Of a stretch of 64,000 nt of DNA, positions 1-64,000 are shown in pieces (the stretch's first letter is position 1; the number at the start of each line of letters is the position of its first letter). The stretch lies in NCBI RefSeq assembly GCF_011745145.1, contig NZ_CP050191.1, positions 2,619,054-2,683,053 on the forward strand, written 5' to 3'. Both the position numbers and the translations under genes were made by a program. This stretch comes from Mycobacterium sp. DL440 (GTDB lineage Bacteria > Actinomycetota > Actinomycetes > Mycobacteriales > Mycobacteriaceae). A model generated the notes under the pieces. The model saw only the letters and a program-made list of their open reading frames with translations. It had not been told where the DNA came from and searched no databases.

Positions 1-844
1 CGCCGAGGTCCAGAGCGGACTTGACCGTCCAGCGTCCGGTGCCCTTCTGCTCGGCCTCGTCCACGATCACGTCGACCAGGGGCTTGCCCGTCTTGGCGTC
101 CACCTGCTTGAGCACCTCTGCGGTGATCTCGACCAGGTAGCTGTCCAGGTCGCCGTTGTTCCACTCGGTGAACACGTCGGCGATCTGTGCCGCATCCAGG
201 CCGAGGCCGTCGCGCAGTAACTGGTAGGCCTCGCCGATCAGCTGCATGTCGGAGTACTCGATGCCGTTGTGCACCATCTTCACGAAGTGTCCGGCGCCGT
301 CCGGGCCGATGTGGGTGCAGCACGGCACGCCGTCGACGTGGGCCGAGATCTCTTCCAGCAGCGGGCCGAGAGACTTGTAGGACTCGGCGGGGCCACCGGG
401 CATGATCGATGGGCCGTTGAGCGCGCCTTCCTCGCCGCCGGAGATGCCCGCGCCGACGAAGTGCAGGCCGCGTTCGCGGATCGCCTTCTCGCGGCGGATG
501 GTGTCGGTGTAGAGGGCGTTGCCGCCGTCGATGATGATGTCGCCGGGCTCCATGGCGTCGGCCAGCTCGTTGATGACGGCATCGGTCGGATCGCCAGCCT
601 TGACCATGATGATCACCCGGCGCGGTTTCTCCAGGGCGTCAAGGAATTCCGCGATCGTCTCGCTGCGCACGAACTTGCCCTCGGACCCGTGCTCGGCCAG
701 CAGCGCATCGGTTTTGGCGATCGACCGGTTGTGCAGTGCGACGGTGTAGCCGTGGTGGGCGAAGTTACGAGCGAGGTTGGATCCCATCACGGCCAGGCCG
801 GTGACTCCGATCTGCGCCGTGCCGGAAGTGCCGGTCTTGCTCAT
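1..844 (-). CDS. gnd: 6-phosphogluconate dehydrogenase, decarboxylating (C-terminus outside window)
   Basis: Oxidative pentose phosphate pathway enzyme that converts 6-phosphogluconate to ribulose 5-phosphate and CO2 with NADP+ reduction. The visible N-terminal 281 residues hold the Rossmann fold (GVTGLAVMGSNLARN), the substrate loop GISGGEEGALNGPS and the catalytic lysine region HFVKMVHNGIEY. The ATG at 844-842 gives the family N-terminus MSKTGTSGTAQIG. The frame stays open to base 1, so about 200 residues lie outside. Its place beside the M56/BlaI pair matches gnd1 (Rv1844c) of M. tuberculosis, as I remember that order. Confidence 0.95.
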   Translation of the reverse strand, partial: MSKTGTSGTAQIGVTGLAVMGSNLARNFAHHGYTVALHNRSIAKTDALLAEHGSEGKFVRSETIAEFLDALEKPRRVIIMVKAGDPTDAVINELADAMEPGDIIIDGGNALYTDTIRREKAIRERGLHFVGAGISGGEEGALNGPSIMPGGPAESYKSLGPLLEEISAHVDGVPCCTHIGPDGAGHFVKMVHNGIEYSDMQLIGEAYQLLRDGLGLDAAQIADVFTEWNNGDLDSYLVEITAEVLKQVDAKTGKPLVDVIVDEAEQKGTGRWTVKSALDLG

Positions 845-895
845 GCAGCAGCCTTTCGTTGTTTTGTTATGTCAGAACGCCTGTTGGACAGGGGT

Positions 896-1867
896 CTATC
901 CCAGTCCGGCGAACAGGCGGTGAAGCTCGGTGAGCCAGGGGACGGCAACGGCGACGGTAGGCACCACCAGCACGGCCGCGGCGGCCAGATAGGCAGTGAC
1001 CGCCATGGCCACGCTGTTGGGCCTGCCGCCGAGGCGTCGCACGCGGATCACGGTGGTCGGCCCACCCGCGGCCAGTGCGCCCGAGGGGGTGCGGCCACTC
1101 GCGCAGGCGACCAGCGCCCTGGCCAGGGGAGTGGGGCCTGCCGTCCGGACCGCGGCGTCGTCGGCCAGCAGTTCGATCAGCAGCCGGACCGCATCCAGCG
1201 CGTTGGCGCTGCGGACGAACCGCGGAAAGGCGGCATGGACGGCGGTGAACATCTCCAGGACCAGGTCATGGCGGGCGCGCAGGTGGGCCCTTTCATGGGT
1301 GAGGATTGCGGTGATCTCGTTGTCGGACAACGTGGTCAACGTTCCCTCGCTCACCACCACACGGCTGCGGACCCCGGGAAGGCAGTAGGCCAGGGGCTGC
1401 GCGACGTCGAGGATGCGCAGCCCGTCACCGGCGAGCGGGCGGTGCGCTGTACAGAGATGCGCCGGCACCGCGTCGCGGGACTTGCTGAGCAGGTCGACCA
1501 TCATGCGGTGATGGGCGCGCCTGCGCCGGGTGGCTACCGCCACCTGGATCACGGCCAGACAGAGCCGCCCCCCGATGAACAGGGTGAGGGTGAAGACCAC
1601 GACGAGCAGCAGCCACAGTGGCCAACCGAGGGCCTCGATCTCGCTGGTGATGGTCGCGGTCGGCCGCCCGTCGGGCCCCGGAACGAACAGCCGGCTCGCG
1701 ATGGCGATACCGGCCGAGAAAGCCGAGAGCACGGCGGCCAGGGCGATTGACTGCCACAGCACGATTGCGGCACGCGGGGCGCGCAGGGGCCACACCGCAC
1801 GTGCCAGCACTGCCGGTACCGGCCCGACCAGGGCCAGCGCGACGAGGGTGAAGGCCAGCGCGGACAC
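896..1867 (-). CDS. M56 (BlaR1-like) membrane metallopeptidase
   Basis: A 323-residue integral membrane protein with hydrophobic segments at about residues 1-25, 35-60, 82-110 and 285-310. The zinc-peptidase motif HERAH lies near residue 190, followed by the acidic ELLADDAAV segment expected of M56 ligands. It lacks the extracellular penicillin-sensor domain of staphylococcal BlaR1, as is usual for the actinobacterial form (Rv1845c type). It sits 14 bases downstream of blaI on the same strand, so the two probably form a peptidase/repressor switch in which the peptidase inactivates BlaI. The signal sensed is not visible from sequence. Confidence 0.85.
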   Translation of the reverse strand: MSALAFTLVALALVGPVPAVLARAVWPLRAPRAAIVLWQSIALAAVLSAFSAGIAIASRLFVPGPDGRPTATITSEIEALGWPLWLLLVVVFTLTLFIGGRLCLAVIQVAVATRRRRAHHRMMVDLLSKSRDAVPAHLCTAHRPLAGDGLRILDVAQPLAYCLPGVRSRVVVSEGTLTTLSDNEITAILTHERAHLRARHDLVLEMFTAVHAAFPRFVRSANALDAVRLLIELLADDAAVRTAGPTPLARALVACASGRTPSGALAAGGPTTVIRVRRLGGRPNSVAMAVTAYLAAAAVLVVPTVAVAVPWLTELHRLFAGLG

Positions 1868-1881
1868 GCCGTAAGTGTCTC

Positions 1882-2298
1882 TCAGTCAGTGCCCGAATTG
1901 CCAGCCGGTGGGGGCAGCTGGTGCTTGCTCTCCAGTTCGGCCAGGGCCCGGCGCAAGGCCTGAGCCTCGTCGGCGCCGACCCTTTCGACGAAATGGACCA
2001 GTGCGGCCTGGCGGCTGCCGGAGTCCGCGGCCTGGTCGAGGGCGTCGACCATCAAGCCGGCGACCAGCTCGTCGCGACCATTTGTGGGCGCGTAGCGGTG
2101 CGCGCGGTCATCGCGGTGCTGCACGACCAGGTTCTTCTTCGCCAGTCGCTGGAGCACCGTCATGATCGTGGTGTAGGCCAAGTCGCGGCGGGCGGCCAGC
2201 GCCTCATGGACTTGGCGCACTGTTTGGGGTTCGGGTGCGGACCACAAGTGGTCCATCACCTCGCGCTCAAGCTCCCCGAGACGCGTCATTTTGGCCAT
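1882..2298 (-). CDS. blaI: BlaI/MecI/CopY-family transcriptional repressor
   Basis: A 138-residue winged-helix repressor. The N-terminal half has the family pattern LGELEREVMDHLW, then VRQVHEALAARRDLAYTTI, the recognition-helix region. The C-terminal half is the dimerisation region, which contains the usual cleavage site in this family. The ATG at 2298-2296 has AGGAGAG about 10 bases upstream. It precedes the M56 peptidase gene and lies beside TACTAC repeats that could be its own operator. The ortholog Rv1846c controls beta-lactamase and respiratory genes in M. tuberculosis (from memory); targets here cannot be read beyond probable autoregulation. Confidence 0.9.
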   Translation of the reverse strand: MAKMTRLGELEREVMDHLWSAPEPQTVRQVHEALAARRDLAYTTIMTVLQRLAKKNLVVQHRDDRAHRYAPTNGRDELVAGLMVDALDQAADSGSRQAALVHFVERVGADEAQALRRALAELESKHQLPPPAGNSGTD

Positions 2299-2332
2299 GT
2301 TCCGTTCACTCTCCTGAGCAGTAAAGCCAGCG

Positions 2333-2360
2333 TACTACGGGTTTACTACCGCGCGTCGTA
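2333..2360. promoter_or_regulatory. candidate BlaI operator
   Basis: Two TACTAC copies (2333-2338 and 2344-2349), then GTCGTA (2355-2360), a one-mismatch inverted partner of TACTAC. BlaI-family operators are dyads built on TACTA/TAGTA-type halves. The site is 35-62 bases upstream of blaI, a normal position for autorepression. Assignment rests on motif and place only. Confidence 0.5.
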
Positions 2361-2477
2361 TGTATCCGGCGTGGATCTCCGGCCTGTCTTCTGCATCGGT
2401 TTAGGGCAAGGTCAGCGCCCTTTATCGGGCATCTTGTGAATCCAGTCACAGGGGGTAGCTCTCGTGCTTCACGTGAC

Positions 2478-2496
2478 TATAGTAAGGCTAACCTAA
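2478..2496 (+). promoter_or_regulatory. IdeR (iron) box upstream of the gene at 2523
   Basis: TATAGTAAGGCTAACCTAA matches 15 of 19 positions of the mycobacterial IdeR consensus TTAGGTTAGSCTAACCTAA, with the whole right half intact. It ends 26 bases before the ATG at 2523, which predicts repression of that gene in high iron. Confidence 0.75.
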
Positions 2497-2522
2497 GTCA
2501 AACTGGAGCCTTCGGAGGTGAC

Positions 2523-3293
2523 ATGACGGTCTTGATCGAAGATCCGCTGATCGCGGGTATGGCTATCGAGCGGACGCTGCCGCTGCACGAGTCGAGTCGG
2601 CGTCTACGTGAGCTGTACGCGGAGTGTCCGCGGGTCTACGGCGTGGCCGTGGTGGGCGACCTGTCGCGCCGGCGGTGGTGGCCTCTGACCGAGGCGCTGT
2701 CCGCCGATCGGTTGCAGGGGATGTTCGACGCCGCGATGGCCGAGACGGGCAATCGGGCCGCGGTGGCCCAGCAGCTGGCCGCCACGTTCACCCATGTGGT
2801 CATCGGTCGGGTGGTGCCGCTCCTGGTACTCGAAGGACGCGCCTGGGACACCGGTCTGGAGAACCTGTGGGTCCACGTCGACTCCGAGGGTGCGATCGAC
2901 TGGGTCGGTGTCGTGGACCCGACCCTGCGCGGCCTGCCGGGGGATCCGTGCTTTTCCGGCCGGGCCGCCCGGCTGGCCAGTGCGTCCCGTGACGGGATCG
3001 TCGCGTTGCCCAGTGAGGCGGCGTTGACGACGTGGGTAGCCCATCGCAGCCATCGGGCGCTTGAGCCGTTGTTCGCCCGCTTGGTCGAGATCAGTGACGG
3101 CGCGATTTCGGCCGCGGCCATGTGGCACATGGTGGGCGCGGCTGTGGTCGGCGCGGCCACCCAGGTCCCGCTGCTGGCCGGGTCGAGTGAGGTCGTGAGC
3201 ATGAGGCGCGGGCAGGCGGTGCTCGATGCCCTGGTCGGTTTCGGCCTGCCGGTCCGGGGCTGTGGCCGGGCGGGGAAGGTCTTGCTTAATTAG
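2523..3293 (+). CDS. IdeR-box-controlled protein, weakly FhuF-like (possible siderophore-iron reductase relative)
   Basis: A 256-residue soluble protein. The ATG at 2523 follows GGAGG at 2515-2519. I do not recognise it firmly. The overall pattern, with a central region around VVIGRVVPLLVLEGRAWD and an end reading LVGFGLPVRGCGRAG, recalls the FhuF siderophore-iron reductase family. The C-terminal Cys-Cys...Cys-x-x-Cys cluster that binds 2Fe-2S in FhuF is absent; only one Cys remains near the end. The gene sits behind a good IdeR box, and its TAG stop (3291-3293) lies inside the next IdeR box. An iron-starvation role is inferred from regulation; the reductase activity is doubtful. Confidence 0.5.
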   Translation: MTVLIEDPLIAGMAIERTLPLHESSRRLRELYAECPRVYGVAVVGDLSRRRWWPLTEALSADRLQGMFDAAMAETGNRAAVAQQLAATFTHVVIGRVVPLLVLEGRAWDTGLENLWVHVDSEGAIDWVGVVDPTLRGLPGDPCFSGRAARLASASRDGIVALPSEAALTTWVAHRSHRALEPLFARLVEISDGAISAAAMWHMVGAAVVGAATQVPLLAGSSEVVSMRRGQAVLDALVGFGLPVRGCGRAGKVLLN

Positions 3294-3308
3294 GATAGCC
3301 TTGCCTAG
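3290..3308 (+). promoter_or_regulatory. IdeR (iron) box of the MrsI small RNA
   Basis: TTAGGATAGCCTTGCCTAG matches 15 of 19 IdeR consensus positions. A possible -10 hexamer TAGTAT (3306-3311) overlaps its right end, so bound IdeR would block transcription of the RNA that follows. Confidence 0.75.
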
Positions 3309-3317
3309 TATGTAGAT

Positions 3318-3414
3318 ACGAGGCTAACGGACCGTGCCGGAGTCCTGAGGGCTGCAGAGACCCCCGGTCCGCTCGAGGGCGGGTTCCGCGTTTGATACGC
3401 GGGACCCGCCCGCA
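3318..3414 (+). ncRNA. mrsI: MrsI iron-sparing small regulatory RNA (predicted)
   Basis: There is no good reading frame here, but strong structure. Stem CGGACCG/CGGTCCG (3328-3334 with 3365-3371) encloses a loop containing TGAGGGCTG (3346-3354), and a 14-base-pair terminator hairpin follows (3377-3411). From the likely -10 the transcript would start near 3318 and run to about 3414, roughly 100 nt. The position between blaI (Rv1846c) and the Rv1847 homolog, and the IdeR box, match MrsI (ncRv11846), the published IdeR-controlled sRNA of M. tuberculosis that represses non-essential iron proteins such as bfrA. The loop motif is exactly complementary to the bfrA leader at 48682-48690. Ends are inferred. 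Confidence 0.75.
3377..3411 (+). terminator. intrinsic terminator of MrsI
   Basis: Hairpin of 14 pairs: GGGCGGGTTCCGCG, loop TTTGATA, CGCGGGACCCGCCC, with one G-U wobble. ATCTTTG follows. The U run is short, as is common in mycobacteria. Confidence 0.75.
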
Positions 3415-3449
3415 TCTTTGTGGCGATACGGCGTGTAGACACGAGGGCT

Positions 3450-3851
3450 GTGACCACTGAAACCCCTGAAGGCTTGGGCAAAGGCTTCGACACCGAACTG
3501 GGCCTGACCTACCTCGAGCTCACGCCCGACGGCGGCCGCGCGCAGCTGACGATTCACGACAAGCTGCTGCAGCCCTGGGGCATCGTGCACGGCGGCGTGT
3601 ACTGCTCGATCGTCGAGAGCCTGGCCAGCGTGTCGGGCCACATCTGGCTGTCGGAGAACGGCGGCGGCACCGTGGTCGGGGTCAACAACAACACCGATTT
3701 CCTGCGCGCCATCGGATCCGGCACTGTCACAGCGGTTTCCACGCCGATCCACCGAGGTCGTCGGCAGCAGCTGTGGCTGATCACCATCACCGACGAGAAC
3801 GACAAGCTCGTGGCCCGCGGTCAGGTGCGACTGCAGAACATCGCCGAGTAG
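3450..3851 (+). CDS. PaaI-family hotdog thioesterase (Rv1847-like)
   Basis: A 133-residue single hotdog-fold protein, probably hydrolysing an acyl- or aryl-CoA thioester. The signature PWGIVHGGVYCSIVES covers the family catalytic/substrate loop; the second half has VVGVNNNTDFLRA and the ribbon around TPIHRGRRQQLWLI. GTG at 3450 is preferred over GTG at 3420: it gives the compact family N-terminus, and the earlier one lies only 9 bases after the MrsI hairpin. The gene is the immediate upstream neighbour of ureA, as Rv1847 is in M. tuberculosis, but no link to urea use is evident. Confidence 0.85.
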   Translation: MTTETPEGLGKGFDTELGLTYLELTPDGGRAQLTIHDKLLQPWGIVHGGVYCSIVESLASVSGHIWLSENGGGTVVGVNNNTDFLRAIGSGTVTAVSTPIHRGRRQQLWLITITDENDKLVARGQVRLQNIAE

Positions 3852-3911
3852 CGCTTCGGGCGCGACGGCGAGCGCTGCCGATCCCCGCTCGTCATGGCAG
3901 GATCGCGCACT

Positions 3912-4214
3912 ATGCGTTTGACCCCGCATGAGCAGGATCGTCTGCTCATCTCCTATGCCGCGGACCTGGCGCGGCGCAGACAAGCCCGCGGCTTGTTGCT
4001 CAACCATCCCGAGGCCGTGGCGGTGATCACCGATCACCTGCTGGAAGGCGCCCGCGACGGTCGGACGGTTGCGGAGTTGATGGTGAGCGGACGCGATGTG
4101 CTGACCCGCGCGCAGGTCATGGAGGGAGTGCCCGAGATGCTGCACGACGTCCAGGTCGAGGCCACTTTCCCGGACGGCACCAAGCTGGTCACCGTCCACA
4201 ACCCGATCTCGTGA
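3912..4214 (+). CDS. ureA: urease gamma subunit
   Basis: A 100-residue small urease subunit. [20 protein letters not shown] is the family N-terminus, and the end [13 protein letters not shown] is diagnostic. The ATG at 3912 gives the standard length; the ATG at 3894 adds six unsupported residues. It is the first gene of ureABCFGD and its stop overlaps the ureB GTG. It assembles with UreB and UreC into the cytoplasmic nickel urease that splits urea to ammonia and carbamate. Confidence 0.97.
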
Positions 4215-4537
4215 GCCGCGCTGTGATCCCCGGTGAGATCGTGTTCGGTGAGGGTGACATCGCGCTCAATTCCGGTGCGCCACGGCTGATTCTCGACATC
4301 GTCAACACCGGCGACCGGCCGGTGCAGGTAGGCAGTCATGTACACCTGCCACAAGCCAACGCCGCGTTGGACTTCGACCGCGCGGCCGCCCGAGGGCATC
4401 GCCTCGACATCCCGGCCGGTACCGCGGTTCGCTTCGAACCAGGTGTGGCCCAGCGCGTTTCACTGGTGCCGCTCGGCGGCGCCCGTGAGGTGTACGGAAT
4501 CAGTCTCGACGCGCCCGGCAGATTGGATGCCCAATGA
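4211..4537 (+). CDS. ureB: urease beta subunit
   Basis: A 108-residue subunit beginning with the typical [15 protein letters not shown]. It carries the conserved [15 protein letters not shown] and the [13 protein letters not shown] core. Start GTG 4211 overlaps the ureA stop (GTGA) and its stop overlaps the ureC ATG (ATGA), so the three structural subunits are translationally coupled. No enzymatic residues; it is a structural part of the urease trimer unit. Confidence 0.97.
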
Positions 4538-6255
4538 CCGAGCTGACCCGTGCGCGCTACGCGGCGCTGTTCGGCCCGACCGCCGGTGACCGGATCCGGT
4601 TGGCCGACACCGACCTTTTCGTCGAGATCACCGAGGACCGCAGCGGCGGACCCCGGCACGCCGGTGACGAGGCGGTGTTCGGCGGTGGCAAGGTACTGCG
4701 CGAGTCGATGGGCCAGTCGAGGGCAACCCGCGCGGACGGCGCACCGGACACCGTCATCACCGGTGCGGTGATCATCGACCACTGGGGAATCATCAAGGCC
4801 GACATCGGGATCCGTGACGGACGCATCGTGGGGATCGGTAAGGCCGGCAATCCCGACATCATGACCGGGGTGCATCCTGCGCTGGTCGTCGGTCCCTCGA
4901 CCGAGATCATCGGGGGCAACGGCCGCATCCTGACCGCGGGCGCGATCGACTGTCACGTCCACCTGATCTGTCCGCAGCTCATGGCGGAAGCACTCGGCGG
5001 CGGCATCACCACGATCGTGGCCGGCGGAACCGGTCCGGCCGAGGGCAGTAAGGCCACCACGGTCACCCCGGGCGCCTGGCACCTGGCCAGAATGCTGGAG
5101 TCGCTCGACTCCTGGCCGCTCAACGTCGCGCTGCTGGGCAAGGGCAACACCGTCAGCGCCGAGGCGATGTGGGAGCAGCTGCGCGGTGGCGCAGCGGGAT
5201 TCAAGCTGCACGAGGACTGGGGCACCACGCCCGCGGCTATCGATGCCTGCCTGACGGTCGCCGAAGCCGCCGGGGTGCAAGCCAACATCCACACCGACAC
5301 CCTCAATGAGGCCGGGTTCGTCGAGGACACGCTGGCCGCGATCAAGGGCCGCGGTATCCACGCGTATCACACCGAGGGCGCCGGTGGCGGGCACGCACCC
5401 GACATCATCACCGTCGCCTCGCACCCGAATGTGCTGCCCAGCTCCACCAATCCGACCCGGCCGCACACCGTCAACACCCTCGACGAGCACCTCGACATGC
5501 TCATGGTGTGCCATCACCTGAATCCGAGCGTGCCCGAGGACCTGGCATTCGCCGAGAGCCGGATCCGACCGTCGACGATCGCGGCAGAGGATCTGCTGCA
5601 CGACATCGGGGCCATCTCGATGATCGGCAGCGACTCCCAGGCGATGGGCCGGATCGGCGAGGTGGTGTTGCGGACCTGGCAGACCGCTCACGTGATGAAG
5701 GGCAGGCGTGGCGCGCTGGAAGGCGACGGTGCGGCGGACAACAACCGCGTCCGCCGGTACGTCGCGAAATACACCATCTGCCCGGCCATCGCCCACGGTC
5801 TCGACGATGAGGTCGGTTCGGTCGAGGTCGGCAAGCTCGCCGATCTGGTGTTGTGGGAACCCGCATTCTTCGGGGTGCGCCCGCACGCGGTGCTCAAGGG
5901 CGGCATGATCACCTGGGCGGCGATGGGCGATGCCAACGCCTCGATCCCTACCCCGCAGCCGGTGCTCCCGCGGCCGATGTTCGGCGCGGCGCCCGCCGCG
6001 GCGGCCGCCACGTCGGTGCACTTCGTCGCGCCGCAGGCGATCGAGGACGGTCTGGCAGATCGTCTCGACATCCGCCGAAAGCTGGCTGCGGTCAAGAATG
6101 TTCGGCGGGTCGGGAAGGCCCAGATGCCACTCAATGATGCGATGCCGCACATCGAGGTCGATCCGGACACGTTCACCGTCCGGATCGACGGGCAGGTGTG
6201 GCAGGAACAGCCTGCGGTGGAACTGCCCATGGCGCAACGATATTTCCTGTTCTGA
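4534..6255 (+). CDS. ureC: urease alpha (catalytic) subunit
   Basis: A 573-residue nickel amidohydrolase, normal length for UreC. Visible are the nickel-ligand motif [10 protein letters not shown] (near residue 140), the carbamylated lysine in FKLHEDWG (near 220), [20 protein letters not shown], and the mobile flap with catalytic histidine MVCHHLNPS (near 325). [11 protein letters not shown] carries the last metal-ligand aspartate region. All key residues appear intact. Start ATG 4534 overlaps the ureB stop. Nickel must be loaded by UreDFG, encoded directly downstream. Confidence 0.98.
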
Positions 6256-6269
6256 TGTGTAGCTTCTAG

Positions 6270-6905
6270 ATGACCAGCCTGGCAACACTTCTGACCCTGG
6301 CCGATTCGCGGCTGCCGACGGGCGGGCATGTGCACTCCGGCGGTGTCGAGGAGGCAGTGACCAGCGGCCTGCTCACCGACCTCACCACGTTGCGCGCCTA
6401 TCTGGTCCGGCGCATCCGTACCAGCGGGGTGGTCGCTGCCTCGGTGGCGGTGGCAGTACACACCGGGGCCCTGGACCCCGAGGCTGCCGATGCCGAGACC
6501 GATGCCCGCACACCGGCTCCGGCGGCGCGTGACGCTTCCCGTGCCCAGGGCCGCGGACTGGTCCGGTTGGCCAGGCGGGTCTGGCCGTTGCAGTCGTGGC
6601 AGATGCTCGGTCCCCGGCCGCACCTGCCGGTTGCGGCCGGCGCGGTTGGCGCGGCGGCCGGGCTGGATCCGGATCAGACGGCACTGTCGGTGGTCTACAC
6701 CACCATGACGGGTTCGGCCACTGCTGCGCAGCGGTTGCTCGCGTTGGACCCCGCTGATGTCGCGGCCCTGACCTTCGAGCTGTCCGGGTTGTGTGACGAG
6801 GTGACGGCCGAGGCGGTCACCGGGTTGGCCGACCTGTCCGATCCGCTGCTCGACGTCCTGGCGCAGCGTCACACCGAACGCGACCGGCCGCTGTTCGCCT
6901 CCTAG
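6270..6905 (+). CDS. ureF: urease accessory protein UreF
   Basis: A 211-residue helical accessory protein. The N-terminus [19 protein letters not shown] is the UreF signature. It forms the UreDF platform on apo-urease that gates UreG GTP hydrolysis during nickel insertion. It lies 14 bases after ureC and 28 bases before ureG. Order C-F-G-D with no ureE matches other mycobacteria. Confidence 0.93.
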
Positions 6906-6933
6906 CTCTGTCACCGCACTCGAAAGGCCCACC

Positions 6934-7620
6934 ATGCCACCGCATTTCCTCGACGGCGAACCGCACACCCACGTGGACCGGCCCAAGCGGGTACGTCAGC
7001 CCGGTGAGCCGCTGCGCATCGGTGTCGGCGGTCCGGTCGGGTCCGGCAAGACCGCCCTGGTGGCGGCGCTGTGCCGGCAGCTGCGCGAGGAGTTGTCGCT
7101 GGCGGTGTTGACCAACGACATCTACACCACCGAGGATGCCGACTTCCTGCGCCGGCACGCGGTGCTGCCCGACGAGCGGATCGCCGCGGTACAGACCGGG
7201 GGATGCCCGCACACTGCCATCCGTGACGACATCACCGCGAACCTGGATGCGATCGACGATCTGATCGAGGCCAACCCGGCACTGGATCTCATCCTCGTCG
7301 AATCCGGCGGCGACAACCTCACGGCGACGTTCTCGTCGGGGCTGGTGGATGTGCAGATCTTCGTCGTCGACGTGGCCGGGGGAGACAAAGTGCCGCGCAA
7401 GGGCGGCCCCGGTGTCACGTACTCGGACCTGCTGGTGGTCAACAAAACCGATCTCGCGCCGCTGGTGGGTGCCGATCTGGACGTGATGCGCCGCGATGCG
7501 GCGAAGGCCCGCGCACACCGGCCGACTGCGCTGGTTTCGCTGACCGACGATCCGACAGCGGGCCCGGTACTGGCGTGGGTGCGCGAACAGTTGACGGCCG
7601 CGCAGGCACCGCCGTCGTGA
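6934..7620 (+). CDS. ureG: urease accessory GTPase UreG
   Basis: A 228-residue SIMIBI-class GTPase. P-loop [17 protein letters not shown] lies near residues 29-45, [13 protein letters not shown] is the nickel-binding/switch region, VESGGDNL the Walker B region, and [15 protein letters not shown] the guanine-specificity NKxD. The nickel Cys-Pro-His motif is present as [13 protein letters not shown] hydrolysis drives nickel transfer into UreC. Its TGA overlaps the ureD ATG. Confidence 0.96.
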
Positions 7621-8267
7621 TGCACTCCGCCGTCGTGATCGTGGCCTCGCCGGGGCGGTTGCCGCGGATCGAGGCGCGCGGCGGTCTGGCCGGACGATGC
7701 ACCGAACCCGACACGGTGCACCTGGTCTCCACGGCTGCCACCCCGCTCGGCGGCGACACCATGACTTTCCGGGTGGTGGTGGAACCCGGTGCCCGGCTGC
7801 GGATTCGCGCCGCTGCGGCAACAATGGTGCTGCCCGGCGGGGCTACTCTGCAGTCGACGGCGCACTGGGAGCTGGAGATCGTGGGGCAGTTGGATCTCGA
7901 TCCGCAGCCGACCGTCGTGGCCGGGGGTTCGTCGCATCGCAGTACCACGCGACTGCAGCTGGCCGAGTCCGCACGGGTGCGGATCCGGGAGCGGGTACAG
8001 ATCGGCAGATCTGGTGAGCGGGAAGGTTTCTGGTCGTCAGCGATGCATGCCGACGTCGCTTCGGCGCCGTTGTTGCGTCACCGCATCGAACTCGGATGCG
8101 GGGCAGTGGCCGATGACGCATTGGCCGCCCCTCGCGCCTGCATCAGCGAATTGCGTTATCCGGCACCCATATTCGAGGCTCCCGGAACCGTGCTGGCGCT
8201 GGCCGCCGGTGGCAGCCTGGCCACCTGGCAAGGTGACCGGCTGCCGCCTGACGCCGCAGGGTCCTAG
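7620..8267 (+). CDS. ureD: urease accessory protein UreD
   Basis: A 215-residue accessory protein that scaffolds UreF and UreG on urease. It is shorter than the ~270-residue enterobacterial UreD, which is usual in mycobacteria (UreD/UreH type). Typical patterns are HLVSTAATPLGGDTM, VEPGARLRIRAAAATM and ERVQIGRSGE. Start ATG 7620 overlaps the ureG stop as TGATG. The end overlaps the end of convergent ndh by four bases. Confidence 0.88.
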   Translation: MHSAVVIVASPGRLPRIEARGGLAGRCTEPDTVHLVSTAATPLGGDTMTFRVVVEPGARLRIRAAAATMVLPGGATLQSTAHWELEIVGQLDLDPQPTVVAGGSSHRSTTRLQLAESARVRIRERVQIGRSGEREGFWSSAMHADVASAPLLRHRIELGCGAVADDALAAPRACISELRYPAPIFEAPGTVLALAAGGSLATWQGDRLPPDAAGS

Positions 8268-9637
8268 GATGCCGCCTTCTCGGTTTCCTGCACCGAGGCA
8301 GCGATCTCTTCGAGCTCCTCGATCCTGGTGCGGGCGTAGGCCTGCTGTTCGGTGATGGTGAGCTGACCGCGTTTGGTGCTCAAGAAGGTCACACCCCACG
8401 ACAGCACCGTCACCAGACGGCTCTTGAACCCGACGATGTACACGAGGTGCAGCACCAGCCAGCACACCCAGGCGAAGAACCCGGAGAACTCGACCGGGCC
8501 GACCTTGGCCACCGCCGAGAACCGCGACACCGTCGCCATCGAGCCCTTGTCGAAGTACTCGAACGGGGCCCGGATCTTCGGGCTGGTCCCGGCGACCTCG
8601 CGCTTGATCAGCTTGGCGGCATAACGGCCACCCTGGATCGCCCCCTGGGCGACACCCGGCACACCCTCCATCGCGGCCATGTCGCCGACCACAAAGACGT
8701 TGGGATGACCCGGAAGCGTCAGGTCCGCCCCGACCTTGACCCGGCCGGCCCGGTCGAGCTCTACTCCGGACTGCTCCGCCAGATCCTTGCCGAGCGGGCT
8801 GGCCGAGACACCGGCCGACCAGACCTTGCACGCCGATTCGATACGCCGCAGCGTGCCGTCGGAGTCCTTGACCGTCAGGCCGTTGCGGTCGACGTCGGTC
8901 ACCATGGCGCCGAGCTGAACCTCGACCCCCATCTTCTCCAGCCGTTCCTGGGCCCGCTTGCCCAGCTTCGGTCCCATGGGCGGCAGGACGGCCGGTGCCG
9001 CGTCGAGCAGGATCACCCGGGCCTCGGTGGGATCGATGTGACGGAAGCTGCCGCGCAGGGTCTGATCGGCCAATTCGGCGATCTGTCCGGCCATTTCGAC
9101 GCCAGTGGGTCCGGCGCCCACGACGGTGAAGGTGAGTAGCTTGGCCCGGCGCACGGGGTCGCTGGAGCGCTCGGCCTGCTCGAACGCACCGAGGATGCGG
9201 CCACGGAGTTCCAGCGCATCGTCGATCGACTTCATGCCGGGAGCGAACTCGGCGAAATGGTCGTTGCCGAAGTAGGACTGTCCGGCGCCGGCGGCGATGA
9301 TGAGGCTGTCGTACGGCGTGGAATAGGTGTGCCCGAGCAGCACCGAATCCACCGTCTGGTTCTCCAGATCGATGTGGGTGACGTCGCCCAACAACACCTG
9401 AGCGTTCTTCTGCTTGCGCAGGATGACGCGGGTGGCCGGGGCGATCTCTCCCTCGGAGATGATCCCGGTGGCCACCTGGTACAGCAGCGGCTGGAACAGG
9501 TGGTGCGTGGTGCGGGCGATTAGCTTGATGTCGACGTCGGCACGCTTGAGAGTCTTGGCGGCGTTGAGGCCGCCGAAACCGGATCCGATGATGACTACCT
9601 TATGCCGATCCGTTGCCGTAGCTCCGGGGTGGCTCAT
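8264..9637 (-). CDS. ndh: type II NADH dehydrogenase (non-proton-pumping)
   Basis: A 457-residue monotopic flavoenzyme that passes electrons from NADH to menaquinone. The N-terminal FAD dinucleotide fold reads VVIIGSGFGGLNAAKTL, the NADH fold LTFTVVGAGPTGVEMAGQ, and the second FAD motif NVFVVGDMAAMEG. The C-terminal ~90 residues contain the membrane-binding hydrophobic segment WVCWLVLHLVYIVG. Position after urease matches ndh (Rv1854c). It has about 100 bases of upstream sequence before the LLM oxidoreductase gene and appears monocistronic. Confidence 0.95.
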   Translation of the reverse strand: MSHPGATATDRHKVVIIGSGFGGLNAAKTLKRADVDIKLIARTTHHLFQPLLYQVATGIISEGEIAPATRVILRKQKNAQVLLGDVTHIDLENQTVDSVLLGHTYSTPYDSLIIAAGAGQSYFGNDHFAEFAPGMKSIDDALELRGRILGAFEQAERSSDPVRRAKLLTFTVVGAGPTGVEMAGQIAELADQTLRGSFRHIDPTEARVILLDAAPAVLPPMGPKLGKRAQERLEKMGVEVQLGAMVTDVDRNGLTVKDSDGTLRRIESACKVWSAGVSASPLGKDLAEQSGVELDRAGRVKVGADLTLPGHPNVFVVGDMAAMEGVPGVAQGAIQGGRYAAKLIKREVAGTSPKIRAPFEYFDKGSMATVSRFSAVAKVGPVEFSGFFAWVCWLVLHLVYIVGFKSRLVTVLSWGVTFLSTKRGQLTITEQQAYARTRIEELEEIAASVQETEKAAS

Positions 9638-9735
9638 TGCTGCTCCTAGCGGACGTGTTTGCCACTTGTAATAACCGTTAGGTTAGTCGGCGCCATTCCT
9701 GCCTGTGCGGTGAGATGGGCAACCGAACCGAATGT

Positions 9736-10665
9736 TTACCCGGTTATCAGTGGTTTCAGTGCCTCGCCGACTGCCGTGATGTCGCCGGGACGGTAGCCGT
9801 GCAGCTGAGTCGGCAGGTTGAGGACCACGCCGCCGATGCCGGCATCGAGCACCTTCGTCTTGACCTGCTCGGCGATCTGCTCGGGACTGCCGGCGACGGT
9901 GCGCTGCCTGAACGCTTCGGGCACCGCGTCGACTGTCACGTTCTCGTCGACGAGCGAGGTGAGCAGCACGCTGGTTTCCAGCGTTGCGGGGTCGCGGTCG
10001 ATCGCCTCGCACTGCTGTTGGGCCACCTCCACCTTTCGCCGCAACTCGTCGAAGCCGGCGATGACGTTGAGATGGTCGAAGTGCCGTGCCGCCAGCGGAA
10101 TGGTCTTCTTCTCGCCGCTGCCGCCGATCATCAGCGGAATCCGGTCGCGGAACCGAGGGTTGGCCATCGCCTCGACTGCCCGGTAGTACTTGCCGGAGAA
10201 TGTCGGGCGCTCGCCCGCGAGCATCGGCACGATGATTTGCAGCGCCTCAGCAAGTTTGTCGAAACGCTCGGTGAAGGTGCCGAATTCGTAGCCGAGCTGG
10301 TCGTGTTCGAGTTCGAACCAGCCGGTGCCGATGCCGAGGATCGCGCGGCCCTGGCTGATCACGTCGAGCGTGGTGATGGCCTTGGCCAACAGGGTCGGAT
10401 TGCGGTAGGTGTTGCCGGTGACCAGGGTGCCCAGTTGCACGTTCTGGGTCGCGGTGGCCAGTGCGCCGAGCGCGGTGTAGGCCTCCAACATGGGCTGGTC
10501 GGGTGTACCGAGACCGGGCAGCTGATAGAAGTGGTCCATCACGAAGACCGTGTCGAAGCCGGCCGCCTCGGCCTCTTGCGCCTGGGCGATGACGGTGGGG
10601 AACAGCTCGGCGACGCTGGTGCCGTAGGAGAAGTTGGGGATTTGGAGTCCGAGTCGGATTGTCAC
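9736..10665 (-). CDS. LLM-class F420-dependent oxidoreductase
   Basis: A 309-residue luciferase-like monooxygenase-fold enzyme. Family features are the start IRLGLQIPNFSY, the segment GFDTVFVMDHFYQLPGLG, and IPLMIGGSGEKKTIPLAARHFDH, the cofactor phosphate region typical of the F420-using subfamily. This corresponds to Rv1855c in the conserved order. The substrate is unknown. It is followed on the same strand after 18 bases (toward lower coordinates) by ndh-side sequence, not by a partner gene. Confidence 0.85.
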   Translation of the reverse strand: MTIRLGLQIPNFSYGTSVAELFPTVIAQAQEAEAAGFDTVFVMDHFYQLPGLGTPDQPMLEAYTALGALATATQNVQLGTLVTGNTYRNPTLLAKAITTLDVISQGRAILGIGTGWFELEHDQLGYEFGTFTERFDKLAEALQIIVPMLAGERPTFSGKYYRAVEAMANPRFRDRIPLMIGGSGEKKTIPLAARHFDHLNVIAGFDELRRKVEVAQQQCEAIDRDPATLETSVLLTSLVDENVTVDAVPEAFRQRTVAGSPEQIAEQVKTKVLDAGIGGVVLNLPTQLHGYRPGDITAVGEALKPLITG

Positions 10666-10683
10666 TTCTCCGACCCTAGCGCG

Positions 10684-11358
10684 CTAACCCAGGGTTGCCA
10701 TTGAACCGCGGCTGACGTGCATCGTCTGCCCGGTGATGTGGCGAGCTGCCGGCGTGCTCAAAAACACCGCGAGACGGGCGAACTCGTCGGCGACCGACGG
10801 CGGCGTGCTGCCGAGGCCGTCATAGCTCGGCTCGGCGGACAGGCCGGGGGCGACGGCGTTGACGGTGATTCCGCGGGTGCCGAAGTACGCTGCCTGGCCG
10901 GCGGTCCAGTCGCTGAGGGCCGCCTTGACGGCGGCTTCGATGCTGCCTTCACGCGGGCTCGCGGGCACCACGTTGACGATCGAACCGCCCGAGCGCAGCT
11001 GGTCGCCTACGATCTGCACGGTCAGCACGGCCGAGACCACGGTGGCATCCAGCACGCTGCGCCAGGCGGTGGCCTGATCGGCCAGCGTGAAGGTACGAGG
11101 GTCCTTGGTCTCGAACTGCGGGGCCGGGACGTTGACCAGGGTGTCGAGGTAGTGGGGGAACTGCGCGCGGGCGTTCTCGACACTGGCGGGATCGGTGTTG
11201 TCGAACACGATCGAGGCGATGTCGAGCTGCTTGGCCGTCAACTCCAGGTCTTCGCGGCGGGCGCCGGCGATGATCACGTTGTGGCCGGCATCGAGGAAAC
11301 CTGCCGCAATCGCGCGGCCGAGTTCGGTGTCGCCGCCGGTGACCAGCACCTCCGCCAT
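10684..11358 (-). CDS. short-chain dehydrogenase/reductase (Rv1856c-like)
   Basis: A 224-residue SDR. The cofactor motif is an atypical VTGGDTELGRAIAAGF in place of TGxxxGxG. The active-site region reads SDWTAGQAAYFGTRGITVNAV, where the canonical YxxxK is not clear, so catalysis is uncertain. The end GQTMHVSRGSMATLG fits the family. ATG at 11358 is used; the longer open frame upstream encodes a low-complexity Arg-rich extension unlike any SDR. It ends 18 bases from the LLM gene on the same strand, so the two may be co-transcribed. Confidence 0.75.
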   Translation of the reverse strand: MAEVLVTGGDTELGRAIAAGFLDAGHNVIIAGARREDLELTAKQLDIASIVFDNTDPASVENARAQFPHYLDTLVNVPAPQFETKDPRTFTLADQATAWRSVLDATVVSAVLTVQIVGDQLRSGGSIVNVVPASPREGSIEAAVKAALSDWTAGQAAYFGTRGITVNAVAPGLSAEPSYDGLGSTPPSVADEFARLAVFLSTPAARHITGQTMHVSRGSMATLG

Positions 11359-11483
11359 GATGTACCTCCGTGTACCTGGGGGTCGCCGCGCCGGACGGGG
11401 GCGACCAACGGCCAATGTTACTGGACAGTAGCTAGGTCGGGAAACTCGGCGCGCCAATTGCCGGCTCGCATAAGGTGGCCGAG

Positions 11484-11540
11484 ATGATCCGACCCAGCGC
11501 TGCGACCTGCGTCGACGTGGTCGGCAAGGCTGTGCCGTGA
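11484..11540 (+). CDS. possible 18-residue leader ORF overlapping modB
   Basis: ATG 11484 opens a short frame, [18 protein letters not shown], whose TGA overlaps the modB GTG (GTGA). In M. tuberculosis modA occupies this place; here nothing else fits between the SDR start and modB. It may be a coupling leader or the last trace of a lost gene. Chance cannot be excluded. Confidence 0.25.
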
Positions 11541-12331
11541 CGAATTCGCCACGGCTTCCACGCTGGATATATCTCCCCGCCGCGGTGGGCGCGATATTCG
11601 TCGTGCTGCCACTGGTGGCGATGGTGGCAAAGGTGGACTGGCCGCAGTTCGGGACACTGATCTCCAGCCCGTCGTCGACGGCGGCGTTGAAGCTCAGCCT
11701 GGAGACGTCGCTGGCCAGCACGGTGTTGTGTGTCCTGTTCGGTGTCCCGTTGGCGTTGGTGCTGGCCCGCACCGAAGGTTCCGCAACCCGAATCGTCCGG
11801 CCGTTGATCCTGTTGCCGCTGGTACTGCCGCCGGTGGTCGGTGGTATCGCGCTGCTCTACGCATTCGGGCGGTTGGGGTTGGTCGGTCGGTACCTGGAGG
11901 CCGCCGGGGTGCACATCGCGTTCACCACGGTCGCGGTGGTGCTGGCGCAGACCTTCGTCTCCCTGCCGTTCCTGGTCATTTCGCTGGAAGGCGCCGCGCG
12001 CACCGCCGGTGCGGATTTCGAGGTCGTGGCGGCGACGTTGGGTGCGTCGCCGGGAACCGTCTGGTGGCGGGTGACGCTGCCTCTGTTGGGGCCGGGCCTG
12101 GTCTCGGGAGCTGTCCTGGCCTTCGCGCGTTCCCTGGGCGAGTTCGGTGCCACGTTGACATTCGCGGGGTCACGCCAGGGAGTGACCCGCACCCTGCCGC
12201 TGGAGATCTACCTGCAGCGCGAGAGCGACGCCGATGCCGCCGTGGCGTTGTCGGTGCTGCTGGTGGCGGTGGCGGCGGTGGTGGTCATCGGGCTCGGCAG
12301 TCGCCGGCTGCGGGCGGGTGGTTGGACATGA
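11537..12331 (+). CDS. modB: molybdate ABC transporter permease
   Basis: A 264-residue membrane permease with about five to six hydrophobic helices. The binding-protein-dependent transport motif, which docks to the ATPase, lies at [21 protein letters not shown], and the conserved [12 protein letters not shown] follows, typical of ModB. GTG 11537 is the start; modC overlaps its end by four bases (ATGA). It imports molybdate with ModC, but the usual periplasmic ModA gene is missing from this locus. Confidence 0.92.
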
Positions 12332-13416
12332 CGCTGCAGGTGCGAGTCGTCGTCGAAAACCGTGGTCTGGACCTGGAATTCGGGGTGGCGGCCGGGGAGG
12401 TGCTCGCGGTACTGGGCCCCAACGGTGCGGGTAAATCGACCACATTGCACTCGATCGCCGGACTGGTCGGCCTGGATGCCGGGAGTGTGCGGGTGGGGGG
12501 CCGGGCGCTGACCGATACGGCTACCGGTGTGGACGTACCGACGCATGCCCGCCGGGTCGGCCTGTTGCTGCAGGACTCTCTGCTGTTCCCGCACCTGAGC
12601 GTGCTGGCCAACGTGGCATTCGGTGCACGCAGTGGGCACCGGACAGGCCGCCGCGCTGCCTATGAGAACGCTCGCCGGTGGTTGGCCGAGGTCGACGCCA
12701 CGGATCTGGCCGATCGGCGGCCCCGCAGGCTGTCGGGCGGTCAGGCGCAACGGGTGGCACTGGCCCGGGCGTTGGCCGCCGACCCCGAGGTGCTGCTGCT
12801 CGATGAACCGCTGGCGGGGTTGGACGTGGCGGTGGCGGCGTCGATGCGCAAGGTGTTACGCCGCGTGCTCGCCATTGGGGGCAGGTCCGCGGTGCTGATC
12901 ACCCACGACCTGCTCGATGTCCTGACGCTGGCCGACCGGGTGATCGTGGTGGAGGGTGGACGTATAGTCGAAAGTGGTTCTGTCGCAGAAGTATTGGCCA
13001 CGCCGAAGAGTCACTTCGCGGCGAGGTTCGCCGGCGTCAACCTGATCGGGGGCACGGCCGCCACCGACGGCGTGCTGAGCACCGCGTGGCACACGAACTG
13101 GTACGGCACGGCGGCGGCCACCGTGCAGCCCGGCGCGCCGGCCGTCGCCCTGTTCTCGCCGGCGTCGGTCTCGGTGTACCGGGATGACCCGCATGGCAGC
13201 CCGCGCAACACCGTCGCGGTGACGGTCGCCGAGCTCGACAGCCGGGGGCCCGGCATCCGGGTGCGGGCCGACGAGCAGCCCGACGGCGCACCTGGCCTGG
13301 CCGCTGACATCACCGCGGAGTCGGCCGCCGAGCTGCGGCTGGCCCCGGGCGACACGGTGTATTTCTCGGTGAAGGCGCAGGAGGTTGCCGTCCACCCGGC
13401 GGGACACCGGAAGTGA
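12328..13416 (+). CDS. modC: molybdate ABC transporter ATPase
   Basis: A 362-residue ABC ATPase. Walker [10 protein letters not shown] is at about residues 31-39, the Q-loop [12 protein letters not shown] follows, then signature [16 protein letters not shown] and Walker [12 protein letters not shown] with the H-loop LITHDLLDV. The last ~110 residues form a TOBE-like molybdate-sensing domain, typical of ModC. It overlaps modB by ATGA, so the two are co-translated. It energises molybdate uptake needed for molybdopterin enzymes such as that at 36707-38254. Confidence 0.93.
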
Positions 13417-13621
13417 CTCCGGGGTCCTTCACGTAACGCGGGCGTGCGCAGGCCCGAATCACCTGTTGAGGGACCGGCGCGGCGAGTGTCGGGAGTGGGT
13501 TGCCAGCTCCGGCGTGGCGCCCGGCACACCTGTGTGTCAGCAATCAGCCCTTAGTGCGCTTACCTGGCTATTTGCTGGGAACAGCAATCTCACTTTTAAG
13601 CACTCTACGAGCAACTCACAC

Positions 13622-13649
13622 TTGCGTCACGGCCGTAACACGGTAGTTT
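13622..13649 (+). promoter_or_regulatory. probable SigA-type promoter of apa, leaderless
   Basis: TTGCGT (13622-13627) and TAGTTT (13644-13649) are separated by 16 bases. The -10 ends 7 bases before the ATG at 13657, so transcription would begin at or next to the start codon. No Shine-Dalgarno is present, consistent with a leaderless mRNA. Confidence 0.5.
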
Positions 13650-13656
13650 CATCCCC

Positions 13657-14688
13657 ATGGACGAGTCGGATGCGATGTCACATCGGCGCAGAGGTCTGTC
13701 GAAGAAACTGGCACTGGTTGCGGTGACCAGCGCGACCGCCGCGGCCGTCGCGCTGCCGGCGGTGGCGTATGCGGATCCCGTGCCGGCGCCCCCGGCGCCG
13801 GCGCCCGCCCCAGCGGTGCCCGGTGCGCCCGCCCCAGCTCCGGCTGCTCCCGCGCCGGCTCCCGGAGTACCCGCCCCAGCGCCGGCACCCGGAGCACCCG
13901 CGCCCGCTCCCGTCCCCGGAGCACCCGCCGATCCCAACGCTCCAGCCGCGCCCGCACCTGCACCTGCTCCTGCGGATCCGAACGCTCCGGCGCCCGCGCC
14001 GGCTGACCCGAACGCTCCCGTCCCGGCTCCCGCGCCGGAACCCGGACGGGTGGACAACGCCGCGGGCGGCTTCAGCTACGTCGTGCCCGGCGGATGGAAG
14101 GTCTCCGACGCGACCCAGTTGTCATACGGGCAGGCGTTGTTGACCAAGATCCCGCCGGAGGGCACGCCTGAGCCGCCGAACGACACCAGCGTGCTGCTCG
14201 GACGCTTGGATCTGAAGTTGTTCGCAGGCGCCGAGGCTGACAATGCCAAGGCGGCTGTCCGGCTGGCCTCCGACATGGGTGAATTCTTCATGCCCTTCCC
14301 CGGAACCCGGGTGGGTCAGGAGACCGTGCCGCTGGACGCCAACGGGCTTACCGGTGTCGCCTCGTACTACGAGGTGAAGTTCACCGACGCCAACAAGCCC
14401 AACGGTCAGATCTGGGCCGGAGTGGTCGGTGCACCGCCGCCTCCGGGGACCCCGCGCGGGCAGCGCGCTCCGGAACGCTGGTTCGTGGTCTGGCTGGGCT
14501 CGGCGACCCACCCGGTCGACAAGGCCGCCGCTGCGACATTGGCCAACTCGATCCGGCCGTGGACGCCGCCGGCGGCGGCCGCTCCTGACCCCAACGCGCC
14601 GCCACCGCCGGCCGACCCGGCCCATCCCGGTGTCGGGGTGCCGGTGCCGGTCACCAACGCTCCGCCGGAGATGCAGCCCCCGGCGTGA
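13657..14688 (+). CDS. apa: alanine/proline-rich secreted antigen Apa (fibronectin-attachment protein)
   Basis: A 343-residue secreted protein. A basic stretch ([10 protein letters not shown]) and hydrophobic segment end in a signal-peptide cleavage region near VAYADP. A ~95-residue Ala/Pro-rich low-complexity region with DPNAP repeats follows, a known mannosylated region in the M. tuberculosis homolog. The globular domain begins at [20 protein letters not shown] and includes [19 protein letters not shown] and [18 protein letters not shown], the fibronectin-binding region of this family. A second Pro-rich tail ends the protein. It sits directly after modBC as in M. tuberculosis (Rv1860). Confidence 0.93.
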
Positions 14689-14836
14689 CGCCGGGCCTGC
14701 GGGATCACAAGAGTCGGCTAGGCCGAACGCTGATCGTTCCCAATTGACCAACCGAATTGTTACTTTCGGGAGGTACATCTGGGGTGTGGCTCAGCGAGCC
14801 CGCTGGGCATAGCCAGTGACAGGCAGGAGACCTGCA

Positions 14837-15139
14837 ATGGACCTAATGGCGGCTACCGAAATCCTGGCGCGTTCCTCCACTCTGACGAGTGTTGGCTGGA
14901 TCGGTTACATCATCATCGGTGCGATCGCCGGTTGGATCGCCGGCAAGATCGTCAAGGGCGGTGGCTCCGGCATTCTGATGAACATCGTCATCGGCGTGGT
15001 CGGTGCGCTCATCGGCGGATTCCTGCTCAGCTTCTTCCTCAACACAGGAGGCGGCGGCTGGTGGTTCACCCTGTTCACCGCCGTCCTCGGATCGGTGATC
15101 CTGCTGTGGATTGTCGGAATGGTGCGCAAGGGCAGCTGA
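14837..15139 (+). CDS. GlsB/YeaQ/YmgE-family small membrane protein
   Basis: A 100-residue protein with three hydrophobic segments. The glycine-patterned [20 protein letters not shown] and [16 protein letters not shown] are the family hallmark. ATG 14837 is chosen because GGAGA precedes it by 8 bases; an earlier in-frame start at 14816 lacks a site. The family is stress-associated (transglycosylase-associated protein), with no known chemistry. It matches Rv1861 in position. It ends only 13 bases before adhA, so read-through is likely. Confidence 0.85.
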
Positions 15140-15152
15140 TTCGGCGCCGGTG

Positions 15153-16169
15153 ATGGACACGGGGACCATGACGGCCTGGCAGGTCGTCACCCCCGGTCCG
15201 GTGAGTTCGCGTCCGCTCCAACGGGTAACCGTGTCCACCCCGCAGCCCGGCCCTGACGAACTGCTCGTCAAGGTCCTGGCCTGCGGGGTGTGCCGTACCG
15301 ATCTGCATGTGGCCGAAGGGGATCTGGCCGTGCACCGGCCGCAGGTGATCCCCGGGCACGAGGTCGTCGGTGAGGTTGTCGCGGTCGGTGCCGATACCGG
15401 TGGCGGGTTCGCCCCCGGCGATCGGGTCGGTGTGGCGTGGCTGCGGCACACCTGCGGGCAGTGTGTCTATTGCCTACGGGGGCGGGAGAACCTCTGCCCG
15501 TCCTCGCTGTATACCGGCTGGGATGCCGACGGCGGCTATGCCGAATTCACCACCGTGCCTGCAGCATTCGCGTTGCGATTGCCGACTGGATACTCCGATG
15601 TCGAGCTGGCGCCGCTGTTGTGCGCGGGCATCATCGGTTACCGCGCCCTGTTGCGCACCGACCTGCCGCCGGGTGGACGGCTGGGGCTCTACGGCTTCGG
15701 CGGAAGCGCTCATCTGACGGCGCAGGTGGCGTTGGCGCAGGGGGCTCGCGTGCATGTGATGACCCGAGGCGAGCGTGCCCGCGAACTGGCGGTGGCGCTG
15801 GGCGCGTCCTCGGTGCAGGGCAGTGCTGACACGCCACCCGAACCCTTGGATGCCGCAATCCTGTTCGCTCCCGTGGGGGAGCTGGTGCTGCCTGCGCTCG
15901 CGGCCCTGGACCGCGGCGGCGTCCTGGCGATCGCGGGAATCCACCTCAGCGATATCCCGCGCCTGAACTATCAACAGCATCTGTTCTTCGAACGCGAGAT
16001 CCGCTCGGTCACCGCTAACACCCGTGCCGATGCCCGCGATTTCCTGGCGTTCGCCGGTGCGCACCGGATGGCGGTCAGCACTCCCGAGTACGGCCTGGAC
16101 CGCGCGGATGAGGCGCTGGCCGATCTGGCCGCCGGACGCATTGCGGGCGCTGCGGTGCTGCGCGGATAG
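15153..16169 (+). CDS. adhA: zinc-dependent alcohol dehydrogenase AdhA
   Basis: A 338-residue medium-chain dehydrogenase. Catalytic zinc ligands occur in [14 protein letters not shown] and [10 protein letters not shown], the structural zinc cysteines in [15 protein letters not shown]. The cofactor fold reads [17 protein letters not shown]. The start could be ATG 15153 or ATG 15168; both give complete enzymes and neither has a strong ribosome site. It oxidises a primary alcohol with NAD(P)+. Position matches Rv1862. Overlap of the upstream frame into the GlsB gene is not real coding. Confidence 0.9.
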
Positions 16170-16177
16170 CGGCGGCC

Positions 16178-16651
16178 TCAGAGCGCGGCGAGCGCGGCGC
16201 TCAGTCGGCCGTCGAGATCTCCGTGACCGAATGCGTACAGAGGGCCGAGCCCGTCGTTGATCACCCGGTTCAGGCGGGCCATCCCGCGTGCTTCGACCGG
16301 CAGTGGGGAATGCAGTCGCAGGGTGATCGCGTCGATGGTCGCCTCGGCTGCGGCAATATTTTTGCGGTGCAACGGTATTCGTGATGACCAGGCGATGGAG
16401 TCATTGGCGCTGTCGTGTACACAGCGGCGCAGCGCCCGGGCGATGGCAACACGTTCGGAGATCGACGTGAGACGGGCGGCGCGGGCCGCGATGGCGCTGC
16501 CCGGGGGTGTCGGCGTGCCGACGGCCAGCATGGCGTCGAGGCGGCCGGATCGAATCCGTGCGGTCAGACGGGCTCGGATGGACGGGCGGCGGGGGACGGG
16601 TGCACGACGGGGTGTGAGCGCTGGTGTCGCAGAAATTCGGTTGTCGTTCAT
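16178..16651 (-). CDS. conserved hypothetical, basic N-terminus
   Basis: A 157-residue protein I do not recognise. The first ~40 residues are Arg- and Pro-rich and probably disordered. The rest is predicted helical, with the segment RVAIARALRRCVHDS and a C-terminal region NRVINDGLGPLYAFGHGDL. No signal peptide or membrane segment. It is convergent with adhA and divergent from the CGNR regulator, sharing an upstream region with a perfect 10-base palindrome. Confidence 0.55.
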   Translation of the reverse strand: MNDNRISATPALTPRRAPVPRRPSIRARLTARIRSGRLDAMLAVGTPTPPGSAIAARAARLTSISERVAIARALRRCVHDSANDSIAWSSRIPLHRKNIAAAEATIDAITLRLHSPLPVEARGMARLNRVINDGLGPLYAFGHGDLDGRLSAALAAL

Positions 16652-16724
16652 GGCGATACCTCGTAGTTTCCGTGGTGCCGAGTCCGGAGATCATGACTGT
16701 CTAAGACCGTACGCCGGTCATGAA

Positions 16725-16734
16725 TGACTAGTCA
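16725..16734. promoter_or_regulatory. palindromic operator candidate between divergent genes
   Basis: TGACTAGTCA is a perfect 10-base palindrome, 37 bases before the CGNR gene and 74 bases before the divergent hypothetical. The flank GGTCATGA nearby repeats the TCATGA theme. It may be the CGNR protein's own operator; this is inference from position. Confidence 0.35.
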
Positions 16735-16770
16735 AACCAATTAAGCAGTCACGGCGGTACTCTTGGTGTC

Positions 16771-17355
16771 ATGACGACGAGGTGGGCGGGAGACACCGAG
16801 ACCAAACCCGCGCCCGGGCCGCTGGCCCGGATTCAGGCGTTGGTCAACACAATCGAGCTGCCCGCCGGAACGGATCGCCTCGCCCATCCCGACGACGCGG
16901 CACCGTGGCTGGCCGCCCATGGGTTGCTCGCTGCCGGTGTCGGCCCGACGGAGGCCGAGCTGGACCTGGTGCGCAGGGTGCGCGAGGCGTTGCGTGCACT
17001 GCTGATCCACCACACCGGCGGCCCGGCGCCGAACGCCGATCACCTTGCGGTGCTGCAGGCGCTGACCGACATGTCCACCGCGAAAGTCGATCTGGCTCCG
17101 GACGGGCAGGTGCGGTTGTCAGCGGCAGGCACGAACGTGGGTGAGCGCCTGCTCGAGCTACTGCTGGTGATGCGCGACGCGCAGCGGGACGGTACCTGGG
17201 CCCGGCTGAAGGCATGTGCGAACGACGAATGTACGTGGGCGTTCTACGACCGGTCCCGCAACCACGGTGGCACCTGGTGCGACATGTCCAGCTGCGGGAA
17301 CATGCTGAAGAACCGTGAGTTCCGGGCGCGTCGCCGTGCCGGAGGCGCGAATTAG
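16771..17355 (+). CDS. CGNR zinc-finger (ABATE-type) putative transcription factor
   Basis: A 194-residue protein of the stress-induced ABATE/CGNR family. The N-terminal ~140 residues are the ligand-binding-like ABATE domain. The C-terminus is the CGNR zinc finger, with KACANDECTWAFYDRSRN and WCDMSSCGNMLKNREFRARR; four cysteines are in place, and the usual CGNR tetrapeptide appears as CGNM. It probably binds DNA. Its last codons and stop (from 17336) form the first copy of a 25-base triplicated repeat. Confidence 0.8.
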   Translation: MTTRWAGDTETKPAPGPLARIQALVNTIELPAGTDRLAHPDDAAPWLAAHGLLAAGVGPTEAELDLVRRVREALRALLIHHTGGPAPNADHLAVLQALTDMSTAKVDLAPDGQVRLSAAGTNVGERLLELLLVMRDAQRDGTWARLKACANDECTWAFYDRSRNHGGTWCDMSSCGNMLKNREFRARRRAGGAN

Positions 17356-17410
17356 GCCTCGTGCCGGAGGCGCGAATTAGGCCTCGTGCCGGAGGCGCGA
17401 ATTAGGCCTC
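17336..17410. repeat. three perfect tandem copies of a 25-bp unit
   Basis: Units at 17336-17360, 17361-17385 and 17386-17410 are identical (GTGCCGGAGGCGCGAATTAG then GCCTC). The first holds the final codons and TAG of the CGNR gene. Each unit contains GAGGC...GCCTC, able to form a short hairpin. The array lies between two convergent genes, so it could affect termination or vary in copy number between strains. Confidence 0.95.
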
Positions 17411-17422
17411 GTGCGCCGGAAG

Positions 17423-18187
17423 TTAAGTCGACAGGTGCCACACCAGGGCGGCTGCGAGTGCGCCGATCCCGTTGAGTGACCAGTGCAGGGCGATCGGCGC
17501 GATCAGGCTGCCGCTGCGCCGACGCAGCCAGGTGAACACGAAGCCGGCGGCGCCGGTGGCCAGCACCGCCATCACCACACCGATGACGGTGCCGAAGATC
17601 CCACTGCCGAACAGCCGGGTGAAGCCGACGTTCCCGCTCGTCAGCCCGAATGAACTCGCGATGTGCCACAGACCGAACAACAAGGAGCCGCCCGCCGCGA
17701 CACCGCGGAAACCCCAGGCCCGGTCCAGGGCCCCGTGCAGAACGCCGCGGAACGCCAATTCCTCGGGAATCACGGTCTGCAGAGGGATGATGACCATCGA
17801 CGCGATCAGCGCGCCGGAGATCGTCGCATAGTGATCGTTCATGAACATCGGCCGCGTCCACGGCAGCATCGCGCCGATCGCGATCACCGAGACCACCAGG
17901 GCGACGGCACCCAGCGCGTACCCGGCACCCGAGCGCCAGTGCTCACGGCCCAGCCCGAGTTCCGTCCACCCCAGCCCGCGGGCCCGGACCAGGATCAACA
18001 AGCCGATCGCAGCCGCCGGGACGGTGGCGATACTCGCCCAGGGCGTCGTGAAATGGGCGATCAGGTTGGTCAGCGTCAAGATGACGACGACGATCCCGAT
18101 GTCGGCATAGATGCGGAAATGGTGCAACGCAGAGAGCTGGGCCATCAGCGGATGTGGGTGCGCGGCCACGGCGCTCTGCTCAGACAT
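17423..18187 (-). CDS. CPBP-family intramembrane metalloprotease
   Basis: A 254-residue polytopic membrane protein with about seven hydrophobic segments. The glutamate motif EELAFRGVLHG (EExxxR) lies near residue 150 and the second motif FGLWHIASSFG supplies a histidine; both sit in membrane helices as in the Rce1/CAAX-protease and bacteriocin-processing family. ATG 18187 (MSEQSAVAAHP) is chosen; a longer frame adds an unlikely basic extension into the phosphoketolase end. It matches Rv1863c. Substrate unknown. Confidence 0.85.
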   Translation of the reverse strand: MSEQSAVAAHPHPLMAQLSALHHFRIYADIGIVVVILTLTNLIAHFTTPWASIATVPAAAIGLLILVRARGLGWTELGLGREHWRSGAGYALGAVALVVSVIAIGAMLPWTRPMFMNDHYATISGALIASMVIIPLQTVIPEELAFRGVLHGALDRAWGFRGVAAGGSLLFGLWHIASSFGLTSGNVGFTRLFGSGIFGTVIGVVMAVLATGAAGFVFTWLRRRSGSLIAPIALHWSLNGIGALAAALVWHLST

Positions 18188-18239
18188 AACTTGCCAATCG
18201 TACCGGCGTGGCGCAATTACCCAGGTCACACCGGGTTGA

Positions 18240-20609
18240 TCAATCCGCGGCCCAAGTCCAGCCGGAGATCGCCGGGTCATCCTCGCCGTGCTCGCGGGTG
18301 TAGCTGCGGGCGGCCAGTCTGGCGTCGACCATCTCCTGGCGCAGTCCGGCAGCCCTGACCGCCAGGCCGTCGACCCGGTCGATCACGTCCATGACGAGGT
18401 GGAACCGGTCGAGGTCGTTGAGCATCACCATGTCGAACGGCGTCGTCGTCGTACCTCGCTCCTTGAACCCACGTACGTGGAGTTGATCGTGGTTGGTGTG
18501 GCGGTAGGTCAGGCGGTGAATCAGCCACGGGTAGCCGTGATAGGCGAAGATGATCGGCTTGTCCGTGGTGAAGATCGAATCGAACTCGCGATCGGACAAT
18601 CCGTGTGGATGTTCGGACTCGGGTTGCAGCCGCATGATGTCGACAACGTTGACCACCCGGACCAACAGGTCGGGAAGCTTGCGGCGCAGGATGTCGGCGG
18701 CGGCCAGGGTCTCCAGGGTCGGGATGTCGCCGGCGCAGGCCAGCACCACATCTGGTTCTCCGGTCGTATTGCTCGCCCATTCCCAGATCCCCAAACCGCG
18801 GGTGCAGTGCGCGACGGCCTCGTCCATCGTCAGGTACGTCAGGGCCGGCTGCTTGCCCGCCACGATGACGTTCACGTACTGGCGGCTGCGTAGGCAGTGG
18901 TCGGCCACCGAGAGCAGGGTGTTGGCATCCGGCGGCAGGTAAACCCGTACGACCTCGGGACGTTTGTTCGCGACGTGGTCGATAAAACCCGGATCCTGGT
19001 GCGACGCACCGTTGTGGTCCTGGCGCCACACATGGGAGGTCAGCAGATAGTTCAGGGACGCTATCGGCCGGCGCCACGGCAGGCGCGAACTGCTGAACAG
19101 CCACTTGGCGTGCTGGTTGAGCATCGAGTCGACGATGTGGACGAAGGCCTCGTAGCAGTTGAACAGCCCGTGCCGCCCGGTGAGGAGGTAGCCCTCCAGC
19201 CAGCCTTGGCACAGGTGTTCGGACAGCACTTCCATCACCCGGCCGTCGGGGGCCAGGTTCTCGTCGACGGGCAGTGTCTCGGCCTGCCATGCCTTGTCGG
19301 TCTTCTCGAACACCGCGGCCAGGCGGTTGGAGGCGGTTTCGTCGGGACCCATCAGCCGGAAACGGTCCGAATTGCCGGCGATGACATCACGCAGGAATGT
19401 GCCGAGCACTCGGGTGGCTTCCGCGGTGGCTGTCGCCGGGTTCTCCACGGTGACCGCGTAGTCGGTGAAGTCCGGCAGGTCGAGGTCACGGAGCAGCAGT
19501 CCACCATTGGCATGCGGGTTGGCGCTCATCCGCCGGGTGCCCGAGGGTGCGAGGTCCCGTAGATCGGGGCGCAGCGCGCCGGTGTCGTCGAACAGTTCCT
19601 CGGGCCGGTAGCTGCGCAGCCACGTCTCGAGCTGGGTCAGGTGCGACGGGTTGGTCCGGGTCTCGGAAAGTGGTACCTGGTGGGAGCGCCAGGTGCCCTC
19701 GACCAGTTTGCCGTCCACTTCGTGCGGGCCGGTCCAGCCCTTGGGGGTGCGCAGGATGATCATCGGCCACAGCGGACGGCCCGGCTCGCCGTCGAGGCGG
19801 GCCGCGCGTTGGATCGCCGCGATCTGGTCGAACGCCTCGTCCATGGCCGCGGCCAACTGTTGGTGCACGTTGTCCGGGTCGTCACCGGCGACGGTGATGG
19901 GCCGATAGCCGTAGCCGTACATGAGTGATTCGAGTTCTTCGGCCGGAATGCGGGACAGCACTGTGGGATTGGCGATCTTGTACCCGTTGAGGTGCAGGAT
20001 CGGCAGCACCGCGCCGTCGACGACCGGGTTGAGGAACTTGTTCGAATGCCAGCTGGCGGCCAGCGGGCCCGTTTCGGCCTCGCCGTCGCCGACCACGCAG
20101 GCCACTACCAGGTCCGGATTGTCGAATGCGGCGCCGTAGGCGTGCACCAGCGCGTATCCGAGTTCGCCACCCTCATGGATGGAGCCGGGTGTCTCGGCGG
20201 CCACGTGACTGGGAATCCCACCGGGAAACGAGAACTGGCGGAACAGTTTCCGCAGACCGTCGGTGTCCTGCCCGATCGCGGAGTAGACCTCGCTGTAGGT
20301 ACCTTCCAGGTAGGCGTTGGCCACCAGACCCGGACCGCCGTGGCCGGGCCCGGTGACGTAGATGATGTCCGCGTCGCGCTCGCGGATGATCCGGTTGAGA
20401 TGGGCGTACAGCAGGTTCAAGCCCGGGGTGGTGCCCCAGTGGCCCAGCAGTCGTGGCTTGACGTGCTCGGCGGCCAGAGGCTCATCGAGCAGCGGATTGT
20501 CCAGTAGATAGATCTGGCCGACCGACAGGTAGTTCGCCGCCCGCCAGTAAGCGTTGAGCTGCTCGAGTTCTGTGTCGGTCAGTACCGATGATCCAGTCGC
20601 GTCGCTCAT
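18240..20609 (-). CDS. xfp: xylulose-5-phosphate/fructose-6-phosphate phosphoketolase
   Basis: A 789-residue thiamine-diphosphate enzyme of full family length. It splits xylulose 5-phosphate (and often fructose 6-phosphate) with phosphate into acetyl phosphate and an aldose phosphate. Visible motifs are [20 protein letters not shown] (substrate region), [20 protein letters not shown], and [20 protein letters not shown] (ThDP-binding GDGxxE). The C-terminal domain has [23 protein letters not shown] sequence. ATG 20609 fits family starts. No ack/pta partner lies beside it. It gives a carbon-sparing shunt that I believe M. tuberculosis lacks. Confidence 0.95.
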
Positions 20610-20722
20610 ATCCTCATAGTGGTGGGTGTCGGTGAATCGTGCCTGCGATCCGGGTACCCGAATTCGTACCGGTCAACCAACGCCACGCGGGGCCATCCAT
20701 CGCGTCGGCTAGGTTCGTGGAC

Positions 20723-22210
20723 ATGACCGTCCCCAGGACACTCGACCCACGCACCCCGGTACTGATCGGCTACGGCCAGGTCAACCAGCGGCAGGAGAAT
20801 CCGGACGTCGAGCCGGTCGATCTGATGGTCGCGGCCGCCCGGGAAGCCGCCGATCCCCGGGTGCTGGAGGTTGTCGACTCGGTACGGATCGTGAATCTGC
20901 TGTCCTGGCACTACCGGGATCCGGGTTTGCTGTTGGCCCAACGCATCCGGGCCGACAAGGCGGCGACCCGCTATACGGGGGTGGGCGGCAACGTCCCGCA
21001 GTCGCTGGTGAACGAGGCCTGCCTGGATCTGCAGGGCGGACGGGCCGAGGTGGTGCTGATCGCGGGCGCTGAGACCTGGCGAACCCGCAGCCGGCTGCGC
21101 GCGGCCGGCGTCAAACCGGACTGGACGCGCCAGGACGAATCGGTGCCGGAGGCGCAGGGTGCGCATGACGGCGTGCCGATGGTCGGTGAGGCCGAGATCC
21201 GGATCAACCTGGACCGCCCGGCCCACGTGTATCCGATGTTCGAGCAGGCGCTGCGCATCGCGGCCGGCGAGTCCAGCGATGAGCACCGCAGACGGATCGG
21301 TGAGTTGTGGTCACAGTTCAGTGCCGTCGCGGCGGGTAACCCGCACGCCTGGAGCTCCGACGCGGTGCCTGCCGAGCAGATCTGGCAGCCGGGCCCGGAC
21401 AACCGGATGATCAGCTGGCCCTACACCAAGTTGATGAACTCGAACAACATGGTCAACCAGGGAGCGGTGCTGATCCTGACCACCGTCGAAAAAGCCACCT
21501 ACCTCCAGATCCCGGCCGACCGTTGGGTTTTCCCGTACGCGGGGACGGATTCGCACGACACCTACGCGATCGGCGAGCGCGCCGAGTTCTACCGGTCACC
21601 GGCCATCCGGATCGCCGGGCGCCGGGTCTTGGAGCTGGCCGGACTGGGCGTCGACGAGGTCGATTTCGTCGACGTGTACTCCTGCTTCCCGTCGGCGGTG
21701 CAGGTGGCGGCGGCCGAAATCGGTCTGCCACTGGCCGACCCGGCCCGGCCGCTGACGGTGACCGGCGGGCTGACCTTCGCCGGAGGGCCGTGGAACAACT
21801 ACGTGTCGCATTCGATCGCCACCATGGCCGAGCGGTTGGTGGCCAATCCGGGGACCCGCGGGCTGATCACCGCCAACGGCGGTTACCTCACCAAACACAG
21901 TTTCGGCGTGTACGGCACCGAGCCGCCGGCCCATGAATTCCGTTGGCAGGACGTGCAATCCGAGGTCGACGCGCAGCCCACCCGTCAACTGCAAGTGGAC
22001 TTCACCGGCACCGGGACCGTGGAATCCTGGACCACCCCGGTCGGCCGCGACGGCACCGCGGAGCGGGCGTTCCTGGCCGTGCGTACTCCTGCCGACGGAC
22101 GCACGCTGGCGCGCATCGTGGACGAGTCTCAGGCGGCGGCGACCATGTCCCAGGACATCGCCGGGGCCAAGGTGCAGGTTCACGCCGACGGCAGCGCGAC
22201 CCTGCTCTGA
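20723..22210 (+). CDS. thiolase-like acyl-CoA acetyltransferase family protein (Rv1867-like)
   Basis: A 495-residue thiolase-superfamily member of the SCP-x/lipid-transfer type. The N-terminus TPVLIGYGQVNQRQ is thiolase-like, LIAGAETWRTR replaces the loop that normally carries the nucleophilic Cys, and the end region has VDFVDVYSCFPSAVQVAA and GLTFAGGPWNNYVSHSIA. ATG 20723 gives MTVPRTLDPRTPVLIG; the longer in-frame start overlaps the phosphoketolase promoter. The role is probably in lipid or sterol side-chain degradation, but loss of the canonical Cys motif means activity is uncertain. Confidence 0.8.
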   Translation: MTVPRTLDPRTPVLIGYGQVNQRQENPDVEPVDLMVAAAREAADPRVLEVVDSVRIVNLLSWHYRDPGLLLAQRIRADKAATRYTGVGGNVPQSLVNEACLDLQGGRAEVVLIAGAETWRTRSRLRAAGVKPDWTRQDESVPEAQGAHDGVPMVGEAEIRINLDRPAHVYPMFEQALRIAAGESSDEHRRRIGELWSQFSAVAAGNPHAWSSDAVPAEQIWQPGPDNRMISWPYTKLMNSNNMVNQGAVLILTTVEKATYLQIPADRWVFPYAGTDSHDTYAIGERAEFYRSPAIRIAGRRVLELAGLGVDEVDFVDVYSCFPSAVQVAAAEIGLPLADPARPLTVTGGLTFAGGPWNNYVSHSIATMAERLVANPGTRGLITANGGYLTKHSFGVYGTEPPAHEFRWQDVQSEVDAQPTRQLQVDFTGTGTVESWTTPVGRDGTAERAFLAVRTPADGRTLARIVDESQAAATMSQDIAGAKVQVHADGSATLL

Positions 22211-25200
22211 GCGGCGAGCGCCAGCACTTCGTCAGTGGTCGGGGGGCTGGGCGGATGGTGTGACAGGCACCAGGGCGTCTGGATCTTGTGAAAGGCGTTG
22301 CCTTCCAGCGCCAGATAGAACTGACCCGACCGCAGCTTGCTGATGTCGGGTACGTGGCCGCCCTTCACCCGGGCCATCTCCCGCGCCACCGCGATCTGAG
22401 CGGGGGAGTTCAGCAGACCGTAGAACTGCGTGGTGGCATTGCCCGGAATGTGGTTGTGCAGACCGCGTGGAGACTGTGTGGCGAACACCAATCCGAGCCC
22501 GTACTTTCGCGCCTGCGAGGACAGTGCCAGGGTGCTGTGCGTCGAGGCGGTCGTGTGGCTGGACGGCGCGAAGTTCTGCGCCTCGTCCATCACCAGCAGC
22601 CCACCCAGGGGCCGATCCCCGGCCGGGTTGCGCTTGATCCAGGCGAACAGCGCCATCTGTAACTGGTTGACGAACCCTTCGCGTTGTTGATCGCTGGTCA
22701 GACCGACCATGCTGATCACCGACACCCGCGCCCGGTATCCCGGGGACGGGGTCAGCAGCACTCCTGGGTCGGCGGCCGTCCCGGTGCCACCGAACAACGG
22801 ATCGTTGACGGTCGCCGCGCGCAGGTTCTGGGCCAGCTCGGCAGCCAGCTTCTGCGCCCCGCCCAACGCGCTGACGTCGGCGGGCAGATTGTCGAGCAGG
22901 TCGATGAAGCCGCCAAGGGACACGGAGGGGCTCGCGCCGTAGAACCGCAGCGCCTCGCGCAAGACTGCGCGGGACCGCTCGGCCTTGGCGGTGTTGCCGG
23001 CGATCAGGGCACGGGATTCCAGTGCGGCGACGGCGGATTCGACGGCGTCGGAGAACTCGTCGTCGTCATCGATGACACTGGCGAAATCGGGGAGCGGCTG
23101 GAAGGACAACGGGCGCCCCGTCGATCGGCGCGGCGTCCACACCACCACTTCGGCGTTGTCGAAATAGGCGTCGGCGCGTTCGTCGTCGGCCGGGCTCCAT
23201 CCCGGCGGATTGTCGGGCCAGCGCGCACCGAGGCGGGACAGGTCGTTGTTCGGGTCGAGCACGATCGACGAGACGCCCCGCAGCGCGCACTCCTCGACCA
23301 GGCGCCGGATCAGCACCGTCTTGCCCGACCCGGAGCCGGCGAAGATCGCGGTGTGTTTGCGCAGTGCGGCCAGATCGACCGAGACCGGGCGCCCGCCAAG
23401 GCTGTCCAGTCCCAACGTGACCGCGGTGGGCGAGTGTTCGATGACCGGTGCGGGCGGTTGCACACGTATTGGCCCGGTCGGGACCTCGGTGTCCACGTAC
23501 GGCTGGGCCGGTGGCGGGGGATCACCCGCGATGTCCCCGAGAGCGGTACGCAGCCAGCCGATCCCGTGGGCGGGACGGCGTCGGCGCAGCCACTCGGGCA
23601 GGTCGGGGTGGTTGTCGTCGATGAGGTCGCGCAGCGCTGTCATCGTGCGCACGTCGTCCTCGCTCATCGGCAGCACCCGGCCACCGGCCGCCTCGAACTC
23701 GGCGATCATCACGGCGGTTTTGGCGCCCTTGGGCCACGCGGTGTTGCGCAGTAGGAACAGCTGGCGCCGGTCTGGGTTGAAACCCGTTGCCTCCCACGCT
23801 TTTCGGAGCCGGTTCTGTACCGCGACGGCGTTGCCGGACGAGATGGCGCGGAATGCCCAGTGCCGTTCGTCGTCGGTGGCGGCATCGAGGGTCTGACGGA
23901 GCCGACCGTGCAGCACCACCCGCTGACCCGGGGGCGGATCGGGGCGGAACGCCTGTCCGGACTCGCCGAGTTCGGTGATCCACGCATCCAGGGCCGCCGA
24001 CAGCAGGCCAGGCATGGTGGTGTCCTCGCCATCGGGGTCGAGCGCGGCGACCGTCACCGCGCGGCGCCGGTAGTCGGCGAAGCGCCGGTCCAGTTCGCCG
24101 GTGTCACCCGGCGCGGTATCTCCCGCGGCGGCTTCCTGGGTGTCTCCCACCTCGCCGGTCAGTTGGGTGAGCTCTTCGATCATGTCGCGTTCGAGGCAGC
24201 GGCGGACATGGGTGTCGACGCGCTTGAGCAGCTGACGCGGCGTGTACTGGGTGGCCTCGTCGAACGCCGAAGGCAGGATCGGCCAGCTCGCGTACGGCGC
24301 GGTGAATCCGATGGCCGAGTAGCTGGCGGTGAACCGGCGTTCCAGGATGGCGCGGCCGACGTCGGGCGTCGGCAGGCCCTGCAGCAGCGCGGTGGTGCGG
24401 AATCTGTCCTGCACGGTGGCGGTGGCGCGGTCCTGGATCGCCTCCCAGGCCGCGGGAAGGCAAGCCACCACGCCCACGGTGCGGCGCATGGTCTGGCGGA
24501 TCGACATGAGCCCGTGCGCGATGTGCTCGAGGTCGCGGTTGCCCGCGGAGCGGGCAGTTCCACTGGAGTCCGCGGAGGCCCCTGCGGTATCGGTGCGATC
24601 CGCCGACTGGGCCAGCAGCGTGTCGATCTGGTCGAGGGCCAGGACCGCCGGCCCGGCCAGGGCGATCAGGCGCGAGATGTCTCGGACCGATTCCTGTGCG
24701 GTGAGTGTCGGCGCGGGCAGGCCCCAGGATTCTCGTTCACCGCTGCCGGTCAGGAATGCCTCGCCGACGTCCTGCAGCTCGAGATCGCCGGAGCCCAACA
24801 GGACGAGCGCGCGAAGGGTGTGGTGCGCGCGTTTGACAGTGTGGCGGTGGACCTTGTGCAGCGAGTTGACGAAATCATTGAGGATCTCGGGGGTCAGGTC
24901 GTCGTCGCCGATCACTGCGCGGCGATTGGCCCGGGAGATGTGGGCCACCGAGGACAGCTCCCACAGGAGGTCTTTGAGTTGGGTCTCGCGCTCGCTGCCA
25001 GGCCGGCCCAGGCTTTCCAGGATGCCCGCGCGGGCGGACTGCCAGAAGCTCGCCGCATCGAGCAGTTCGACCAGGAAGAAGTAACCGCCGCCGGTTTGCA
25101 CCTGTTCGCGGACCTGACCGAGGAGGTGGGTCTTGCCGGACCCGGCGGGGCCCCGCACCACCACACCCAGCGGGCTGGAGTCGGTTTCCCGTTCGGCATC

Positions 25201-25344
25201 GCCGAAGGCGGCCATCACATCGGCCATCGGCCGGTCGTGCATCCCGCGCACGTGCAGCGCGCCCTGTGAATGCCACAGATCGTCGGCGGTCGGCGCCCAG
25301 GTCAGGCGAAGCGCGCTGAGCGCTTCGCGGTGCTGTAACTCCAT
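22180..25344 (-). CDS. dual-ATPase protein: N-terminal AAA-type NTPase plus C-terminal HerA/FtsK-type ATPase
   Basis: A 1054-residue soluble protein. The N-terminal ATPase has Walker A GPAGSGKTH (65-72) and Walker B AVLALDQID (233-241). A ~250-residue middle region, probably helical and winged-helix, follows. The C-terminal ATPase has Walker A FAGSGSGKT (668-676) and Walker B GGLLVMDEA (914-922); ATQSPRGLHNHIPGNATTQF then gives the motif typical of HerA-like DNA translocases. ATG 25344 overlaps the stop of the upstream winged-helix gene (TGATG). It could move or remodel DNA, in repair or phage defence. No nuclease domain is visible in either gene. I cannot assign it to a named system. Confidence 0.8.
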   Translation of the reverse strand: MELQHREALSALRLTWAPTADDLWHSQGALHVRGMHDRPMADVMAAFGDAERETDSSPLGVVVRGPAGSGKTHLLGQVREQVQTGGGYFFLVELLDAASFWQSARAGILESLGRPGSERETQLKDLLWELSSVAHISRANRRAVIGDDDLTPEILNDFVNSLHKVHRHTVKRAHHTLRALVLLGSGDLELQDVGEAFLTGSGERESWGLPAPTLTAQESVRDISRLIALAGPAVLALDQIDTLLAQSADRTDTAGASADSSGTARSAGNRDLEHIAHGLMSIRQTMRRTVGVVACLPAAWEAIQDRATATVQDRFRTTALLQGLPTPDVGRAILERRFTASYSAIGFTAPYASWPILPSAFDEATQYTPRQLLKRVDTHVRRCLERDMIEELTQLTGEVGDTQEAAAGDTAPGDTGELDRRFADYRRRAVTVAALDPDGEDTTMPGLLSAALDAWITELGESGQAFRPDPPPGQRVVLHGRLRQTLDAATDDERHWAFRAISSGNAVAVQNRLRKAWEATGFNPDRRQLFLLRNTAWPKGAKTAVMIAEFEAAGGRVLPMSEDDVRTMTALRDLIDDNHPDLPEWLRRRRPAHGIGWLRTALGDIAGDPPPPAQPYVDTEVPTGPIRVQPPAPVIEHSPTAVTLGLDSLGGRPVSVDLAALRKHTAIFAGSGSGKTVLIRRLVEECALRGVSSIVLDPNNDLSRLGARWPDNPPGWSPADDERADAYFDNAEVVVWTPRRSTGRPLSFQPLPDFASVIDDDDEFSDAVESAVAALESRALIAGNTAKAERSRAVLREALRFYGASPSVSLGGFIDLLDNLPADVSALGGAQKLAAELAQNLRAATVNDPLFGGTGTAADPGVLLTPSPGYRARVSVISMVGLTSDQQREGFVNQLQMALFAWIKRNPAGDRPLGGLLVMDEAQNFAPSSHTTASTHSTLALSSQARKYGLGLVFATQSPRGLHNHIPGNATTQFYGLLNSPAQIAVAREMARVKGGHVPDISKLRSGQFYLALEGNAFHKIQTPWCLSHHPPSPPTTDEVLALAAQSRVALPSA

Positions 25345-25967
25345 CAGGACTCGATCGCGATCAGATGCTTGTTCTGGTTGCCTATCTCCACCGCGGCGTC
25401 GCGGTCGGCGGGGGTGAGCACCTTCTGGTTCTCCTCGGGGATCAGGCTGACGCCGGGTTGCTGGTAGAGGCTGATCAGTGCGGCGTCGACGGTGGGACGG
25501 GGCAGACCAGGGACGGCCTGGCGCAGCCGCAGCAGACTGACCCAGCTGCCGGGCCGGGTGGTCAGCCCGGCGTAGGCGGTGCGCAACTGGACTTCGGGGG
25601 CTTGGTCGGACGGCACATCGGCAGGTAGAAACACGTCGGCGGGAACCAGGTCGGCGTGTTCGAAGTACCGGTGCAGCGCACCCAGCAGGGTGTACAACGC
25701 CTTGCCCTGCCCGGTGGACCGGGGCGGGGCGTCCGCACCGAACAGGGACCGGCACAGCGCCCATCCTGCGTCGGTGAGTTCGTGGACGAGTGGCCGGGTG
25801 CCGGTGGTCTCGATCAGGCCCAACCGGTTGAGTCGGTCGCGCTTCGGTTTGTCGAGTTTGGGCCCGAGCCGCTCCAGCTCGGCGTTGGGCAGCGGGCGGG
25901 ACTCGGCCATCAATACCAGCAGGACTGCCTGCTCGGTGCCGGTCAGCTCCTCGGACGCGACATTCAC
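25344..25967 (-). CDS. winged-helix-like partner of the dual ATPase
   Basis: A 207-residue protein. The N-terminal ~75 residues look like a winged helix (ELTGTEQAVLLVLMAESR, then LNRLGLIETT and a wing-like VHELTDAGW). The second half, with SWVSLLRLRQAVPGLPRPTV and the end region IPEENQKVLTPADRDAAVEI, looks like a second winged-helix module. GTG 25967 gives MNVASEELTG. Its TGA overlaps the ATPase ATG, so fixed stoichiometry is likely. It may be a DNA-binding adaptor for the ATPase rather than an ordinary repressor. Not recognised as a named family. Confidence 0.7.
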   Translation of the reverse strand: MNVASEELTGTEQAVLLVLMAESRPLPNAELERLGPKLDKPKRDRLNRLGLIETTGTRPLVHELTDAGWALCRSLFGADAPPRSTGQGKALYTLLGALHRYFEHADLVPADVFLPADVPSDQAPEVQLRTAYAGLTTRPGSWVSLLRLRQAVPGLPRPTVDAALISLYQQPGVSLIPEENQKVLTPADRDAAVEIGNQNKHLIAIES

Positions 25968-26119
25968 CGGATGCTCACCTTCCTGCCATCGTGGATATTG
26001 CACGCGGGCCGGGGTGATACCTGCACGTGTCTCATGCACGTTAGCGTGTACCCCGGACCGCGCGAGAATGTTGTTGTGCTGCACGGTATTCGCCCGCCGG
26101 GCAGGCGTGGCGCCCGCAG

Positions 26120-27358
26120 CTACCGGGTGGGCAACGGCTGCGACGGGTCGGCGATGCGATCTGGATCCACCGGGGCGCCCGATCGGATCAGCGCCTTGAC
26201 GTCGTCAAGGACGTCCCACACGTTGACATTCATCCCCGCCAGTACGCGGTTGTCGGCGTCGAGCCAGAAGGCCACGAACTCGCGCCCAGCAACGTCGCCG
26301 CGGAAAACCACCCGCTGATATTCGGGGGCGTGGCCCACATATTCCATTCCGAGGTCGTACTGATCGGTGAAGAAATAGGGCAGTTCTGAGTATTCCCGGG
26401 CGGATTCCGGGCCCGAGCCCAACATGCCCGCGACCGCCACCGCGGGCTGCTTGAGCGCGTTGGCCCAGTGCTCGGTGCGGATCCGGACCCCGAACAGCGG
26501 ATGCTGCGCGGCCGCGATGTCGCCCACCGCGTAGATGTCGGGATCGCTGCTGCGCAGCGACGCGTCGACGAGCACTCCGCCGTCGGCGATGGCCAGCCCG
26601 GCCTGTTCGGCGAGCCCGATGTTCGGTGCCGCGCCGACGGCGATCAGTACCGCGTCCGCGGCGACGGTCGAGCCGTCCCCGAGCCGTAGTCCGGTGGCGG
26701 TGCCGTTGTCGGTGGTGACCTCCTTCACCGACTGGTCCAGTCGCAGATCGACGCCGTGCTCGCGGTGCAGATGCGCGAACACCTCACCCACCTCGGCGCC
26801 CAGGGCGGCCAGCAGCGGAAGGTGTGCCGACTCGACGACCCTGACGTTCACATCGCGGTCGCGCGCACCGGCGGCGACTTCCAGTCCGATCCATCCGGCT
26901 CCCACGATGGCCAGTGTCGAACCGGGGGTCAACGTCGCGCTCAGGGCCTCGGCGTCGTCGATAGTGCGCAGATAGTACACACCAGCGGCGTCCGATCCTG
27001 GGATCGGTGGCCGACGTGACGAGGACCCGGTGGCCAGCAGCAGCTTGTCGTAGCCGACGGTGGTGCCGTCTGGCAGCGAGAGCGTGTGCTCGGCGGCGTT
27101 GACGGCACTGACTTCGGTTCCCAGTCTCAGGTCGATGTTGTGGTCGCGGTACCAGGACGCCGGATCGGTGGTGAAGTCGCCGAGTTTCTTCTTGCCCGCC
27201 AGATATTCCTTGGACAGCGGCGGCCGCTCGTAGGGCAGGTGGTCCTCGGCGGAGAACAGCACGACATGGCCGTCAAAGTCGTTGTCCCGCAGTGCTTCAG
27301 CGGCCTTGGCTCCGGCCAGGCCACCGCCGACGATCGCGATTGTGGACGACGTTGTCAT
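26120..27358 (-). CDS. FAD-dependent NAD(P)H:ferredoxin reductase (Rv1869c-like)
   Basis: A 412-residue flavoprotein of the ferredoxin/rubredoxin reductase family. FAD motif IAIVGGGLAGAKAAEAL is at the N-terminus, LPYERPPLSKEYLAG follows, the NAD(P)H motif is LAIVGAGWIGLEVAAG, and the second FAD motif DIYAVGDIAAAQHPLFG. ATG 27358 is the start. It lies 11 bases after the DUF72 gene, so the lipoprotein, DUF72 and reductase genes form one operon. It could reduce a ferredoxin for a P450 or oxygenase; the partner is not adjacent. Confidence 0.88.
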   Translation of the reverse strand: MTTSSTIAIVGGGLAGAKAAEALRDNDFDGHVVLFSAEDHLPYERPPLSKEYLAGKKKLGDFTTDPASWYRDHNIDLRLGTEVSAVNAAEHTLSLPDGTTVGYDKLLLATGSSSRRPPIPGSDAAGVYYLRTIDDAEALSATLTPGSTLAIVGAGWIGLEVAAGARDRDVNVRVVESAHLPLLAALGAEVGEVFAHLHREHGVDLRLDQSVKEVTTDNGTATGLRLGDGSTVAADAVLIAVGAAPNIGLAEQAGLAIADGGVLVDASLRSSDPDIYAVGDIAAAQHPLFGVRIRTEHWANALKQPAVAVAGMLGSGPESAREYSELPYFFTDQYDLGMEYVGHAPEYQRVVFRGDVAGREFVAFWLDADNRVLAGMNVNVWDVLDDVKALIRSGAPVDPDRIADPSQPLPTR

Positions 27359-27369
27359 GTCGATCCAGC

Positions 27370-28104
27370 CTACTCGCCCGCGACCAACAGCCTCAGCTTT
27401 CGGGCGTTGCGCACTGCGTGACCACCGAGATCGTTGTTGAAGTACACGACGACGCGGTGGTTGTCGCGGTCCCACCGGCGGACGCGCTGTGCCCACCGGT
27501 GCAGCTCGTCGTCGGAGTACGAACCGGCATACATGCGGTTGTGGTCGTCGCCCGGGCCGTGCATGCGGACGTAGACCAGGTCGCTGGTGGTCACCGGACG
27601 ACAGGTCAACCCGGGACCGCTCATCACGACGTAGGCGGCGCCGAAGCGTTCCAACAGCCGGAACACGGAGGGCTTGTGCCACGACGGGTGTCGCAGTTCC
27701 ATCGCCACCCGGACCTCGCGGGGGAGTTGCAACAGGAAATCGGCCAGTAGTGTGTCGTCGCGCTCGAGGGCGGGGTGAAGCTGGACCAGCAGGGCTTCGT
27801 TGTGGGGGCCCATCAGTTGCCAGTACTGCTCGAACCGTGGGGTCCAGGGCTCCGGTGATCGCAGCCGCCGGTAGTGGGTCAACCCGCGGTGCGCCTTGAC
27901 CGACATGGTGAAACCTTCGGGCATCTGGTCGCGCCACCCGGTGAACGTCGTATCGGTGGGCCAGCGGTAGAAGCTGCCGTTGAGTTCCACGGTGTCGAAC
28001 TCACCGACGTAGTGGGCCAGCCTCGCATTCGCCCGGGTACCCCGCGGATAGAGCACCCCGGTCCAGTGGTCGTACGACCAGCCCGAGGTGCCGATCCTGA
28101 TCAT
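27370..28104 (-). CDS. DUF72-domain protein (TIM-barrel, YecE-like)
   Basis: A 244-residue DUF72 protein. Family motifs are IRIGTSGWSYDHWTGVLYP, TVELNGSFYRWPT, FTMSVKAHRGLTHYRR, and VRMHGPGDDHN near the end, with the conserved YFNNDLGGHAVRNARKL closing segment. The fold is a TIM barrel of unknown reaction, sometimes linked to iron-sulfur or RNA repair contexts. It sits between the lipoprotein and the flavin reductase in one operon. Confidence 0.85.
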   Translation of the reverse strand: MIRIGTSGWSYDHWTGVLYPRGTRANARLAHYVGEFDTVELNGSFYRWPTDTTFTGWRDQMPEGFTMSVKAHRGLTHYRRLRSPEPWTPRFEQYWQLMGPHNEALLVQLHPALERDDTLLADFLLQLPREVRVAMELRHPSWHKPSVFRLLERFGAAYVVMSGPGLTCRPVTTSDLVYVRMHGPGDDHNRMYAGSYSDDELHRWAQRVRRWDRDNHRVVVYFNNDLGGHAVRNARKLRLLVAGE

Positions 28105-28113
28105 CTGCCATCG

Positions 28114-28686
28114 CTAGGGGACGTCGGTGTAGTGCAGGGTGTAGCCCTCGGCGGAGAACGTGAAACCTCGGCCCGTCACCTCCCGCACGCAGGACACCCC
28201 GGACTGCTCCTGGACGTTGCAGCGGAAACCCGCCACCGCGAGCACCTTGCCGAACGGCAGCACGACTGCGGCCGATTGCGTGAAATCCGGCTGCGCGAGG
28301 TTGGCGAAATGCGCGTCGGCATCCCGGTCGAGAACCAGCGCATTCGGTGCTGCGCTCCCGCCAGTGGCATCGGGCACGGTCTCGGGGGCGCCCGTCACGC
28401 TCATCGTCGAGGCGCCACCCGCCGGTTGGCACCCGGCGCGGTCGCGAGGCAGGATCGCGCACTGCCAGCGCCCACTCGGGGTGCTGAAGTAGTAACCCTT
28501 GCGACCGTTGACCTCGATGGCGTATTCGGCGGCGTTGACCAGGTTCGCGGTCCCGAACTGCGGCGGCGGTGCGGTGCTGCTCGTGGGCGGGGGTGCGGCG
28601 GCATCGTCGGTGTTGACGACGGTTCCCGACGCGCATCCGGTGAGCGCAGCGGCGGCGGCGGCAACTACGACGAGGCAAGCCTTCAC
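28114..28686 (-). CDS. secreted lipoprotein of unknown function
   Basis: A 190-residue predicted lipoprotein. GTG 28686 gives a short signal VKACLVVVAAAAAALTGC with a lipobox ending at Cys18, followed by a Pro/Ser/Thr linker (APPPTSSTAPPP). The mature domain has paired cysteines (WQCAILPRDRAGCQ and RCNVQEQSGVSC) that could form disulfides, and the end FTFSAEGYTLHY. Longer in-frame starts would bury the signal peptide. It is 9 bases from DUF72 and opens the operon. Not recognised beyond this. Confidence 0.65.
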   Translation of the reverse strand: MKACLVVVAAAAAALTGCASGTVVNTDDAAAPPPTSSTAPPPQFGTANLVNAAEYAIEVNGRKGYYFSTPSGRWQCAILPRDRAGCQPAGGASTMSVTGAPETVPDATGGSAAPNALVLDRDADAHFANLAQPDFTQSAAVVLPFGKVLAVAGFRCNVQEQSGVSCVREVTGRGFTFSAEGYTLHYTDVP

Positions 28687-28780
28687 GACGCAAGACCCTA
28701 GCCAACTGTCGCGGCGGCGGGAACGGTAGCGTCGACTTACCGTGACTCCCGACGTGCGCCCGGCCGCGCGGCTGCTGCGC

Positions 28781-29032
28781 TCACGTCGCAACGCACACAT
28801 CGGCGCCCAGTAGCAGGACCGGCCACAGCAGCGTCACCTGGCCGAAGGCCACCAGATCGGCGCCGGCCGGAAACTTGGTCAGCAGGCTCGACTCGATCAA
28901 CTGCACCTGTTCGGGATGGAAGAACGTCCAGACCAGTCCGATTACCAGGTAGGGCAGGGCCAGCCACATCAAGGTCTCGAGCATCTGCTCGACGCTGACC
29001 CGGTGGCCCAGGATCCGCTGGATCCGGTTCAT
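28781..29032 (-). CDS. small two-helix membrane protein (paralogue of the gene at 29913)
   Basis: An 83-residue membrane protein with one strong helix LMWLALPYLVIGLVWTFFH and a second near VTLLWPVLLLGADVC. It aligns throughout with the 74-residue protein at 29913-30137: both have R-x-I-LG, ALPYLVIGLVW or VPYLLIGLIW, then WPVLL and a VC end. ATG 29032 overlaps the stop of the MpaB-like gene (TGATG). It is the last gene of the three-gene operon. No function known; a membrane partner for the oxygenase-like protein is inferred. Confidence 0.7.
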   Translation of the reverse strand: MNRIQRILGHRVSVEQMLETLMWLALPYLVIGLVWTFFHPEQVQLIESSLLTKFPAGADLVAFGQVTLLWPVLLLGADVCVAT

Positions 29033-29898
29033 CAGATCAGCGCCTTGTCGGCCGCCGTCCGCCGGCGCACGTCGGCAAGCAGCAGATAACTGCCGCCCTG
29101 GCGGATGAACACCGGCAGGAACCGGTTGCCGAATACCACGGCCAGGAACAGCCATTCGAACAATCGCTGCCGGCCCCGGCCCCAACCGAAGCCGACGGCT
29201 TCTCGGAACACCGGCGCCAGAAATCCGGTGGTCAGGAATTTCAGCAGCGGCCGGAACGGTATTCGCAGCAGCGGGTTGATCATCCGCAGGTCCACCAGAT
29301 CGTGCAGATACCGCCTGACGACGTCGTCCATCTGGACCCGCCTGCACTCGGTGTCCCAATAGGTGTCGAAATCGGACCGCGTCGGCGGCCACTGCTGCTC
29401 GCTGACCTGAAGAGTGGTGCCCAGCGTGGCGGCGGATTGATAGAACTGCTCGGCCTGCGCGTCGGTCATCTGGCCCCGCAGCAGTTGATAGACATCTTCG
29501 AGCCCGACGAACAGGCAGGCGGCCACCCACATCTGCAGGTCGCGGTCGAAGGCGTTGTACTGCACGGGACTTGCCGGGCCGGACCGGACCTGCCGGTGTG
29601 CCACGTCGACCGCATCGCGGAACGCCGCCCGGTCCTCGGAATTGCCGAGGATCGCGACCGCCAGATAGCTCAAGGTGGTGCGGGCGCGTTTCCATGGATG
29701 CTTGAGCAGATTGCCGGAATCCACGGTGCTCTCCACAACGCCGTAGCCGACGCCGGGTGCGGACAGCTGCATGATCACGTTGGCTGCGCCCGCGGCGAAG
29801 CCCCAGAGGTCCATCGCATCGGCGATGGTGACGTCGTCGTCGGACCAGCGCGCGGTGCGCCGAGTGATCGAGATCCGGTTGGCGGGGATGGAATTCAT
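29032..29898 (-). CDS. MpaB/rubber-oxygenase-like (DUF2236) protein
   Basis: A 288-residue helical protein of the DUF2236/MpaB family, whose characterised members (latex-clearing proteins, mycophenolic-acid MpaB') are oxygenases, heme-linked in the case of Lcp. The family region around ANVIMQLSAPGVGYGVVEST and the His-containing KHPWKRARTTLSYLAVA is present; an acidic DRDLQMWVAACLFVG follows. No signal peptide is obvious; a hydrophobic C-terminal region LFEWLFLAVVFGNRFLPVF may attach it to the membrane. ATG 29898 is the start. It is flanked on both sides by small paralogous membrane proteins. The substrate is unknown. Confidence 0.75.
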   Translation of the reverse strand: MNSIPANRISITRRTARWSDDDVTIADAMDLWGFAAGAANVIMQLSAPGVGYGVVESTVDSGNLLKHPWKRARTTLSYLAVAILGNSEDRAAFRDAVDVAHRQVRSGPASPVQYNAFDRDLQMWVAACLFVGLEDVYQLLRGQMTDAQAEQFYQSAATLGTTLQVSEQQWPPTRSDFDTYWDTECRRVQMDDVVRRYLHDLVDLRMINPLLRIPFRPLLKFLTTGFLAPVFREAVGFGWGRGRQRLFEWLFLAVVFGNRFLPVFIRQGGSYLLLADVRRRTAADKALI

Positions 29899-29912
29899 GT
29901 GGAGTCTCCCCG

Positions 29913-30137
29913 TCAGTTCATGCACACGTTGGTGAACAGCAGGACCGGCCAGGACACGATGGAGCCCAGGAAGGACACCACGGCGTCGGCACCGTGCATT
30001 CCGGCCAGGTGGCTGGTGTGGGTGAGCGACCAGATCAGGCCGATGAGCAGATAGGGGACCGCGAGGATGATGGCGGTTCCGATCCACTCGGCGATGGTCA
30101 TCTGGAAGCCGAGAATCTTGCGTACTGCGGTCAACAT
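29913..30137 (-). CDS. small two-helix membrane protein (paralogue of the gene at 28781)
   Basis: A 74-residue membrane protein that begins the operon, 14 bases before the MpaB-like gene. Helix one is GTAIILAVPYLLIGLIWSL; helix two SIVSWPVLLFTNVC ends with the same Cys as its paralogue. ATG 30137. The sequence pairing of the two membrane proteins suggests duplication around the oxygenase gene and a heteromeric membrane complex. Confidence 0.7.
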   Translation of the reverse strand: MLTAVRKILGFQMTIAEWIGTAIILAVPYLLIGLIWSLTHTSHLAGMHGADAVVSFLGSIVSWPVLLFTNVCMN

Positions 30138-30206
30138 GTGAAGTGCGCCCCCGTCGTTGTCAGACGGCTTCTATGTTAATGGTGATTCTCACCGGCGTCC
30201 CGGAAA

Positions 30207-30539
30207 CTATTTGGGCGGCAGGCTCTTGGCGTAGTCGATACCGCGGGCGACCCACGTTTGGAGCTGGCGTCTGGTCTTGATGCCCGGGCCCGCGATCCGC
30301 AGCCATCCCCGCATCTCCCGGCCACCCATGACCATCGGCTCGACATGGGCACGCTGCAGCAGTGTGTCGCTGTCGGCCCGCGCGACCCGCACCATCAGGC
30401 CGCCCTCGCGGCTGGCCGCGACGGCCATGTTGCCGTTGATCAGGAACGCCAACCCACCGAACATGCGCTTCTCGTCGAGACCGCTCTCGGTTGCCGTCAA
30501 TTCGCGGATACGGTCGGCCAGATCGGCGTCGAAGGCCAT
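30207..30539 (-). CDS. TfoX N-terminal-domain protein
   Basis: A 110-residue single TfoX/Sxy N-terminal domain. Typical are RMFGGLAFLINGNMAVAAS and GLMVRVARAD, and a helical end RQLQTWVARGIDYAKSL. In Gammaproteobacteria the family regulates competence; in actinobacteria these single-domain proteins have no assigned role. It is separated by one base from the deazaflavin reductase gene, so both belong to the permease operon. Confidence 0.82.
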   Translation of the reverse strand: MAFDADLADRIRELTATESGLDEKRMFGGLAFLINGNMAVAASREGGLMVRVARADSDTLLQRAHVEPMVMGGREMRGWLRIAGPGIKTRRQLQTWVARGIDYAKSLPPK

Positions 30540-30540
30540 G

Positions 30541-30930
30541 TCAGTCGAGGTCGATGCGGAGGGTGAGCAGATCGCTGCCCATGGCGCGGACCACCGCGCT
30601 GTTGAGCGTCGGCAGCTCTGTCAGTCTTGCGACCGGGTCGTCGTCGGGCAGCAGGTGCGCCGTCCCCGTCCGCCAATGCCCGTTGATCCGGAGCCGCACA
30701 GCGGGATTGGCCTTGATGTTGAGCACGTAATGGGACCGGTCGCCGTGCTCGGAGACCATCCAGAACTGATCGCCGATCACCCGGCCGCCCACGGCGGTGT
30801 GCCGCGGTTGGCCGGATTTGCGGCCGACGGTCTCCAGCATGGTGACGGGCAGCTGGCGCCCGACCGGGTTGACGATGCGGCGTTGGGCGCCGTGGACGAT
30901 GCGTCGCTTCAGATCACGAAGATCCACCAT
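30541..30930 (-). CDS. F420 (deazaflavin)-dependent nitroreductase-family protein
   Basis: A 129-residue Ddn-like split-barrel protein. LETVGRKSGQPRHTAVGG is the F420 phosphate-binding pattern of the family, and FWMVSEHGDRSHYVLNIKANP gives the characteristic barrel strand. Members use F420H2 to reduce quinones, nitroimidazoles or other substrates. It sits 19 bases after the permease. The physiological substrate cannot be told from sequence. Confidence 0.85.
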   Translation of the reverse strand: MVDLRDLKRRIVHGAQRRIVNPVGRQLPVTMLETVGRKSGQPRHTAVGGRVIGDQFWMVSEHGDRSHYVLNIKANPAVRLRINGHWRTGTAHLLPDDDPVARLTELPTLNSAVVRAMGSDLLTLRIDLD

Positions 30931-30949
30931 GACGCAACCCTAGCGACCG

Positions 30950-32380
30950 TCAGTCAGAATCCTTCGACTCGAGATCGGCGTGGAAGGCGGCTTCGCGGGC
31001 CAGATGTCCGGGGCGACGCCGCAGCACCAACCAGGCGATACCCAGAACCAGGAACCACGCCGGCGTCACCAGTTCGGCCTGCAGGGTGTCTGCCTTCTGG
31101 GTGAACGCCCACAGCAGGAAGGCGAAGAAGGCCAGGACGACGTAACACATCACGACACCGCCGGGCATCTTGAACTTCGACGCCTCGTGCAGTTCCGGCC
31201 GGCGTTTGCGGTACACGAGGTAGCTGACCAGGATGATCGTCCAGACGAAGATGAAGCACAGCGACGAGATGGTGGTGACCAAGGTGAACGCCGCGACGAT
31301 CGAGTCGCCGGCAGCAACCATGACCACGCCGGTCAGCAGGAACACCCCCGACAGGAACAACGCGTTGGCGGGCACGCGCCGGGAGGTGAGCCGGCCGAAC
31401 AGGGTGGGTGCGTCACCTTCGGTGGCCAGGCCGTAGACCATCCGGGAGGTCGAATAGATGCCGGAGTTGGCTGACGACGTCGCCGAGGTGAGCACCACGA
31501 AGTTGACCACCGACGCGGCGATTCCCAGGCCCGCGAGGCTGAACATGGCCACGAACGGGCTGAGGCTGGGGTCGATCTCGCGCCACGGTGTGACCGCGAT
31601 GATGATGGTCAGAGCGGCGACATAGAAGAGCATGACGCGCACGGGGATCGAGTTGATCGCCTTGGGCAGGTTGCGTTCCGGGTCCTTGGCCTCGGCGGCG
31701 GTGGTGCCCACCAACTCGATTCCAACGAATGCGAAAGTCGCGATCTGGAACCCGGCCACGAATCCCATTGGGCCGGTGGGGAAGAAGCCGCCGTCGTTCC
31801 ACAGGTTGGCGAAGGATGCTTCGGCGCCCGTGGGTGCCTTGAAGTGGGTGAAGATCATCACGAGGCCGATGACGATCAACGTCACGATCGCGACGATCTT
31901 GATCAAGGCGAACCAGAACTCGGTCTCACCGAAGGCCCGCACGGTCGGCAGGTTCAGTCCGATGAGCACCACGACCGTGGCCAGTGCCGGTATCCACAGC
32001 GGCAGGTCCGGCCACCAGAAGGACACGTACCCAGCGATCACCACGACGTCGGCGACACCGGTGACGATCCAGCAGAACCAGTATGTCCAGCCGGTGAAGA
32101 ACCCCGCCCACGGGCCGAGCAGGTCTGCGGCGAAATCCGCGAACGACTTGTAATGCAGGTTGGACAGCAGCAATTCGCCCATGGCCCGCATGACGAAGAA
32201 CAGCATGAAGCCGATGATCATGTAGACGAAGAGCACCGACGGGCCGGCCAGCGAAATGGTCTTGCCGGAACCCATGAACAGGCCCGTTCCGATCGCTCCG
32301 CCGATCGCGATCAGCTGGATGTGCCGGTTCGACAGCTGACGGGAAAGGTGCCGTTCGTCCGTGGATGTATCTGACGTCAC
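30950..32380 (-). CDS. amino-acid permease (APC/AAT family, CycA/AnsP-like)
   Basis: A 476-residue transporter with about twelve hydrophobic helices. LSNRHIQLIAIGGAIGTGLF is the AAT-family signature at residues ~15-34, followed by MGELLLSNLHYKSFADFA. D-Ser/D-Ala/Gly (CycA) and Asn/GABA transporters share this pattern, so the substrate is left open. It begins the operon running on into the F420-linked and TfoX genes. Confidence 0.88.
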   Translation of the reverse strand: MTSDTSTDERHLSRQLSNRHIQLIAIGGAIGTGLFMGSGKTISLAGPSVLFVYMIIGFMLFFVMRAMGELLLSNLHYKSFADFAADLLGPWAGFFTGWTYWFCWIVTGVADVVVIAGYVSFWWPDLPLWIPALATVVVLIGLNLPTVRAFGETEFWFALIKIVAIVTLIVIGLVMIFTHFKAPTGAEASFANLWNDGGFFPTGPMGFVAGFQIATFAFVGIELVGTTAAEAKDPERNLPKAINSIPVRVMLFYVAALTIIIAVTPWREIDPSLSPFVAMFSLAGLGIAASVVNFVVLTSATSSANSGIYSTSRMVYGLATEGDAPTLFGRLTSRRVPANALFLSGVFLLTGVVMVAAGDSIVAAFTLVTTISSLCFIFVWTIILVSYLVYRKRRPELHEASKFKMPGGVVMCYVVLAFFAFLLWAFTQKADTLQAELVTPAWFLVLGIAWLVLRRRPGHLAREAAFHADLESKDSD

Positions 32381-32442
32381 ACCGTGAAGGATTGCAGGCG
32401 GGGAGATGACGGCTGCAGCCAGCCCGGCAATTTCCTCGGCTG

Positions 32443-32860
32443 CTAACCCAATATCGGGAACCGGCGATGTGAGGCGAGCCGGTTCAGGGCCGTCTGCATG
32501 ACTTCTCGGATATGCGAGTCGACGACGCCGACATCGGGATCGGCGCCGAACCGTGCGGTGATGTCGATCGGAGGCAGGACCTCGGTGACGACTTTGGTCG
32601 GCAGGGGCAGGTTGGGCGGCACGATCGGGACCCCGGCGGCGAGCGCGGTGCGGACGTATCCGGTTCGCCCGTTGAAGTCGATGGTGTTCGCCTCGGCGGT
32701 GGGGCGGTAGGCGTCGTAATCCCCGCCGGGAAACACCAGTACGACCGCGCCGGAATGCAGGGCCGCCGCGGCGTTCTCACCACTTCGCGATCGGACCCGC
32801 CAACGACTTCACCTGCTGTGTGACGACAGCGTCCCATTGGTCGAGCTCGGTTTCGTCCAT
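32443..32860 (-). pseudogene. lysophospholipid acyltransferase remnant with internal deletion and frameshift
   Basis: ATG 32860 (ribosome site GGGAG 6 bases before) opens MDETELDQWDAVVTQQVKSL and stops after 27 residues (TGA 32779-32777). In a different frame the C-terminus resumes at GENAAAALHSGAVVLVFPGG and continues DYDAYRPTAEANTIDFNGRT to the family end LASHRRFPILG. Compared with the ~280-residue mycobacterial family, roughly 90 residues with the NHxxxxD catalytic motif are missing between the two parts, and GVPIVPPNLPLPTK looks like a second, in-frame deletion. The enzyme cannot work. The deletion sizes are from family memory. Confidence 0.8.
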
Positions 32861-32928
32861 GGGCGCTCCCGTCGTTGGGTCGGACAAGGGGTACCCAGGC
32901 TGCTGTCCGTCGTATCGCCCTCACACCA

Positions 32929-32973
32929 AGACGTCCGCCGTGATGACTTCGGGCGTCACCACGGCGGACGTCT
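32929..32973 (-). terminator. lon terminator
   Basis: Perfect 14-base-pair stem AGACGTCCGCCGTG / CACGGCGGACGTCT with a 17-base loop, 17 bases past the lon stop. No U run, so it is an I-shaped terminator of the type common in mycobacteria. Confidence 0.75.
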
Positions 32974-32989
32974 GTCGGCGCAGCGGTTG

Positions 32990-35317
32990 TTACGCGGCGG
33001 CCGTCGCCGCCTCTCGGGCCGGCTCCAGCGCCGCCACGAGGATGTCGGCCACGTCGGTCATGGGCCGAACGTCGAGCACCGCCAGCACTTCAGTGGGCAC
33101 GTCGTCCAGATCGGGTTCGTTGCGCGCCGGGATGAACACCGTCCTCAGGCCCGCACGTTGCGCCGCCAGCAGCTTCTGCTTGACGCCGCCGATCGGCAGT
33201 ACCCGGCCGTTCAGCGTGACCTCACCGGTCATACCGACATCGCCGCGCACCTGTCGACCGGTGGCCATGGACACCAGTGCGGTCACCATGGTGACGCCGG
33301 CCGAAGGACCGTCCTTCGGAACCGCACCCGCGGGGACGTGCACGTGGATCTGGCGGTCCAGTGCCAACGGGTCGACGCCCAACTGCTCGGCGTGGGCCCG
33401 CACGTAGGACAGCGCGATCTGCGCCGATTCCTTCATGACGTCGCCCAGCTGACCCGTCAGCTTCAGGCTCGGTTCGCCGTCGTTCCCGTTGGCCTCGATG
33501 TAGAGCACATCGCCGCCCAGGCCCGTGACGGCCAGGCCGGTCGCCACACCCGGCACCGCGGTGCGCTCGTCGGACTCGGGGGTGAACCGTGGACGACCCA
33601 GGTACTCGACGAGATCGGGCTCGTCGATCGTGATCGGTGCACCGGCACCGGCCAGCTTCGTCGTGACCTTGCGCAGCGCCTTGGCCAGCAACCGCTCGAA
33701 CTGCCGAACGCCTGGCTCGCGGGTGTAGTCCGCAGCGATCTTGCGCAACGCCGCGTCCGTCACCGCCACCTCGGAATCGGTCAGCGCCGCACGCTCGGCC
33801 TGCCGGGGCAGCAGGAAGTCCCGGGCGATGGCGACCTTGTCGTCCTCGGTGTAACCGTCGATCTGCACCAGTTCCATCCGGTCCAGCAGAGCGGACGGGA
33901 TGTTCTCGATGACGTTGGCCGTCGCCAGGAACACCACGTCGGACAGGTCCAGGTCGAGATCCAGGTAATGGTCGCGGAACGTGTGGTTCTGCGCGGGATC
34001 CAGCACCTCCAGCAGTGCGGCCGCCGGATCGCCCCGGTAGTCCGAGCCCACCTTGTCGATCTCGTCCAGCAGCACAACGGGATTCATCGAACCTGCTTCG
34101 CCGATGGCCCGCACGACGCGACCCGGCAGTGCGCCGACGTAGGTACGCCGGTGGCCACGGATCTCGGCCTCGTCACGCACACCGCCCAGGGCGACGCGCA
34201 CGAACTTGCGACCCAATGCGCGGGCCACGGACTCGCCCAGCGAGGTCTTGCCGACCCCGGGCGGACCGGCCAACACCATCACGGCACCCGAACCGCGACC
34301 GCCCACGACGGCCATGCCGCGCTGGGCGCGGCGGGCCCGGACGGCCAGGTATTCGACGATGCGGTCCTTGACGTCGTCCAGTCCGTGGTGGTCGGCGTCC
34401 AGAATTTCGCGAGCGCCCTTGAGGTCGGTCGAGTCCTCGGTCCGCACGTTCCACGGCAGGTCGAGCACGGTGTCCAGCCAGGTCCGGATCCAGCCGGCTT
34501 CGGGGCTCTGGTCGCTGGAGCGTTCCAGCTTGCCGACCTCACGCAGGGCGGCTTCGCGGACCTTGTCCGGCAAGTCGGCGGCCTCGACCCGCGCCCGGTA
34601 ATCATCGGACCCCTCCGGTTCGCCCTCGCCGAGTTCCTTGCGGATGGCGGCCAGTTGCTGGCGCAGCAGGAATTCCTTCTGCTGCTTGTCCATCCCGGCT
34701 CGGACGTCATCGGCGATCTTGTCGTTGACCTCGACCTCGGCCAGGTGCTCGCCGGTCCACTGGATGAGGTTGCTCAGGCGCGTCGCTGTGTCCTCGGTCT
34801 CCAGGAGCTGACGCCTCTGCACGTCGGTCAGGTACGAGGCGTAGCCGGCTGTGTCGGCCAGGGCGGACGGGTCGGTGATCTTGTTGACCACGTCGACGAT
34901 CTGCCAGGCTTCGCGCCGCTGCAGCATGGCCAGCAGCAGCTTTTTGTATTCGGCTGCCAGGGCCTTGGTTTCCTCGGTCGTGGAATCTGCGGTGTCGGCG
35001 GCTTCTTCCACCTCGACCCACAGGGCCGCGCCCGGTCCGGTGGTTCCGGAACCGATGTGCGCGCGGCGTTCACCCCGGACGACGGCGGCTTCCGCGCCGC
35101 CGGGCATGCGCCCGACTTGCACGATCGATGCGATCACCCCGTGGGTGGGATAGCGATCGTCCAGGCGAGGCGCGATCAGCAGCTTGCCGGATTCGCTGGC
35201 CTGAGCGGCATCGACCGCCGTGCGGGCGGCATCGTCGAGTTCGACGGGCACCACCATTCCGGGCAGCACGATCGGCTCGCTCAAGAACAGGACGGGCACT
35301 GCGATTGGTTCAGGCAT
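32990..35317 (-). CDS. lon: ATP-dependent serine protease Lon
   Basis: A 775-residue Lon of full length. The N-terminal LAN substrate domain begins PVLFLSEPIVLPGMVVPVEL. The AAA+ module has Walker A AGPPGVGKTSLG (near 345) and Walker B VVLLDEIDKVGSDYRGD. The protease domain carries the catalytic serine in PKDGPSAGVTMVTAL and the lysine in GGVKQKLLAAQRAG. ATG 35317, preceded by GGAGG, is used. Lon degrades damaged and short-lived regulatory proteins. It is absent from M. tuberculosis but present in M. smegmatis, as I recall. Confidence 0.97.
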   Translation of the reverse strand: MPEPIAVPVLFLSEPIVLPGMVVPVELDDAARTAVDAAQASESGKLLIAPRLDDRYPTHGVIASIVQVGRMPGGAEAAVVRGERRAHIGSGTTGPGAALWVEVEEAADTADSTTEETKALAAEYKKLLLAMLQRREAWQIVDVVNKITDPSALADTAGYASYLTDVQRRQLLETEDTATRLSNLIQWTGEHLAEVEVNDKIADDVRAGMDKQQKEFLLRQQLAAIRKELGEGEPEGSDDYRARVEAADLPDKVREAALREVGKLERSSDQSPEAGWIRTWLDTVLDLPWNVRTEDSTDLKGAREILDADHHGLDDVKDRIVEYLAVRARRAQRGMAVVGGRGSGAVMVLAGPPGVGKTSLGESVARALGRKFVRVALGGVRDEAEIRGHRRTYVGALPGRVVRAIGEAGSMNPVVLLDEIDKVGSDYRGDPAAALLEVLDPAQNHTFRDHYLDLDLDLSDVVFLATANVIENIPSALLDRMELVQIDGYTEDDKVAIARDFLLPRQAERAALTDSEVAVTDAALRKIAADYTREPGVRQFERLLAKALRKVTTKLAGAGAPITIDEPDLVEYLGRPRFTPESDERTAVPGVATGLAVTGLGGDVLYIEANGNDGEPSLKLTGQLGDVMKESAQIALSYVRAHAEQLGVDPLALDRQIHVHVPAGAVPKDGPSAGVTMVTALVSMATGRQVRGDVGMTGEVTLNGRVLPIGGVKQKLLAAQRAGLRTVFIPARNEPDLDDVPTEVLAVLDVRPMTDVADILVAALEPAREAATAAA

Positions 35318-35560
35318 CAAAACCTCCAAAGTTCAGTCTGATGCGCTCAACCTTGCTGGGGTCAGGTTTGTTCCCGGTGCATCCGGTGTTGGAGTTCGCC
35401 GTAAGTGAACGACAGTTAGGCGGCGCGTTTGTTGATCACGATGTGGATTTCGCGGGTGAGTATCCGCAGGCCGCCGGATAGCGGCGGCGCCAAGTCTCGC
35501 TGCTGGAATGTTTTCGGGGCCGGCGCGGTCGTAGGAGGTGCGGATGAAGGAGAAACGATC

Positions 35561-36487
35561 ATGAGCAAGGCAGTGCAATTCGATGAATACGGCGAGATCG
35601 ACGTCCTGCAGGTCCGTGACGTGCCGCGGCCGGTTCCGGCCGCAGGCGAGGTACTCGTGGAAGTGCGTGCCGCGGGCATCAACCCCGGCGAGGCGATGAT
35701 CCGTCGTGGCGCGCTGCACGACCGGTTCCCCGCCACCTTTCCCTCAGGGCAGGGCAGCGACCTCGCGGGCGTGGTGGCTGAGCTCGGACCGGGAGTGAGT
35801 GGGTTCGACGTCGGTGACGAGGTGCTCGGATTCACCGACGAGCGCGCCAGCCATGCCGAATACGTGACCGCGCCCGCTGCCCAGCTGGCCCTCAAACCGC
35901 CCGCCTTGCCGTGGGAGGTCGCCGGATCGCTGTATGTGGTGGGTGCCACCGCCTACGCGGCGGTGCGCGCCGTGCGGCTACAACCCGGGGACACCGTGGC
36001 GATCGCGGGGGCTGCCGGTGGTGTCGGCGCCATCGCGGTGCAGCTTGCCAGGCGCGCCGGTGCCACCGTTCTCGGTGTCGCCGGATCCGCGAACGATGAG
36101 TGGCTGACAGCGCACGGCGCCATACCGGTCAATTACGGCGACGATCTGGCCGCCCGGCTCCGCGCAGCATCCCCGTCGGGTCGCGTCGACGCCTTCCTCG
36201 ATTTCTTCGGCGGCGGCTACGTGAAGCTGGCCGTCGACGAGTTGGGCGTCGCTCCCGAACGCGTCGACACCATCATCGATTTCCCGGCCATCGAGGAATT
36301 CGGTGTGCAGGGTGCCGGCAATGCCGAGGGGGCGGACATCGCGATCATCACAGAGTTGGCGGAGCTCGCGGCCAACGGGGAACTTGACGTGCCAATTGCC
36401 GGAGTGTTCGCCCTCGACGATGTCCGGGCGGCGTACACCGCGCTGGAAAAGCGCCACACCAGAGGGAAATTGGTGCTGCGACCGTGA
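35561..36487 (+). CDS. NADP-dependent quinone-oxidoreductase-like MDR protein
   Basis: A 308-residue zinc-free medium-chain dehydrogenase. GEVLVEVRAAGINPGEAMIR and the cofactor motif AIAGAAGGVGAIAVQLARRAG are family-typical, and the C-terminal GVFALDDVRAAYTALEKRHT marks the QOR group. ATG 35561 has AAGGAG 9 bases upstream. The preceding ~240 bases, between lon and this gene, hold the two divergent promoters; no further gene is seen. The substrate is probably a quinone or enone. Confidence 0.87.
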   Translation: MSKAVQFDEYGEIDVLQVRDVPRPVPAAGEVLVEVRAAGINPGEAMIRRGALHDRFPATFPSGQGSDLAGVVAELGPGVSGFDVGDEVLGFTDERASHAEYVTAPAAQLALKPPALPWEVAGSLYVVGATAYAAVRAVRLQPGDTVAIAGAAGGVGAIAVQLARRAGATVLGVAGSANDEWLTAHGAIPVNYGDDLAARLRAASPSGRVDAFLDFFGGGYVKLAVDELGVAPERVDTIIDFPAIEEFGVQGAGNAEGADIAIITELAELAANGELDVPIAGVFALDDVRAAYTALEKRHTRGKLVLRP

Positions 36488-36519
36488 CGGAAGACGTCTG
36501 CGCGACGTAGCATCCAACC

Positions 36520-36720
36520 ATGAACAGGGGATACGTCGTGACGTTCGCGGTCGGTGGGATCGTGGCGCTGTTCGGCCTCATCTGGGCGCTGCAGGGATTC
36601 GGTGTGTTGCAGGGCAGTCCGATGAGCAACACCGTCACCTGGTCGGTCATCGGCCCGATCACCGCGGTGGTCGGCGTCGTGATCGCGGCATTCAGCTGGC
36701 GCAGACTCAGGCGACGGTGA
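36520..36720 (+). CDS. small two-helix membrane protein
   Basis: A 66-residue protein with hydrophobic segments FAVGGIVALFGLIWALQG and WSVIGPITAVVGVVIAAF and an Arg-rich tail RRLRRR on the cytoplasmic side. It lies 32 bases after the MDR gene, and its last 14 bases overlap the end of the convergent molybdopterin enzyme. Not recognised; it looks like a real small membrane protein by hydropathy. Confidence 0.6.
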   Translation: MNRGYVVTFAVGGIVALFGLIWALQGFGVLQGSPMSNTVTWSVIGPITAVVGVVIAAFSWRRLRRR

Positions 36721-38254
36721 AGTTCACCGAATGCCAACCGGTGGCGCCGTCGGGCACGGTAGGGGCCTCGTCTGACGTCTGTACCGCTCCGGTGTTGTCG
36801 GTGGCCCGCACCGCGATGGTGTGGTTGCCCGGGCCGGCCGCCTGCCAGGGCAAGCTCCACAGCCGCCACGTCTGGTCGGAATAAGCGGCGCCGAGCTGCG
36901 CGGGTTGCCATGGGCCGTCGTCGATTCGGACCTCGACGCCCCTTACGCCGCGATTCTGCGCCCAGGCCACACCACCGAACGTGGTCGGGCCCGCCGCCAC
37001 CCGCTGACCTCGCTTCGGTACGTCGATGCGCGACTCGGTCTTGATCGGGCCCCGCGCGGCCCAGCCCTGTCTGGTCCAGTACGCCTCGGCCCGGTCGAAG
37101 CGGGTCAATTCCAGGTCGGTGACCCACTTGGTGGCCGACACGTAGCCGTAGAGTCCGGCCACCACCAACCTGGCCGGGTAGCCGTGCTCAACGGGAAGCG
37201 GCTGCCCGTTGAGGCCGATGGCCAGCATCGCGTCGCGGCCATCGTTGAGGGCGTCGACCGGGGTGCCCACGGTGAATCCGTCCACTGAGGTCGACAACAA
37301 CATGTCCGCACCCGGGTCCACGGCCGCCGCGCGTAGCAGGTCGGTAAGTCGATACCCGGTCCACAACCCATTCGAGATCAGGTCGCCACCAACCGGATTC
37401 GATACACAGGTCAGCGTTACGACCTTCTCGACGGCTTCGAACTGGGCCAGATCGTCGAAACTGTAGGTGATCTCGCGGCCCACCATGCCGTGAATGCGCA
37501 GCCGCCAGGTGTCACGACTCAGCTGCGGAACGCTGAGCGCGGTGTCCACCCGGTAGAAGTCAGCGCCGTCGGTGATGAAACTCGGCAACGCAACGTTTTT
37601 CGGCTGGGCTTCGGACGGTATCGGGGGAGCCGGCACGCGCGGTCGAGGTATCACGGACGTGTCGCGTTCCGCCGCGACCGAACTGGTCACCCGGCCGACA
37701 ACGACACCGAGAAGTCCGGTTGCCGCCCCGAAACCGAGCAGGCCGGCGGTGGTCAACCACATCCGCCTGGTGGTGTCGACCCGCTCGGCATCGTCATCCG
37801 GGGTGGTCCAGAGACGCTGTACGAACAGGCGCAGTACTGCCACCCCACATGCGGTGCCCACCACCGTGGGAACGACGTCGAGCGTTGTTGCGCCGGGCCG
37901 CGAGAGCACGGCCGCGCAAGCGATCAGTCCGGCGGCGACGAAGATCGCGCTGCCGGTCGGGCGGTGCCGGGTTTCATATGTCGCGGCGAGGGCGGCGGTG
38001 GTGGCGATCACCACCAGCACGACGACGGCGAGGAACAGCTTGTCCAGGCTGCCCAGGGCTTGAATCACCCATTCCTTGACCGGACCTGGTGTCAGGTCCA
38101 CGATCGCCGATCCGACAGCGTTGCGCGGATCGGCCGGTGCCCCAAACGGAATGCTGAGGAGTTGAGCGATGCCGAGAGAGACCGCGGCGGCAGCAATCCC
38201 GCCGAGCATCCGTGCGTTCGGCGAAGAACTCGACGAGGACGAGGACTGAGCCAT
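36707..38254 (-). CDS. membrane-anchored molybdopterin oxidoreductase (sulfite-oxidase family)
   Basis: A 515-residue protein. The N-terminal ~190 residues hold about five membrane helices (including KLFLAVVVLVVIATTAALAA and AGLLGFGAATGLLGVVVG). The extracytoplasmic part is a sulfite-oxidase molybdopterin domain with Cys ligand TLTCVSNPVGGDLI, then a C-terminal dimerisation domain of the SUOX type (GVRGVEVRIDDGPWQPAQ). ATG 38254 (MAQSSSS) is preferred over GTG 38263. It may oxidise sulfite or methionine sulfoxide-like substrates. It depends on molybdate import by modBC. Confidence 0.87.
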   Translation of the reverse strand: MAQSSSSSSSSPNARMLGGIAAAAVSLGIAQLLSIPFGAPADPRNAVGSAIVDLTPGPVKEWVIQALGSLDKLFLAVVVLVVIATTAALAATYETRHRPTGSAIFVAAGLIACAAVLSRPGATTLDVVPTVVGTACGVAVLRLFVQRLWTTPDDDAERVDTTRRMWLTTAGLLGFGAATGLLGVVVGRVTSSVAAERDTSVIPRPRVPAPPIPSEAQPKNVALPSFITDGADFYRVDTALSVPQLSRDTWRLRIHGMVGREITYSFDDLAQFEAVEKVVTLTCVSNPVGGDLISNGLWTGYRLTDLLRAAAVDPGADMLLSTSVDGFTVGTPVDALNDGRDAMLAIGLNGQPLPVEHGYPARLVVAGLYGYVSATKWVTDLELTRFDRAEAYWTRQGWAARGPIKTESRIDVPKRGQRVAAGPTTFGGVAWAQNRGVRGVEVRIDDGPWQPAQLGAAYSDQTWRLWSLPWQAAGPGNHTIAVRATDNTGAVQTSDEAPTVPDGATGWHSVNFTVA

Positions 38255-38283
38255 CGTCACCAACGTACCCCGCGCACAAGGCA

Positions 38284-38316
38284 GGGAGCCTGCCGTTGGG
38301 GTGACGACAGGCTCCC
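38284..38316 (-). terminator. fbpC terminator
   Basis: Nine-pair stem GGGAGCCTG / CAGGCTCCC, loop of 15 bases, located 16 bases past the fbpC stop. No U run. Confidence 0.7.
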
Positions 38317-38331
38317 CGGGTGGGTGGATCT

Positions 38332-39387
<1,056 letters not shown>

Positions 39388-39454
39388 TCAAACATGTGCC
39401 ACATCAGTCACACGCGTAACAACACCGCTCGCGCTTATCGCGGTTGGCTAACGA

Positions 39455-39802
39455 TTGGAACTCGGCGCCGAGACCGGAGTTGCCGGTGTGGTGGGCCTCG
39501 GTCGTACCTCGACGGCCGACCATTACGGCATCGGGTCCTTGCAGGAGGCCGGCGCCTACCTGGCCCACGACGTTCTGGGGCCACGGCTGTGGGAGTGTGT
39601 TCGGCTGGTTGCGCAGGTCGACGGGCGGTCGGCCGAGCAGATCCTCGGCTGGCCGGACTGCCTCAAGGTCCGCTCGTCCATGACGCTGTTCGCCGCGGCC
39701 GCCTACCCCTCCGAGCGAGCCGACTTCCAGACTGTGCTGGACAAGTTCTATGACGGTCTCGGGGATCCGCTGACCCTCGAAATACTCAGTGCGGCTGAAT
39801 GA
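39455..39802 (+). pseudogene. truncated DUF1810 protein
   Basis: A DUF1810 (Rv1873-like) fragment of ~100 residues: GLGRTSTADHYGIGSLQEAG, AYLAHDVLGPRLWECV, DCLKVRSSMTLFAAAA and FYDGLGDPLTLEILS all match the second two thirds of the family. The N-terminal ~45 residues with the conserved HWMWFVFPQ are absent, and upstream bases belong to the fbpC promoter side. It starts only at a TTG (39455) with no ribosome site. Probably a decayed gene; it overlaps the GH13 end by 17 bases. Confidence 0.7.
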
Positions 39803-41093
39803 TCAGCCATCCGTGCGGAGGAATCTCGGTGTGGTTGATGTCGTCCTGCGGTGGGGCGCCCGAACCCGCGATCACCCGGCCCGACGGCACCCCGAGGTCC
39901 GGTAGCGACAAGGGCAGCGGTGCGTCGTCGATGTTGAGTGCGACGATCAGGGACTCGGCGCCGGCGCCGGTCCGGTATACGTAGCCGGTGTTGGTCAGCA
40001 GTAGGGGCGCAGTCCGCGCCGTGTGCAGCCACGGATGGCGCCGGCGTAATCCGATCAGGTGCCGGTGCAGTCGCAGTGCATCCGAATCATCTGGTGCAGT
40101 GGTGAATTCCGGCCGCACGGCATCGTCGCCACCGCGGCGCTCCTCCTTGATCCCGCGGTAGCCCGACTCGTCGCCGGCGTAGATGCTCGGGGTTCCGCCC
40201 GTCGTCAGCAGCAGTACCAGCGCGTGCTCGAGGTGCGCGGCATTCTGCAACTGACTGGCGATCCGGGTCACGTCATGGTTGCCCACGAAGGTCAGCGGTA
40301 CGAACGTGCCGAGAAAGTCGTTGTGCCGCTTCAGCGCCCAGTCCAGTTCGTGGAAGTTGCCGTCGTTGAGGCTGCTCCAGATCGCCTTCCACAACTCGTA
40401 CTGGGTCGCCGAGTCGAAAGTGGCGGCGCGGACCGTCGCGGAATAGTCGCCGTGGATGACCTCCCCGACGAACCAGGCGTCGGGGAACTCTCGGCGCACC
40501 GACGGCAACACCTGCGCCCAGAAACGGTCGGGCACCGCGTAGGCGGCGTCGAGTCGCCAACCGTCCGCGCCGCGGCTCAACCAGTGCCGCAGCACGGTGC
40601 CGGTGTAGTCCACCACCTCGGGCTCATCGTGGTTGAGCGCGATCAGCTCACCGTGCCCTTCGAATGTGTCGAACCGAGAGGCGTTGCCGCTGCGCCGAAA
40701 CCAGCGGGACGCAGGATGATCGGGGCCACCGTCGACGACCTGTCGGTACCGGTCGAAGTCGGTGCCCACATGGTTGAACACCCCGTCGAGCAGGATGCGC
40801 AGCCCGCGCTGTCGGGCCTCGGCCACCAGGTGATCGAAGTCGTTTTCGTCACCCAGGCGGGGGTCGATGCGGAAGTGGTCGGTGGTGTCGTAGCCGTGGG
40901 TTCGTGACGCGAAGATCGGCCCGAGCGCGATGCCGGACGCGCCCAGTTGTACAGCGTGATCCAGCCATCCGACGATCCGGCGCAGCCGATGTTCGTCGGC
41001 TGACGGCGCCTGGTCCGCAGGAAACGCACCGACAAAGCCCAGTGGATAGACCTGCCACCAGATGGCATGCGCGATCCACGCCGGCTCAGGCAC
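39786..41093 (-). CDS. GH13 alpha-amylase-family glycoside hydrolase
   Basis: A 435-residue GH13 enzyme, short for the family. The TIM-barrel motifs are present: start IWWQVYPLGFVG, region I LRILLDGVFNHVG, region II GWRLDAAYA with the nucleophile Asp, region III WFVGEVIHGD with the acid/base Glu, and region IV FVGNHDVTR. The end has the usual C-terminal beta domain. It acts on an alpha-glucan or oligosaccharide, possibly intracellular glycogen or trehalose-linked sugars; no signal peptide. ATG 41093 overlaps the deaminase stop by 8 bases. Confidence 0.88.
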   Translation of the reverse strand: MPEPAWIAHAIWWQVYPLGFVGAFPADQAPSADEHRLRRIVGWLDHAVQLGASGIALGPIFASRTHGYDTTDHFRIDPRLGDENDFDHLVAEARQRGLRILLDGVFNHVGTDFDRYRQVVDGGPDHPASRWFRRSGNASRFDTFEGHGELIALNHDEPEVVDYTGTVLRHWLSRGADGWRLDAAYAVPDRFWAQVLPSVRREFPDAWFVGEVIHGDYSATVRAATFDSATQYELWKAIWSSLNDGNFHELDWALKRHNDFLGTFVPLTFVGNHDVTRIASQLQNAAHLEHALVLLLTTGGTPSIYAGDESGYRGIKEERRGGDDAVRPEFTTAPDDSDALRLHRHLIGLRRRHPWLHTARTAPLLLTNTGYVYRTGAGAESLIVALNIDDAPLPLSLPDLGVPSGRVIAGSGAPPQDDINHTEIPPHGWLIIQPH

Positions 41094-41565
41094 GAAACTT
41101 CGCCGCGTACAGGTCTTTCATGGTCTCGGCCAGTTCGGTCGCCGGCCCGTCCACCTCGAGGCCGGGCGCCACGGTGGTGATCGGCAGTGCGGCGACCGGA
41201 GCGGCCGGCACACCCCATTCGGACAGCCAGCCCACCAGCTGCTCCGACGAGGTGGCGTAGACGATCCGGCCCAGCCCGACCCAGGCGTGCGCGGCAGAGC
41301 ACATCGGGCAGTGCTCACCGGAGGTGTACACCGTGGCGTGGGCGCGATCCTGGGGGCTCAGGTGCTCGACGGCCCAACGGGCGATGGCGAATTCTGGATG
41401 CTGGGTGGCATCGCCGTCCTTGACCCTGTTGCGGTCGGCGAACACCGTGGTTCCGGTGTGATCGACGAGGATCGATCCGAAGGGCTCGTCACCGTCGTCC
41501 AGCGCTTCGCGGGCCAACTCGACACATCTGCGCAACCGACCGAGGTCGTTCTCGCTGATAGCCAC
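41086..41565 (-). CDS. nucleoside/guanine deaminase (CDA-fold)
   Basis: A 159-residue zinc deaminase. The catalytic motif HPEFAIARWAV has the ligand His and acid Glu; the second motif EHCPMCSAAHAWVG supplies the two Cys ligands, with Cys in place of the commoner PCxxC. Members act on guanine, cytosine or tRNA adenosine; the FGSILVDHTG start resembles guanine or nucleoside deaminase types. Eight bases of overlap couple it to the GH13 gene downstream. Confidence 0.82.
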   Translation of the reverse strand: MAISENDLGRLRRCVELAREALDDGDEPFGSILVDHTGTTVFADRNRVKDGDATQHPEFAIARWAVEHLSPQDRAHATVYTSGEHCPMCSAAHAWVGLGRIVYATSSEQLVGWLSEWGVPAAPVAALPITTVAPGLEVDGPATELAETMKDLYAAKFRA

Positions 41566-41601
41566 GCGGGTGAGTTTACGCCCGGGGCGATGCCGGACGG
41601 A

Positions 41602-43290
41602 TCAGTCGCGGCCACAGCAGGCGTTCGTCACCTGCAGGCGGCACGCGCAGGAGGCCTGCACCGCGATGTCGGCGCGGGCCTGGGCCAACTCCAGTTGCTG
41701 CCCGATGATCACAGCCTCGGCGTCGCGGCCCAGCCGACGGAGGCACTCGTGATAGCCGTGCAGGCTCCACACGTTGTTCGGATGGTGGCTGGACCGGCTG
41801 AGTGTCGGATCCAGGCCCAGGTCGGCCGCGTAGACACGGGCGGCCTCGTCGACGTGGCCCTGTTCGAGCAGCAGTGCGCCGTAGGCGTGTCTGGTCGGTT
41901 GCATCCACCCCCACGGTTCGTCATACGGCAGGGCGTCGTCGAGTGCGATGGCCCGGCGAAGGTAGGTGAAGGCGGTAGTGTAATCGCCCTCCCGGTAGGC
42001 GATTTCACCGTGCAGCATCTGTTCGGCGATGGCCAGGATGTCCAGGCTGGTGTTGTTGAACAGGTAGCGCGTGTCGGGGATGTTGCGGTAGGCCGCAAGG
42101 AAGCCCTCCAGCTCGGTGCGGGCCAGCTGCACCTGTCCTTTGGCCGCGTATGCGACGCCCCGGCCGTAGTGGATGGTCGCGGTGGTGGTGCAGTACAGCT
42201 CGGGATCGGCGGGCAGCGGTTCGGCGATCAGGTCGTCCCACCGGCCGAACCGCACCAGCACATGCACCCGCAACGGGACAAAGGCTTCCAACCAGTCCGC
42301 CATCGGTGGTGAGGCGACCGAGAGCAACTCAGGGGTGAGTTGGGCGGCCAGTTCCTCGGCCGCGTCCAGCGCGATCTGCGGACTGCCCTCGAACATCGCC
42401 GAATACACCACGAAATGCAGGTCGTGCGCGCGGTAGAGCGAATAGAAGTTCAGAGCGCCCTCGCGTGCGACGAACTTTCTGTCAGCCCGTACCGCGGCGA
42501 GATTGGCGGCCACCGAGTTGCGGTAGTCGCCGCACAGCACGTCGATGTGGCTGGCCATGTGTTGCAGGTGCCCGGCGTCGGGCACCAGCCCGCGCAACAG
42601 ATCCGCGGCGGGTAGGGCGGCCTGCGGCGTCGTCGACATCTCCATCGCGTGGATGTACAGGTGCAATACTCCGGGGTGTTGCCGTCCGGCGGCGGTGGCC
42701 AGCGCTCCGTCGAGGATCCGTTTCGCTTCCACCACAAGAGATCCCGGGGCCGGCTCACCGGTGCGGCCGTCCCACAGTGCCCACGCGGTCACGTTGAGGA
42801 GGGCATCGGCAGCCAGTGTCTGGACATCGATGTCCTCGGGATGGGCCGCGGCCAGCGTCGCCATCGCATCGGCATAGGCGGCGTGCCCGGCGGTCAGGGC
42901 CTCGGCGTCGTCGGGGTCGGCCGTCGGAAATCGCTTGTGCAGGGCGGAGATCAGGTCGCGCTCGAGCGCGGATGCCCGGCCCGTCGCAGCCCGCCCCAAT
43001 TCGGCCCGGGCCCGGGCCAGCGAGGTGCTCAGGTCGGCCGGATCGAAGGCGTCCCAGGCTTTGTTGTAGTTGGGGCCGACCGCGTAGGCGATGCCCCACC
43101 GGGCGAGGGCGAAGTCCGGGTCGAGATGCAGGGCACGCTCGAAGCACCGGATGGCCTCTTCGTGGTTGAAGGCATACGACCAGACCATGCCGCGGTCGAA
43201 CCAGACCTGGGCCGCGGGCGAGGTCGTGTCCGTCGGCCGGTGATAGGACCCGAGCCGGTAATACGGTTCGGTCTGGGCGGGATCCGTCAC
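41602..43290 (-). CDS. tetratricopeptide-repeat protein
   Basis: A 562-residue soluble protein rich in helix-turn-helix repeats. TPR-like units are visible at SYAFNHEEAIRCFERALHLD (near 40), AAKGQVQLARTELEGFLA, and YREGDYTTAFTYLRRAIALD with EQGHVDEAARVYAADLGLD. The repeat pattern breaks in the middle, where a helical region (GHLQHMASHIDVLCGDYRNS) fits. GTG 43290 is preferred over the earlier ATG. Likely a protein-interaction scaffold; it ends with Cys-rich CACRLQVTNACCGRD, whose role is unknown. Confidence 0.75.
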   Translation of the reverse strand: MTDPAQTEPYYRLGSYHRPTDTTSPAAQVWFDRGMVWSYAFNHEEAIRCFERALHLDPDFALARWGIAYAVGPNYNKAWDAFDPADLSTSLARARAELGRAATGRASALERDLISALHKRFPTADPDDAEALTAGHAAYADAMATLAAAHPEDIDVQTLAADALLNVTAWALWDGRTGEPAPGSLVVEAKRILDGALATAAGRQHPGVLHLYIHAMEMSTTPQAALPAADLLRGLVPDAGHLQHMASHIDVLCGDYRNSVAANLAAVRADRKFVAREGALNFYSLYRAHDLHFVVYSAMFEGSPQIALDAAEELAAQLTPELLSVASPPMADWLEAFVPLRVHVLVRFGRWDDLIAEPLPADPELYCTTTATIHYGRGVAYAAKGQVQLARTELEGFLAAYRNIPDTRYLFNNTSLDILAIAEQMLHGEIAYREGDYTTAFTYLRRAIALDDALPYDEPWGWMQPTRHAYGALLLEQGHVDEAARVYAADLGLDPTLSRSSHHPNNVWSLHGYHECLRRLGRDAEAVIIGQQLELAQARADIAVQASCACRLQVTNACCGRD

Positions 43291-43349
43291 GGTGCCGACG
43301 CTACCCGGGTGGCTCGACACCGGCGCGTCGAACGTGTTCTAGTGCTGGG

Positions 43350-43979
43350 ATGCCGGGTTACACCCATGTGGAGGGTCTCAGTTCCGCGGACGTGCAGCGT
43401 CTGCGGTCGGTGTGGGCGCCGCTGGCAGGTTCGGTGCGCGCGCTCATCGATGCCTCCATCCGTTCGGAGGTGGACGCCGAGGAGGTCGCGGCAGTACGGG
43501 CCCAGATCGACGACGCGACCGCGCGGTTGCGGGCCAAACAGATCGACGGCCCGTTCGGCGTGCGCTTCACGTCCGACGGTGACCGGATGCCGTGGGGCAA
43601 CCCGGCAATCGGCATCCGCAATCCGATCGCACCGCCCCTGGTGATGGTGAAGGACCCCGACGGCGGGGTGCGAACCGATTTTCACCTGGGCGCGCCCTAC
43701 GAGGGGCCGCCCGGGCACGTCCATGGCGGCATGGTCGCGATGGTGCTCGATCACGTGCTGGGGGAGGTGGCTGCCAGCGATTCGGATCGCCCGCGGTTCA
43801 CCGGCACCCTGACCATCCGTTATCTGCGGGCCACCCCGCTGGGCGATCTGCACGCCGAGGGGCAGATCACCCGCACGGACGGGATCAAAGCCTTTGCCTC
43901 CGGCCATGTTTCCGACGCCCAAGGAATTACCGCCGAGGCCGAAGGGGTGTTCATCCTGCCGAAATGGGCGCGGGGCTAG
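43350..43979 (+). CDS. PaaI-family hotdog thioesterase
   Basis: A 209-residue hotdog-fold protein. The helical N-terminal ~70 residues precede a single hotdog domain with GPPGHVHGGMVAMVLDHVLGE, the catalytic/substrate loop, and GTLTIRYLRATPLGDLHAEG. ATG 43350 is the start. Such proteins cleave acyl-CoA thioesters. It overlaps the end of the convergent FUSC gene by 4 bases. Confidence 0.82.
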   Translation: MPGYTHVEGLSSADVQRLRSVWAPLAGSVRALIDASIRSEVDAEEVAAVRAQIDDATARLRAKQIDGPFGVRFTSDGDRMPWGNPAIGIRNPIAPPLVMVKDPDGGVRTDFHLGAPYEGPPGHVHGGMVAMVLDHVLGEVAASDSDRPRFTGTLTIRYLRATPLGDLHAEGQITRTDGIKAFASGHVSDAQGITAEAEGVFILPKWARG

Positions 43980-45997
43980 CGCGAATCACCTGCGGGTTCC
44001 ACCCGATCGATCGCGATGTCCTGCAGGCTGCGGGTGATCGTGGTCAGTTCGCCGATCAGAATGCGCGCCGCGCCGTTGTCGGCCGACAGCGTCGATGCCA
44101 CGTTGTGCACCCGCCGCAGCGCGGTCGACAGCTCGGCAGTGTCCAGGCTCCACGGCACCGCGGGGCTCGGTGGTGCGCCGCGCAGGGCCTCCACGTAGTC
44201 GTCCACCGCAGCGATGAACTCGCCGTGCAGGGCCGACGAGGGGTGCGTCGGCAAGCTGTTCTCCAGCGTGGTGCAGGCGCTGGTCACCGAATTCAGCGCG
44301 GTGCGGTAGGTCCGCAGCCAGCGCCGCAGGACCGGGGGTTCCAGGCTGGTGGCGCCCCACGCCGCCTCGAATGCCGCGCGGGCCCGGAAGGCCCGTTGCC
44401 AGGCCGCCGACAGGATCTCGGCCGGGTGGTCGATTTCGTGCACGAATGCCTTGATCACCAGTGCGGCGTAGTCGATCTCGGTCATCAGCAGTTCCCCGGC
44501 GCGCTGGCGCAGCCGGATGAGGGCGTGGTCGGGCAGTGCCACGTGGGCCATCACGGCCAGGGTGCCGCCGATCAGCACGGCGAACAGTCGGTCGGCGTTG
44601 CCCGACCAGGGGGCGGACGCGCTCACCCCGACCGCGAACATGACGATCGCGCCCACTGCCGCGCCGACCGCGAGATAGCCGAACTGCGCCACGCCATAGG
44701 CCAGTCCCACGAACACCAGCGCGCAGATCGCCGAACCGATCGGGCCGGGTTGCCACACCAACGTGAGGATCGAGGCGACGATGATGCCGACGCCGAGGCC
44801 GGCCATGCGTCCGGCGCACCGCGTGTAGGTGTGCGCCGTTTCCGGCCGCAGCACCACCACGGCGGTCAAGGGCATCCAGTAGCCGTGCTCCAGCCCGCCG
44901 TAGCGGGCTGCTGCCGCCGCCAGCGCTGCCGTCACCGACAGCCGGATGGCGTGGCGCAGGATCGGTGAGGTCCAGGTCAGGTGCGAGCGGACCACGGAGG
45001 GCGCCGAGGCCAGCGAGCCGATCAGGTCGGGCCGGTGCAACTGGCCGAACCTCAGCACCGCGGCCTCGCGCAGCTGTTCGCAGAAGCGTTGTGCCAGTGC
45101 CGCTTCGGGGCCTGTCACGGCGGCACCGGCGGTGTGAACACGCACCAGCGCGTGTTCGGCGTCGCGGCGGGCGGTGTGACCGTGGTCGGCGATCGCGTCG
45201 AGCAGCACGGCCGCGGCGGTCAGCAGTTGGGGTAGTCCCGTGTCACCCTGGTTCGTGTCGTCGGTCGCGTTGTCACGGTCTGCGGTGGAGCGCAAGGAGG
45301 CCAAGGTGCCGGCGAGGCGCTCCGGGAGGCGATATCCGCCGTGGTAGGCACGTGGTCGCTGACTCACCTGACTGTCGGCGAACACCTCGCGCAGCCACGT
45401 GAGCGGAGCGTCGTCGACGGTCGCTGTGCAGTCGGCGGCGACGTTGCGGGCGTCACCGGCCAACGACTGGTAGGCCCGGGTGAGTCCGTCGCGCTGGGCG
45501 CGCCAGCGCCGCGGTGGCCACACGGCGATCAGCGTCGCCTGGACCACTCCGGCGACGATGACCAGGGTGGGTGCCAGCAGTGACTGGCCCAGCGTCGGTG
45601 CGACCGGTGGTGCCAGTACCAGCAGCGCGCTGGCCGCCGAGGCCACCAGGCCGGCGTTGGCACCCAGAGACCACTGCATGCCCGCGGCGAAGCACCACAG
45701 GGCGACCACCGCGATGAAGACGGGGCTGTGCCCTCCGGCGAGGGTGCCGAGCAGCACCGCGATGGCCAGTTCCACGGAGCCGGTGACCACCAGCGGCACC
45801 CGGCCGCCGGGGCTGCGCTGCAGCGCGATCGCACTGGCGATCACGCCACCGCCGAGTGTCCACATTGCTGTCGCGCCCGAACCCCACGCCAGGGCGACCG
45901 CAGTCACCGCCAGAACGCCGATCAGGCTTCGGACCACCGCGCCGGCGTCAGGTGTGTTGAGCCGGAGTGCGTCGGCTGCCTGCCCACCTGTGTGCAC
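43976..45997 (-). CDS. FUSC-family (aromatic-acid exporter-like) membrane protein
   Basis: A 673-residue protein with two blocks of about six helices, near residues 20-200 and 370-510, and large cytoplasmic linkers. VVRSLIGVLAVTAVALAWGS and the second-half GYWMPLTAVVVLRPETAHT with FDRAARMAG-like sequence match the FUSC/ArAE family, known for aromatic-acid and drug efflux. GTG 45997 avoids overlap with the divergent gene at 46083; the earlier frame is poor. Substrate unknown. Confidence 0.8.
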   Translation of the reverse strand: MHTGGQAADALRLNTPDAGAVVRSLIGVLAVTAVALAWGSGATAMWTLGGGVIASAIALQRSPGGRVPLVVTGSVELAIAVLLGTLAGGHSPVFIAVVALWCFAAGMQWSLGANAGLVASAASALLVLAPPVAPTLGQSLLAPTLVIVAGVVQATLIAVWPPRRWRAQRDGLTRAYQSLAGDARNVAADCTATVDDAPLTWLREVFADSQVSQRPRAYHGGYRLPERLAGTLASLRSTADRDNATDDTNQGDTGLPQLLTAAAVLLDAIADHGHTARRDAEHALVRVHTAGAAVTGPEAALAQRFCEQLREAAVLRFGQLHRPDLIGSLASAPSVVRSHLTWTSPILRHAIRLSVTAALAAAAARYGGLEHGYWMPLTAVVVLRPETAHTYTRCAGRMAGLGVGIIVASILTLVWQPGPIGSAICALVFVGLAYGVAQFGYLAVGAAVGAIVMFAVGVSASAPWSGNADRLFAVLIGGTLAVMAHVALPDHALIRLRQRAGELLMTEIDYAALVIKAFVHEIDHPAEILSAAWQRAFRARAAFEAAWGATSLEPPVLRRWLRTYRTALNSVTSACTTLENSLPTHPSSALHGEFIAAVDDYVEALRGAPPSPAVPWSLDTAELSTALRRVHNVASTLSADNGAARILIGELTTITRSLQDIAIDRVEPAGDSR

Positions 45998-46082
45998 CTC
46001 ACCATTCTCACTCGCAACGGGCCGCCGGTGGCACAACTGCCCACGCGTGGCGCGGATCGGTGCGCAGGTAGGTTCTCCCTTC

Positions 46083-46826
46083 GTGGAGAAAGTCATCGTT
46101 CTGCTACGCGACCCGCAATCGGATCAGCAGTGGTGCCAGGGGCTGCGCACGCGCGTCGCCGACGAACTGCTGGCGCTGGGGCTGCCCGGCCTGACGGTCA
46201 ATGTCCGTGACGACGCGGTGCGGGAGTCGTTGATGACGCTGACGACGCTGGACCCTCCGGTGGTTGCGGTGGTCAGTCTGTGGGTCCAGCAGTATTACGG
46301 CGAGCAGGTTTCGCAGGCACTGGAAGTGCTTGCCGCCGAATGCGATTCGCTCGCAGCCTATCTGGTGACCGAATCGGTCCCGATGCGCCCGCCGGCGACC
46401 GGGGTGGGCGAGCGGACCGATGGTCTGGCCAATATCGCGCTGCTGCGCCGGCCCGTCGGCCTCGATGAGGCCACCTGGCTGCACCGCTGGCACCGCGACC
46501 ACACCTCGGTGGCCATCGAAACCCAGGACACCTTCGGCTACACCCAGAACACCGTGGTGCGTGCGCTCACCGAGGACGCCCCGGCGATCGACGGCATCGT
46601 GGAGGAATTGTTCCGCCAGGAGGCGGTGTCGGACCTGCACGCGTTCTTCGGTGCGGCCGACGACGACGATCTGGCCGATCGCATGGGCAAGATGGTGGCC
46701 AGTACGGACGCCTTCGGCGCCAGCGCCAACATCGACACGGTGCCGACCAGTCGATACGTCTACTCCAGCCCGTTCGCCGGCCCGCTGGTGTACCCGGGCG
46801 ACGAGAGTGGAACGTGTTCTAGTTAG
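46083..46826 (+). CDS. EthD-like dimeric alpha-beta barrel protein
   Basis: A 247-residue protein. EKVIVLLRDPQSDQQWCQGL opens one ferredoxin-like half and IALLRRPVGLDEATWLHRWH, then HRDHTSVAIETQDTFGYTQN, shows the EthD-like second half. GTG 46083 is the start. The family includes proteins needed with P450 systems, but roles are mixed. It is followed 37 bases later by the enoyl-CoA hydratase gene, so a catabolic operon is possible. Confidence 0.55.
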   Translation: MEKVIVLLRDPQSDQQWCQGLRTRVADELLALGLPGLTVNVRDDAVRESLMTLTTLDPPVVAVVSLWVQQYYGEQVSQALEVLAAECDSLAAYLVTESVPMRPPATGVGERTDGLANIALLRRPVGLDEATWLHRWHRDHTSVAIETQDTFGYTQNTVVRALTEDAPAIDGIVEELFRQEAVSDLHAFFGAADDDDLADRMGKMVASTDAFGASANIDTVPTSRYVYSSPFAGPLVYPGDESGTCSS

Positions 46827-46863
46827 GCTGCAGCGGTCACGGCGCGAACTCGAGGAGTGAGAG

Positions 46864-47619
46864 ATGACCCTGCTGATCGAGGACAACAACCGGGTTCGCA
46901 CGCTGACCCTCAACCGCCCCGACGCGCTCAACGCGTTCAACGAGGCGCTGTACGACGAGACGACGGTCGCCCTGCGTGCGGCCGCTGAGGATCCCGACGT
47001 CGCAGTGGTGCTGCTGACGGGTGCCGGCCGGGCGTTCAGTGCAGGCAACGACCTTGTCGAGATGCAGGCCCGCATCACCAACCCGGTTTTCACCCCGGGG
47101 GAGCACGGGTTCTACGGGATGCTCGAAGTGCTCGCGGACTTTCCGAAGCCGTTGATCTGTGCCGTCAATGGTGTCGGCGTGGGCATCGGCGCCACCATCC
47201 TCGGATATGCCGACCTCACGTTCATGTCGTCCTCGGCCCGGTTGAAGTGTCCGTTCACCAGCCTTGGGGTGGCACCAGAGGCGGCCTCCTCGTATCTGAT
47301 GCCACGGATGCTCGGCAGGCAGGACGCCGCTTGGCTGCTGATGTCCTCGGAGTGGGTGAGCGCGGCCGAGGCCCGCGAGATGGGTCTGGTGTGGAAGGTC
47401 TGCGAGCCCGACGAGCTGCTGACCGAGGCCAGGGGATACGCAGAAATCCTTGCGGCCAAGCCGATTTCCAGCCTGATCGCCGTGAAGCAAGCCATGATGG
47501 CACCGATCCGCGACCAGATCTCTGCAGCCGTGGAGCGGGAGAAGGCGTTGTTCGTCGAACTGGTGGGCGCGGCGGCCAACGTCGACGCGCTGGCTCAGTT
47601 CGCCGATCGCAAGCGTTAG
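46864..47619 (+). CDS. enoyl-CoA hydratase/isomerase family protein
   Basis: A 251-residue crotonase-fold enzyme. RVRTLTLNRPDALNAFNEAL, then LTGAGRAFSAGNDLVEMQ (oxyanion-hole region), KPLICAVNGVGVGIGATILG and SLGVAPEAASSYLMPRMLG are the family pattern. The catalytic glutamates of true hydratases are only partly matched (PEAASS), so isomerase or related activity is possible. ATG 46864 has GAGGAG upstream. Likely in fatty-acid or side-chain breakdown with the upstream gene. Confidence 0.85.
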   Translation: MTLLIEDNNRVRTLTLNRPDALNAFNEALYDETTVALRAAAEDPDVAVVLLTGAGRAFSAGNDLVEMQARITNPVFTPGEHGFYGMLEVLADFPKPLICAVNGVGVGIGATILGYADLTFMSSSARLKCPFTSLGVAPEAASSYLMPRMLGRQDAAWLLMSSEWVSAAEAREMGLVWKVCEPDELLTEARGYAEILAAKPISSLIAVKQAMMAPIRDQISAAVEREKALFVELVGAAANVDALAQFADRKR

Positions 47620-47831
47620 CGGGTGGCCCGCGACGGGCAACCGTTGAACTGGCTGGGGCACCCCTCGGCCGCCTGATGGGCGGCGATGATGGCGCGAATG
47701 GTGCGCCGGCAGCGTCCGCAGTCTGCGCCGGCTCCACACGCGTCGGCCACTTCTTTGGATGTGGTGGCGCCGGACTCCACGATCTCGTTGACGACTTGAC
47801 TGGTCGCTCCGGTACAGAGGCAGACGAACAT
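47616..47831 (-). CDS. bfd: bacterioferritin-associated ferredoxin (2Fe-2S)
   Basis: A 71-residue Bfd-type protein. MFVCLCTGATSQVV gives the CxC pair and ACGAGADCGRC the CxxC pair, binding a 2Fe-2S cluster; the helix-turn-helix between them is typical. Bfd docks on bacterioferritin and delivers electrons that reduce stored ferric iron for release. A Cys/Ser-rich tail of ~20 residues is extra. ATG 47831 overlaps the stop of the upstream unknown gene (TGATG). bfrA lies 880 bases away on the other strand. Confidence 0.88.
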   Translation of the reverse strand: MFVCLCTGATSQVVNEIVESGATTSKEVADACGAGADCGRCRRTIRAIIAAHQAAEGCPSQFNGCPSRATR

Positions 47832-48466
47832 CAGTCGTCCTGCTCGTCGACGTTCATGATGTAGGCCAACTTGCCCACGAACAGGCTGGGGTAGGCACCG
47901 AAGCCGGCCGTGGTCATCCACTCGGCGGCCGCGTCGGGGTGGTCGATCCACTGCCGGGCGCTGATCTCGTCGGAGACCTCCTGCAGGATCATCACTTCCT
48001 GGCCGTCGTCGAGCGCCTGATAGACCCAGATCTTGCGGATGCCGCCCTGCTCGAAGCGCTCAAGACCGTCGTGCACCTTGCGCATCAAGGTGGGAACGTC
48101 GTCGACGGTGGCCACCGCTCCCACGATCACCCCGGCCACGTGCGTCTCCGGGGACGGCTCGGTCAGATCGATTTTCTCCACCACTTCGCCGCCAAATATC
48201 GGCGGGATATCTTCGACGCCGGAAATATCGAACCACTCGAAAATTGCGGGCGAACGCAGTACGTCGCGGATGGATCGGGCGTGCCGAATGCCGATCGTCA
48301 CCAATACCCGGCCCGGTTCCCAAATTGATTTGTAAAGCACCACATGGTGGGCGCCGATCGACAACAGTCCGGAACGGTGTTTCCGCATCCATTTCCACAT
48401 TTGGTCGACGTCGTCGACGCGGAAATCGCAGGACAGGATGAGCGAGTGTAAATCGTACTCACTCAT
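47831..48466 (-). CDS. unknown protein, two ferredoxin-like repeats, in operon with bfd
   Basis: A 211-residue soluble protein. Two halves of ~95 residues each look alike: YDLHSLILSCDFRVDDVDQM leads to DVLRSPAIFEWFDISG, and HVAGVIVGAVATVDDV to ARQWIDHPDAAAEWMTTAGF, suggesting a duplicated alpha-beta barrel domain. No cofactor motif is evident. The gene starts 37 bases from an IdeR-box region shared with divergent bfrA, and its stop overlaps bfd. A role in iron storage or release is inferred from context. It might correspond to the Rv1874 region, but I am not sure. Confidence 0.6.
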   Translation of the reverse strand: MSEYDLHSLILSCDFRVDDVDQMWKWMRKHRSGLLSIGAHHVVLYKSIWEPGRVLVTIGIRHARSIRDVLRSPAIFEWFDISGVEDIPPIFGGEVVEKIDLTEPSPETHVAGVIVGAVATVDDVPTLMRKVHDGLERFEQGGIRKIWVYQALDDGQEVMILQEVSDEISARQWIDHPDAAAEWMTTAGFGAYPSLFVGKLAYIMNVDEQDD

Positions 48467-48502
48467 TTGTTGCCGACCTTTCTTTCGGGGTGGGATCGCA
48501 GA

Positions 48503-48526
48503 TTAGCGCAGTCTAACCTTAGTTAG
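48503..48526. promoter_or_regulatory. IdeR box region between the bfd operon and bfrA
   Basis: TTAGCGCAGTCTAACCTTA (48503-48521) matches 14 of 19 IdeR consensus positions. An overlapping outward-facing half pair CTAAC-CTTA-GTTAG ends at 48526. Two overlapping boxes upstream of bfrA occur in M. tuberculosis, where IdeR activates bfrA. The site is 37 bases from the divergent gene, so IdeR could repress that operon while activating bfrA. Confidence 0.65.
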
Positions 48527-48681
48527 GACAGCCAGTCCACTCTTCGTGGCCACGCCTCGGTGCGGGTGGCCCGGAAGGTGCGGCATTGCCCCATAAACAC
48601 GCCGAATTGCGGGAGAATCATTGCGCCACACCGTGCTTACTGCACTAGATTGGAAGTGCACGGCAAACGGCAATACTTGAC

Positions 48682-48690
48682 CAGCCCTCA
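48682..48690 (+). promoter_or_regulatory. predicted MrsI binding site in the bfrA leader
   Basis: CAGCCCTCA is the exact reverse complement of TGAGGGCTG in the MrsI loop (3346-3354). With one bulged A, two further pairs (GG with CC) extend it to 11. It ends 8 bases before the AGGAG ribosome site (48699-48703), where pairing would block translation. MrsI is published to repress bfrA in M. tuberculosis. Confidence 0.6.
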
Positions 48691-48708
48691 AGGTGCTTAG
48701 GAGTGACG

Positions 48709-49188
48709 ATGCAAGGCGATCCGGATGTTCTGAAATTGCTCAACGAGCAATTGACGAGCGAACTCACTGCAATTAACCAATATTTCCTGCACTCGAAAAT
48801 GCAGGATAATTGGGGATTTACCGAACTAGCTGAACACACCCGTTCCGAGTCTTTCGAAGAGATGCGGCACGCGGAGACCATCACCGACCGAATTCTGCTC
48901 TTGGACGGGCTGCCCAACTATCAGCGGCTGTTTTCGCTACGTGTGGGTCAGACGCTTCGTGAACAGTTCGAAGCCGATCTGGCCATCGAGTACGAGGTGG
49001 TCGCTCGACTGCGCCCCGGGATAATCATGTGCCGCCAAAAAGAGGATGCGACGTCGGCGCGGATCCTGGAGACGATCCTGGGTGACGAGGAGTCTCACAT
49101 CGACTACCTGGAGACTCAGCTCGAGCTCATGGAGAAGTTGGGTGACGCGCTCTATGCCGCGCAGTGCGTCTCCCGGCCGCCCCAATAA
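48709..49188 (+). CDS. bfrA: bacterioferritin BfrA (heme-containing)
   Basis: A 159-residue subunit of the 24-mer iron-storage shell; it nearly matches the M. tuberculosis protein from MQGDPDVLKLLNEQL onward. Ferroxidase ligands are E18 in LTSELTAINQYF, E51 and H54 in EEMRHAE, E94, and E127/H130 in DEESHIDYLE. Met52 between them is the heme ligand. ATG 48709 (AGGAG 6 bases before) is preferred to GTG 48703. It stores excess iron and detoxifies it. Upstream: IdeR boxes and an MrsI site; a strong terminator follows. Confidence 0.97.
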   Translation: MQGDPDVLKLLNEQLTSELTAINQYFLHSKMQDNWGFTELAEHTRSESFEEMRHAETITDRILLLDGLPNYQRLFSLRVGQTLREQFEADLAIEYEVVARLRPGIIMCRQKEDATSARILETILGDEESHIDYLETQLELMEKLGDALYAAQCVSRPPQ

Positions 49189-49217
49189 GCTCCGGTAGCT
49201 CGGCCCGTTTCAGCCGC

Positions 49218-49261
49218 AGCCGCCCTGGGTAGCCGGTCGTCGCCGGTTGCCCGGGGCGGCT
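49218..49261 (+). terminator. bfrA terminator
   Basis: Long interrupted hairpin: outer stem AGCCGCCC / GGGCGGCT (49218-49225 with 49254-49261), inner GGG/CCC and CCGG/CCGG, followed by TCGTTTGTG with a short T run. It lies 30 bases past the bfrA stop. Confidence 0.8.
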
Positions 49262-49334
49262 TCGTTTGTGCTGTAACTTTCATAGCTTGCCTAACGATAC
49301 AGCTGCTGAACCGGCAGGTTAGCGAAAGGAAGTC

Positions 49335-51392
49335 ATGACGAGCCCGACAACAACCGACGAGCAGCCATCCGGCGGCGCACTGCTGAGTGTGCGCAGACGC
49401 AACCTGGTGTTCGTCGCAGTCCTGCTCGGAATGCTGCTGGCCTCGCTCAATCAGACCATCGTCGCCACGGCTCTTCCCACGGTCGTGGCGGATCTCGGCG
49501 GAGCCGGTCACCAGGCGTGGGTGGTGACCAGCTATCTCCTGGCCTCCACCGTCGTCACCGCCGTGGTGGGGAAGGTCGGTGACATCTTCGGCCGGAAAGT
49601 GGTGTACCAGACGGCCGTTCTGTGTTTCCTGGTCGGTTCGGTGCTCAGCGGTCTGTCTGGATCGATGGCGATGTTGGTGGCCGCGCGGGCGCTACAGGGG
49701 ATCGGCGGCGGCGCGATCATGGTGACCTCGTCCGCGCTCATCGCTGAAGTCGTCCCGTTGCGGGACCGGGGCCGCTACCAGGGCGCGCTCGGGGCCGTAT
49801 TCGGTGTCACGACCGTGGCGGGTCCGCTCCTCGGCGGATTCGTCACCGATCACCTCGGCTGGCGGTGGGCATTCTGGATCAGCATCCCCGTCGGCGTCGT
49901 CGTCCTCCTGGTCTCGGCCGCAACGATCCCGGCGCTGGCGGCTCGTGTCTCACGCCCGGTGATCGATTACGCGGGAATCGTCTGGGTGGGCCTCGGGGCG
50001 TCCGGCCTCACGCTGGCCACCAGCCTCGGCGGAGAGCTGGCATGGACCTCACCGACCATTGTCGGACTGGTCGTCGGTTCCCTGCTGGCCCTGGTGCTGT
50101 TCGTCCGGGCGGAACTCAGGGCAGCTGAACCAATTCTGCCGATGCGCCTGTTCCGAAATCCGGTGTTCTCCATGTGTTGTGTGCTGTCGCTGGTCGTCGG
50201 CTTCGCCATGCTCGGTGCGCTCACCTTCATGCCCACCTTCATGCAGTTCGTCGACGGTGTATCGCCATCGGAATCCGGGCTGCGCACCATGCCGATGGTC
50301 ATCGGGCTGCTGATCACCTCGACCGTCAGCGGCAGCCTGGTGGGCCGAACGGGTCGCTACAAGATCTACCCGATCGCCGGCACGGCGATCATGCTCGTCG
50401 GCTTCGTGCTGCTGTCCCGGATGAATGCCGCGACACCGATCCCGCTGCAATCGCTGTACCTGCTCATCCTGGGCGCCGGTATCGGCATGTGCATGCAGGT
50501 GCTCGTCCTCATCGTGCAGAACACCTCCGACTTCAGCGATCTGGGCGTGGCGACTTCCGGCGTGACGTTCTTCCGGACCATCGGCAGTTCGTTCGGTGCC
50601 GCCATCTTCGGCTCGCTGTTTGTCGGATTCCTGTCGGATCGACTCCCCGGTGCGCTGGCGGCCAGCGGTGCTCCACCCGTGGCGGGCGCCTCGCCCAAGG
50701 CGCTGCACGAACTGCCGCCCGAGGTGGCCGCCCCGATCGTCAACGCCTATGCGGATGCGCTGGACCTGGTGTTCCTGTGTGCCGCGCCGGTGGCGCTCAT
50801 CGGCCTGATCGTCGCGCTGTTCCTCAAAGAAGTGCCGTTGCTCGAGGCCGAGGCGACCATGGCCGCGGACCTCGGCGAAGGCTTCGGTATGCCGAGCTCC
50901 GAGTCGGCCGACCAGGTGCTGGAGACGGTGGTTAGCCGCCTGATGCGCAGTTCACCCGAGATCCGGCTGCGGAGCGTTGCCGGACGGCCCGGGTGCGAGC
51001 TCGATGTGGCGGGGCTGTGGGCGCTGCTCAAGATCTACCGGCACAGCCAGATATTCGGCTCGGCTCGTTTATCTGAAATCGCCGACCGGCTCGTCGTGCC
51101 CTTCGAGGTACTTGAGCCGACCTTCGACCGGTTGGTGCAGGACGGCTATGTGTTACGGACCGGAGACAGCCTGTGGCTGACCTCGAGCGGGCTGGAGCAG
51201 GTCGACGGCGTCTCCGCTGCGCTGGTCGGACGGATCGTCGACAAGCTGGCCGAATCGTCGACGTTCGAGGGCCGCCCGGACCGCGCCCAGGTGGAGGCTG
51301 CACTGGAGCGCATCGCCCACCGGATCGTGGTGCAGCGGGACTGGGGAGACGATCGGACCGCGGCGCTGGCCGGCCCGGGCGCCAAAAACTAG
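49335..51392 (+). CDS. MFS drug-efflux transporter, DHA2/EmrB type, with C-terminal extension (Rv1877-like)
   Basis: A 685-residue pump. About 14 membrane helices fill residues 20-510; motif LNQTIVATALPTVVADLGG (first helix) and VGKVGDIFGRKVVYQ (antiporter motif A) identify the DHA2 family. The final ~175 residues form a soluble domain with two helix-rich modules, RLSEIADRLVVPFEVLEPTF resembling a winged helix. ATG 49335 has AAAGGA upstream. The ortholog Rv1877 follows bfrA in M. tuberculosis. Exports drugs or metabolites by proton exchange. Confidence 0.88.
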   Translation: MTSPTTTDEQPSGGALLSVRRRNLVFVAVLLGMLLASLNQTIVATALPTVVADLGGAGHQAWVVTSYLLASTVVTAVVGKVGDIFGRKVVYQTAVLCFLVGSVLSGLSGSMAMLVAARALQGIGGGAIMVTSSALIAEVVPLRDRGRYQGALGAVFGVTTVAGPLLGGFVTDHLGWRWAFWISIPVGVVVLLVSAATIPALAARVSRPVIDYAGIVWVGLGASGLTLATSLGGELAWTSPTIVGLVVGSLLALVLFVRAELRAAEPILPMRLFRNPVFSMCCVLSLVVGFAMLGALTFMPTFMQFVDGVSPSESGLRTMPMVIGLLITSTVSGSLVGRTGRYKIYPIAGTAIMLVGFVLLSRMNAATPIPLQSLYLLILGAGIGMCMQVLVLIVQNTSDFSDLGVATSGVTFFRTIGSSFGAAIFGSLFVGFLSDRLPGALAASGAPPVAGASPKALHELPPEVAAPIVNAYADALDLVFLCAAPVALIGLIVALFLKEVPLLEAEATMAADLGEGFGMPSSESADQVLETVVSRLMRSSPEIRLRSVAGRPGCELDVAGLWALLKIYRHSQIFGSARLSEIADRLVVPFEVLEPTFDRLVQDGYVLRTGDSLWLTSSGLEQVDGVSAALVGRIVDKLAESSTFEGRPDRAQVEAALERIAHRIVVQRDWGDDRTAALAGPGAKN

Positions 51393-51434
51393 AACTTGTT
51401 CCAGAACCGCCGGATTGTGCGTACGATTCGGCCT

Positions 51435-51917
51435 ATGAGCCGTATCGGAGAATTTCCCGACGACGACGTAGCCGGCTGGATCTTGAAGTCTCCCGAGATC
51501 GGCACCGCGATGGCCAACTTCACCAACGCGGTGTACACCAAGGGGCGGCTGCCCCTGCGGGTGCGCGAGCTCGCCCGGATGGTGATCGCGCTCGACAACG
51601 AGTGCGTGGTGTGCCAGAACACCCGCGACTCCGACGGCGTCGCGGCGGGGGTGGACGAGGATCTCTACGATCACGCCGCCGAGTGGCGGACCTGGCCGGG
51701 CTACAGCGAGCAGGAGCGGGTCGCCGCCGAGTTCGCCGAGCGCTTCGCGAGCGATCACACCGGACTGCGCGACGACGAGGAGTTCTGGGAGCGCGCGAAT
51801 AAGCAGTTCGATGCCGAACTGCTCACCGACCTGGCCCTGTCGTGTGCGATGTGGCTCGGAATGGGCCGGATGCTGCGGACTCTCGACATCGGTCAGACCT
51901 GCAAGATCACGCTGTAG
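51435..51917 (+). CDS. carboxymuconolactone decarboxylase/AhpD-like protein
   Basis: A 160-residue CMD-fold protein. The redox motif region reads ALDNECVVCQNTRDSDG: the CxxC pair is present, but the His normally three residues after the second Cys is replaced by Arg. So peroxidase-type activity may be changed. LRVRELARMVIALDNE and the end LLTDLALSCAMWLGMGRM are typical. ATG 51435 is preferred over the earlier start. It stands alone between the MFS gene and a broken VOC gene. Confidence 0.8.
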   Translation: MSRIGEFPDDDVAGWILKSPEIGTAMANFTNAVYTKGRLPLRVRELARMVIALDNECVVCQNTRDSDGVAAGVDEDLYDHAAEWRTWPGYSEQERVAAEFAERFASDHTGLRDDEEFWERANKQFDAELLTDLALSCAMWLGMGRMLRTLDIGQTCKITL

Positions 51918-51971
51918 CGAGGGCGCTCGCGGCGCGGTTTACCCCGGCATCGTGACGGCAATACCGCTGCC

Positions 51972-52338
51972 ATGATCGGAAGCCTTCGTTCTGTAGTGCT
52001 GGACTGCCGGGATCCTCGTGCGCTGGCCGCCTTCTACGCCGAGGTGCTCGGCGGCGACGTGGCCGCCGAGGATGACACGTGGGTGGTCGTCACAGACCCG
52101 GCGGGCAGGCGGCTCGCCTGCCAGTACTCGCCGCAGCACGAGCCGCCGGTATTTCCCGATCCGCGGGGGGTCACAGCAGATTCATCTGGACATCCAGGTC
52201 GACGAGCCGGATGCCGCCCAGCGTCAGGTGCTGGCGCTGGGTGCAACGCGCGTCGAGGATGCCGTCGGTGAGACCTTGTTCCGGGTGTTCCGTGATCCGG
52301 CCGGCCACCCGTTCTGCCTGGTGTGGGGTATCGACTGA
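51972..52338 (+). pseudogene. VOC/glyoxalase-fold protein with frameshift in a G6 run
   Basis: The first half MIGSLRSVVLDCRDPRALAA ... FPDPRG and the second half SQQIHLDIQVDEPDAAQR ... GHPFCLVWGID are in different frames. Removing one G from the run GGGGGG at 52165-52170 joins them as DPRGSQQIHLDI, giving a normal ~122-residue VOC domain. Either a real null allele or a sequencing error in a homopolymer. The family binds metal and acts on small-molecule substrates. Confidence 0.8.
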
Positions 52339-52350
52339 GCGGCTACGCCG

Positions 52351-52809
52351 TCAGACCAGCCCGGTGGCGTCGTATACCCACGACATGTCGGCGGTGGCGA
52401 AGTTCTCCAGCCAGTCCGGCGGGGCGTGGTTGGCCAGGGCGCCCATGTCCCAGTAGTCCTTCCACAGCGTCACCTTGCCGTTCTGCACCCGGTGCACGGT
52501 GACGAACCTGAGCACCGCGGATTCACCTGTGGCCCAATGCCATTCCTCGTGATGTTCGTACATGGCATCACGACCGTTGTCGACCAACAGGCCCGGGAAG
52601 TTCTCGTAGGAGGCCAGCGGTTCGAGACCGATCTTGAGCCGCTTGACGATGTCCTCGGGACCCTTGGCGGCCGCGGCCGGGCCCACCGGCATGTCAAGGT
52701 AGATGCAGTCGTCCGACAGGTACGACTTGAGAAGTTCCCAGTCGCGTCCCGACAGCGCCTTCCACATGCCGTGGACGGTTTCCTCGATCGAGACGTCTTC
52801 AACGGACAA
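52351..52809 (-). CDS. NTF2-like (SnoaL/limonene-epoxide-hydrolase-like) protein
   Basis: A 152-residue cone-fold protein. MWKALSGRDWELLKSYLSDD and LDMPVGPAAAAKGPEDIVKR, then a late strand segment VTVHRVQNGKVTLWKDYWDM, match the family. Many NTF2-like enzymes act as hydrolases, isomerases or dehydratases; Asp/His candidates exist but no specific set is diagnostic. ATG 52809 overlaps the end of the amidohydrolase gene by 11 bases, so it is co-translated in the SDR-amidohydrolase-NTF2 operon. Confidence 0.75.
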   Translation of the reverse strand: MSVEDVSIEETVHGMWKALSGRDWELLKSYLSDDCIYLDMPVGPAAAAKGPEDIVKRLKIGLEPLASYENFPGLLVDNGRDAMYEHHEEWHWATGESAVLRFVTVHRVQNGKVTLWKDYWDMGALANHAPPDWLENFATADMSWVYDATGLV

Positions 52810-54589
52810 TGGTCAACTTCCCATCCTTGGCGGAGATCGACGGGACGCGGTGCGCGGCCCGAAGGAACTGGCCGGTGCGCTGATGTCCCACCAGCTCGGT
52901 CAGCGCACCGTGGGCGAACACGGTGCGTCCGCCGACAAGCACCGCGGTGACGGTGTCGTCGTTGCGGTTCACCATGCGGGACAGTCCGCCGTACTGGTCG
53001 ACGGTCTCCTCGGCGTAGGCGTCGAGGGAGTCGTCGAGCCGCTGCGGGTCGACAACCACGACGTCGGCACGGTCCCCGATGCGCAGGTGGCCGGCGTCGA
53101 TCCGGTACCAGTCGGCGAGCTCACCGGTGAGCCGGTGCACGGCCTGCTCGATCGACATGAACGGCGTACCGGCCCGTTCGGCGTCGCGGACATGCCGCAG
53201 CAGGCGCAGTCCCATGTTGTAGAAGGCCATGTTCCGCAGGTGCGCACCGGCGTCGGAGAACCCGAGCTGAATGCCGGGATCGCGGGCCAGCTTCTTGAGC
53301 ACCTCGGGCCGGTGGTTGGAGATGGTGGTGCGCCAGCGGAGCGCGGTGCCGTGCTCGAGCACCAGGTCCAGGAAGGTGTCGACGGGGTGGAGCTCGCCGC
53401 GCTCCTGACCGACCTGTCCGAACGTCTTGCCGACCACGGATTGGTCAGGGCAGGCGACGATTTCGGCATCGAAGAAGTCCCGGTGCCACACCCGCACTCC
53501 GTACTTGCTGTCGTAGTCCTTGCGGAACCCGCGCCGGTATTCCTCGTCGCGCAGCAGTTCGTTGCGCTCGACCTCGTCGCGCAGGTGCAGAGCTGCTGCG
53601 CCGGAACCGAACTCCTCGAACACCACCAGGTCGATTCCGTCGGCGTACACCTCGAACGGCACCGGCAGGTGCTGCCACCGGAAGTTCCCGCCGAGCGCGT
53701 TCGCCGCCTTGGCCAGTGGTCCCATCATCCAGATCGCATACGGATTGGCTTTGATGTCGGCAGCCGAGAGCAGGCTGGTCTTCAGCTGCTTGCGGAACAG
53801 ACCGAGGGACTGGGCCACCTGCGAGGCCAGGTTGAGCGGATTCTGGATGTCGGGGCCGGACTGCAGCACCCGGCCCGCGCGGCGCAGCATCGACTTGAGC
53901 CGGCGCAGCTCACGGGGTTTGGCATAGGTGGACGGCAGGGTGCGGGACCGGCAGGTGTCGCCGTCGATCTTGTCGAAAAGCAGTTGCTGTGAGGACATCC
54001 CGACGAAGCCGGCGTCGAGGGCTTCTTTGAGCATCTGCTCCATGCGGGCCTGTTCGGCGGTCGTCGGCCGCTGGTCCTTGCGGGTGGCGCGGTCGAGTCC
54101 CATCACCGCGGTCCGCATGTCGGAGTGCCCGATGAAGGCGGCCAGGTTGGGGCCCAGTGGCAGCGCTTCGAGTGCCGAGACGTATTCGTCGCAGTTGGTC
54201 CACGTCTTGTTGTCATCGACGGCGGCGATCACGTGGTCGCGCGGGATCGCCTCGACACGGCCGAACAGGTCACCCGCGTCGTCACCGCCGACGTGCACGG
54301 TCGACAGCGAGCATGACCCGAGCATCGCGGTGGTCACGCCATGGCGCAGTGACTCCGACAGCGACGGGCCATTGAGGACTTCGACGTCGTAGTGCGTGTG
54401 GATGTCGAGCATGCCGGGGAGAACCCACTTGTCTCCCGCGTCGATGACCTGCGGGCAGTCCGTCTCGTCGAGAGGGTCCGGGGAGATGGCAACCACGTGC
54501 CCGTCACGAATTCCGATGTTGCGCACCGCGGACGGGGCGCCGGTGCCGTCGAACCACCGGCCGTCGCGAATGATTGTGTCGAAGCTCAC
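52799..54589 (-). CDS. N-acyl-D-amino-acid deacylase-type amidohydrolase
   Basis: A 596-residue amidohydrolase. RDGRWFDGTGAPSAVRNIGI starts the composite sheet domain; the metal motif MLDIHTHYDVEV lies near residue 65, and LGFSDAGAHLRNMAFYN holds the late Asp ligand. Family length and pattern fit D-aminoacylase-like enzymes that hydrolyse N-acyl amino acids. GTG 54589 is preferred because conservation begins right after it; TTG 54625 is possible. An AT-richer stretch (54620-54660) precedes the gene. It runs into the NTF2-like gene. Confidence 0.85.
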   Translation of the reverse strand: MSFDTIIRDGRWFDGTGAPSAVRNIGIRDGHVVAISPDPLDETDCPQVIDAGDKWVLPGMLDIHTHYDVEVLNGPSLSESLRHGVTTAMLGSCSLSTVHVGGDDAGDLFGRVEAIPRDHVIAAVDDNKTWTNCDEYVSALEALPLGPNLAAFIGHSDMRTAVMGLDRATRKDQRPTTAEQARMEQMLKEALDAGFVGMSSQQLLFDKIDGDTCRSRTLPSTYAKPRELRRLKSMLRRAGRVLQSGPDIQNPLNLASQVAQSLGLFRKQLKTSLLSAADIKANPYAIWMMGPLAKAANALGGNFRWQHLPVPFEVYADGIDLVVFEEFGSGAAALHLRDEVERNELLRDEEYRRGFRKDYDSKYGVRVWHRDFFDAEIVACPDQSVVGKTFGQVGQERGELHPVDTFLDLVLEHGTALRWRTTISNHRPEVLKKLARDPGIQLGFSDAGAHLRNMAFYNMGLRLLRHVRDAERAGTPFMSIEQAVHRLTGELADWYRIDAGHLRIGDRADVVVVDPQRLDDSLDAYAEETVDQYGGLSRMVNRNDDTVTAVLVGGRTVFAHGALTELVGHQRTGQFLRAAHRVPSISAKDGKLTIVR

Positions 54590-54689
54590 CCAGTCATAGA
54601 ACCGTCCCGGCAGCGGCACTGTCAATGAAAATGGTGAACAGATTTGAGAAAATGTCTACTCGAGCGGAGTGGGGCTGGCTGAACTGGGG

Positions 54690-55616
54690 TTATAGCGGAG
54701 CCCAGACATCCGGCGCCCGTCCATCGAGGTCGGTGAACCCGTACTCGCGGGCCAGTGCGGCCGAGCTGACGGACCGCTGGTTCCAGCGGGCCCGGTCCGG
54801 GTCGGCGGCCACCGCGGCGACTCCGCGCCCGACGAAGCGGGGGGACTCGGATTCGGCGAATCCCGGCGGTGCGGCCGGGTAGCCGTCGGTGCGGGCCAGG
54901 TCGAGTGCGCATCGCCAGTTGGCTTCGGTGACACCGTAGTTGTCGAGCATCATCTCCGAGCGCAGCCACCCCGGGGTGACCGCGACGGCAGTGGCGCCGA
55001 ACGCGGCGAGTTCGTGCCCGTGGCTGAAAGCCAGTCGGTTCACCGCATTCTTGACGAGGTCGTAGAACACCGAGAGCCGGGGGTTCTCGGCATTGAAGTC
55101 AGTTGTGCCATCCGTGATTTCGACCAAAATCCCGCCGGGGCGGTCGGCGAGCAGCGGCAGCAGGCAGTGCGACGTGATCAGGTGCGTGTCCAGTCCGAGG
55201 CGCAGCATCCGTAACCCGTCGTCGAGATCGTGCTGCCACATCGGTCGTCCCCAGGTGTCCGGCGGTCCCTTGAGTACCTCGGCTCCCCAGATGTCGTTGA
55301 CGAGGATGTCGATGTGCCCGTAGTCGACCTTGAGCCGCCCGGCCAGTTTCCGCACCTGCGTCACGTCGAGGTGGTCGACCTGTACGGCGACGCCGGATCC
55401 GCCCAGCTCCATTACCAATTCGGCGGTTTCCTCGATGGTTTCGGGCCGGTCGTAGTCGGAGAGGCGGCTTCCGCATCTACTGCTGCGGCCGGTGCACACG
55501 ACGGTCGCACCGACCTCACCCAGCGCCGCGGCAATGCCCCGACCCGCGCCGCGGGTCGCCCCGGCAACGACGGCGATGTGTCCCCGCAGCGCCTGCGGGT
55601 CGGGTGTCCAGGCCAT
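54690..55616 (-). CDS. short-chain dehydrogenase/reductase
   Basis: A 308-residue SDR. Cofactor motif VVAGATRGAGRGIAAALGE, NADP-type Arg-rich loop CTGRSSRCGSRL, and active-site FYDLVKNAVNRLAFSHG carrying Tyr and Lys of YxxxK. A C-terminal segment of ~60 residues is longer than the 250-residue classical SDR. It begins the SDR-amidohydrolase-NTF2 block; 100 bases separate it from the amidohydrolase, so coupling is likely but not strict. Confidence 0.85.
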   Translation of the reverse strand: MAWTPDPQALRGHIAVVAGATRGAGRGIAAALGEVGATVVCTGRSSRCGSRLSDYDRPETIEETAELVMELGGSGVAVQVDHLDVTQVRKLAGRLKVDYGHIDILVNDIWGAEVLKGPPDTWGRPMWQHDLDDGLRMLRLGLDTHLITSHCLLPLLADRPGGILVEITDGTTDFNAENPRLSVFYDLVKNAVNRLAFSHGHELAAFGATAVAVTPGWLRSEMMLDNYGVTEANWRCALDLARTDGYPAAPPGFAESESPRFVGRGVAAVAADPDRARWNQRSVSSAALAREYGFTDLDGRAPDVWAPL

Positions 55617-55683
55617 CCGATGAGTATCCCGCCGCGTGCAGTTCTATAGCTGCGGTTCGGCATTTCGGCGCATACTGGCTGAG

Positions 55684-56598
55684 GTGACTTCACTGCAGCG
55701 TTACATCGCTGAGGAAATCGCGACCGATCACGTCGACGGGCTGTTGTCGCGTCGTGAGGCACTGCGCCGGCTGGGACTGTTGGGAATAGGAGCCGCCGCG
55801 GCGGCCGCGCTGATCGCCGCCTGCGGCGAGGCAAAGGAGCCGGCGCCCACCGCGACGCCCGGTGCGCTACGGGATACGGCGCCGAAAGCGGCCCCGCCGC
55901 CGGGGAGCGAAAGCGCGCTGCCCACCAGTGCGGTCAGTTGGGCGGGCCCCGGCGGAGAGTTGCAGGGTGCCTGGGCCGCCGCGCCGGGACCCAGGGGCGC
56001 CGTGTTGGTGATCCACGAGAACAAGGGGCTCACCGACCACATCCGTTCCGTGGCGGGAAGGTTCGCCGGTATCGGGTATTCGGCGCTGGCGATCGACCTG
56101 CTCTCGACGCAGGGCGGCACCGCGGCATTCGCCGACCCGGCGGACGCCACCGCCGCGTTGAGCCGGATCGAACCGCAGGAGTTCATCGACAATCTGAAGT
56201 CCGGCATCGAGGAGCTGCAACGCCGCGTCCCGGGCCGCAAGGTCGCCGCTGTCGGTTTCTGCATGGGCGGCGGGCTGGTGTGGCGACTCCTGGCGGCCGA
56301 TACTCCTGTGCTGGCCGCCGCGGTGCCGTTCTACGGCCCAGCTCCTGACGATCCGGATTTCAGTGGTTCCCGTAACGCCGCGGTGCTCGCGTTCTACGGT
56401 GCCTTGGATCAGCGGGTGAACGCGGGTGAACCGACGGTACGCGCGGCGTTGGAGCGCGCCGGGATGGTGCACGACCTGATCACCGAACCCGACGCCAACC
56501 ACGCTTTCTTCAACGACACCGGCGATCGTTACGACCCGGCGGCCGCAGCCGATGCCTGGCGCCGAATGCAGGACTGGTTCGGCACGCATCTTGCCTGA
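55684..56598 (+). CDS. exported dienelactone-hydrolase-family protein
   Basis: A 304-residue alpha/beta hydrolase. Twin arginines SRREALRRLGLLGIG lead a hydrophobic stretch and lipobox-like ALIAACGE, so Tat export with lipid anchoring is likely. The catalytic triad is in place: Cys in GFCMGGG, Asp in FYGALDQRVN, His in DANHAFFND. GTG 55684 gives MTSLQRYIAEE. DLH members open enol-lactones or hydrolyse esters; substrate unknown. Divergent from the SDR operon with a ~70-base gap. Confidence 0.85.
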   Translation: MTSLQRYIAEEIATDHVDGLLSRREALRRLGLLGIGAAAAAALIAACGEAKEPAPTATPGALRDTAPKAAPPPGSESALPTSAVSWAGPGGELQGAWAAAPGPRGAVLVIHENKGLTDHIRSVAGRFAGIGYSALAIDLLSTQGGTAAFADPADATAALSRIEPQEFIDNLKSGIEELQRRVPGRKVAAVGFCMGGGLVWRLLAADTPVLAAAVPFYGPAPDDPDFSGSRNAAVLAFYGALDQRVNAGEPTVRAALERAGMVHDLITEPDANHAFFNDTGDRYDPAAAADAWRRMQDWFGTHLA

Positions 56599-56686
56599 GC
56601 CCGTGAGCGGGCTTGTTCAGCGGCTGTTCAGGTCTCGGTTGCGGCGTGGTTGTTGACCGCACACGCGGCCCGGTTCTCATCGGGAC

Positions 56687-57793
56687 ATGCGGGTTGTCCA
56701 GGTTGCCAACTTCTACGGCCCGCGATCGGGTGGTCTGCGTACCGCGGTCGACCGCCTCGGCGCGGAGTACTGCGCCCTGGGCCACGAGGTGTATCTCATT
56801 GTTCCGGGTGCAGACCCGCAGCGGCATGTCCTTGCCAGCGGTGTCGTGCGAATTTCCTTGCCCGCCCGGCTCATCCCGTGCACCGGGGGCTACCGCGCGG
56901 TGCTGCCGGGTCCGGTGACCGCGCTGCTGCAGCAGCTACGCCCGGACGCGATCGAGGTATCGGACCGGTTGACCCTGCGGTCGCTGGGGCCGTGGGGCCG
57001 CAGACATGGGGTGGCCACCGTGATGATCTCCCACGAACGCCTGGACCGGCTGGTCGGTCAGGTGCTGCCTCGATCGGCGGCGGTCATGGTGGCGGACTTC
57101 GCCAACCGCCGCACCGCCGCGAACTACGACGCGGTGGTGTGTACGACGGGTTTCGCGCGGGAGGAATTCGACCGGATCGGTGCGGACAACGTCGCGACCG
57201 TGCCACTCGGGGTGGACCTCGAGCAGTTCCACCCGCGGCGGCGGTGCGCCGAGATGCGCAGTCGCTGGGCTGCGCCACAGCAGACCCTTCTGGTGCACTG
57301 CGGCAGGTTGTCGGTGGAGAAGCACGCCCACCGAAGTATCGATACCATTGCCGCACTGCGTGATTCGGGGGTAGACGCGCAACTGGTGGTGGTCGGGGAG
57401 GGTCCGTTGCGGGCCCGGCTCCAGAGGCAGGCCAGCGGGTTGCCGGTGGCCTTCACCGGATACATCGGTTGCCGCGACACCGTGGCGACCATCCTGGCCT
57501 CGGCAGATGTCGCGCTGGCACCCGGCCCGCACGAGACCTTCGGCCTGGCCGCTCTGGAAGCGCTGGCGTGCGGAACTCCGGCGGTGGTGTCACGGACCTC
57601 GGCCCTGGCCGAGATTCTGACCCGCGACAGTGGAGCGACCGCAGACAACGACGCCCACGCCATCGCACGTGCTGTCACCTCGGTCATCGGCCGGCCCGAA
57701 CCGCTGCGGCGCAGCAGCGCCCGTCAGCGTGCCGAGCAGTTCACCTGGCCCCGGTCGGCGGCCGGAATGCTCGACGCACTGGGAGTCGGGTAA
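56687..57793 (+). CDS. pimC: GT4 mannosyltransferase, PimC-like
   Basis: A 368-residue GT4 (GT-B fold) enzyme. MRVVQVANFYGPRSGGLRTA is the donor/acceptor-binding N-terminus, GVDLEQFHPRRR the linker, and HETFGLAALEALACGTPAVV the EX7E-type donor motif. The whole sequence resembles PimC of M. tuberculosis CDC1551, proposed to add a third mannose to phosphatidylinositol mannosides, as I remember it. The exact step is inference. ATG 56687. Confidence 0.75.
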   Translation: MRVVQVANFYGPRSGGLRTAVDRLGAEYCALGHEVYLIVPGADPQRHVLASGVVRISLPARLIPCTGGYRAVLPGPVTALLQQLRPDAIEVSDRLTLRSLGPWGRRHGVATVMISHERLDRLVGQVLPRSAAVMVADFANRRTAANYDAVVCTTGFAREEFDRIGADNVATVPLGVDLEQFHPRRRCAEMRSRWAAPQQTLLVHCGRLSVEKHAHRSIDTIAALRDSGVDAQLVVVGEGPLRARLQRQASGLPVAFTGYIGCRDTVATILASADVALAPGPHETFGLAALEALACGTPAVVSRTSALAEILTRDSGATADNDAHAIARAVTSVIGRPEPLRRSSARQRAEQFTWPRSAAGMLDALGVG

Positions 57794-57901
57794 CAAGGCG
57801 GGTTTTGCGCACGCTGACGCCAGACCTGGTGCGCGGGCCCGCCCCGGCCCTATGTTCCGCGGGTCAGATTTACGCGCACGCTGCCTAGAGGATGGTCGAG
57901 C

Positions 57902-59320
57902 ATGTCCGAAACCACCACAGCCCCAGAATCGTTGGGCTACGAGCCGCCTCCGGCCGCCCGGCAGCTGCGCGGCAACCTCGGGGTTGCCTCGATCGTCTTC
58001 ATGGTGGTGGCCGCGGCCGCACCACTGGGTGTGATCGGCGGGGTGGTGCCGTTGGGCATCGCCTCGGGCAACGGAGCCGGATTCCCCGCCACGTTCATCG
58101 CCGCCACGCTGGTCCTGTTGTTGTTCGCGGTCGGCTTCACCGCGATGACCCCGTATGTCGACGAGGCGGGCGCCTTCTTCTCCTACGTTCGTCAGTCGCT
58201 CGGATTGCCCGCCGGCATCGGTATCGCCTTCGTGGCACTGGTGAGCTACGTGGCGCTGGAGGCGGGCGTGTACGGACTGCTCGGCCCGGCGGGGGCGAGT
58301 GTCGTCGAGCTGGCGGGCGGGCCGACGGTGCCCTGGTGGGTGTTCGCCGCCGTAGCTTTCGCCGTCACCACCTACCTCGGGTACCGCAACATCGAGCTGT
58401 CCAGCCGCGTGCTCGGCGTGCTGTTGACCGGCGAGATCGCGATCGTGCTGGTGCTCGACCTGGTGATCGTGGCCAACGGAGGCGACCACGGCCTGTCCTC
58501 GGGCATCGTGAACCCGAGTGCGATCCTCTCCGGCTCACTGGGCATCGGGTTGTTGTTCGCCATCATCAGCTACGTCGGATTCGAGGCGACGGCGATCTTC
58601 CGCGACGAGGCCCGCACACCCGAGCGCACGATTCCCCGGGCCACCTACCTGGCACTGATCCTCATCGGGGTGTTCTACGCGGTCACCAGCTGGGCCTTGA
58701 TCTCGGGCTGGGGCGATGAGCAGGCTGTCACTCGCGCCACCGACTCGGGTTCCACCTTCCTCGGCGACACCGCGCACCGCTACATCGGCGCGGCGGGCGC
58801 CGACATCATCACGGTGCTGTACTTCACCAGCCTGTTCGCCTGCATCCTGGCCTTCCACAATGTGGCCTCGCGTTACGTGTTCGCGCTCGCACAGCGTGAC
58901 GTGCTGCCCGCGCGGCTGAGTCGGCCGCACGACCGGCACGGCTCGCCGCACCGGGCCTCGCTGTGGATCTCCGGTGTCGTGGCGGTCAGCGTGCTCCTGG
59001 CCGTGGTGTTCGGGCTGGACCCGGCCGCCCAGTTCTACACCTGGTTCGCCGGGGCGACGACGGTCGGTGTGGTGCTGCTGATGATCGCCACCAGTGTCGC
59101 GGTTCTGGTCTATTTCTTCTCCGACCGGCATGGACATTCGCTGTGGCGGGTTCGGGTCGCGCCAGCGTTGGGCCTGGCCGGTCTGCTGGGCGCACTGGTT
59201 CTGATCTTGACCAACCTCAACGACCTGGTGGGCGGTTCCAGCGTGTTGGCGTGGGCAATCCTCGGTGTACTCGTCGCCGCGTTCGCGGTCGGTGTGGTCG
59301 TGGGTCGACGGGTCGGCTGA
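57902..59320 (+). CDS. APC-family amino-acid/polyamine permease
   Basis: A 472-residue permease with about twelve helices. Start GNLGVASIVFMVVAAAAPLG and FSYVRQSLGLPAGIGIAFVA, then ISYVGFEATAIFRDEARTPE, are the APC transporter pattern. Substrate is probably an amino acid or amine; it cannot be fixed. ATG 57902. The C-terminal helix VLVAAFAVGVVVGRRV ends cleanly. It stands alone between the mannosyltransferase and the cupredoxin. Confidence 0.87.
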   Translation: MSETTTAPESLGYEPPPAARQLRGNLGVASIVFMVVAAAAPLGVIGGVVPLGIASGNGAGFPATFIAATLVLLLFAVGFTAMTPYVDEAGAFFSYVRQSLGLPAGIGIAFVALVSYVALEAGVYGLLGPAGASVVELAGGPTVPWWVFAAVAFAVTTYLGYRNIELSSRVLGVLLTGEIAIVLVLDLVIVANGGDHGLSSGIVNPSAILSGSLGIGLLFAIISYVGFEATAIFRDEARTPERTIPRATYLALILIGVFYAVTSWALISGWGDEQAVTRATDSGSTFLGDTAHRYIGAAGADIITVLYFTSLFACILAFHNVASRYVFALAQRDVLPARLSRPHDRHGSPHRASLWISGVVAVSVLLAVVFGLDPAAQFYTWFAGATTVGVVLLMIATSVAVLVYFFSDRHGHSLWRVRVAPALGLAGLLGALVLILTNLNDLVGGSSVLAWAILGVLVAAFAVGVVVGRRVG

Positions 59321-59390
59321 AACAGGCGCATCACACTCCGGTGGGGCCGATAATTGTCTGCGGTCTCAGACGATTCCAAGGAGGACCCGG

Positions 59391-59777
59391 ATGTATCGAC
59401 TTGCAGTGCTGACCGCGTCGCTGTTCCTGCTCGCCGGCACGACTGTTGCCTGCGGACAAGCCAATTCGCCGGCCGGCCACGGCCAGCATTCCGAGACGGT
59501 CACCACCAGCCCGGATAAGGGAGTCCCGACCGGCCCCGTCATCGCGATCGAAGGTATGGGATTCAGCGCCCTGGGACCCGTGGCGCCGGGGACCGAGATC
59601 ACCATCGTCAACAACGACGAGGTCGAGCATTCGGTGACCTCGCGAACCAAGGGTGTGTTCGACGTCCACGTCGACGGCAAGGGACGGGCCACACTGACCG
59701 CTCCGCAGGAATCGGGGGAGTACGCGTTCTACTGCCTCTATCACCCCGCGATGCTGGGCACCCTGACCGTCAAGTAG
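59391..59777 (+). CDS. exported cupredoxin-like lipoprotein
   Basis: A 128-residue lipoprotein with signal MYRLAVLTASLFLLAG and lipobox VAC at residues 19-21. The cupredoxin fold has likely copper ligands: His in DEVEHSV, Cys in YAFYCLYH, His in LYHPAM and Met in the same loop. So it could be an electron-transfer or copper-binding protein. AAGGAGG lies just before ATG 59391. It is 12 bases from the end of the convergent P450 gene. Confidence 0.8.
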   Translation: MYRLAVLTASLFLLAGTTVACGQANSPAGHGQHSETVTTSPDKGVPTGPVIAIEGMGFSALGPVAPGTEITIVNNDEVEHSVTSRTKGVFDVHVDGKGRATLTAPQESGEYAFYCLYHPAMLGTLTVK

Positions 59778-59789
59778 ATCTTGCGCTGG

Positions 59790-61061
59790 TCACCAGGCCA
59801 CCGGCATGCGTTTGATGCCATGGATGAACGGCGATTGGAGCCGGTCCGGTTCCTCGGTCACCACGATGTCGGGCAACTGGCGGTGCAATTCCTCGAACGC
59901 CACGGTGATTTCACGGCGCGCCAGGTTTGCTCCGAGGCAGAAGTGCGCCCCGCCGCCACCGAATCCGAGGTGGGGGTTGGGATGGCGGGTGATGTCGAAC
60001 ATCCACGGATCGGCAAACTTTGACTCATCCCGATTCGCGGATCCGTACCACAGTGTCACCTTTGCCCCGGCCGGCAGCGATGTCCCACCCAGCACGGTGT
60101 CCTGGGTGACCGTGCGGCGCATGTAGCTCACCGGCGACGCCCAGCGCACGATCTCCTCTACCGCCGTGGGGGCCAGTTCCTCGTATCGTGACCACCACCT
60201 CCGACGCTGCTCGGGGTAGCGGGTCAGCGCGAGCACACCGTGGCTGATGGCGTTGCGGGTGGTTTCGTTGCCGGCGACCACCAGCAGGATGAAGAACGAG
60301 GCCACCTCGGCCGAGGTCAGCCGTTCCCCGTCGACCTCGGCCTGAACCAGGCTGGTCGTCAGATCCTCTGTGGGTGCGGCACGCCGTTCGTCTGCCAGCG
60401 CGGTCGCATAGGCGCCGATGTCCATCGCGACGGTGAGGAACTCGTCGAAATCGGTGGTCAGGTCGGGGTCGCCGAATCCCAGAATCACGTTGGTCCAGTG
60501 GAAGATCCGTTGATGGTCGCGCTCGGGAATGCCCATCATGTCGCAGATGATCTGCAGCGGTAGCGGCCCGGCGAGTTCGGTGACCAGTTCGGCGGTGCCG
60601 TCAGGATTTCTGGCTATCATGTCGCTGACCAGGCGCCGGGCCCGATCACGGACGGAATCCTCGATCAGCGCCACCACTCGCGGCGTGAACGCGCTGCGCA
60701 CGATGTTGCGAAGCCGGGTGTGACGGGGGTCGTCCAATGCGATCATCGAGCCGAAATACTCTGCCAGTTCCGGGGTTTGATCGCCGATGGTGATTCCGGA
60801 CGCGGAGCTGAAGATCTCGGGGTGACGGCTGGCGTGGAACACGTCGTCGTACCTGGTCACCGCCCAGTGCCCGGCGCTCTCCGGAAAGCCGGCGAGACCG
60901 CACGCCGGGTGGAAGGAGATCGGGTCGTCACGGCGCAGCGCGGCAAATGCCCCTTCTCGGACGTCGTCGTCCTCACGCCAGAACTGCCACGACCCGAGAT
61001 CGACGTCCGAGCGTGGCACCTCGGGAGGAGCCGCTCCGTTGACCCGCGCTGTGATGCCCAC
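59790..61061 (-). CDS. cytochrome P450
   Basis: A 423-residue P450. The I-helix oxygen-binding motif VVAGNETTRNAISH, the K-helix ExxR in EEIVRWASPVSYMRR, and the heme Cys in GFGGGGAHFCLGANLARRE are all intact. It resembles the CYP124/125/142 group that hydroxylates lipid or sterol chains, but I do not assign a subfamily. GTG 61061 is chosen because an Arg/Pro-rich longer frame is unlikely. No ferredoxin gene is adjacent; the reductase at 26120 or others would supply electrons. Confidence 0.9.
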   Translation of the reverse strand: MGITARVNGAAPPEVPRSDVDLGSWQFWREDDDVREGAFAALRRDDPISFHPACGLAGFPESAGHWAVTRYDDVFHASRHPEIFSSASGITIGDQTPELAEYFGSMIALDDPRHTRLRNIVRSAFTPRVVALIEDSVRDRARRLVSDMIARNPDGTAELVTELAGPLPLQIICDMMGIPERDHQRIFHWTNVILGFGDPDLTTDFDEFLTVAMDIGAYATALADERRAAPTEDLTTSLVQAEVDGERLTSAEVASFFILLVVAGNETTRNAISHGVLALTRYPEQRRRWWSRYEELAPTAVEEIVRWASPVSYMRRTVTQDTVLGGTSLPAGAKVTLWYGSANRDESKFADPWMFDITRHPNPHLGFGGGGAHFCLGANLARREITVAFEELHRQLPDIVVTEEPDRLQSPFIHGIKRMPVAW

Positions 61062-61236
61062 CCCGCCAGGGTAGGGCCGGGACGCTCCGGACAATGGGTA
61101 ACGCTCGGATCGGTCGCGGCGATACCCCCTGGGGTGCACGTTTCGCCGCTCGCAGCCGGGTGAGCTGCAAGGCGTTGCGGCGCCGGGCCATTGGGGGATG
61201 GCGGGTGCCCGGGTCACGACCGTAGGAGGCTCAGGT

Positions 61237-61710
61237 ATGAAACTGACCAAGTTCGTGGCGGCTGCGTTGACAGTCGGTGCGTTCGGAGTAGGCGTCGCGG
61301 GGTTGGGGGCTCCGGTGGCGTCGGCGTCGCCCGCTGTGCCGGCGCCGCTCAAGCCGGGGCACGGCAACGACGACTGTTTCCCGTTCTGCAAAGGCGGGCC
61401 GCCCGGCCATGACCGTGATTTCGACCGTGGCCGCGATTTCGACAACCGGGGCCACGATTTCGACCACCGCGATCACTGGGACGACAAGGGTCCCTGGTGG
61501 GCGAACAACCGACACGACTGGTGGGATGACCGTAGAGGCGCGCCGCCGTGGGGTTGGGGTCCGCCGCCACCGATGCACTGGAACGGCGGACCGCTCCCGC
61601 CTCGGGTCAACTACTGGGGATATGACTTGAACCCAGTGTGGGACAACGGGTTTCGGCAGTGGGGGGTGTGGCTGTTCGGCGTCTGGGTCCCGATCATCGG
61701 GGTCGGCTGA
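61237..61710 (+). CDS. small secreted Asp/His-rich repeat protein
   Basis: A 157-residue exported protein. Signal peptide MKLTKFVAAALTVGAFGVG ends near VASASP. The middle has short repeats of the form RDFD/GHDFD (PGHDRDFDRGRDFDNRGHDF), rich in Asp, Arg and His, then a Trp/Pro/Gly-rich tail (PPWGWGPPPPMHW) and a C-terminal hydrophobic VWLFGVWVPIIGVG. GGAGG precedes ATG 61237. Two cysteines (CFPFCK) may pair. Metal binding is possible but unproven. Similar small repeat-rich secreted proteins are common in mycobacteria. Confidence 0.65.
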   Translation: MKLTKFVAAALTVGAFGVGVAGLGAPVASASPAVPAPLKPGHGNDDCFPFCKGGPPGHDRDFDRGRDFDNRGHDFDHRDHWDDKGPWWANNRHDWWDDRRGAPPWGWGPPPPMHWNGGPLPPRVNYWGYDLNPVWDNGFRQWGVWLFGVWVPIIGVG

Positions 61711-61727
61711 TTCCCCATCGGTAGTGG

Positions 61728-62168
61728 TCAGCCGCTCTTGCGGGTGGGGCTCTCGTCGCCGCTCTGATCGGAGTCATCCTGATCGTGACGGACGACGCGG
61801 ACCCGCCCGTGCGGCAGGCATGCGGCGTAGCCGTGGTACTTCCCGTACAGCTCCCACGATGTCCGGCCTTCTTCGGGCCGGACATCGATGCGGTGGCCGT
61901 CGGAAAAGCTCAGGTGGAGGCTGCCGTTGTCCTCCCAGTCGGCGTGCGTGCACCGTTGACCGGCGAAATCGAACAGCGGCCGAACTTCGTTGCGCAGTGA
62001 CCGTGGGTCCAGCGCAACCACTTCGGCCGCGTCCGTACCGGTCGCCGGCAGCGTCAGTTCCAGCGGGACCGAGATGACCAGTTCGTTGTAGTCGTCGAGG
62101 TTGAGCACCAGGCCATCACGAAATGCGATCCGCTGGACCAAGCACCCTTGAATCCATTGTTCGCTCAT
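61728..62168 (-). CDS. DUF6188-like conserved hypothetical
   Basis: A 146-residue soluble protein. MSEQWIQGCLVQRIAFRDGL, then LHLSFSDGHRIDVRPEEGRT, follow the DUF6188 pattern. The C-terminal ~25 residues (HDQDDSDQSGDESPTR) are acidic and probably disordered. No enzyme motif. ATG 62168. It is convergent with the repeat protein and divergent from the LLM gene. Function unknown. Confidence 0.65.
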   Translation of the reverse strand: MSEQWIQGCLVQRIAFRDGLVLNLDDYNELVISVPLELTLPATGTDAAEVVALDPRSLRNEVRPLFDFAGQRCTHADWEDNGSLHLSFSDGHRIDVRPEEGRTSWELYGKYHGYAACLPHGRVRVVRHDQDDSDQSGDESPTRKSG

Positions 62169-62254
62169 TGTCTTACTCTGAACCGCCGGGCGACGGGGCA
62201 CAAGAGGCGCTCGCACGGTGTTGGGTCAAATATGGATGACATGGGAAACGTCCG

Positions 62255-63136
62255 ATGAAGGTCCGATTCGGTGTGGGAGTCGGCGCCGACACCGCCCCGG
62301 GCGAACTGGGCGGGATCGTCGATCACCTGGAGAATTCCGGGGTCGACTCACTGTGGTTCTCCGAACTGGTCTACACCCCGGCGGTGGATCCGTTCATCGG
62401 CATGGCCTACGCGCTGGCACGCACCCGGCGGCTGAAGGTCGGCACCTCGGTCGCCATCCTGCCGGGGCGCCATCCGGTACTGGTGGCCAAACAACTGGCC
62501 TCGCTGGCGGCGCTGGCACCCAAGCGGGTGTTGCCGGTATTCGGCCTGCATTCCGCCTTGCCTGCTGAGCGGGACATCTTCGTCGTCCCGGACCGCCGCC
62601 GGGCCGCGGTCTTCGACGAATCGCTGCACCTGTTGCGGTTGGCCCTCAACGGCCGCGACGTGTCGTTCGAGGGTGAGTACTTCACCGTCCGCTCCGCGCA
62701 GGTGCAGCCGGTGCCGGCCAAACCGATCGACATCTGGCTGGGCGGCTCGGCGCCGGCGGCGCTGACCCGCATCGGCAGACTCGGCGACGGATGGCTCGGC
62801 AGCTTCCTCACTCCGGACGAGGCGGCCGCAGCACGCCGGCGCATCGAGGAGGAGGCGCAGGCCGCGGGCCGGACCATCGAGCCTGACCACTACGGCATCA
62901 GCCTCGCGGTGGGCGATGGCGCCCTTCCGGCTGATCTGCTTGCCGCGGTGCGGCGTCGCAGGCCGGACGTCGACCCGGAGGACCTGGTGGCCGCGGACTG
63001 GTCCGACCTGCACCGGCAGATCGACGGCTACCTGGCGGCCGGTCTGACCAAGTTCGTGATCAGGGCAGCGGGCCCCACCGATCGCGCTGCGTTCCTGGAC
63101 CGGTTCACCGCCGAGTTGCTGCCCTGGCAGAACTGA
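62255..63136 (+). CDS. LLM-class oxidoreductase (TIGR03854-type)
   Basis: A 293-residue luciferase-fold enzyme. RFGVGVGADTAPGELGGIVD opens it, GVDSLWFSELVYTPAVDPF is the family segment, and PIDIWLGGSAPAALTRIGRL the cofactor phosphate-binding region. Such proteins use F420 or FMN; F420 is likely in this organism. ATG 62255. It stands alone, 100 bases before the MPT53-like gene. Substrate unknown. Confidence 0.83.
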   Translation: MKVRFGVGVGADTAPGELGGIVDHLENSGVDSLWFSELVYTPAVDPFIGMAYALARTRRLKVGTSVAILPGRHPVLVAKQLASLAALAPKRVLPVFGLHSALPAERDIFVVPDRRRAAVFDESLHLLRLALNGRDVSFEGEYFTVRSAQVQPVPAKPIDIWLGGSAPAALTRIGRLGDGWLGSFLTPDEAAAARRRIEEEAQAAGRTIEPDHYGISLAVGDGALPADLLAAVRRRRPDVDPEDLVAADWSDLHRQIDGYLAAGLTKFVIRAAGPTDRAAFLDRFTAELLPWQN

Positions 63137-63237
63137 GCCCGGCGAGATTCTGGCGTTGAACCCGGGAGCGTCGACTTCCGTGTTAGGGGGTATGCGCAGG
63201 CCGTGCGTGCGCCGCGCCCTGAGCGAAGGAGAAAGCC

Positions 63238-63756
63238 ATGAGGATGCGACTCCCGCGGTTGCGCCTATCGGCGATATCCGGCCTGGCCGGCGTGCTGTCG
63301 ACAGTTGCGATGGTGTTGGCGCTGGTCGTCGCACCGACCGCAGCCGCCGACGATCGGCTGCAGTTCACCGGCACCACCTTGTCCGGCGCGCCCTTCAACG
63401 GGGCCGGCTTGGCCGGACGGCCCGCAGTGCTGTGGTTCTGGACGCCGTGGTGCCCGTTCTGCAACGCCGAGGCGCCGTCGGTGAGCCAGGTTGCCGCAGC
63501 CAATCCGCAGGTCAGCTTCGTCGGTGTGGCGGCACACTCCGATGTCGGGGCCATGCAGGGATTCGTCGACAAGTACCACCTCAATTTCCCCAACCTCAAT
63601 GACGCCGACGGGTCGATCTGGGCCCGCTACAGCGTCCCGTGGCAGCCGGCGTACGTCTTCTACCGCTCCGACGGGTCGTCCACGTTCGTCAACAATCCCA
63701 CGTCGGCGATGCCCCAGCAGGAGCTGGCCGATCGGGTCGCGGCCCTGAAGAGCTAG
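63238..63756 (+). CDS. mpt53: MPT53/DsbE-like secreted thioredoxin-fold protein
   Basis: A 172-residue exported thioredoxin. A signal peptide of ~38 residues ends near TAAADDRL. The active site WCPFC lies in VLWFWTPWCPFCNAEAP, and the cis-Pro in SVPWQPAYVFY. In M. tuberculosis MPT53 (Rv2878c) is an oxidase for folding secreted proteins and lies beside a CcdA-like gene, as here, 9 bases upstream. ATG 63238 follows GGAGAAA. Together they form an extracytoplasmic thiol redox system. Confidence 0.85.
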   Translation: MRMRLPRLRLSAISGLAGVLSTVAMVLALVVAPTAAADDRLQFTGTTLSGAPFNGAGLAGRPAVLWFWTPWCPFCNAEAPSVSQVAAANPQVSFVGVAAHSDVGAMQGFVDKYHLNFPNLNDADGSIWARYSVPWQPAYVFYRSDGSSTFVNNPTSAMPQQELADRVAALKS

Positions 63757-63765
63757 TCGGCGGGC

Positions 63766-64000
63766 GTGCCAGACAACCTGGTCGGGTTGGCGTTCGGCGC
63801 CGGACTCGTCGCGGCACTCAATCCCTGCGGTTTCGCGTTGCTGCCCGGGTACCTGGCGCTGGTGGTGCGGGGCACCTCGCCGCGCGGGCCGCTCAGCGCG
63901 TTGGGGCGAGCGCTCGTGGCCACCATGGTGATGACCGCCGGATTCGTTGCGGTGTTCGGCACCTTCGGATTGCTGACCGTCGCCGCCGCAAATACCGTGC
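63766..64000 (+). CDS. CcdA/DsbD-like membrane protein (C-terminus outside window)
   Basis: The first 78 residues of a polytopic membrane protein. GTG 63766 gives MPDNLVGLAFGAGLVAALNP, with the signature ALNPCGFALLPGY that carries a redox Cys, and a helix VATMVMTAGFVAVFGTFGLL follows. CcdA-type proteins carry electrons across the membrane to thioredoxin-like proteins. Only 9 bases follow the MPT53-like stop, so the pair is one operon, matching Rv2878c-Rv2877c. Confidence 0.85.
   Translation, partial: MPDNLVGLAFGAGLVAALNPCGFALLPGYLALVVRGTSPRGPLSALGRALVATMVMTAGFVAVFGTFGLLTVAAANTV

Follow-up and report, generated by a model that had tools for sequence, protein, structure and literature searches.

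The window analysed here, 64,000 nt from the genome of Mycobacterium sp. DL440 (G000), carries a BlaI-type gene on the minus strand (1882-2298; PF03965), followed on the plus strand by a FhuF-like gene (ATG at 2523, stop codon at 3291-3293) and an Rv1847-type thioesterase gene (3420-3851; 4HBT). The FhuF-like gene, which sources name either iron reductase or FhuF-like, has an IdeR box of its own at 2478-2496 (15/19). Its product has no match in Pfam or in NCBIfam. The cysteine pattern expected of FhuF-like proteins (CC-x8-12-C-x2-C) was found neither in it nor among the 120 homologue matches listed. Among the best 80 of 120 matches to the thioesterase, the closest named ones come from Mycolicibacterium septicum (99%) and M. 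peregrinum (98%). The space between the FhuF-like and thioesterase genes holds, in order on the plus strand, a -35-like element, an IdeR box, a -10 element, two hairpins and a short tail. A first-pass annotation had placed a small RNA here between blaI and Rv1847; the flanking genes agree with this, but the FhuF-like gene sits as an additional gene between blaI and the RNA.

The predicted promoter consists of the -35-like sequence TTGCTT (3282-3287, plus strand) and the -10 sequence TAGTAT (3306-3311, plus strand). Between them lies the IdeR box TTAGGATAGCCTTGCCTAG (3290-3308, plus strand), which scores 15/19 and overlaps the -10, as had been described; the two share three bases. All box scores refer to the IdeR consensus. 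Three sites in the window scored at least 14/19, and none in 20 first-order shuffled windows exceeded 13; the box is therefore beyond chance expectation. The stop codon of the FhuF-like gene falls within it. A transcript starting ∼7 nt past the -10 would span 3318-3419 on the plus strand, both ends being predictions, and two covariance models (R1 and R2) match the genome of the window at this element.

The 105-nt stretch 3316-3420 has a predicted folding energy of -57.4 kcal/mol, compared to -41.2 +/- 3.3 for shuffled sequences (z -4.95; 0 of 200 as good). Hairpin 1 occupies about 3329-3371 and presents the apical loop AGGGCUG (3348-3354), which is predicted to be unpaired (0.85-0.99) and which we propose as the seed. 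Hairpin 2 (3377-3411) is a terminator-like stem of 15 pairs, 14 Watson-Crick and one G-U, and is followed by the tail GCATCTTTG (3412-3420). The earlier description, ∼100 bases with two stems and a 14-pair terminator, is right as to the two strong hairpins and needs correction as to the second: it has 15 pairs, ends at 3411 and, since its tail is only weakly U-rich, makes a poor classical terminator.

The same annotation held that no protein is encoded in this interval. In many relatives the RNA body can be read through without a stop codon, one frame being open in as many as 69 of 76, so open frames are no proof for or against coding. What speaks against it is that the stems co-vary, that the loop is invariant and that the terminator loops differ in length. 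A short open frame beginning with a GTG at 3334 was rejected: it is 4 codons long, and many relatives have other letters in place of the GTG.

Conservation of the locus was assessed with the Rv1847 homologue, which matched 120 stretches, the best 80 of which were taken as named loci. The hairpin core was present 5′ of the homologue in 76 of these 80 and was not found there in the remaining four (L070, L078, L105, and L111). Within 110 nt 5′ of the core, 74 of the 76 loci have an IdeR box of at least 14/19; the two exceptions are L074, with a 10/19 box carrying a 3-nt insertion, and L082, with only 4 nt of upstream sequence in the locus. A loose pattern of TTG followed by the box was seen in 75 of 76 loci, and TANNNT stands at the end of the box in all 67 of the 76 that have the strict box pattern. 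This retention of a promoter-like -35/-10 pair at the box bears on whether the element could instead be released by processing from the 3′ terminus of the FhuF-like message, with no promoter of its own. Such an origin would fit the overlap of the IdeR box with the stop codon and the separate IdeR box of the FhuF-like gene itself, but the conserved promoter argues against it, as does a Gordonia locus (L161) where that gene is missing, blaI follows on the far side, and both box and RNA are still present. We regard it as highly improbable.

The distance to the thioesterase gene is relevant for a further reading, an iron-responsive leader of the Rv1847 homologue (attenuator) with hairpin 2 controlling read-through. 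Only 9 nt separate the end of hairpin 2 from the first possible thioesterase start codon, and the RNA and the gene are close in most named loci. However, the gap exceeds 200 nt in 14 of the 76 loci; in 13 of them the space is taken up by a frame on the minus strand that points towards the RNA and has a DVRD motif, the motif being absent in L080. A simple attenuator would also have no need of a conserved apical loop, and we find this reading very unlikely compared to a free-standing small RNA. The DVRD motif marks a rhodanese-like gene between the small RNA and Rv1847 in L064, L066, L081, L082, L084, L091, L093, L095, L101, and L107-L110, and both members scanned in Pfam were assigned to Rhodanese.

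The secondary structure is supported by covariation in two alignments. Alignment A1 was built from 57 loci kept at 95% identity, with L032 replaced by the window and L074 omitted because its terminator is lost, giving 55 relatives plus the window (56 sequences). Its 29 pairs form in 99.4% of cells, and 15 of them show double-sided changes; 115 double-change cells were counted, compared to 28.9 +/- 8.9 in shuffles, none of 500 being as good. Most of this signal comes from hairpin 2 (12 of its 15 pairs), hairpin 1 contributing three inner pairs. Alignment A3 and model R2 were derived from alignment A2 (44 rows) by removal of L166, L202, L209, and L214. In the resulting 40 more diverse sequences, which were fitted to the covariance model and are thus biased towards its structure, a bias from which A1 is free, 23 of 29 pairs show double-sided changes, including all 15 of hairpin 2. 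Here 136 double-change cells contrast with 25.9 +/- 4.0 (0 of 500 shuffles), and the signal disappears when partners are slid. Covariation with other mycobacteria, the point on which the first-pass reading had been staked, was thus found in both alignments. Of the 44 diverse matches, 43 have the loop AGGGCUG unchanged, and the adjoining stem shifts by compensatory pairs: of the three pairs next to the loop, the outer (C-G) and the inner (G-C) are invariant, and the middle U-A changes to C-G (4) or A-U (2).

The element is widespread in the genus. A blastn search with the window found it in 261 of 297 genomes, model R1 in 259 of 297, and model R2 in 339 of 396. R2 had no match in 57 of the 396, of which 40 have a completeness of 90% or more and a contamination of 5% or less; some of the 57 are complete genomes of 4.3-5.3 Mb, and loss of the small RNA in certain lineages is possible. 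Twenty genomes with no match in the initial search (19 of the genus and one of the Nocardia group) gave a best E-value of 0.0036 under laxer filters; for G075, which is among the twenty, R2 later gave 6e-4. Two loci, L074 (M. xanthum) and L213, retain hairpin 1 only, having lost hairpin 2 and gained a 3-nt insertion in the IdeR box; the small RNA gene may be decaying there or be under different control.

Matches also extend beyond the genus. In an order-wide sample, R1 matched 46 of 298 genomes: 30 belong to the same genus, 15 are spread over six further genera within the family, and one is G482. The last, the sole match outside the family, has neither the loop nor an IdeR box and was judged false. 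An IdeR box of at least 13/19 lies just 5′ of the RNA in 29 of 31 diverse or weak loci, L213 and L214 being the exceptions. In the four loci outside the genus whose genes were read, the RNA adjoins a thioesterase of the same type and an IdeR box. L160 is from Nocardia (thioesterase 91% to N. carnea) and L161 from Gordonia (thioesterase 100%); a BlaI-type gene is visible in both, and a gene of the FhuF-like type, judged by eye, in L152, L155, and L160.

The predicted main target is a ferritin gene at 48709-49188 on the plus strand (Ferritin PF00210, E 8.4e-34), which we take to be bfrA from the start of the known protein. Its leader contains CAGCCCTCA (48682-48690, plus strand), a perfect complement over 9 nt of UGAGGGCUG in the small RNA (3346-3354). 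This site stands 8 nt ahead of AGGAG, just 5′ of the ribosome-binding site, and is partly paired within its own leader in the predicted fold. An IdeR box (14/19) lies at 48503-48521, ∼206 nt 5′ of the start codon. Comparison was made in 29 leaders, obtained from 34 genomes with a bfrA match by taking 30 loci and dropping L294, where no start was found. All 29 have an IdeR box of 13-16/19 upstream, compared to 9-13 for one shuffle each; box and start codon are 204-209 nt apart in 20 leaders and 116-240 nt apart in the others. The box of the window falls between bfrA and two minus-strand frames that face away from it and together span 47616-48466; one (47616-47951) is BFD-like [2Fe-2S], and the other (47831-48466) overlaps it and has no Pfam match.

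The loop complement CAGCCCT occurs no more than 40 nt from the bfrA start in 17 of these 29 hand-chosen genomes, which are weighted to near relatives and related to each other, so the 17 are not independent. The shorter CAGCCC is present in 4 more, and neither in 8. As a control, 314 further RBS-like sites were taken from these 30 loci, and CAGCCCT was found at 2 of them. The 7-mer is common by itself, with 10 occurrences in the window against 8.1 expected, and its position rather than its presence therefore counts. A broader sample drawn before, with 30 ferritin-like loci, had CAGCCCT in 2 of 13 BfrA-like and 0 of 17 other loci; set against 17 of 29, this suggests that the bfrA site is confined to some members of the genus, or that weaker pairing takes its place in the others. 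Across the genome of the window, the seed-plus-RBS pattern gave 32 matches, 30 of which were retrieved as loci, and the reversed control 71, which is no enrichment. In three of the 32 the match continues over the full 9-mer, namely bfrA and two starting frames of 149 and 125 aa. Two CAGCCCT-plus-RBS matches in the same genome (L261 and L262) begin cytochrome P450 genes; these are possible further targets, as heme proteins would fit, but two cases are no evidence in a set that is not above chance.

According to published descriptions, MrsI (ncRv11846) is encoded between blaI and Rv1847 and induced in low iron; the small RNA is ∼100 nt long and has an IdeR site, a seed given as 6 or 6-8 nt and a 7-nt loop (PMC11188477, PMC8628891, PMC12101431, PMC9410917, PMC7029489, PMC3388012, PMC10986025, PMC10470900, PMC9132128, PMC7308464). 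Its length is given as 100, 102 (by coordinates, H37Rv 2096766-2096867) or 106 nt (PMC8628891), and bfrA, hypF, and fprA are its reported targets. Set beside these accounts of MrsI in M. tuberculosis and M. smegmatis, the element agrees in its blaI/Rv1847 site, promoter IdeR site, length, predicted terminator, 7-nt apical loop and pairing with bfrA. It differs in the extra FhuF-like gene and in the absence of hypF from the genome. The MrsI identity proposed in the first-pass annotation is thereby supported, with hypF as the exception, and on sequence grounds the element is very probably an orthologue of this IdeR-repressed, trans-acting small RNA.

The comparison is with MrsI as it is described in print, the 7-nt loop included. 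A different IdeR-controlled small RNA sharing only the address of MrsI would be compatible with that, but it would also have to share control, length, the described loop and the bfrA target, as published (PMC11188477, PMC8628891, PMC12101431); such a coincidence is barely credible. Rfam had been named earlier as a check on the MrsI assignment. Rfam 15 contained no family matching 3290-3414 at gathering score, mir-612 (E 3.6) being the only entry returned for 2900-3800, and phage records gave no match.

As to hypF, the genome of the window has no match above cut-off. In 20 hypF loci from 17 genomes of relatives, CAGCCC was absent from the 80 nt 5′ of the gene in all cases and lay at 89-153 nt in 4. 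hypF is therefore not supported as a target here. It is a published target and not a defining feature of MrsI.

The element is probably switched on in iron shortage and would then turn down an iron-storage protein. What the sequences show is the anatomy, the covarying structure, the conserved loop and box and the bfrA complementarity; that the RNA is transcribed, that IdeR binds the box, that loop and leader pair in vivo and that translation is affected, we infer. With iron present, IdeR bound over the promoter would keep the small RNA off. With iron absent, IdeR would leave and an RNA of ∼100 nt would be made, ending at hairpin 2; its exposed loop AGGGCUG would pair with mRNA leaders, bfrA first, just ahead of the ribosome-binding site. 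Pairing might block translation or speed decay, so that BfrA would be lost and iron spared. According to a review, IdeR boxes overlapping a promoter go with repression, and those of bfrA and bfrB lie further upstream, bfrB being activated by IdeR (PMC9132128). The box of the small RNA is of the promoter-overlapping kind that this review links to repression (PMC9132128). The far-upstream box of bfrA has the arrangement that the review connects with activation, so iron shortage would reduce bfrA in two ways simultaneously. RyhB, PrrF, FsrA, and IsrR are likewise described as repressed by an iron sensor and lowering iron-rich proteins (PMC9410917), although their sensor is Fur instead of IdeR.

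This kind of RNA is already known; what is added is the copy in this window, the support from covariation and the broader distribution. The portions of the literature searched for Rhodococcus (MrsI; iron/IdeR small RNA) and for Nocardia homologues contained no statement on MrsI outside mycobacteria. On balance we favour an old RNA of the whole Mycobacteriaceae in the GTDB sense (Nocardia, Gordonia, four further genera, and Mycobacterium) over a mycobacterial invention. It would stand under an IdeR box, with the loop AGGGCUG frozen, both hairpins drifting by compensatory change and targets rewired around the fixed loop. The two-route IdeR/MrsI switch of bfrA would then belong to part of the family only, and the IdeR-box FhuF-like neighbour would be a frequent partner gene. 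One review states that for mycobacteria no Hfq or ProQ homologue is described (PMC7308464), and presence in Nocardia and Gordonia would make target recognition by a fixed loop with no known chaperone testable in laboratory actinobacteria. As no Rfam family matched, the covariance model and the invariant loop offer a way to annotate MrsI and predict its targets in many species. Elsewhere in the window, Rfam reported 5_ureB_sRNA at 4696-4990 on the minus strand, with 46.7 bits against a cut-off of 40. The urease alpha gene lies antisense to this match, which may reflect only the conserved coding strand.
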